DNA of 22,981 nucleotides from a virus, in the IMG/VR virus record IMGVR_UViG_3300030390_001481, positions 1-22,981 of that record; one strand, 5' to 3'. Numbering within the stretch: position 1 is the first letter of the stretch; each line of letters begins with the position of its first letter. The notes under the pieces are model-generated. The model was not told the origin of the DNA. It did no database searches and saw only the letters and a program-made list of their open reading frames with translations. A program made the translations under genes and the position numbers. Shown one piece after another: positions 1-22,981 of this stretch.

Positions 1-149
1 TCCTCTCCTATTTGTATTGCTAATTCAATTATATCTTCATAATCTACCTCTCCATCTATCATCTTTATTCCATTTAGATTAGTTATTTTTCCTTTCATTT
101 TGATGTGTTTAGCAATAACCTTTGCATATTTAGATATTATTAATTCCAT
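1..149 (-). CDS. Hypothetical protein, 3' part outside the window
   Basis: The frame is open from an ATG at 149 down to the window edge (49 codons), so only the N-terminus is visible. It begins MELIISKYAKVIAKHIKMKG and continues with an acidic stretch containing DGEVDYEDIIELAIQIGE. The ATG lies directly against the TAG stop of the gene upstream (150-152), which suggests translational coupling within the leftward operon. I do not recognise the family. The mix of a basic N-terminal helix and an acidic continuation is compatible with a small soluble phage protein. Confidence 0.6.
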   Translation of the reverse strand, partial: MELIISKYAKVIAKHIKMKGKITNLNGIKMIDGEVDYEDIIELAIQIGE

Positions 150-548
150 CTACTTTCTTTCTAATCTTTTTGTTCTAACATTATCCATTATTATACCTTT
201 CTTTTTACTTTTCATACCATCTGCATAATCTTTTGCTTCTTCATAGAGTTCTGCATTTTCATATTCTATATAATCAGCAAAATTGTTTAGCCATGAATGA
301 TCCCATTCATATTCAGAAATTTTCCTCCGAAATTCTGGGCTTGGTATCTTTTCAATTATTTTCCATAATTTATAAGTTTTCAATTCATCATAATGTTGCT
401 TTGCCTCTTCATAGGTGCTGAAATAATCATCAACACCTCCTACCCATACTATATATCTCCAGCCCTGTGTATATTCAACAGACCAATCCATATGAGGTCT
501 TTCAATTATCTCTTGACCATTTATGTAAGTTTTTAGTTCTTTTTCCAT
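150..548 (-). CDS. Hypothetical phage protein, 132 aa
   Basis: Soluble, charged protein of unknown function. Residues 30-60 hold an aromatic-rich segment (WRYIVWVGGVDDYFSTYEEA) that reads like a small beta-hairpin followed by a helix. The C-terminus is strongly basic (MKSKKKGI, TKRLERK). There is no signal peptide or membrane segment. It starts 6 nt downstream of the 555-866 gene and its stop abuts the ATG of the next gene, so it belongs to the same leftward transcript. The leader is AT-rich without a Shine-Dalgarno sequence, as in the rest of the window. I do not recognise the family. Confidence 0.7.
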   Translation of the reverse strand: MEKELKTYINGQEIIERPHMDWSVEYTQGWRYIVWVGGVDDYFSTYEEAKQHYDELKTYKLWKIIEKIPSPEFRRKISEYEWDHSWLNNFADYIEYENAELYEEAKDYADGMKSKKKGIIMDNVRTKRLERK

Positions 549-554
549 GTTTAT

Positions 555-866
555 TTATATATTTATTATGTTAAGATATGAGTTTGCATATTCCTTTAAC
601 ATTTCTCTTGATATTTTATTATTTAATATATCTCTACATATTAATGTTAATCTTTTTTTATTGCTATCTTCTTTCATATCTAAATTTTCAGTTATTAGTT
701 TGAGATTTTGGCTATAAGTAATACATTCATGTTCCATAATATTTCCCTCATCATCTAAAATGTCGTAGCAACATTTGTCGCAAGTTTTATATTCATACTT
801 TTTTATAAACTCTATTGCTTTTTTGTAGCCAAAACCTCTGTCTTTTGGGTGTCGTTTAATGTCCAT
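555..866 (-). CDS. Hypothetical Cys-rich small protein, 103 aa
   Basis: The N-terminal half carries CDKCC (residues 34-38) and a later HEC. With the nearby acidic residues this could form a small metal site, but the spacing does not match a zinc ribbon I can name. The C-terminal half is helical and charged (NKKRLTLICRDILNNKISRE). The start ATG at 866 lies 2 nt from the stop of the 869-1642 gene, which suggests coupled translation. No membrane segment or signal peptide. Function unknown. Confidence 0.65.
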   Translation of the reverse strand: MDIKRHPKDRGFGYKKAIEFIKKYEYKTCDKCCYDILDDEGNIMEHECITYSQNLKLITENLDMKEDSNKKRLTLICRDILNNKISREMLKEYANSYLNIINI

Positions 867-868
867 AT

Positions 869-1642
869 CTATTCAATTTCATTTTGAGCATCTTCTAATT
901 CTTTAGATGCATTATATACCCATAATCTATTATTTACTTCTTTTAAAATTACATTTTTAATTAAAGGAATATTAGTAAGTGTATTTTCATTATTCCTGTA
1001 ATCATGTCCTATGATATTATTAAACCCCTCGTCAGTTATTTCTAATATTTCATCTATAATATCTTTTCTGTGTTCTAAAGAAACATAATCATTGATTACA
1101 TTATCTAAGCAATCAACAAAGTATTCAATATCATCATGATGTATGTAGCTGTGTAAGCCATCATCTAATTCTTCCCATAAATTATCTTTCCAATCTTCGT
1201 AATTTCTTAAGGCGTACATTCCCTCTCTGTAAGACATACAATTTTCTTCAACAATTAACTTATCATGTTCCCAATTGTATTTAGATTCGCCCATAAAATC
1301 ACAGCCAGGCTCTTCGTAAGATATATCTGCATTTAGTTTATACTTCTTGCATATTTCATAAATTAGTTTCTCTGGAGGCGACCATGCACTATCGCCATGT
1401 ATTTCAAGTACGCCATATCCAAATGATACATCTTCTAAATTAGTTTCAAAGTCCCACCATGTAGTACCATATTCATAGTTATCTCTTTCTTTGTTTTCTA
1501 TATCAAATTTTTTATCAAGGAGTAAATCTCCCCATTCATTAAAGTAATTTGTATCTTCATATTTATCTACTTTAGTTTTGAGATTTTTAAGTGTTTCTAA
1601 ATCTCCAAATATATTTACGTTGTTAAAACAATAATTCGCCAT
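869..1642 (-). CDS. YubB/Api92-like ferredoxin-fold protein, 257 aa
   Basis: The N-terminal 120 residues match the pattern of the YubB/Api92-like (DUF1281-type) family found on plasmids and phages. It opens with a MANYCFNNVNIFGD strand, followed by YGTTWWD (58-64, the family's WGTKWD position), SAWSPPEKLI (85-94, the usual 'TAWSPP.P' motif) and YEEPGCDFMGE (109-119, the usual 'EPG..F.G' motif). These are family features recalled from memory, not a database hit. The C-terminal 130 residues are acidic and helical and are not part of that core. The family has no proven enzymatic activity that I know of. It is the largest gene in the left arm and is packed between small hypothetical genes in one leftward operon. 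No transmembrane segment. Confidence 0.8.
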   Translation of the reverse strand: MANYCFNNVNIFGDLETLKNLKTKVDKYEDTNYFNEWGDLLLDKKFDIENKERDNYEYGTTWWDFETNLEDVSFGYGVLEIHGDSAWSPPEKLIYEICKKYKLNADISYEEPGCDFMGESKYNWEHDKLIVEENCMSYREGMYALRNYEDWKDNLWEELDDGLHSYIHHDDIEYFVDCLDNVINDYVSLEHRKDIIDEILEITDEGFNNIIGHDYRNNENTLTNIPLIKNVILKEVNNRLWVYNASKELEDAQNEIE

Positions 1643-1644
1643 AT

Positions 1645-1851
1645 CTATTTTATTTTATTTAATTTAATATTTCCTAAGTTTTTATTATAGGTGTTAATCA
1701 TTTCTGATGTAACGATTTGTTTAAAATCTCCCGTTGCAATTTGTATGTACATATTAGTTATATCATCTTCTGATATATTAACAAAATCATTATAGTAATT
1801 TTGATAAATATTTAATATAAGTAGTAAGTCATTTTTTGTAAGTCCAGTCAT
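1645..1851 (-). CDS. Hypothetical small helical protein, 68 aa
   Basis: Begins MTGLTKNDLLLILNIYQNYY, then an acidic helix (ISEDDITNMY) and a basic tail. The 'LTK.DL..IL..' opening is common among small uncharacterised phage proteins, but I cannot name a family. It is the first gene after the terminator at 2009-2034, so it is probably transcribed from its own promoter in the 157-bp gap upstream, which contains a perfect 9-bp inverted repeat (1941-1973). Its stop lies 2 nt before the ATG of the YubB-like gene, so the two are likely co-translated. Confidence 0.65.
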   Translation of the reverse strand: MTGLTKNDLLLILNIYQNYYNDFVNISEDDITNMYIQIATGDFKQIVTSEMINTYNKNLGNIKLNKIK

Positions 1852-1940
1852 GCTAAATTTTTTTTAAAATAGGAAAAAGAATACGACATATAATTCTTTT
1901 TTACAATGTTGGTTTCTCCTAACATTAACCTATTGTATTA

Positions 1941-1973
1941 ATAAGTTTTGTAAAAATAGTAAATAAAACTTAT
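1941..1973. repeat. Perfect 9-bp inverted repeat, candidate operator
   Basis: ATAAGTTTT (1941-1949) and AAAACTTAT (1965-1973) are exact reverse complements separated by 15 bp. They sit in the gap between the terminator at 2009-2034 and the leftward gene starting at 1851. There is no T-tract on either side, so an operator or a leader hairpin is more likely than a terminator. The rest of the gap (1852-2008) is AT-rich and contains a second, weaker hairpin (AATGTTGG / CTAACATT, 1905-1926). Confidence 0.4.
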
Positions 1974-2008
1974 ATAAACTATTAATATAGTATTTATTTT
2001 TTATGTAC

Positions 2009-2034
2009 AAAAAAACCAAGAATTTCTTCTTGGC
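2009..2034 (-). terminator. Intrinsic terminator of the leftward operon
   Basis: On the minus strand CCAAGAA, a GAAA tetraloop and TTCTTGG form a perfect 7-bp stem (2016-2033), extended by a possible G-U pair, followed immediately by seven Ts (2015 down to 2009). A GNRA loop plus a T-tract is a textbook Rho-independent terminator. It lies 27 nt past the stop of the 2061-2285 gene and ends the transcript that starts near 4440. Confidence 0.85.
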
Positions 2035-2060
2035 TCTCCTGTAACAAAACAAACATTATT

Positions 2061-2285
2061 TTATCTGAACAAATCTTTTATTGCGTAAGGTTCAATTGTT
2101 CCATATCTTTTAGCTATTCTTTTTAATTGTGTTTTTGCATTAACATATTCTGTCCATGCGTGAGGAAATTGGTCTGTATCTTGCAAAATATATTGTTCTT
2201 GCTGTTTTATTATTTTTTGCCAGATGTTAATATTATACTCTAATTGTTCAAGTTGATTCTTTTCTTTTCTATTGTTCATGTTCAA
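2061..2285 (-). CDS. Hypothetical coiled-coil small protein, 74 aa
   Basis: The first 45 residues are rich in K, E, Q, N and I with heptad-like spacing (QLEQLEYNINIWQKIIKQQE), suggesting a helix or short coiled coil. A QFPHAWTEYVNAKTQLKRIA stretch follows. Two in-frame ATGs are possible, at 2285 and 2279. The first overlaps the 3' end of the upstream gene by 17 nt. This is the last gene before the terminator at 2009-2034. No recognised domain. Confidence 0.65.
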   Translation of the reverse strand: MNMNNRKEKNQLEQLEYNINIWQKIIKQQEQYILQDTDQFPHAWTEYVNAKTQLKRIAKRYGTIEPYAIKDLFR

Positions 2286-2484
2286 ATTTATTTATTAATT
2301 CTTCTAACTGATTTTCAGTCAAAGTACGATATTCATCATCATTGTCATTAATGAGGTAAGTTCCTCCTCCCTGTCCATCATTCCATATTTGAACACCATC
2401 TACGTTCGTTTTACATTCATAAGATAGACCTCTACGAGTTGAGTAATATTTAGTTGATGTTACTTTTAATTTTTTTATGTTCAT
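2269..2484 (-). CDS. Hypothetical small phage protein, 71 aa
   Basis: Basic N-terminal half (MNIKKLKVTSTKYYSTRRG) followed by a beta-rich, glycine-containing segment (QIWNDGQGGGTYLINDNDDE) and an acidic C-terminal helix. The STRRG.SYE.KTN...IWNDG.GG pattern looks familiar from small phage proteins, but I cannot attach a function. It overlaps the next gene by 17 nt and is preceded by an AT-only leader with no Shine-Dalgarno sequence. Confidence 0.65.
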   Translation of the reverse strand: MNIKKLKVTSTKYYSTRRGLSYECKTNVDGVQIWNDGQGGGTYLINDNDDEYRTLTENQLEELINKFEHEQ

Positions 2485-2527
2485 ATTTAATCTTTTTATT
2501 TAATTTTAGTTAATTTTAATTGTTCTC

Positions 2528-2827
2528 TCATAATAATTGAAATTCATCATAACTATCTATTGGCTTATTGTTCTTGTCTAATTCAGTTACAGGATATGAA
2601 CAATAAGAACTTCCATAAATATCAATTGGTTCATTGTTCTCATCTAATTCAGTTATAATACTCATAAATAAAGTGATGCTTTCATCTCCATCGTCCCAGA
2701 CCTCTATATTGTTAAAAATTATATCTAAATCACTATCCTCTCCATTAGTTCTGTTTCCTAATAAGTGTATAAACTTATCTTGGTTTTCTATTTTTTGCAA
2801 TTCTGCAATTAGTTTTTTTACTATCAT
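2528..2827 (-). CDS. Hypothetical acidic protein with an internal duplication, 99 aa
   Basis: Acidic soluble protein. The N-terminal 45 residues (KKLIAELQKIENQDKFIHLL then DLDIIFNNIEVWDDGDESI) read as a helix followed by beta strands. The C-terminal half holds two copies of a 22-residue unit, recognisable as TELDENNEPIDIY and TELDKNNKPIDSY. At DNA level the copies (2555-2589 and 2621-2655) match at 30 of 35 positions with a 66-bp offset. It starts 5 nt after the 2833-3312 gene. Family unknown. Confidence 0.7.
   Translation of the reverse strand: MIVKKLIAELQKIENQDKFIHLLGNRTNGEDSDLDIIFNNIEVWDDGDESITLFMSIITELDENNEPIDIYGSSYCSYPVTELDKNNKPIDSYDEFQLL
2555..2655 (-). repeat. In-frame 66-bp-offset direct repeat inside the 2528-2827 gene
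   Basis: Two 35-nt copies at 2555-2589 and 2621-2655 differ at five positions, and the offset of 66 bp equals 22 codons. The duplication keeps frame and most differences leave the core TELD.NN.PID.Y intact, as expected for a recent duplication kept under selection at protein level. Confidence 0.8.
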
Positions 2828-2832
2828 ATTAT

Positions 2833-3312
2833 TTATATTTTATTTTCTCTAATATACTTTCTTAGTTTATTTACTTTGATTTCATACATCTTGATATTAT
2901 TTAATGCAAGATCCAATTCTTCTCTAAGCTCAAATACTCCACTTACTGCCCTACTTACTCTTACTTGATACCCTACTATATATCTTGCTCTTTCTATTCT
3001 TTCTGTTTTTAGCTCGTCTAATATTTCATCAAACAATTCACAACCACAATTTTTTTCTTCTGGTTCACATTTAGTGTTATCTCTTAATCTTGTTAATTTA
3101 TCAATAACATCTGTAAATGTAAATTTGTGATTGTCTAAATCATTATTTGTATTATTGAAGTTAATTGTTTGTTTATATCCCTCTTTTCTTAATTGAATAA
3201 CTATTTCTGAAATACAATTAAAAGTGTTTTCAGTATCATAGTTTATCTGTTCAGATATTACAATTTCATCTAATAATATTTTATATGTATAATTTCTCTT
3301 TTTATTTTTCAT
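2833..3312 (-). CDS. Hypothetical protein, 159 aa
   Basis: No recognised domain. Residues 1-55 look like mixed alpha/beta with basic residues (YTYKILLDEIVISEQINYD). A CEPEEKNCGCELF segment (three Cys) follows near residue 82. The C-terminal 60 residues are predicted helical with a coiled-coil look (ELREELDLALNNIKMYEIKV, then a basic end). No signal or membrane segment. It lies directly downstream of a strong hairpin (3343-3369) in the same leftward operon. Confidence 0.7.
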   Translation of the reverse strand: MKNKKRNYTYKILLDEIVISEQINYDTENTFNCISEIVIQLRKEGYKQTINFNNTNNDLDNHKFTFTDVIDKLTRLRDNTKCEPEEKNCGCELFDEILDELKTERIERARYIVGYQVRVSRAVSGVFELREELDLALNNIKMYEIKVNKLRKYIRENKI

Positions 3313-3342
3313 TTAATTTAATTTTAGTTTTGTATTGCGAAT

Positions 3343-3369
3343 ACCCCAAAACGTTTTATGTTTTGGGGT
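3343..3369 (-). other. 10-bp perfect hairpin between operon genes
   Basis: ACCCCAAAAC (3343-3352) and GTTTTGGGGT (3360-3369) pair perfectly around a 7-nt loop. Neither strand has a T-tract directly after the stem, so a clean intrinsic terminator is unlikely. Its position between two leftward genes suggests an RNA processing, stability or partial-attenuation element. Confidence 0.55.
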
Positions 3370-3405
3370 GTTTACAAAAGATTTGTTTTTATCTTATTAA
3401 TTTTT

Positions 3406-3621
3406 CTAATCCCTTTGAACACTATACTCATCTAACCAATATTTTTCAATTTCTTTTTGTTTGATAACAATAATGTCTTGAATTTTTGCAATCATATTTA
3501 ATCTGGCATATCCATTATCATCAGTGTGATTTGTTACTAACGGAGTTTTTGGAAAAATTTCTAATATGGTTCTTTGAAGTGTTTTAATTTCGTTTTTTAA
3601 TGTGTCTATTTTAGTTCTCAT
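3406..3621 (-). CDS. Hypothetical coiled-coil protein, 71 aa
   Basis: Residues 1-24 (RTKIDTLKNEIKTLQRTILE) show a regular I/L heptad pattern, and a second helix lies in residues 44-62 (IAKIQDIIVIKQKEIEKYW), joined by a polar loop (TNHTDDNGYARLN). This suggests a helical hairpin or dimeric coiled coil. It is followed by the 3343-3369 hairpin and preceded by a 34-nt AT-rich gap. Function unknown. Confidence 0.65.
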   Translation of the reverse strand: MRTKIDTLKNEIKTLQRTILEIFPKTPLVTNHTDDNGYARLNMIAKIQDIIVIKQKEIEKYWLDEYSVQRD

Positions 3622-3655
3622 AATATTATATTTAATTAATACTTTTTTGTTGGTT

Positions 3656-4063
3656 TTATAGATTTTTGTATTGTTTCATTCTTTTCTGGTAGTGTGCCTC
3701 TTTATAAGTTCTATGTAAGTTTTGAAATAACGTATATTGAGCATGAAATAACATATCCATACCACAGCCAGAAATGCGTCCATCTTTTGAGCAACCTGCG
3801 AGATTTAATATAAATGGGTTTGTAATTGGTCTAAGTTTGTTTTTAAATATGTATGCAAGTTTTATTTTTCTACTCATTCCCGATTTACTAACGCTTTCAA
3901 CACCACAATAGAACCGACCATTTAAAAGGGCGTTTTTTATTTGTTTAAGGTCTGTCGCTGTCCATTCTGCAAGATTATCAATGTCTTTGTCTGTCCAATA
4001 ATTAGAGTTTTTTATTGTTTCTTTTGCCTCTAATATTGCGAGGTCTTTGATTCTTTTTGTCAT
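3656..4063 (-). CDS. Conserved phage protein with SGMSR / GCGMDM motifs, 135 aa
   Basis: The middle carries VESVSKSGMSRKIKLAYI (about residues 55-72) and a later SGCGMDMLFHAQYTLFQNL. From memory, the combination 'SxSGMSR ... GCGMDM.FH..Y.L' recurs in uncharacterised proteins of unrelated phages and plasmids, with no function I can cite. The conserved Ser/Arg, Cys and His residues are arranged as in a small enzyme or a nucleic-acid-binding protein, but this is inference. The N-terminal 50 residues are helical (LAILEAKETIKN, DLKQIKNALLNG). It sits near the promoter-proximal end of the leftward operon, after the 4104-4128 hairpin. Confidence 0.75.
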   Translation of the reverse strand: MTKRIKDLAILEAKETIKNSNYWTDKDIDNLAEWTATDLKQIKNALLNGRFYCGVESVSKSGMSRKIKLAYIFKNKLRPITNPFILNLAGCSKDGRISGCGMDMLFHAQYTLFQNLHRTYKEAHYQKRMKQYKNL

Positions 4064-4103
4064 TAGTGATAAATTAAATTAATATTTGTTTTGTACCAGA
4101 AAA

Positions 4104-4128
4104 GCCCCAATACGGAAAGTATTGAGGC
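4104..4128 (-). terminator. Hairpin with short T-tract, possible attenuator
   Basis: On the minus strand GCCTCAATAC and GTATTGGGGC form a 10-bp stem with one U-G pair around a 5-nt loop. On the plus strand that pair would be a C-A mismatch, so the structure favours leftward transcripts. It is followed by TTTTCT, a weak tract. It lies after the first gene of the leftward operon (4147-4407), so partial termination would make that gene the most expressed. Confidence 0.55.
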
Positions 4129-4146
4129 GTTTGGTGTTTGGCTGTG

Positions 4147-4407
4147 TTATTTGCTAACTATATTATCTCCGTTTGATAATCTATCTAATATAGATTTGTA
4201 ATGCTTTTCAAAATGGCGTATTATTTCTTCAAATTGTGGTGTTGCTTTTCCCCAACCATTTCCATCAGTACCCTCAAACAGCTTAATATCTTCAAGATAA
4301 AAACTTTCGCTTAAAAAATCCATTTTGCAGCTTATTGCATCAAGCAAAATAGATTTTGCAATTTCATTATTTGTCGCTTTTCTGTTTTTAGTTTCGTTAT
4401 ATAACAT
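4147..4407 (-). CDS. Hypothetical small protein, first gene of the leftward operon, 86 aa
   Basis: Soluble, charged protein. N-terminal helix TNNEIAKSILLDAISCKMDF, middle segment DGNGWGKATPQFEEIIRHFE, then a C-terminal helix. No recognised domain, signal peptide or membrane segment. Its ATG at 4407 is 27 nt downstream of a minus-strand TATATTTA box (4441-4434). It is the first gene read from the divergent hub and is followed by a possible attenuator hairpin. First position next to a hub often marks an early regulator, but nothing in the sequence proves this. Confidence 0.65.
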   Translation of the reverse strand: MLYNETKNRKATNNEIAKSILLDAISCKMDFLSESFYLEDIKLFEGTDGNGWGKATPQFEEIIRHFEKHYKSILDRLSNGDNIVSK

Positions 4408-4433
4408 AATAATATTTTAATTAATAATTTATG

Positions 4434-4441
4434 TAAATATA
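4434..4441 (-). promoter_or_regulatory. Candidate -7 box for the leftward operon
   Basis: On the minus strand this reads TATATTTA, one base from the flavobacterial TAnnTTTG consensus, 27 nt upstream of the ATG at 4407. I see no clear -33 TTG element. The spacing to the ATG and the position at the head of the operon support it. Confidence 0.4.
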
Positions 4442-4451
4442 GTAAATAATA

Positions 4452-4490
4452 AGTGGATAACCTAATAAATAACACTAAAAGTTATCAACA
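4452..4490. other. Two DnaA-box-like sites in inverted orientation
   Basis: The minus strand of 4452-4460 reads TTATCCACT and the plus strand of 4482-4490 reads TTATCAACA. Each differs by one base from the DnaA box TTATCCACA. They face opposite ways, 21 bp apart, within DNA of about 15-18% G+C. Binding is not demonstrated and such 9-mers can occur by chance in AT-rich DNA. Confidence 0.4.
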
Positions 4491-4554
4491 ATAATAATTA
4501 ATGTATAAGTGCTTGATTGTCAGTGTATTACAGAGGTTCTTTCCTGTGGTTTAA

Positions 4555-4809
4555 TTTATCGGTGTTGAAGTTCGGTCAGGTATAAAGGGGAAGGTCAGCA
4601 AGTGGGAACACTGCCAGAAATGGGAAGGGGAAGAGGCAAAGGTCAAGCGATTACAGACAGAGGTGGACAGGGCAGAGCTGGAGAGCTGCAACAATAACAG
4701 GAGTAAGCCAGACCACCCCAGACCAACAGCCCCAAAAGCAAAAGACAAAACAACCACCAAAAAACAAACAAAACAACACCCCCCCTGTCAAAATAAAATC
4801 GTTTTCTAA
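4555..4809 (+). other. GC-rich island with a K/E-rich open frame lacking a standard start
   Basis: Base composition jumps to 53% G+C over 4561-4740, with long purine runs on the plus strand followed by a C-rich end (CACCCCCCC near 4788). One plus-strand frame is open for 84 codons from a TAA at 4552-4554 to a TAA at 4807-4809. It reads as a charged, coiled-coil-like segment (SKWEHCQKWEGEEAKVKRLQ, EVDRAELESC) followed by a Pro/Lys tail, but it contains no ATG and no good GTG or TTG start. Options are a gene remnant, a gene with a rare start such as ATC or ATA, a structured non-coding RNA, or acquired DNA. The opposite-strand frame from 4760 to 4551 is Leu/Ser-rich in the manner of a shadow of the K/E-rich frame. 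Confidence 0.35.
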
Positions 4810-4873
4810 AACCAAACATTAGCCGTATAACCTATTAGTACCCTCAACCCCGAGATGTCTGAAAAAAATTTAT

Positions 4874-4881
4874 TATATTTA
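4874..4881 (+). promoter_or_regulatory. Candidate -7 box of the 4896 gene
   Basis: TATATTTA, one base from TAnnTTTG, followed 14 nt later by the ATG at 4896 with an A-rich leader. It mirrors the box used for the leftward operon (4434-4441), so the hub would fire in both directions. Confidence 0.45.
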
Positions 4882-4895
4882 CAAAAAATAAAGAC

Positions 4896-5111
4896 ATGGA
4901 AAAAGATAACAAAATCTCAGATTACGTTCAAGGCCTATATGTAAAGAATGGAAGATTAATTAATGATCGCCCTAACGGAATGTCCGGTATAGAGGAAGCA
5001 TCAATGTATAGACAGCAAATGAAAAAACAATATAAGATAGATTGTATAGCAGATGGAATTGAGAGAGCTAAGATGAGACAAGATATGGACATGAACTTCA
5101 GAAAATTTTAA
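4896..5111 (+). CDS. Hypothetical small charged protein, monocistronic, 71 aa
   Basis: Unrecognised soluble protein, mixed-charge, with a Met-rich helical C-terminus (ERAKMRQDMDMNFRKF). Residues 15-35 (LYVKNGRLINDRPNGMSG) may form a beta hairpin. It has its own promoter-like box and ends 32 nt before a strong intrinsic terminator (5144-5174), so it is transcribed alone, separate from groEL. It is the only rightward gene in the hub, and small single genes next to an origin-like region are often regulators, but that is inference. Confidence 0.7.
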   Translation: MEKDNKISDYVQGLYVKNGRLINDRPNGMSGIEEASMYRQQMKKQYKIDCIADGIERAKMRQDMDMNFRKF

Positions 5112-5143
5112 GGTTTCCCGTAGTTAGTTTATTTAGTGAAAGG

Positions 5144-5174
5144 TAGAGCAGCTTAATTGTTGCTCTATTTTTTT
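5144..5174 (+). terminator. Intrinsic terminator after the 4896 gene
   Basis: TAGAGCAGC (5144-5152) pairs with GTTGCTCTA (5159-5167) as a 9-bp stem with one G-U pair and a TTAATT loop, followed by seven Ts (5168-5174). It insulates the groEL promoter from read-through out of the hub. Confidence 0.9.
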
Positions 5175-5179
5175 ATCTA

Positions 5180-5234
5180 TATGTCGTGTACATGACATCT
5201 GTATGTCGCGTTTATGTCGCGTTTATGTCGTGAC
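5180..5234 (+). repeat. Five 11-bp-phased TATGTCGCG-type repeats
   Basis: Units begin at 5180 (TATGTCGTG), 5191 (degenerate, CATGACATC), 5202 (TATGTCGCG), 5213 (TATGTCGCG) and 5224 (TATGTCGTG), exactly 11 bp apart. That is about one helical turn, so a bound protein would line one face of the DNA. The same 9-mer occurs as an exact inverted copy at 5395-5403 beside the groEL promoter, and a diverged direct copy is at 5301-5309. The first two units also form an ATGTC...GACAT dyad (5181-5198). Role as operator or replication iterons is inference. Confidence 0.7.
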
Positions 5235-5262
5235 TAAAACTTTACATAACTTAACTTAACTA

Positions 5263-5275
5263 ATTGATAATCAAT
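5263..5275. repeat. 13-bp palindrome in the groEL upstream region
   Basis: ATTGAT, a central A, and ATCAAT form a perfect 6-1-6 inverted repeat, the size of a dimeric regulator site. No regulator is assigned. Confidence 0.35.
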
Positions 5276-5394
5276 ATAAAAGAGAACTAATACTTATTTT
5301 TATGTCACATTTAGGTATTTAAAATAATAATATAATAAAATAATACTAATACAAAATAACTATAGTTTCAAATTAAAGCACACTAAGTTGGAAT

Positions 5395-5432
5395 CGCGAC
5401 ATAAGGTTAGTTTAATTAAATTGTTATATTTG
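5395..5432 (+). promoter_or_regulatory. groEL promoter with overlapping operator-like site
   Basis: TATATTTG at 5425-5432 matches the flavobacterial -7 consensus TAnnTTTG exactly, 26 nt before the groEL ATG. The -33 region has no clear TTG. It is directly adjoined by CGCGACATA (5395-5403), the exact inverse of the repeat unit at 5202 and 5213. A protein bound there would touch the -33 contact zone and could repress or replace normal promoter recognition. Confidence 0.55.
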
Positions 5433-5458
5433 CAATAATTAAATTAAATTAAATTCAT

Positions 5459-7048
5459 ATGACATACATCCCCAAGACTTTAAGTTTTGACCAAGAAGGT
5501 AGATCAAAACTTATATCCGGAATCACTTCTATTTCTAAAACTGTTAAGAGTACGTTAGGCCCTTTAGGTAAGACTGTTTTATTAGAATCGCCAGAGCATA
5601 CATCAGGAATGACTATAACTAAAGATGGTGTTACTGTAGCAAGATCTATATTTTTAGATGATCCTATAGAAAACTTAGCGGTACAAATGATGAAGAGCGC
5701 AGCAGACAGGACTGCTAATACAGCAGGTGATGGAACAACAACGGCTATAGTTTTAACAGAAGCTATTGTGTTGGCGGGAGAAGAGTTTATAACTCCAAAG
5801 CATAATACCACAGAGGTTATTAGAAATATAAATGAAATAACTAAAGAAGCTTTGATAGGTATAAAAAAGAAATCTAAAAAAGTAACCAAAGAAAGATTGT
5901 TAGATGTTGCTTGTATATCAGCAAACAATGATAAAGATATTGGAAAGATTATTGCAAACGCTTATGAAAAGGTTGGTATAAATGGAATTGTAACAGTTGA
6001 GAGATCTAAATCATCTGATACATATGCGGAGGTTACAAACGGTTTAAAAATAGAGAGAGGATATTCATCTCCTTTATTTATAAATAATCAAAAGAAAGAC
6101 GAGTGTATTTTAGAAGACGTTAAGATTTTAGTTTGTGATGCTTCAATAGAAAACATATTGCAAATAGAAAATGTTCTTAAGCCAGTTATTAATAATGGGG
6201 ATAAGTTATTAATTATAGCTCCTTGTTCTGCTAACGTAATAAATACTTTAGCAGCTAACGTTGTTCGTAATGGTTTAAAGTTCTGTAATATTGCTCCACC
6301 TTCTTTTGGATATAAGACTCATGAGCTTATGCAAGATATAGCTTTAGCAGTAGGGGCTAAGTACTATTCAGAAAAAACTGGAGACGACTTAAGTTTAATT
6401 ATGCCAAAAGATTTAGGTCATGCTAATAAAATTATTTCTAATAATGAAAGTACCATAATATTAAAAGAAGATAATAATACTCCAGAACTTCAAATAAGAA
6501 TTAATGAATTGTTAGAAGCCAGAGATTCTAATGAAAAAAATGTAGATAGAAAATTTATTAACGAAAGAATAGCAAGTTTAGCTGGATCTATTGGTTGTAT
6601 TTATGTAGGAGGCAATAGTGATATTGAGCAAAAAGAAAAATTTGACCGAGTCGATGACTCGGTCTGTGCTGTAAGGTCAGCACTTGAAGAAGGGATTATA
6701 GCGGGAGGAGGAGTGTCTTTACTAAGAGCGTCAATACTTTTAGATAAAAACAAAAAAGCAAATGATGATAATTACAATGTAGCTAACTTAATTTTAAAAA
6801 CTGCATTACGATCTCCTATAAAACAAATTATAGATAACGGAGGTAAGGATTATGACAAAATAATTAATCATATATTTGACAAACCTTATAATACCGGTTA
6901 CGATTTGAAGAATGATAAGTATGGGGATATGTATAAGATGGGTGTTATTGATCCTTTAAAGGTAACAAAGAACGCTTTAACTAATGCAGTAAGTGTAGCA
7001 ACAACTATATTAAGTACAAATGCTATCGTAACAAATATAAGAGCATGA
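5459..7048 (+). CDS. groEL: Phage-encoded GroEL-type (group I) chaperonin, 529 aa
   Basis: Subunit of a ring-shaped ATP-driven protein-folding chamber in the cytoplasm. Full-length alignment to E. coli GroEL is evident from memory. Nucleotide-binding motifs are TLGPLGKTV (32-40), TKDGVTVAR (54-62) and AGDGTTTA (89-96), with catalytic Asp91 (E. coli D87) and Asp400 (E. coli D398) in DRVDD before EEGIIAGGG (410-418). The apical domain holds ERGYSSPLFIN (199-209) and LLIIAP. Differences from bacterial GroEL: it ends at TNIRA without the GGM-repeat tail, and apical groove positions change (E. coli L234 to Glu237, V263/V264 to Ala265/Ala266, Y203 to Leu206). It has its own promoter, and its stop overlaps groES by 4 nt. 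Both ATP-site aspartates are present, so it should be active. Likely client: a phage structural protein (inference). Confidence 0.97.
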   Translation: MTYIPKTLSFDQEGRSKLISGITSISKTVKSTLGPLGKTVLLESPEHTSGMTITKDGVTVARSIFLDDPIENLAVQMMKSAADRTANTAGDGTTTAIVLTEAIVLAGEEFITPKHNTTEVIRNINEITKEALIGIKKKSKKVTKERLLDVACISANNDKDIGKIIANAYEKVGINGIVTVERSKSSDTYAEVTNGLKIERGYSSPLFINNQKKDECILEDVKILVCDASIENILQIENVLKPVINNGDKLLIIAPCSANVINTLAANVVRNGLKFCNIAPPSFGYKTHELMQDIALAVGAKYYSEKTGDDLSLIMPKDLGHANKIISNNESTIILKEDNNTPELQIRINELLEARDSNEKNVDRKFINERIASLAGSIGCIYVGGNSDIEQKEKFDRVDDSVCAVRSALEEGIIAGGGVSLLRASILLDKNKKANDDNYNVANLILKTALRSPIKQIIDNGGKDYDKIINHIFDKPYNTGYDLKNDKYGDMYKMGVIDPLKVTKNALTNAVSVATTILSTNAIVTNIRA

Positions 7049-7302
7049 AGGCAATAGGAAAAAATGTTATCATACAACCAATAGAAGAAGAGATTAAAAC
7101 TAAGTCAGGTCTTCTATTAACAGCTACAGATGTAGATGGGTTTAGATATAAGAAAGGATTAGTAATAAAAGAAGGTACAGATGTCAAGTCAATCAAAAAA
7201 GATGATACTATCTATTATGATAAGTCTGCTGGGTTTAGCCTTCTTATCAATAATACTTCTTACACTATTATTACTGAGAGAGATGTCGTTGTTGTTTTAT
7301 AA
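7045..7302 (+). CDS. groES: Phage-encoded GroES-type co-chaperonin, 85 aa
   Basis: Lid of the GroEL chamber. It aligns with the GroES core: MKAIGKNVIIQPIEEE (E. coli MNIRPLHDRVIVKRKE), a mobile loop with the hydrophobic contact SGLLLTAT (E. coli GGIVLTGS), then KGLVIKEG, KKDDTIYYDK (E. coli VGDIVIFND) and ERDVVVVL (E. coli ESDILAIV). At 85 aa it is shorter than the usual 95-100. The missing part falls in the roof hairpin (E. coli residues about 45-60), as also reported for T4 gp31. It starts at the ATG inside the ATGA overlap with groEL, so it is translationally coupled and in the reverse of the bacterial groES-groEL order. Its last 32 nt overlap the convergent 7271-7711 gene. Confidence 0.92.
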   Translation: MKAIGKNVIIQPIEEEIKTKSGLLLTATDVDGFRYKKGLVIKEGTDVKSIKKDDTIYYDKSAGFSLLINNTSYTIITERDVVVVL

Positions 7303-7711
7303 ATTTATTGAGTTTCTTTATAGAGTTACGATAAAGCTTATCCGTATATGAAACGTCTTTTCTAAATAATGGATTTATATTAGCTGATTCTGCAATCTCT
7401 TCACCATTTAATTTTCTGTAAATATTTCTTGCTATAGTTCTACCGCCATGACTAAGTTCATATAGCGTAGTGTTTTTACCATAACCCTTTCTCCATACTT
7501 GCACATACCCTCTGCTTAGTAAAGAATCAAATCTATTTACATCCCAAGGCATTAATTCTGTGTACTCCATAAATTTACTTTTGTTAAAGTAATCTTCGCT
7601 ATACAAAAAAAGAATTAGATCAATATCAGGAGTAGAAATTTTGTATTTAGCCTTCGCCCAATACCTTATAACCCTCCAATATTTCATATAATCGTGGGAT
7701 ATTATAGTCAT
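7271..7711 (-). CDS. Winged-helix-like conserved phage protein, 146 aa
   Basis: Begins MTIISHDYMKYWRVIRYWAK. I choose the ATG at 7711. The frame extends to 7849, but the extra residues are hydrophobic, run across the promoter region and overlap the divergent gene. The order of helices and the wing-like GYVQVWRKGYGKNTTLYELS (69-87) followed by GGRTIARNIYRKLNGEEI is typical of a MarR-type winged helix and of a family I recall from Bacteroidota phages ('YWRV.R.WAK.KY ... LYELS..GR ... NPLF'). NPLFRKDVSYTDKLYRNSIK lies near the C-terminus. DNA binding is inference; there is no enzymatic motif. It is convergent with groES (32-nt overlap of 3' ends) and divergent from the 7744 gene. A palindrome (7727-7742) lies 16 bp upstream of its ATG, so autoregulation is plausible. 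Confidence 0.8.
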   Translation of the reverse strand: MTIISHDYMKYWRVIRYWAKAKYKISTPDIDLILFLYSEDYFNKSKFMEYTELMPWDVNRFDSLLSRGYVQVWRKGYGKNTTLYELSHGGRTIARNIYRKLNGEEIAESANINPLFRKDVSYTDKLYRNSIKKLNKFIKQQRHLSQ

Positions 7712-7722
7712 ATTATTATTTA

Positions 7723-7742
7723 TATCTTTGTAAAAATACAAA
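7723..7742 (+). promoter_or_regulatory. Promoter of the 7744 gene overlapping a palindromic operator
   Basis: TATCTTTG (7723-7730) fits TAnnTTTG. TTTGTA (7727-7732) and TACAAA (7737-7742) are a perfect inverted repeat with a 4-nt spacer, so the operator-like site covers half of the -7 box and the expected transcription start. The ATG at 7744 follows directly, so the leader would be only a few nucleotides. The dyad also faces the start of the winged-helix gene. Confidence 0.55.
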
Positions 7743-7743
7743 A

Positions 7744-7947
7744 ATGGAAATAGTAAAAGGCTCTGAAGAATATATATATTATATTCAAACAAATATTTTT
7801 CCTGACATAACAGTAGCGGACTATATAGGAACAATAGATTATAGAACACAAGTAGATATGTTAGATTCAGGTGAGCTGATAACGTATTCTGATGAGTATG
7901 TTAGAGAAAACATGAAAGAAAATGGCTACACATTAATAATACCTTAA
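7744..7947 (+). CDS. Hypothetical acidic small protein, 67 aa
   Basis: Acidic, Tyr-rich soluble protein (GSEEYIYYIQTN, TVADYIGTIDYRTQVDM, YSDEYVRENMKENGYTLIIP). No known motif, signal peptide or membrane segment. It is transcribed divergently from the winged-helix gene from a promoter overlapped by a palindrome, and is the first gene of the long rightward unit leading to the small-protein block and virion genes. An acidic protein of this size next to a DNA-binding protein could be an anti-regulator or DNA mimic, but the sequence gives no direct support. Confidence 0.7.
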   Translation: MEIVKGSEEYIYYIQTNIFPDITVADYIGTIDYRTQVDMLDSGELITYSDEYVRENMKENGYTLIIP

Positions 7948-8005
7948 GATTAAATACTTTACAAACATAAAAAACATTCTGACGTACTATGATCATCAGC
8001 CTTTA

Positions 8006-8365
8006 TTGTTTTGGTGGTGCGTATCAGATGTGTTTAATAATCAAGTTTTATGGAAGACCTATGATTATTTTTTAGAGGCAGGACAGCCTAATACATATTG
8101 GTTGTATTTAGTTTATTTAATATGTAGCATGGGTATTGTTGTTTCTTTAAACAATTTAAATTCACTTATAAAAATGATTTCAGTTTATTTAAGTTTGTAT
8201 TTGTTTTCTACAGTAAGATACTTATTAAATATGTTTTCAGAAATAGGTGATGAAATAACATTAGAAGACTTTAGAGCTTTATTTATAACAACATGGTATT
8301 TTAGTATGTGGGTATGGATACTTTTAAAACTTAAAAAAGAAAAATTGCATAGAAAATTATTATGA
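8006..8365 (+). CDS. Membrane protein with three predicted TM helices, 119 aa
   Basis: Hydrophobic helices at about residues 31-48 (YWLYLVYLICSMGIVVSL), 56-76 (KMISVYLSLYLFSTVRYLLN) and 92-108 (LFITTWYFSMWVWILLKL), followed by a basic cytoplasmic-looking tail (KLKKEKLHRKLL). The start is uncertain. TTG at 8006 is used here, but the frame continues upstream through residues reading ILTYYDHQPL, so an ATT at 7976 preceded by an A-rich leader could be the true start and would add 10 residues. It overlaps the next gene by 4 nt (ATGA). A role in lysis, superinfection exclusion or envelope modification is possible. There is no family match I can name. Confidence 0.7.
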   Translation: MFWWCVSDVFNNQVLWKTYDYFLEAGQPNTYWLYLVYLICSMGIVVSLNNLNSLIKMISVYLSLYLFSTVRYLLNMFSEIGDEITLEDFRALFITTWYFSMWVWILLKLKKEKLHRKLL

Positions 8366-8658
8366 GTGAAAACTTAACAAGCATTTTAATTACTGTAGTA
8401 ACTCTTATGTTTTCAGGAGGTGCCTGGAAGTTCTATGAATTTCTTGTAAAAAACAAACGAGAAAAAAATAAAGACCAAGAAGCAGAAAAAAGTATTTACA
8501 GAGATAGCTTGGTAAAGCGAGTAGAAAAACTTGAATCAGAAAAAGAAAAATGTTTACTATCTTTGTTAGAAATATCTAAAGAAGTATCAGCTCTTCGCGT
8601 ACGCTTAGAGTTTATAGAAAAAGAAAACGAAATATTAAAAATTAAACTACAGAAATAA
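8362..8658 (+). CDS. Single-TM coiled-coil protein, spanin- or holin-like, 98 aa
   Basis: N-terminal membrane helix at residues 7-27 (SILITVVTLMFSGGAWKFYE) followed by a long charged coiled coil (about 40-97) with regular L/V/E heptads (LVKRVEKLESEKEKCLLSLL, VRLEFIEKENEILKIKLQK). This architecture is common in Bacteroidota phage genomes. It resembles i-spanin-type or membrane-anchored scaffold proteins, but no Rz-family sequence signature is visible. Translation is coupled to both neighbours (ATGA with the gene before, TAATG with the gene after). Confidence 0.75.
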   Translation: MSENLTSILITVVTLMFSGGAWKFYEFLVKNKREKNKDQEAEKSIYRDSLVKRVEKLESEKEKCLLSLLEISKEVSALRVRLEFIEKENEILKIKLQK

Positions 8659-9026
8659 TGGCAAAAGTAACTATAAAATCTACGGATACAAAAAAAAACA
8701 AACTAACAGGAAGGACAAAGACTATAACAAGAAGTACAAGTTCTGACGGAACATCTTCTAAAACAATAGTGAAAAGAAGAAAAGACGGTAGTATTAAGAA
8801 GAATAAAACAATATATAAAGGGAAAAAAAGAGGTGACGGTAGTAAAGTAGTAACTAAGTTTAATAAAGCTGGCGCGAGTAAAACAAAAATAGTAAACAAA
8901 AGAGGGAAGACTTCTGAGGGAACTAAAGTAAAAAGATCGGTTTTAAAGTTTCCTAAGCTGATAACAAAAAAGAAGCGACAAAAAAGAACAGAAAAATTAG
9001 TTAAGAAAGGAAAAATGTCAAGATAA
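8658..9026 (+). CDS. Very basic small protein, 122 aa
   Basis: 44 of 122 residues are Lys or Arg and only 6 are Asp or Glu. Short beta-turn repeats of the form 'DGS/T-S/K-x-V/I-K' recur (SSDGTSSKTIVKR, KDGSIKKNKTIYK, GDGSKVVTKFNK), and the C-terminus is a Lys/Arg cluster (TKKKRQKRTEKLVKKG). This suggests a nucleic-acid-binding or condensing virion protein, not an enzyme. The start overlaps the previous stop by 1 nt (TAATG), and the next gene starts the same way. First of 13 small genes in a row. No domain recognised. Confidence 0.7.
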   Translation: MAKVTIKSTDTKKNKLTGRTKTITRSTSSDGTSSKTIVKRRKDGSIKKNKTIYKGKKRGDGSKVVTKFNKAGASKTKIVNKRGKTSEGTKVKRSVLKFPKLITKKKRQKRTEKLVKKGKMSR

Positions 9027-9217
9027 TGCATCAAGGTAAGAAACATAAAAAAAAGCCAAAAAAAAATGCATGGGATGGAGCGGAAGAAATTATTCCTACT
9101 CCTCCAGTTATAAAGAAACCAACAGCAGAAGAGATAGCCGCTTATAACTTGAGAATAAAAAAAAAGAAAGAAAAGAAGAAGACTAAAACAAAAATGAAAG
9201 TTAAAAAAAATGGCTAA
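9026..9217 (+). CDS. Lys-rich small protein, 63 aa
   Basis: 22 of 63 residues are basic, in two clusters (GKKHKKKPKKN at the N-terminus and IKKKKEKKKTKTKMKVKKNG at the C-terminus), joined by an acidic/proline hinge (DGAEEIIPTPPVIKKP). The start overlaps the previous stop by 1 nt (TAATG) and its end overlaps the next gene by 8 nt. Likely disordered and nucleic-acid binding. Unknown function. Confidence 0.65.
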   Translation: MHQGKKHKKKPKKNAWDGAEEIIPTPPVIKKPTAEEIAAYNLRIKKKKEKKKTKTKMKVKKNG

Positions 9218-9362
9218 AAAAGGAAGAACAGGAAAAAAAGTATGTTGGCAATATGGCGGAGGAAAATATTGTGGAACACTAATACCAAGTAGAGAAACGT
9301 CTACGCACAGATATGCGCGTACTGAAAATGGCAAAATTAAATCTTTACCTAAAAATAAATAG
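9210..9362 (+). CDS. Basic small protein with two Cys, 50 aa
   Basis: ATG at 9210 after an eight-A run, stop TAG at 9360-9362. It opens MAKKGRTGKKVCWQYGGGKY and then CGTLIPSRETSTHRYARTEN. Cys12 and Cys21 with a Gly-rich link could form a small hairpin or half of a metal site. Overlaps the previous gene by 8 nt and is followed after 2 nt by the next ATG. Its length makes it easy to miss. The codon pattern and the tight TAG/ATG packing match the neighbours. Confidence 0.65.
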   Translation: MAKKGRTGKKVCWQYGGGKYCGTLIPSRETSTHRYARTENGKIKSLPKNK

Positions 9363-9364
9363 AT

Positions 9365-9484
9365 ATGGCAAAAAAATTTAAAACACACAAGATGTGTAAG
9401 AAAGGGAAATGTATTAAGGTAACTTCTATGAAAGAACATTTTAAATTAAAAAAAGAAGGGTATACTCATTCTAAGAAAAAGTAA
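9365..9484 (+). CDS. Lys-rich peptide, 39 aa
   Basis: ATG at 9365, stop TAA at 9482-9484 overlapping the next ATG by 1 nt (TAATG). It reads MAKKFKTHKMCKKGKCIKVT followed by a basic helix ending HSKKK. Fourteen of 39 residues are Lys and there is no acidic residue except two Glu. The CKKGKC pair (11-16) recalls a CxxxxC turn. Probably soluble and nucleic-acid binding. Family unknown. Confidence 0.6.
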   Translation: MAKKFKTHKMCKKGKCIKVTSMKEHFKLKKEGYTHSKKK

Positions 9485-9777
9485 TGGCCGGCAGGACAAA
9501 GAAAGGTCAGATAAGAAAGACAACAGGTAAAGGAGGAAACTACCGATCTACAAAGTCTGGAGCTGGAATGACCAAGAAAGGAGTAGCTGCATATAGAAAA
9601 GCAAATCCAGGAAGTAAACTTAAGACTGCTGTAACAGGAAAAGCAAAGGCAGGAAGTAAAGATGCAGCAAGAAGAAAGTCTTTCTGTGCAAGAATGAAAG
9701 GAATGAAGGGGCCGTTAAAAGACAAGAAAGGAAGACCAACAAGAAAAGCAATGGCGTTAAGACGCTGGAGATGCTAA
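9484..9777 (+). CDS. DUF6321-type conserved phage protein, 97 aa
   Basis: The C-terminal motif SFCARMKGMKGPLKDKKGRP followed by TRKAMALRRWRC, together with the middle segment MTKKGVAAYRKANPGSKLKT, matches the DUF6321 pattern I know from marine and T4-like phages ('GL..KGR.AYNR..GS.LK ... RKSFCARM.G....D.KG.PTRKA.AL..W.C'). No function is established. It is strongly basic, with conserved Cys68 and Cys97. It shares MAGRTKK at its N-terminus with the 10431 gene. Overlaps the preceding gene by 1 nt (TAATG) and is followed by a new promoter (9790-9797). Confidence 0.85.
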   Translation: MAGRTKKGQIRKTTGKGGNYRSTKSGAGMTKKGVAAYRKANPGSKLKTAVTGKAKAGSKDAARRKSFCARMKGMKGPLKDKKGRPTRKAMALRRWRC

Positions 9778-9789
9778 AAAATTAATTAT

Positions 9790-9797
9790 TATATTTG
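9790..9797 (+). promoter_or_regulatory. Internal promoter in the small-gene block
   Basis: TATATTTG is an exact match to the TAnnTTTG -7 consensus. The ATG at 9802 follows 4 nt later, so the leader would be almost absent. Divides the block into 8658-9777 and 9802 onward. Confidence 0.5.
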
Positions 9798-9801
9798 CAC
9801 T

Positions 9802-9969
9802 ATGCCAAACATGACAAAGAAAGATTATAACAGCATTAACTTTAGCAATAAAGATATAGATAAGCTGTCACTAAAACAAATGAAGATTGCAAAATTAACA
9901 TCACCTTTTAATAAAATAACAGGAAGTGATTTAAAAGCATTAAGAAATAAAAAAAATAAAAACGCATAA
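9802..9969 (+). CDS. Small basic protein, 55 aa
   Basis: ATG at 9802, stop TAA at 9967-9969. Reads MPNMTKKDYNSINFSNKDID then KLSLKQMKIAKLTSPFNKIT and a basic C-terminus. Unlike its neighbours it has a mixed-charge amphipathic middle (KLSLKQMKIAKL), typical of a helix that binds a partner. An alternative start at Met4 is possible. No recognised family. Confidence 0.6.
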   Translation: MPNMTKKDYNSINFSNKDIDKLSLKQMKIAKLTSPFNKITGSDLKALRNKKNKNA

Positions 9970-9971
9970 CT

Positions 9972-10142
9972 ATGCCTACAGTAACACACAAGTGTCCCGA
10001 CACAGGGAAGACAATCAAAAGAACTTTTCCTTACAATGCTGTAGGGAAAGCACAAGCAGTAGAATTTGCCAAAACTATGAATGGATCTATAAAGAACAAT
10101 CCTAATTATGGTATGGAAAAGAAAACTCAATCAGGATATTAA
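9972..10142 (+). CDS. Small protein with HKCPDTGKTIKRTFPY motif, 56 aa
   Basis: ATG at 9972, stop at 10140-10142 overlapping the next ATG by 1 nt. The N-terminal part THKCPDTGKTIKRTFPYNAV could form two short strands with a Cys turn. The rest is AVGKAQAVEFAKTMNGSIKN, an amphipathic helix. The single Cys-Pro and the FPY element recall the C-terminus of the 10995 gene (RAFPYDK). Function unknown. Confidence 0.6.
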   Translation: MPTVTHKCPDTGKTIKRTFPYNAVGKAQAVEFAKTMNGSIKNNPNYGMEKKTQSGY

Positions 10143-10216
10143 TGGCAAAACCTACAATACCTAAAAAACCTACTACAAGACCTATCAAAAGAAAGATAAG
10201 GAGAGTAAAAAAGTAA
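10142..10216 (+). CDS. Tiny Pro/Lys/Arg peptide, 24 aa
   Basis: ATG at 10142 overlaps the preceding stop by 1 nt; stop TAA at 10214-10216. It reads MAKPTIPKKPTTRPIKRKIR and ends RVKK. Eleven of 24 residues are basic, with five Pro. A peptide this short is at the edge of what can be called a gene; the exact TAATG coupling is the main support. Cationic Pro-rich peptides of this kind can bind nucleic acid or the ribosome (inference). Confidence 0.45.
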   Translation: MAKPTIPKKPTTRPIKRKIRRVKK

Positions 10217-10236
10217 TAATTTTAAAAATAAAAAAA

Positions 10237-10428
10237 ATGCAAGGATATAATTCAAGACTTAACGAACATTTAGGAGCAAGCAACGGAAAGAAATCTCAAT
10301 CTATGAAAGACAGAAGAGATGAATCAAAGGCAATGTCAAAAAAAATGTATGGTCATTCCTATGGAGCTGATAAGTCTATGTCGTATAGACACACAGCAAA
10401 AATAGTAAGACACGATCATTTAAGATAA
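10237..10428 (+). CDS. Conserved small phage protein, 63 aa
   Basis: Begins MQGYNSRLNEHLGASNGKKS, then QSMKDRRDESKAMSKKMYGH and a His-containing basic C-terminus. The 'MQGYN.RL.E.LG ... QSMK.RRDESK.M' pattern is one I recall from small genes near the structural region of other phages, without known function. Charged and probably helical. Preceded by an A-rich leader (AAAATAAAAAAA). Confidence 0.7.
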   Translation: MQGYNSRLNEHLGASNGKKSQSMKDRRDESKAMSKKMYGHSYGADKSMSYRHTAKIVRHDHLR

Positions 10429-10430
10429 AT

Positions 10431-10631
10431 ATGGCCGGTAGAACTAAAAAAGATTTTCCAGAGATAAAGAAAAAAAATGAAGGGAAATTTACCTCTTGGG
10501 TAAAAAGCAATATGCCTAATAAAACTACTTGTGCAGCTGCTTCAGCTGTAATGAAAAATACAGATAAGTATTCTGAATCTGTTGTGAAGATGGCTAACTA
10601 TGCAAAAAACTTTGGTTGTAGTAAAGGTTAA
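10431..10631 (+). CDS. Conserved small phage protein, 66 aa
   Basis: Starts MAGRTKKDFPEIKKKNEGKF, sharing its first seven residues with the DUF6321-type protein at 9484. The body, TSWVKSNMPNKTTCAAASAV followed by MKNTDKYSESVVKMANYAKN and a terminal FGCSKG, is a pattern I associate with uncharacterised phage proteins ('KFT.WVK.NMP.K.TC.AAS..M ... YS.SVVKMANYAKNFGC'). Two Cys, probably helical, basic. It begins 2 nt after the 10237 gene stop. Confidence 0.7.
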   Translation: MAGRTKKDFPEIKKKNEGKFTSWVKSNMPNKTTCAAASAVMKNTDKYSESVVKMANYAKNFGCSKG

Positions 10632-10652
10632 GTATAATTTAAATTAAATATA

Positions 10653-10883
10653 ATGGCTAAAAAAACAAAAGTAAAAGGAAAAAGAAAAAATTTATTAAAA
10701 ACAGATCCTATACCTGCAAATAATTTATCATATGAGGATAAAGTAAATTTAAACAGCACAGTAAAAACTATAGAAAAAGTAGAAGAAAAAAAAATCGAAG
10801 AAGAAGCTCCTATAAAAACTTATGCAACGGGTAGACCAATGACTGCTTTTAATAATAGAGTTCGTACTGATCAAACAAACTAA
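10653..10883 (+). CDS. Basic/acidic block protein, 76 aa
   Basis: Lys/Arg cluster at the N-terminus (AKKTKVKGKRKNLLK), acidic patch in the middle (EKVEEKKIEEEAPIKTYATG), then RPMTAFNNRVRTDQTN. The opposite-charge blocks suggest an extended protein that binds both nucleic acid and a basic partner. AT-rich leader with ATTTAAATTAAA and no Shine-Dalgarno sequence. Family unknown. Confidence 0.65.
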   Translation: MAKKTKVKGKRKNLLKTDPIPANNLSYEDKVNLNSTVKTIEKVEEKKIEEEAPIKTYATGRPMTAFNNRVRTDQTN

Positions 10884-10887
10884 AAAA

Positions 10888-11007
10888 ATGAAAGAAAAAT
10901 TAATATCTTTGTATCACTATTTATTATGTAGCTGGAATAGCTTAATGAGATTTTTAACAATAGTAGTAGACAAATGTCCAAACGATAAATGTTCATGCAA
11001 AATTTAA
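10888..11007 (+). CDS. Small Cys-rich membrane-like peptide, 39 aa
   Basis: ATG at 10888 after an A-run, stop TAA at 11005-11007. It reads MKEKLISLYHYLLCSWNSLM then RFLTIVVDKC followed by PNDKCSCKI. The first 28 residues form one amphipathic or membrane-associating helix, and a KCPNDKCSCK cluster with three Cys in eight residues sits at the C-terminus, suitable for disulfide or metal binding. It is the only hydrophobic member of the small-gene block. It overlaps the 10995 gene by 13 nt. Confidence 0.6.
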   Translation: MKEKLISLYHYLLCSWNSLMRFLTIVVDKCPNDKCSCKI

Positions 11008-11168
11008 ACACTAAGTCAAAAGGATTAGGAGACACTATTGCTAAAGTAACAAAAGCAACAGGATTAGATAAGATAGCACACTCAATGGCTCAAGCGGCAG
11101 GAAAGTCTGATTGTGGATGTAACAAAAGAAGGGATACTCTTAATAGAGCTTTTCCTTATGACAAATAA
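10995..11168 (+). CDS. Conserved small phage protein with CGC..RR..LN..FPY motif, 57 aa
   Basis: ATG at 10995, stop TAA at 11166-11168. It reads MQNLNTKSKGLGDTIAKVTK, ATGLDKIAHSMAQAAGKSDC and GCNKRRDTLNRAFPYDK. The 'GLGDT..K.TKATG..K ... A..CGC.KR...LN..FPY' pattern is frequent, from memory, in small phage proteins next to structural genes. No function known. Two Cys in CGC could bind a metal with other residues. Overlaps the previous gene by 13 nt and is the last small gene before the virion genes, 30 nt upstream of 11199. Confidence 0.75.
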   Translation: MQNLNTKSKGLGDTIAKVTKATGLDKIAHSMAQAAGKSDCGCNKRRDTLNRAFPYDK

Positions 11169-11198
11169 AGAGATTTTTAACCCTCTAAAATAAAAAAA

Positions 11199-11999
11199 AT
11201 GGCGTACCCAAAAATAACCGTAAATACAGGAATTGTAAGAACTGTAATAGCAAGTGACACAATTCCAATTCCATCCCCAAGCTTACCAACCTTAACAGGA
11301 ATTGGAACAATGATAACTACAGGTGAAAACACGGTAGTTCTTACAGATGATTTAGTAGATATAAATAATACCTTTGGAATAACAGGAACATTTAGTGATC
11401 CTTTACCTATACAAGCTGGTTTAGACGAGGTATATAATATTAGTACTCCAACAACACCTTTAGCCACTTTAATTACAACCTTACAGTCACCAAATGTTTT
11501 AGGACTTGCTGCTGATGCTTTTCAAAATGGCATAGGCGAGCGTTATGTAATTATAAGACCAGGTCATTTAATAAATACTGCAACTACTGGATCATTTGTT
11601 ACTAACGGAGTTTCTGTAGGAGATGTTGTTGTTAATAACACAACAAATCTTATTACAAGAGTATCAGCTGTAAACAATGAAACTGATTTAACATTAGAAG
11701 ACGATTTATTTGGTAATAGCGTTACTTTTAACGATACATATACTATATTTTTAGGAGGTCAATTAGCAGGCCCTGAAGGAAAATCTTCTGAAGGGTGTTT
11801 ACTATATGTATCTACTCCGACTATAGAAAATTCTACTCCTGGAAATTATGTAGCATCAATAAAAGTTAAGACAGTAGCTGGGGACGATGTAACTTTTCTT
11901 AATTTTCCTGTAGGACATTATCTTCCTGTTCAGATAACACAACTATTTTCTACTGACACAACAGTCGGATCAAGAACTGCTTGTAGAGCTATTTGGTAA
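11199..11999 (+). CDS. Virion structural protein, 266 aa
   Basis: Ser/Thr/Asn/Gly-rich beta protein with no signal peptide. The N-terminal region (PKITVNTGIVRTVIASDTIP) and the C-terminal stretch (TFLNFPVGHYLPVQITQLFS then TDTTVGSRTACRAIW) follow the layout of small phage spike or decoration proteins, in which a '..P.G..LPVQV..V..T.TTA....A.W' tail is common. Between them are three or four blocks of about 60 residues of beta-strand/loop. A minor tail or baseplate component is likely; the exact role is unclear. Starts 30 nt after the small-gene block in an A-rich context and ends 1 nt before the lysis cassette. Confidence 0.75.
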   Translation: MAYPKITVNTGIVRTVIASDTIPIPSPSLPTLTGIGTMITTGENTVVLTDDLVDINNTFGITGTFSDPLPIQAGLDEVYNISTPTTPLATLITTLQSPNVLGLAADAFQNGIGERYVIIRPGHLINTATTGSFVTNGVSVGDVVVNNTTNLITRVSAVNNETDLTLEDDLFGNSVTFNDTYTIFLGGQLAGPEGKSSEGCLLYVSTPTIENSTPGNYVASIKVKTVAGDDVTFLNFPVGHYLPVQITQLFSTDTTVGSRTACRAIW

Positions 12000-12000
12000 T

Positions 12001-12267
12001 ATGACAGTTATTTCTGAAAACACAAAAGTTAGTCTTAGTCCTAAAAACCTTATTACTATTATTGTGTTAGTAGGAAGTATGGTTGGTATGTACTATTCGT
12101 TGCAAGCAGACATACAAATAGCAAAAGAGTTACCTATACCGAGTCAAACTCCAACAGAACAAATGATTGAGATACAAAAAGAGTTAGTTTTTATTAAAAC
12201 TGAAATGATGGAGATGAAAGAAATGCTAACAAGGTTAGACGATAGAGTCTATCAACTAAGAAACTAA
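12001..12267 (+). CDS. Single-TM coiled-coil protein of the lysis cassette, 88 aa
   Basis: Membrane helix at residues 17-33 (LITIIVLVGSMVGMYYSL), a Pro-containing linker (LPIPSQTPTEQM), then a coiled coil (MIEIQKELVFIKTEMMEMKE to LDDRVYQLRN). This N-in, single-span layout fits an i-spanin or a membrane anchor. It lies immediately before the amidase (3-nt gap) and holin, so a lysis role is likely. No sequence family recognised. Confidence 0.7.
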   Translation: MTVISENTKVSLSPKNLITIIVLVGSMVGMYYSLQADIQIAKELPIPSQTPTEQMIEIQKELVFIKTEMMEMKEMLTRLDDRVYQLRN

Positions 12268-12270
12268 ACT

Positions 12271-12687
12271 ATGAGAACAATAACAAAAATTATTGTTCAT
12301 TGCTCTGCAACTCCAAGACATAAAGATTTTAGTGCAGAAGATATAAGAGACTGGCATGTCAAGGGTAATGGATGGGACGATATTGGCTATCATTTTGTAA
12401 TAAGATTAGACGGTTCTATTGAATATGGCAGAATGGTAGATAAATCTGGCGCTCATGCAAGGGGGAATAATAGAGATAGTATAGGAATATGTTATATAGG
12501 AGGAAAGAGCAGGGATATGGAAGATTGGGAAGACACAAGAACAGAAAAACAAAAAAAGTCCCTCTTAATTCTAATCAAAACTTTAAAATTGTGTCACAAA
12601 GAGGCATTAATTTGTGGTCATAGGGATTTTTCTACAAAACCTTGCCCAAGTTTTGATGCAAAAGAGGAATATAAAGAAATAGTATGA
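12271..12687 (+). CDS. N-acetylmuramoyl-L-alanine amidase, T7-lysozyme type endolysin, 138 aa
   Basis: Zn-dependent amidase_2 domain that cleaves the amide bond between MurNAc and L-Ala in peptidoglycan. Every T7 lysozyme active-site residue has an equivalent: His10 (IIVHCSAT), Tyr40 (GYHFVI), His117 (GHRDF), Lys123 and Cys125 (STKPCPSFD). In T7 these are H17, Y46, H122, K128 and C130, and the H-to-C spacing of 8 and K-to-C spacing of 2 are the same. The GWDDIGYHFVI motif and the RGNNRDSIGICYIGG strand also match. Whole protein is one domain with no signal peptide, so it needs a holin for export. The TGA overlaps the holin ATG by 4 nt. Confidence 0.95.
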   Translation: MRTITKIIVHCSATPRHKDFSAEDIRDWHVKGNGWDDIGYHFVIRLDGSIEYGRMVDKSGAHARGNNRDSIGICYIGGKSRDMEDWEDTRTEKQKKSLLILIKTLKLCHKEALICGHRDFSTKPCPSFDAKEEYKEIV

Positions 12688-13088
12688 GTATATGGAGTAA
12701 AATATTTGGATCAGCAGGCATTGAGGTGGCAGGAAAGGTTACTACAATGGTTGACAAGTTTGTTCACACTCCTGACGAGAAAATAGCATTTAAAAAAGAA
12801 ATGGCTGCGCTGTTCAATAAGGCACAAGCTGAAAAAGATAAAAATGTTAGCGAAAGATGGGTTAGTGATATGTCTTCCGACAGTAAACTGTCTAAATCTG
12901 TGCGTCCATTGACTTTAATATTCTTAATAGTAAGCACAATTTTGCTTATATTTATTGACTCAGGATTTATTACCTTTGTAGTTGATGATGAATGGAAGGA
13001 TTTATTAAAAGTATTACTTGTAACTGTTGTTGCCGCTTACTTTGGAGGTCGTTCATACGAAAAAGGAACGAAGATAAAAAATAAATAA
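12684..13088 (+). CDS. Holin of the 3TM/GTA-holin type, 134 aa
   Basis: Begins with an amphipathic helix and a polar linker (VDKFVHTPDEKIAFKKEM), then membrane helices at about residues 76-91 (LTLIFLIVSTILLIFID) and 105-121 (DLLKVLLVTVVAAYFGGRS). The KSVRPLTLIF entry and the YFGGRSYEKGTK end are typical of the phage holin family PF11351-like ('RP ... W..L...V..AY.GGR..EK'). Likely forms lesions in the inner membrane that release the amidase. Starts within the amidase stop (ATGA). Holin by family pattern; topology is predicted. Confidence 0.88.
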   Translation: MSIWSKIFGSAGIEVAGKVTTMVDKFVHTPDEKIAFKKEMAALFNKAQAEKDKNVSERWVSDMSSDSKLSKSVRPLTLIFLIVSTILLIFIDSGFITFVVDDEWKDLLKVLLVTVVAAYFGGRSYEKGTKIKNK

Positions 13089-13090
13089 AT

Positions 13091-13813
13091 ATGACAAGAA
13101 TTGTAAGCTATCCATTGCAAAATGTAGTATTAGGAGCTGATAAATGGATAGGTTCAGACATGGCTGATAACGGAGTTACTAAAAACTTTAGTGCAGACGC
13201 AGTAGCTGTATTTTTAAACACATTTAATAAGATAGAAGTAAACGCTTTAAAGTACAGGTATCAAAACTGGGCTACAGGAGACGTTAGAAGTTCCGGAACA
13301 ATATCTTTTGCAGATTCAGGAGCAGGATCCAGGGCTTTCAATGCAATATCTACTTTAGTATTAAGCGAGAATCAATTACAATCATCAGTTGATGTATCTT
13401 CTTACTACTCTGTTCCTTTAATTGGATCTACAGTTACAATTTCTTCAGCTAAAGATCCTTCTAAATTTGGTATTTACTCATGGAACTCAGCGGCACAACG
13501 AGATCCTGAAACAAAATTTTTTGACATAGGATTAACGTTACAGGCTGCTACAGGTAGCTTAATTTCAAACGAAGATTATTTTATATCTTTGCTTTCGTAT
13601 GCAAGCAATACACCTGGGGATAAAAACAAAGTTATTGCAATAAATGTAGCTTCAAGTATTTGGGTTCTTGAACACAACCTTAATAAATACCCAGCTGTAA
13701 GTATTGTGAATAGCGCAAATATAACTGTATATGGAGACGTTGTGTATGATACTTTAAATAAAGTAACAGTAACATTTAACGCCGCACATACAGGAAAGGC
13801 ATTTTTTAACTAA
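13091..13813 (+). CDS. Tail fibre-associated protein, 240 aa
   Basis: The N-terminal 150 residues are beta-rich with Ser/Thr clusters and no known catalytic motif. The C-terminal 50 residues (WVLEHNLNKYPAVSIVNSAN, then TVYGDVVYDT and VTVTFNAAHTGKAFFN) match a fold frequent at the end of phage tail fibres ('W...HNL...P.V.....G.....V.Y.....V.V.F..A..GKA..N'). It begins 2 nt after the holin stop and is followed within 17 nt by the large fibre gene. Probably a fibre subunit or adaptor that joins the fibre to the baseplate (inference). Confidence 0.75.
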   Translation: MTRIVSYPLQNVVLGADKWIGSDMADNGVTKNFSADAVAVFLNTFNKIEVNALKYRYQNWATGDVRSSGTISFADSGAGSRAFNAISTLVLSENQLQSSVDVSSYYSVPLIGSTVTISSAKDPSKFGIYSWNSAAQRDPETKFFDIGLTLQAATGSLISNEDYFISLLSYASNTPGDKNKVIAINVASSIWVLEHNLNKYPAVSIVNSANITVYGDVVYDTLNKVTVTFNAAHTGKAFFN

Positions 13814-13830
13814 AAAAAAGAACAAAGACA

Positions 13831-16437
13831 ATGGCAATTAATTTTTTACAAAACGTATCACTTAATAATACTGAACTACAAAATTTTAAAGTTCAAAATT
13901 TAACAGGTACGCTTCCAACTTCGTTATCAGGAGAAGGTCAATTAATATATAAAACCGACACTAATGAATTATACTTACATAAAGGAAGTAATAGTTGGGA
14001 AGAATTAAGTACAGGAGGATCTGTAACATCAGTAGCAATATCAAGTAATTACTTAGCTATTGCGGACTCTCCAATAACAAGTTCGGGAACTATAGCTGTT
14101 AATATGCCAAATTCTGGTGTTGCAGCAGCAACTTATACGCTTGCAACTGTAGCTGTTAATGCTCAAGGTATTATCACATCAGCTTCAAGTGGCTCGGTAA
14201 ATGTAGGTGTTACTACAGTAAACACAACAGATGGAACATTTATAGATTTAACTCCTAACACAGCAACTGCGGGAGCAGTAACTGTAACAGCTGATTTATC
14301 AGCAGGAGGTACACCAAGTTCATCTACTTTTTTAAGAGGGGATAATACTTGGGCAGGAGTACCTGGAGGATATACTGCATGGACTTTACAAGGAGACTCG
14401 GGTTCTAATTTATCAGTTACTAATGGTGTAACTGTAGATGTTTCAGGAAGCACAGGAATAAGTACTGCTACTTCGGGTGCGGGAATATCAATAACTAATA
14501 CGGGTGTAACAGCTTTAGCAGGTTCTTCTCCTATAAGTGTAGATGCCTCAACAGGTTCTGTAACAATATCTTACACTGGTGGAACTGGTTCTATGGATAG
14601 TTGGAATTTAGTTGGTGACTCAGGAAGTCAATCAATAACAAATGGAAACAATGCTACTTTTATTGGCGGAACCGGTATTACAACGGCAGCAAGTGCATCA
14701 GATGATTTAACAATTACTCTTGATAATACAGCGGTTACAGCAGGATCTTATACTTCAGCAAACTTTACAGTTGATGCGCAAGGTAGGCTAACAGCCGCAT
14801 CTAATGGTGGAGCAGGAACAATGACATCATGGACTATTGGTTCAACAACAGGTACAAATCAAACTGTATCTAACGGAGAAGTTGTAGACGTAGTAGGTGG
14901 TTTATATATAAGCGGATCTATTGCAGGAACAAGAACAGTAACTTTAGCTCACGATACTACTTCAAGATCTGATACTACAAGTTCAAGTTCTCCTGGATCG
15001 GCAGGAACATTTACAGCAATAGACTCTGTAACAACAAATAGTACAGGTCACATAACTGCGTTAAATACTAAAACTTTAACAATGCCAACGTCACCTACTG
15101 TATATAGTGGATGGCTATTAACTGGAGACAGCGGAACATCCTCAAATGTAACAGCAGGGTCAACAGTAGACATACAAGGAGGAACTGGTATTACAACAAC
15201 TTCTAATGGATTTATAGTTGATATAGTAAATGATGGTGTTCTTACTAATGTTGGAGGAACAGGTATTTCAGTAAGTGGAGCAACAGGAGATGTTACAATT
15301 ACTAATGATGGTGTAACAAGTATTACAGCATCAAGTCCTATAGCAGTAGATTCTTCTACTGGTGCTGTAGCAATATCGTATACAGGAGGAACAGGAACTA
15401 TGAGTTCATGGACATTAGCAGCAGACGATGGTTCTGCTCAATCTATAACTGATGGTAATACAGTAACAGTAATTGGTTCAGTTGGAATTGATACAGCTGT
15501 TAGTGCAACAGATGACGTAACAATTACCTTAGACTTAAACGAGTTATCTACTACAACAACTTATGCTAAAGCATCAGACTTTATAACAGTAGTTGATGGA
15601 GGTTCAAATGCTAAAATATTATCTACTAATATTTCATTAGGAGATTTTGGTATTAGTATGGGTACGCAAAAAATAACAAACGTAGTAGATCCTACGGCGG
15701 CACAAGATGCGGCAACAAAAAATTATGTAGATACAACATTTGCAGGATCTGGAGCTTTAGTTTTTCAAGGAGGGTATAATGCAAGTACAGACTCGCCAAC
15801 TTTAACTTCTACAGGTCAAGGTATTTTAAAAGGATTTACTTATGCAGTTACTGTAGGAGGAAACGCTTCAGGTTTCTGGAGTCCAGTTTTAGAAGTTGGT
15901 GATTTAGTAATAGCTAATATTGATAATCCTGCAAGCGCAGCAGATTGGACAGAAATTAACAAAAACATAGACGTAGCAACAGCTACAGTTCAAGGTATAG
16001 CTAATTTCCCAACAGCAGGTGGTCTGTCAGTAGCAGCAGGTGCGGTTAGTTTAGCAGCTTCTGGAGTTACGGCAGCATCATACGGAGGTGTTACTAAAGC
16101 AATTTCTACTACAGTAAATGCTAAGGGTATTGTAACTGCAATGTCAGATGCTGATATTGCAATACCAGCTTCTCAAATAACAGACTTTTGTACAGCGGTT
16201 GCAACTTGTATTAATACAAATTTTAACTTTAAAACTACAATTACCGGAACAGGCCCTTTCACAGTTAATCATAATTTAGGAACAAGGGATGTAATGGTGT
16301 ATGTTTATGATAACGCTTCTCCATATGATCAAAAATTTGTTGAAGTAGTTCATACAGATACAAATAACATAACTATATCAACAGCAAACGCTCTTGGTTC
16401 GGAAGTTCTTAAAGTATTAGTAGTAGAAGTACTGTAA
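13831..16437 (+). CDS. Large repetitive tail fibre protein, 868 aa
   Basis: Elongated Gly/Ser/Thr/Asn-rich fibre. N-terminus MAINFLQNVSLNNTELQNFK. The body is built from modules of about 90-130 residues that open with an aromatic-Trp line (AWTLQGDSG, SWNLVGDSG, SWTIGSTTG, GWLLTGDSG, SWTLAADDG) and carry a T/V/GGTGIT core. A generic phage fibre repeat (NVVDPTAAQDAATKNYVD) lies near residues 617-634. The C-terminus (about 806-868) has the fibre-tip pattern FTVNHNLGTRDVMVYVYDN ... LKVLVVEVL. No enzymatic domain, signal peptide or chaperone tail. It should be a trimeric host-recognition or structural fibre. The first residues MAINFLQ are shared with the 16515 gene. Confidence 0.9.
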   Translation: MAINFLQNVSLNNTELQNFKVQNLTGTLPTSLSGEGQLIYKTDTNELYLHKGSNSWEELSTGGSVTSVAISSNYLAIADSPITSSGTIAVNMPNSGVAAATYTLATVAVNAQGIITSASSGSVNVGVTTVNTTDGTFIDLTPNTATAGAVTVTADLSAGGTPSSSTFLRGDNTWAGVPGGYTAWTLQGDSGSNLSVTNGVTVDVSGSTGISTATSGAGISITNTGVTALAGSSPISVDASTGSVTISYTGGTGSMDSWNLVGDSGSQSITNGNNATFIGGTGITTAASASDDLTITLDNTAVTAGSYTSANFTVDAQGRLTAASNGGAGTMTSWTIGSTTGTNQTVSNGEVVDVVGGLYISGSIAGTRTVTLAHDTTSRSDTTSSSSPGSAGTFTAIDSVTTNSTGHITALNTKTLTMPTSPTVYSGWLLTGDSGTSSNVTAGSTVDIQGGTGITTTSNGFIVDIVNDGVLTNVGGTGISVSGATGDVTITNDGVTSITASSPIAVDSSTGAVAISYTGGTGTMSSWTLAADDGSAQSITDGNTVTVIGSVGIDTAVSATDDVTITLDLNELSTTTTYAKASDFITVVDGGSNAKILSTNISLGDFGISMGTQKITNVVDPTAAQDAATKNYVDTTFAGSGALVFQGGYNASTDSPTLTSTGQGILKGFTYAVTVGGNASGFWSPVLEVGDLVIANIDNPASAADWTEINKNIDVATATVQGIANFPTAGGLSVAAGAVSLAASGVTAASYGGVTKAISTTVNAKGIVTAMSDADIAIPASQITDFCTAVATCINTNFNFKTTITGTGPFTVNHNLGTRDVMVYVYDNASPYDQKFVEVVHTDTNNITISTANALGSEVLKVLVVEVL

Positions 16438-16446
16438 CAAACTTAC

Positions 16447-16498
16447 ATATACGAGTTAGATTATTAGCAAAACGCTTTTAATTTAATTCGTATATTTG
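16447..16498 (+). promoter_or_regulatory. Promoter of the 16515 fibre gene with flanking inverted repeat
   Basis: TATATTTG (16491-16498) is an exact TAnnTTTG -7 box with the ATG 17 nt downstream. ATATACGA (16447-16454) is inverted relative to TCGTATAT (16488-16495), which overlaps the -7 box, enclosing 33 nt that contain the -33 zone. TTACA/TTTGTAA flanks extend the symmetry with a 2-nt bulge. No T-tract, so regulation rather than termination is likely. Confidence 0.45.
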
Positions 16499-16514
16499 TA
16501 AAAATCTAATTTTC

Positions 16515-18542
16515 ATGGCTATTAACTTTTTACAAACTACTATATTTGATGATAACGTAAAGTTACAGTTGGGTAATGGTAATGATCTACAAATATATCA
16601 CGATGGTAGTAATAGTTTCATTGATAATAGCACTGGAAATTTAACAATAGATTCAGGCACACACTTGCTTTTGAAAACAGCTACTGGTGAAAGTTTAGCA
16701 AATTTCCTTGCCAATGGCGCTAATGAACTTTTTTACGACAATGTTAAAAAGTTTGAAACCACAAACGCAGGTGTTAGTATAACAGGAAGCGGAACTTTTT
16801 CAGGGAGCATAACAGTTGGGTCAACAGGAGCTGATCCGCTTTTATTTAGTAAGAGTACTTACGGTGACATGGACACTGATGCTTTTTACAGAATAAAATT
16901 TCAAGATCAAGGAGGTGTACTTAACGACGTAGGTATTGGACAAACTGCAACTGGAAATTTAGGCTTTAACATTACAGCTGGTAAAGATTTTTTATTTAAT
17001 GGAGGCACAAGTGGTAATGCTTTAACTTTAACTGCTGGTGGTAACGCAACTTTTGCAGGTACGGTAACATTAGGATCAGTACCTACAATAGCCACAACTG
17101 CATCAATATTTTTAACTACTTCAAGTGGAGTAATTAGTTCAAGAACAGCAGCTCAAGTTAGAAGTGATATAGGTGCAGGAACAAGCTCTACAACAGGAAC
17201 AGTTACAAGTGTAGGATTGTCTCATACAGGAAATGCTTTTAGCGTAGGTAGTTCTCCAGTAACAAGTTCTGGAACTATCGCTGTAGATGTAGTAGGTTCT
17301 GGTAGTCAGTATATAACAGGAGATGGTAATTTAGAAACTTTTCCTACAACTATAACTTCAGGTCAGGCATCAGCGATAACTGCAAATACTGCTAAAGTCG
17401 GTATTACAAGTACACAAGCATCTGATATTACAGCTAACAATGCTAAAGCAACAGACACAGGTACTCCTGCTATACTAAGTAATGGTATTACACCTTCTTT
17501 AAACACTAATATTTCAGCTCTTGAAGTAAGAACTTTAATTGGCGCAGGAACAAGTTCATCATCAGGAACAGTTACAAGTGTGTCAGGAACAACTCCGATA
17601 GCGTCTACAGGTGGGGCAACACCAGCAATATCTATTGCCACAGCAAATGCAAGTACAACTGGAGCGTTAACAAGTACAGATTGGAATACATTTAATAGTA
17701 AAACTACAAATACTGGAACAGCAACAAGTGTAGGATTGTCTGCGGATGGAGATGCTTTGCAAGTTACAGGAACACCTGTAACGACTTCAGGAACATTAGC
17801 TTTAAGTTTTCAAGGAGAAACAGGAGAATATATAAACGGAGAAGGTGATTTAACCACTTTTCCAACCATACCTTCGGCTGCAAATAATGCTACTGTAACA
17901 ATTAGTGCAGGAACAGGATTAACAGGAGGAGGTTCTTTTACTGTAAATCAAAGTGGTAACTCTACAATTACTTTAAATGCAAGCGGTAGTGGAACGGTTA
18001 CAAGCGTTACAGGAACAAGTCCAATAGTATCTTCTGGAGGAACAACACCAGCTATTTCTATAAACACTAATCTTATTACTACTCTTTCAGGTTTAACTTC
18101 AACTGGAAGAATTACATCAGGAACCTGGAGCGCTAATACACAATTAAATGTTTCGGCAGCGACAGATTATAGCTTTCAAGGAGAAAGAGTATTTTTTGGT
18201 AGCGGAACTGTAGTTGAAGGAAGAGTTTATAATTTTAGTAGCGGAGGCTCATGGGTGTTAGCCGATGCAGATTCCGAAAGCACATCAAATGGTCTTCTTG
18301 CAATAGCTACAGGAAATGGAACAGCTTCATCAGTAGGTATGTTTACAAGAGGAATGTATACACTTTCAACTGATCCAGGAACAATAGGTAACTCTTTGTT
18401 TTTGTCATCAACAGCAGGTTCATTAGAAGATGGTGCGCCAACAGCTTCTGGGCGAGTAGTTAGAATAGTAGGTACAGTTTTGGATTCAACTAATGGTCAA
18501 ATATTCTTTCATCCAGACAATACTTTCATAACACTAAGTTAA
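16515..18542 (+). CDS. Tail fibre protein, 675 aa
   Basis: Shares MAINFLQ with the 868-aa fibre, then a section typical of marine phage fibres (KLQLGNGNDLQIYHDGSNSF, ..IDNSTGNLTIDSG). The middle is a series of GTVTSVG/SGT(T/S)PI...SSGG(T/A)TPAISI repeats, including one TDWNTFNSK motif (the common fibre 'T..DW.TFNSK'). The C-terminal 125 residues (about 550-675: YSFQGERVFFGSGTVVEGRV to NGQIFFHPDNTFITLS) match a recurring phage fibre tip with 'G.P.FLSTTAG....APTASG.VVR.VG'. It has its own promoter. Likely a second fibre or long side fibre expressed independently of the first. Confidence 0.9.
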   Translation: MAINFLQTTIFDDNVKLQLGNGNDLQIYHDGSNSFIDNSTGNLTIDSGTHLLLKTATGESLANFLANGANELFYDNVKKFETTNAGVSITGSGTFSGSITVGSTGADPLLFSKSTYGDMDTDAFYRIKFQDQGGVLNDVGIGQTATGNLGFNITAGKDFLFNGGTSGNALTLTAGGNATFAGTVTLGSVPTIATTASIFLTTSSGVISSRTAAQVRSDIGAGTSSTTGTVTSVGLSHTGNAFSVGSSPVTSSGTIAVDVVGSGSQYITGDGNLETFPTTITSGQASAITANTAKVGITSTQASDITANNAKATDTGTPAILSNGITPSLNTNISALEVRTLIGAGTSSSSGTVTSVSGTTPIASTGGATPAISIATANASTTGALTSTDWNTFNSKTTNTGTATSVGLSADGDALQVTGTPVTTSGTLALSFQGETGEYINGEGDLTTFPTIPSAANNATVTISAGTGLTGGGSFTVNQSGNSTITLNASGSGTVTSVTGTSPIVSSGGTTPAISINTNLITTLSGLTSTGRITSGTWSANTQLNVSAATDYSFQGERVFFGSGTVVEGRVYNFSSGGSWVLADADSESTSNGLLAIATGNGTASSVGMFTRGMYTLSTDPGTIGNSLFLSSTAGSLEDGAPTASGRVVRIVGTVLDSTNGQIFFHPDNTFITLS

Positions 18543-18543
18543 A

Positions 18544-19452
18544 GTGTCTATAGCAAAAATAAATCAAGTAACAAAAGCTAACAGTAAAAGAGTTTGTGGT
18601 GTTGTTGCTTCCGCAGCCGCAGGAGGATTATTAGGTCTTTTTAACATTAACGCAACTGCAGTTGGAGTTTCATTTAGTACAGATTATTCTATAGATTTAA
18701 ATGGATCTACTCAATACATAAACTTAGGTAGTTTATCTGGAACCACAATACAGCCTACGCAATCTTCAATAAACTCTAACGGATATTCTTTGGCTTGCTG
18801 GATGTATATTGATAGTCTTTCAGGTGGAGAATATATATTTAACATTGGAGCATCAGGAACAAATAATTTTTTCGGATTTAAAGTTGTAGTAAATGGTAAT
18901 GGAGCTTTTGTGTTTCATGTAATGGGACTTAATCAAGGAAATGCAGCAGCAGGTAGTAACAATAGAAATTCTACACGAACAGCTAACGGCACAATAAGTG
19001 CTGGAGCATGGAGACATTTAGCTGTTGTTATTCCTGTTGGAACACTGGGAACAACACAAAATAGAGACGGATGGAAACTTTTTGTAGATGGTTCTCAAGT
19101 TACTTCAGGACTTGTTCCTTCAGGAAATCAAAATGTAACACTTACTTATACAGGTAATTCAAGCTTTGGTGCATGGACAAGAAGTTCAGTAGGTAATTTT
19201 TTTGATGGTGAGTTAAACAATCAAGCTGTATGGAACACAGAACTAACCAATGCCGCTATTACTACTATCTATAATTCTGGTGCGCCTACAGATATATCTA
19301 CAAATTCAGGTAATTACACGCAGTCATCATCTTTGGTTGGTTGGTGGAGATATAATGAGGGGACAGGAACTTCATATACAGATAGCTCTGGAAATAATAG
19401 AACTGGCGCAGGTGTAAACAATCCGGGCTGGAGTACCAATGTTCCAACATAA
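18544..19452 (+). CDS. LamG/concanavalin-type lectin-like tail protein, 302 aa
   Basis: Start is GTG at 18544, 1 nt after the previous TAA. N-terminal 40 residues (MSIAKINQVTKANSKRVCGV, then a Gly/Ala segment) probably mount it on the virion. Residues about 47-250 read as one LamG/ConA-like beta sandwich: YSIDLNGSTQYINLG, YSLACWMYIDS, AWRHLAVVIPVG, DGWKLFVDGSQVTSG, and FDGELNNQAVWNTELTNAAI ahead of the final LVGWWRYNEGTGTSYTDSSG. These match the standard laminin_G_3 pattern. The domain is expected to bind host-surface polysaccharide or glycoprotein. Not an enzyme: there is no acid/base pair in a fixed pattern. Confidence 0.85.
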   Translation: MSIAKINQVTKANSKRVCGVVASAAAGGLLGLFNINATAVGVSFSTDYSIDLNGSTQYINLGSLSGTTIQPTQSSINSNGYSLACWMYIDSLSGGEYIFNIGASGTNNFFGFKVVVNGNGAFVFHVMGLNQGNAAAGSNNRNSTRTANGTISAGAWRHLAVVIPVGTLGTTQNRDGWKLFVDGSQVTSGLVPSGNQNVTLTYTGNSSFGAWTRSSVGNFFDGELNNQAVWNTELTNAAITTIYNSGAPTDISTNSGNYTQSSSLVGWWRYNEGTGTSYTDSSGNNRTGAGVNNPGWSTNVPT

Positions 19453-19471
19453 TATATAATAAAAATATTTG

Positions 19472-19479
19472 TATCTTTG
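19472..19479 (+). promoter_or_regulatory. Promoter of the 19510 gene
   Basis: TATCTTTG fits TAnnTTTG. The ATG at 19510 follows after 30 nt of A/T-only leader. Same element as at 7723-7730. Confidence 0.45.
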
Positions 19480-19509
19480 TTAAAATAATAATAATAAAAT
19501 AAAAATAAA

Positions 19510-19779
19510 ATGGCTAAAGAAATAAAAAAACTTACGGAAGAAGAATTAACATTACTTCAAGGATTACAAAGAGAATTTAACCAAGTTAAATTAGATTTAG
19601 GAAATACATTATTACAGCAACATAATCTTATGAAAACAGTTGATGTTGTCAAAGATAAATTTCAAGCTGAAGAAAAAATGTTGATGGAAAAATACGGAGC
19701 TGATGTAACTATTAATTTAGAGAATGGAGACGTAACAGAAAAAGAAGAAGCACCTTTAACTAAAGTAGAAAAAGAGTAA
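19510..19779 (+). CDS. Small coiled-coil phage protein, 89 aa
   Basis: Helical protein: EEELTLLQGLQREFNQVKLD, LGNTLLQQHNLMKTVDVVKD, then KFQAEEKMLMEKYGADVTIN. The pattern (Leu/Gln-rich coiled coil ended by 'KYG.....DLE.G') recurs in Bacteroidota phages, usually beside tail fibre genes. It could be a fibre-assembly chaperone or a small scaffold. No membrane segment. It has its own promoter, and the next fibre gene starts 18 nt later. Confidence 0.78.
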   Translation: MAKEIKKLTEEELTLLQGLQREFNQVKLDLGNTLLQQHNLMKTVDVVKDKFQAEEKMLMEKYGADVTINLENGDVTEKEEAPLTKVEKE

Positions 19780-19797
19780 TAAAAAAAATGGCGCAAT

Positions 19798-22700
19798 ATG
19801 GCTAAAATTAAAAACACGACTGCTTATCCTACGGTCACACCTTCTCCAAACGATTTATTAATCGCAACTGATGTAAGTGACAACAATAAGACAGTTACAT
19901 TTTTAGTCAGTTCTATAGCGTCAGGAGGTGGAGTAGCTCAAGACTTACAATCAGTATTAACGCAAGGAGATACTGCTATTGAAGATATAAACTTAACTGG
20001 TAACATTAATGTTACAGGTAACTATAGCATTAATGGTACTGGAGAGTTTATTATATCAGGATCAAGCGGAACAGCAAATCAAGTATTAGCTAAAAACTCA
20101 AACAATGTAGGAATGGTTTGGGCTGATCCAACTAATCAAACAATTACTTGGCAAGAAACTTTAAACAATAGCCCTGTAGCTACATCAAACCCTTTCTTAA
20201 CAGGAATTTTTCAAATAAATGACGGCGGCGCTCAAGGAACTTCAGGGTTAGAATTATCTGGAAGTACTTTTTTAAATGTACAGGGAAAATCTACATTTAA
20301 TAATTTAGTTAATATTACCGAACCTAATGCTTTAAACTTTGATCCAGATGCAATATTAACTGTAAATTCCAGTTTTGGAACTGCTGGTCAGTTTTTATCA
20401 GTAAACGCTGCCGCAACAGGAATGGAGTGGACAGGCGCTCCTACACAATCAACCCCTGTTATAAGTGCAGTTTTAAATGCAGGTAACGATACTTTAGGTC
20501 AAAGTCAACTTTTTACTGGAAACTCAACTTTAAGTTTAGATGTTTCGTCAAATATATTAGCAAATGGATCTGCTTTATTTAGAGGAAACAATACTTTTAG
20601 TGCTTCTGGAACAGCGCTTAATACAGCGGCAATAACTTTAACAGGAACATTGTATGCCGGAATTTCAGGAACAGGTTTAAACGGTCAAGTTTTAACTTGT
20701 CTTGTAGATTCAAGCACAGGGGATGTGTCAACACAATGGTCTTCCGCAGGAGGGTCACAAAGTTTACAAGAAGTTTTAAATATTGGAGGAACGGCTAATT
20801 CTTCAGGAATAAATATAGCATCAATTGGTTTAACAGGAAATGGTTCAGCAACATCTTCAGCAACAAATGGTGTTTTATCTGTTAACGCAGGTACTTTAAA
20901 ATTAGATGAAGATACTGAATTAAGCTTAAATGGTGATGTAGGAACGGCAGGTTACTCATTAGTTTCAGGAGGGCCTTTTTCTAATCCTGTTTGGCAAAAT
21001 ATATCAGGAGGAGGAGGTTCGGGAACAGTAACATCAGTAACAGGATTTAATTTACCAACTCCAACAAATAATTTAAATTATATAGAGGTTTCTACAAATA
21101 TGGCTTCGCCAACACCGGTTATTACAACCAATTTAGTTGTTGACGGATCTGTTACTCCTTTAGGAACAATAGATGGTACATATTATTATAATGCTTTAGG
21201 TAAATGGGCTACGTCCCCAGGAGCAGATTGGAATTTTGGATTATCAAAAATTGGTACTGTAGTAACAGTAGCTTTAAATGACAATCAACCAACACCAAGA
21301 ACAACCAACTTTACTTTAACTGAAGGGACAGGAATTTCATTAACTCAATCAGGAACAGATGTTGTCGTAGCATATAGTGGATCCGCAGGAATAACTTCTT
21401 TAGGGCTAACGTCTACCACATTAAATTTAACACAAACAGGATCTAACACAAACCCTGCAACTGCTAATGGGTTAATAGATGTAAATTTATCTACTTCAGG
21501 AGTTGGAGCGGCGTCTTATACTAATGCTAATATTACAGTGGATGCTTTTGGAAGAATAACAGCGGCTTCAGATGGTGGTGCAGACGCTAACACAACATAC
21601 ACAGTAGATATTCCAGCAGCAACTACTAATATCAACTTAAAAGGAAGTGACGGAACAGATGATTCAATTACTTTAGTAGGAGGAACAAATGTTACTTTAA
21701 CAAGAGATAGTGCTTCGCAAATAACAATAAACGCTGCTTCAAGTGCAGGAATGACGTCATGGTTATTAGCAAGTGAAACAGGCGCATCAGAAACTGTAAC
21801 AAACGGTGAAACTGTAACTATTAACGGAGGAACTTATATAGATGGTGTAGTTAGTGCCACTAACACAATACAATTAGATTTAAACGCTACTGGATTACCT
21901 GGTTCTAATACAGGTTCGGTTGCTTTAGTAGGAGACAATTCATGGGCTAACATAGTTAAAAGTATAGGCGCACCACAAATTGGAGCAACTAACACAGGAA
22001 CAAATCCAATAGGTACAGTTGTTTATGATGCAGCTACAGCTATTTCAACAACAACTTTTAAAACATATGGAGGGGGTAACGCTTTAGGAATAGTTCCTTC
22101 AGGTGGAGGTAATTTAACATTCTTAAGGGGTGATGGAGTATGGGCTACGCCAGCAGGTTCTGGTACTGTAACAACAGTAGGAGTAACAATTGCAGGAGAT
22201 GCATTTGACGTAATTGTTACAAATCCTTCAACTACACCACTTGCAGCATTTACATGGGCAGGAACTTCGGCTCAATATATAACTGGAGAAGGTAATTTAG
22301 CCACATTACCAACAGCTACTTTTACAAGTTTAACAACTACAGGAACAACAGGAGTCGCAACATTAAATTCAGGAGTATTAAATGTTCCTAATTATAGTCC
22401 AGGAGTAACAAGCGTAGGATTATTAATGCCAGCTGCTTTTACTATATCTGATAGTCCTGTAACTTCAGCAGGAACTATTACGGTTACTGGAGCAGGAACT
22501 TCAGCACAATATATAGATGGTACTGGAGCTTTACAAACTTTTTCTGGAGGAGGAGGTGGAACGGTAACAGAAGTATCTTTAGGAACACTGAGCGGAATAA
22601 CAGGAACTGTTACAACCGGTACAACTAATGCTATAATTAATTTAACTAATTCAGATAAAGGTTCAGTACAAAATATATTTAAGAATATAGCAGTGTCTGG

Positions 22701-22981
22701 TCAATCTACTATAGTAGCAGACACAAATAACGATACATTAACATTAGAAGGTGCGGGAGGTATTGTAATTACTACGGTTGCAGGTTCTGATAAAATTACT
22801 TTTACAGGAAGTGCAGGAACAGTGCAAGGAACAGGAACGGCAGGATTTATTTCTCGATTTGCAACGGGTGGTGCAAACATAGAAGATTCAATTATTTATA
22901 ACGACACTACAAATAATTTAATAGGAATAAATGCGGGAACATCAACAGCACAAGGATATACCTTAACAGTTGGTGATGATA
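19798..22981 (+). CDS. Giant repetitive tail fibre/adhesin, 3' end outside the window (>1061 aa)
   Basis: Open from ATG at 19798 to the window edge. Opens MAKIKNTTAYPTVTPSPNDL, then a region with a LIATDVSDNNKTVTFLVSS segment, and continues as Ser/Thr/Gly/Ala-rich fibre. Blocks shared with the other fibres are present: GTVTSVTG, SPVTSAGTITVTG...QYIDGTGALQTF, WLLASETGASETVTNGETVT, SYTNANITVDAFGRITAASD. Near residue 1012 the text becomes GTGTAGFISRFATGGANIED, then NNLIGINAGTSTAQGYTLTV. From known phage fibres this '..FI.RF....I.DS.IY...N..IGI....' section usually precedes an intramolecular chaperone of endosialidase at the C-terminus, which would lie outside the window. An ATG at 19788 gives only a 5-codon frame. 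Confidence 0.88.
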   Translation, partial: MAKIKNTTAYPTVTPSPNDLLIATDVSDNNKTVTFLVSSIASGGGVAQDLQSVLTQGDTAIEDINLTGNINVTGNYSINGTGEFIISGSSGTANQVLAKNSNNVGMVWADPTNQTITWQETLNNSPVATSNPFLTGIFQINDGGAQGTSGLELSGSTFLNVQGKSTFNNLVNITEPNALNFDPDAILTVNSSFGTAGQFLSVNAAATGMEWTGAPTQSTPVISAVLNAGNDTLGQSQLFTGNSTLSLDVSSNILANGSALFRGNNTFSASGTALNTAAITLTGTLYAGISGTGLNGQVLTCLVDSSTGDVSTQWSSAGGSQSLQEVLNIGGTANSSGINIASIGLTGNGSATSSATNGVLSVNAGTLKLDEDTELSLNGDVGTAGYSLVSGGPFSNPVWQNISGGGGSGTVTSVTGFNLPTPTNNLNYIEVSTNMASPTPVITTNLVVDGSVTPLGTIDGTYYYNALGKWATSPGADWNFGLSKIGTVVTVALNDNQPTPRTTNFTLTEGTGISLTQSGTDVVVAYSGSAGITSLGLTSTTLNLTQTGSNTNPATANGLIDVNLSTSGVGAASYTNANITVDAFGRITAASDGGADANTTYTVDIPAATTNINLKGSDGTDDSITLVGGTNVTLTRDSASQITINAASSAGMTSWLLASETGASETVTNGETVTINGGTYIDGVVSATNTIQLDLNATGLPGSNTGSVALVGDNSWANIVKSIGAPQIGATNTGTNPIGTVVYDAATAISTTTFKTYGGGNALGIVPSGGGNLTFLRGDGVWATPAGSGTVTTVGVTIAGDAFDVIVTNPSTTPLAAFTWAGTSAQYITGEGNLATLPTATFTSLTTTGTTGVATLNSGVLNVPNYSPGVTSVGLLMPAAFTISDSPVTSAGTITVTGAGTSAQYIDGTGALQTFSGGGGGTVTEVSLGTLSGITGTVTTGTTNAIINLTNSDKGSVQNIFKNIAVSGQSTIVADTNNDTLTLEGAGGIVITTVAGSDKITFTGSAGTVQGTGTAGFISRFATGGANIEDSIIYNDTTNNLIGINAGTSTAQGYTLTVGDD

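Follow-up and report, generated by a model that had tools for sequence, protein, structure and literature searches.

The internal proteins of bacteriophage T4 (IPI, IPII and IPIII) are small and are packaged with the DNA, whose phosphates are contacted by lysine residues (PMC3012670, PMC7697877). They form a diverse set that differs between related phages and counters restriction enzymes (PMC3012670). Among T4-like cyanophages, the protein T4-GC119 (e.g., Syn9 gp114, S-SM1 SSM1_115 and S-SCSM1 SSCSM1_29) is basic, carries several Cys pairs and is built from mini-domains that are also found in the relatives of the virus examined here. Elemovirus (Flavobacterium phage elemo) and Cellulophaga phage phi38:1 resemble this virus in carrying groEL/groES and small basic genes located before the lysis and tail genes. 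In phi38:1, a cultured relative, two proteins, gp069 (113 aa) and gp080 (101 aa), each with a net charge of +24, are encoded near the equivalent place and share with the portal and other virion proteins an annotation mark ('structural'). However, they are not homologous to any of the 13 proteins described below and, in the stretch read, Elemovirus has only one member of the kit discussed here (HFGAKGY, 82 aa, +17; QMP85048.1).

The window, i.e., the whole stretch of 22,981 nt that was analysed, belongs to a marine virus of flavobacteria-type bacteria, whose record has a full length of 63 kb. The terL/portal/MCP region was used to place the phage, and its TerL relatives include Elemovirus and Cellulophaga phages. 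No close DNA match was found among named phages, and an Rfam scan of the window gave no match. The 13 ORFs that an earlier note had claimed in 8658-11168 (o1 to o13 hereafter) were all found by ORF inspection. The TAATG joints and the short overlaps (1 to 8 bases) are real, and the counts of basic residues given for o1 (44 of 122) and o2 (22 of 63) proved exact on recount. Coding sequence makes up 97% of the 2511 bases of the block. The best tiling with ATG ORFs of at least 24 aa covers 98% of the plus strand and 8% of the minus strand, whereas coverage averaged 18% over 300 dinucleotide shuffles and peaked at 41%, so that no shuffle reached the observed value.

A lack of frame conservation in relatives had been named in the earlier note as a refuting result; the check was made, and conservation was found for ten of the 13 ORFs. 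Nine of these ten are under clear purifying selection, with dN/dS mostly between 0.04 and 0.3. That the block is merely A-rich DNA left open by chance on one strand is therefore extremely improbable, given also the hundreds of relatives and the tiling, even though K-rich sequence contains few stops, a 265-aa shadow ORF occupies the opposite strand and o1, o2 and o8 are without useful relatives. Chance open frames are ruled out for o3-o7, o9, o10, o12 and o13, less firmly for o11, and are possible only for o1, o2 and o8. The frames of these three match the codon-position composition of the genome, a test that is weakened by their K-rich makeup.

All 13 proteins are basic, with a mean of +0.21 charge per residue (range +0.08 to +0.46). 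For the remaining 53 genes in the 63-kb record, the average is -0.017 and the highest value +0.09 (Mann-Whitney p 1.9e-8 for the comparison). The term Lys-rich, under which the block had been presented, suits about eight of the 13, the basic character of o7, o9, o10, o12 and o13 being no more than moderate. Over the cassette families as a whole, the medians of net charge extend from +6 to +30.

The genes, all on the plus strand, differ widely in their distribution. The K-rich o1 (8658..9026; 122 aa, net charge +38) is essentially an orphan, with a single weak match in one other contig group, and its codon-position score favours the frame; no relative was found for o2 (9026..9217; 63 aa, +16) or o8 (10142..10216; 24 aa, +11). 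By contrast with these orphans, o3 (9210..9362; 50 aa, +11), which has a CW...YC pair, has 27 relatives in one IMG/VR scan (14 groups; dN/dS 0.05), and o4 (9365..9484; 39 aa, +13), with three conserved His, is found in 23 groups (dN/dS 0.04). The protein o5 (9484..9777; 97 aa, +30) belongs to DUF6321 (PF19846; 75.5 bits against a curated Pfam cut-off of 28.5, E 5.3e-21), and its family has at least 578 IMG/VR relatives and occurs in 168 phage records. Residues C68, R70, R94, W95 and C97 are invariant (C68, W95 and C97 across 79 sequences); the C-terminus is RRWRC, and 67 of 83 groups have the exact WxC end. The following genes are o6 (9802..9969; 55 aa, +9; dN/dS 0.10-0.28; 31 groups), o7 (9972..10142; 56 aa, +6), which carries an FPYNAVGKAQA motif and has 63 IMG/VR relatives (dN/dS 0.08-0.17; 43 groups), and o9 (10237..10428; 63 aa, +8), with at least 530 such relatives (dN/dS 0.06-0.18; 64 groups). 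In o10 (10431..10631; 66 aa, +9; 57 IMG/VR relatives; dN/dS 0.05-0.24), W23, C34 and C63 are invariant. As tblastn of o9 and o10 found no match in named phages, both are known here only from metagenomic and MAG contigs. The fastest evolving member, o11 (10653..10883; 76 aa, +7; six groups), has a dN/dS of about 0.3-0.5 at larger distances and of about 0.4-0.5 in comparisons with the window, a weaker constraint than in the other conserved members. Four conserved Cys, in C-W and CPxxxCxC, characterise o12 (10888..11007; 39 aa, +3; dN/dS 0.12-0.33; 41 groups). Lastly, o13 (10989..11168; 59 aa, or 57 if it starts at 10995; +6) carries DCGCxxRRxxLNxxFPY, matches phrog_32048 and has at least 574 IMG/VR relatives (110 groups).

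Upstream of the block lie a phage groEL (5459..7048, plus strand), whose product has homologs of 75-81% in the relatives L001-L003, and a groES (7045..7302, plus strand; phrog_3188, E 3.6e-14). GroEL is the usual upstream neighbour of the cassette, its family being found in 42 of the 74 cassette groups examined, and a GroES-like cluster is present in 45 groups. A pattern scan revealed a Bacteroidota-type -7 element, TATATTTGCA (5425..5434, plus strand), 34 bases 5' of groEL, a candidate for the promoter of the operon. The 24-base gap between o5 and o6 (9778..9804, plus strand) holds TATATTTGCAC with an ATG directly after it, and TTAATTATTATATTTGCACTATG of this gap is identical in the window, L001-L003, L094 and L123; it is a candidate internal leaderless promoter.

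The position of the block just before the virion genes, as previously described, is correct: a tail-fibre-like family, an amidase, a holin and tail proteins come next. The gene immediately 3' of the block (11199..11999, plus strand) is 29-48% identical to its counterparts in L003/L052. In many relatives the same slot holds a tail-fibre-like or related protein, and 20 of the 132 ORFs 3' of the cassette belong to the phrog_12296 tail fibre. The cassette usually stands after groEL/groES and before the tail-fibre and lysis genes. In C75C1, it is flanked by the gene annotated as major head and a head closure gene, and in L007/L011 it lies in a head-gene neighbourhood, as judged by sequence resemblance only. 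Host-shut-off early genes were rejected because of the wrong neighbourhood and the strong constraint.

The cassette families recur in broadly similar order across 173 deduplicated contig groups, in which all of the 5157 family pairs are on the same strand. The module is conserved across Bacteroidota phages, but not as a fixed unit, since its 5' half is exchanged between close relatives. Relatives substitute other tiny basic genes with Cys pairs, namely KIC, GPCG, CWKG and HFGAKGY. The block represents a mosaic cassette carried by flavophage-type podoviruses, each phage having its own subset, and most of the 13 proteins are members of a mix-and-match kit common to hundreds of other aquatic phages. 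Such a mosaic makeup, with members exchanged between close relatives, would also be expected of packaged proteins injected as diverse early effectors (inhibitors of nucleases or defence systems like T4 IPI*), their charge being a ticket for packaging and ejection and not their function; the T4 set directed against restriction enzymes provides a precedent (PMC3012670). This explanation is nevertheless unlikely: most members are under strong purifying selection, as opposed to arms-race divergence, and core members such as DUF6321 span unrelated hosts, unlike host-specific inhibitors.

Several members of the kit are strung together in the cyanomyovirus protein T4-GC119, which combines the swap-in domains with DUF6321 in a single chain of 354-768 aa, whereas the window has separate genes. 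The order GPCG-KIC-CWKG-DUF6321 is found in 10 of 11 GC119 proteins, that of ACG-2014f being without a scored CWKG. Only o5 is shared between the window and GC119, GPCG, KIC and CWKG belonging to the relatives of the window; no GC119 protein was found to contain o9, o10 or o13. The window has no chain of this type: its DUF6321 stands alone as o5, and the other domains are absent or are separate genes in relatives. A KIC+GPCG fusion from a relative matches DUF5872 above the cut-off (a level reached by L058 and L050), and HFGAKGY resembles DUF5754 with a score below the cut-off (L208); none of the 13 window proteins matches either family above the Pfam cut-off. Like DUF6321, both are Pfam families of unknown function. 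GC119 was also considered as a prohead-protease polyprotein on the basis of motif counts: [LIVM]xE[AGS] occurs 30 times in the 11 orthologs against 14.8 expected, mostly in linkers, an excess individually unusual in only two of these 11 related proteins.

In cyanophages the GC119 gene sits between terS and terL, and it lies close to tail-fibre genes in S-SCSM1 and RN05-S. The latter location, like the tail-fibre-like gene after the block, could indicate exterior parts of the virion (small decoration, head-tail cement or tail-fibre accessory proteins). This seems quite improbable, since K-rich tails and a net charge that reaches +0.46 per residue fit nucleic acid better than the capsid surface, and the Cys pairs and lengths vary widely among members.

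The S-SCSM1 copy bears the label 'virion protein', and the annotation of its record draws on mass spectrometry of virions; the corresponding paper reports that CsCl-purified virions gave 45 proteins, 13 of them of unknown function. Furthermore, the HFGAKGY mini-domain is embedded both in a putative portal protein and in phrog_220, a family annotated as 'minor head protein and DNA pilot'. Together with the head-module position of the cassette in other phages, these data argue against proteins acting only in the infected cell, as late assembly helpers, in RNA or nucleoid binding or in host shut-off. The frequent company of phage groEL/groES would suit such a role, as would the S-SM1 GC119, still 'hypothetical' in its record although the S-SM1 virion was analysed by mass spectrometry; on balance, we regard it as rather unlikely.

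The reading that we favour, with a probability of roughly 0.55, is that the 13 proteins are virion-packaged, DNA-associated cargo, comparable in function to the T4 internal proteins without being homologous to them. The likeness lies in their small size and in the diversity of a set that varies between related phages. No sequence relation to the T4 internal proteins was found, visual inspection of the 13 N-termini showed no shared leader, and neither a capsid-targeting sequence nor a convincing prohead-protease site was found. A Pfam search of the 13 proteins returned DUF6321 only, and no histone-like or HU domain. A PDB sequence search with o5 gave no match, nor did Foldseek comparison of the o5 and o10 AlphaFold models with the PDB, these models being moderate only (o5, pLDDT 79.6 and pTM 0.51; o10, three predicted helices, pLDDT 75.6 and pTM 0.60). 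The genes share one run with groEL/groES and the late structural genes. According to the proposed mechanism, their products would be small charge-rich mini-domains, several of them held together by a single Cys pair plus one Trp. These would enter the head during assembly, contact the packaged DNA and exit together with it; in T4-like cyanophages, a related subset is fused into one polypeptide, T4-GC119. We infer the packaging of the separate proteins, their location inside the head, DNA binding and ejection. The packaged internal proteins proposed in the earlier note have thus gained indirect support from the GC119 label, the portal-embedded HFGAKGY and the phi38:1 'structural' pair, this support coming from proteins of other phages. 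A wider and more tentative possibility is that a kit of small Cys/Trp-anchored basic domains, encoded as separate genes or as a bead string, is common to unrelated aquatic viruses, namely flavophage podoviruses, pelagiphages and T4-like cyanophages, with algal giant viruses included on the strength of shared DUF names, and constitutes a virus-encoded packaged DNA-condensing system.

The earlier note was right that none of these proteins has a known role, yet o5 belongs to a known Pfam domain. The module is indeed under-described: none of the papers searched names DUF6321, and no description of a joint cassette of DUF6321, DUF5872 and DUF5754 was found. Annotation of phage genomes routinely passes over tiny basic genes or leaves them hypothetical. 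Here, at least a dozen such families, present in very many aquatic phages, are joined into one module, a kit tied to the virion via the GC119 label, and context is gained for DUF6321, DUF5872 and possibly DUF5754. If they are packaged, these proteins would provide common ocean phages with a general system of DNA-associated cargo.

The interval 8658-11168 is filled by thirteen ORFs on the + strand, o1 to o13 in 5' to 3' order. Genes were read in the window, bases 1-22981 of a 63,077-base IMG/VR virus record whose remainder was also fetched. When the interval is tiled as fully as possible with ATG ORFs of 24 codons or more, 98% of it is covered on this strand and 8% on the opposite one, against a mean of 18%, and never more than 41%, in 300 dinucleotide shuffles. 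This agrees with the earlier note, which had described a block filled by thirteen tiny genes. Its claim that basic residues dominate also holds, all thirteen proteins carrying a net positive charge that ranges from +0.08 to +0.46 per residue, whereas 53 other genes of the record average -0.017 and reach +0.09 at most (p 1.9e-8). A 265-aa F/L-rich ORF facing the K-rich genes on the minus strand (8642-9439) was rejected as a gene, being a shadow of their composition.

Most of the block genes are clearly coding and under selection. Relatives were gathered from IMG/VR for six of the thirteen proteins and from bacterial genomes for one, and the same domains were inspected in named phages. Comparison of the window genes with three related loci (L001, L002 and L003) by the Nei-Gojobori method gave dN/dS values, each with a wide error owing to the shortness of the genes, of 0.05 for o3, 0.04 for o4, 0.06-0.15 for o5, 0.12-0.28 for o6, 0.08-0.13 for o7, 0.10-0.18 for o9, 0.05-0.24 for o10, 0.44-0.49 for o11, 0.12-0.25 for o12 and 0.07 for o13 where dS is unsaturated (otherwise pN/pS 0.24-0.25). 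Thus, the conservation of frame by which the earlier note had proposed to judge the block is seen for ten genes, which have in-frame relatives, and not for the other three: a profile search of the cassette loci found no relative of o2 and o8 and one weak relative of o1. The frames of o1, o2 and o8 match the codon-position pattern of the genome, a weak test in K-rich DNA.

As for conservation as a unit, close relatives retain o5-o13 except o8, while the stretch before o5 is exchanged. L003 keeps o3 and o4 there; L001 and L002 carry other tiny basic genes, KIC, L1_42 and GPCG (names coined from motifs). Merging loci with common exact 60-mers reduced 394 loci to 173 groups, among which a profile search, whose counts depend on the choice of bait families, found o13 in 110, o5 in 83, KIC in 73, GPCG in 70, o9 in 64, o10 in 46, o7 in 43, o12 in 41, o6 in 31, o4 in 23 and o3 in 14. 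All 5157 pairs of different families at most 5 kb apart, repeated loci of the same contigs included, lie on the same strand, and gene order is broadly conserved. Clustering of leftover small ORFs revealed further basic families, such as HFGAKGY (36 groups, net +22). These genes form a mosaic cassette of basic charge. Among the genes that precede it, GroEL is present in 42 of 74 groups; those that follow include tail-fibre, amidase, endolysin and holin families.

The o5-o6 gap (9778-9804) holds TATATTTGCAC with an ATG directly after. Except immediately behind the o5 stop codon, the gap has the same sequence in the window and five related loci (L001-L003, L094 and L123), whereas nearby coding DNA has many synonymous differences. 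It looks like a Bacteroidota promoter yielding a leaderless o6 message. The same element, TATATTTGCA, lies directly upstream of groEL (5425-5434) and may mark the start of the operon. At the right edge of the window (record position about 22,980; L086 about 80-100), a short N run gives four X residues in a tail protein.

That the host belongs to the Bacteroidota is a well-supported deduction from sequence, because five of nine o9 matches in bacterial genomes fall within Bacteroidota MAGs and the TerL of the record has relatives in a Manatee Spring podovirus (71% identity), Elemovirus (about 45%) and Cellulophaga, Tenacibaculum and Maribacter phages.

The domain of o5, DUF6321 (PF19846), occurs in 168 named phage records, chiefly of cyanophages and pelagiphages. 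In Kyanoviridae, it forms the C-terminus of the single-chain T4-GC119 protein. Profiles built from cassette loci, four GC119 proteins included among these, recognise GPCG, KIC and DUF6321, in that order, in 11 of 11 GC119 orthologs; ten of these also have CWKG, placed after KIC and before DUF6321. At the threshold used, CWKG was not matched in the ACG-2014f ortholog, which gave a weak additional DUF6321 hit as well; since this ortholog does hold an unscored CWKGYKRKKG stretch, the domain is not called absent there. Other fused pairs are KIC+GPCG, L1_42+KIC and GPCG+o4. Fusion of this kind is a long-recognised sign that the joined domains act together. At the level of sequence profiles, the cassette and GC119 share domains; among the window's own genes this link reaches o5 only, and o9, o10 and o13 are tied to the set through cassette membership alone. 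On large contigs, CWKG or GPCG is fused to an additional shared domain, NEIPM..LK..D (L292 1009-2025, L296 97-1122, L300 17-1216). A YTDENP mini-domain is found in small cassette genes of several groups, at the N-terminus of the Bellamy GC119 and in a 360-aa protein (L250 1254-2336, L404 229-2085). A putative connection to algal giant viruses has two supports: the Pfam names given by one paper (PMC12085832), and phage proteins that match the profile of DUF5872 above its cut-off and that of DUF5754 below its cut-off.

Annotation by others places a GC119 protein in virions. This is SSCSM1_29 (517 aa) of phage S-SCSM1, whose record calls it "virion protein"; there the same tag also marks portal, capsid and tail genes, and the terminase genes are untagged. 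The S-SCSM1 paper reports 45 proteins, 13 of unknown function, by MS of CsCl-purified virions, some being possibly carry-over according to its authors; SSCSM1_29 is probably one of them. Against this link, the S-SM1 copy is labelled "hypothetical" despite analysis of the S-SM1 virion. HFGAKGY has a match midway along phrog_220 ("minor head protein and DNA pilot"). It also occurs within a 1393-aa putative portal protein of Aphanizomenon phage CL131 (L418 1908-6089), where it occupies residues 531-598 or thereabouts. In phage C75C1, the DUF6321-KIC-GPCG genes are flanked by two annotated head genes, that of the major head protein and the head closure gene Hc3. In Cellulophaga phage phi38:1, the small genes gp069, gp077 and gp080 near the endolysin bear an annotation note that the portal and further proteins of the virion also have; gp069 and gp080 (L419 37593-37934 and 42492-42797), net +24 each, are annotated structural. 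By what looks like a slip, this note refers to an equally numbered gene of "phi18:1"; we read the genes bearing the note as virion proteome. The phi38:1 proteins have no homology to o1-o13.

Structure models of o5 and o10, of middling confidence, gave no match. Membership of the T4 internal proteins is not claimed, because no common leader, protease-site evidence or sequence relation was found. As a functional model, T4 fits best: it has a varied set of internal proteins, with lysines that touch the phosphates of the DNA, and its IPI* enters the host by injection to block a restriction enzyme (PMC3012670, PMC7697877). In the same way, the separate tiny proteins would be packaged in the virion, contact the DNA and be ejected. 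One copy of each of o1-o13 totals +167, so that, arithmetically, it would take about 750 copies of each to offset the 126,000 genomic phosphates. In T4, the internal proteins amount to about 1000 molecules (PMC3012670), and at such copy numbers partial neutralisation of the genome phosphates is conceivable.
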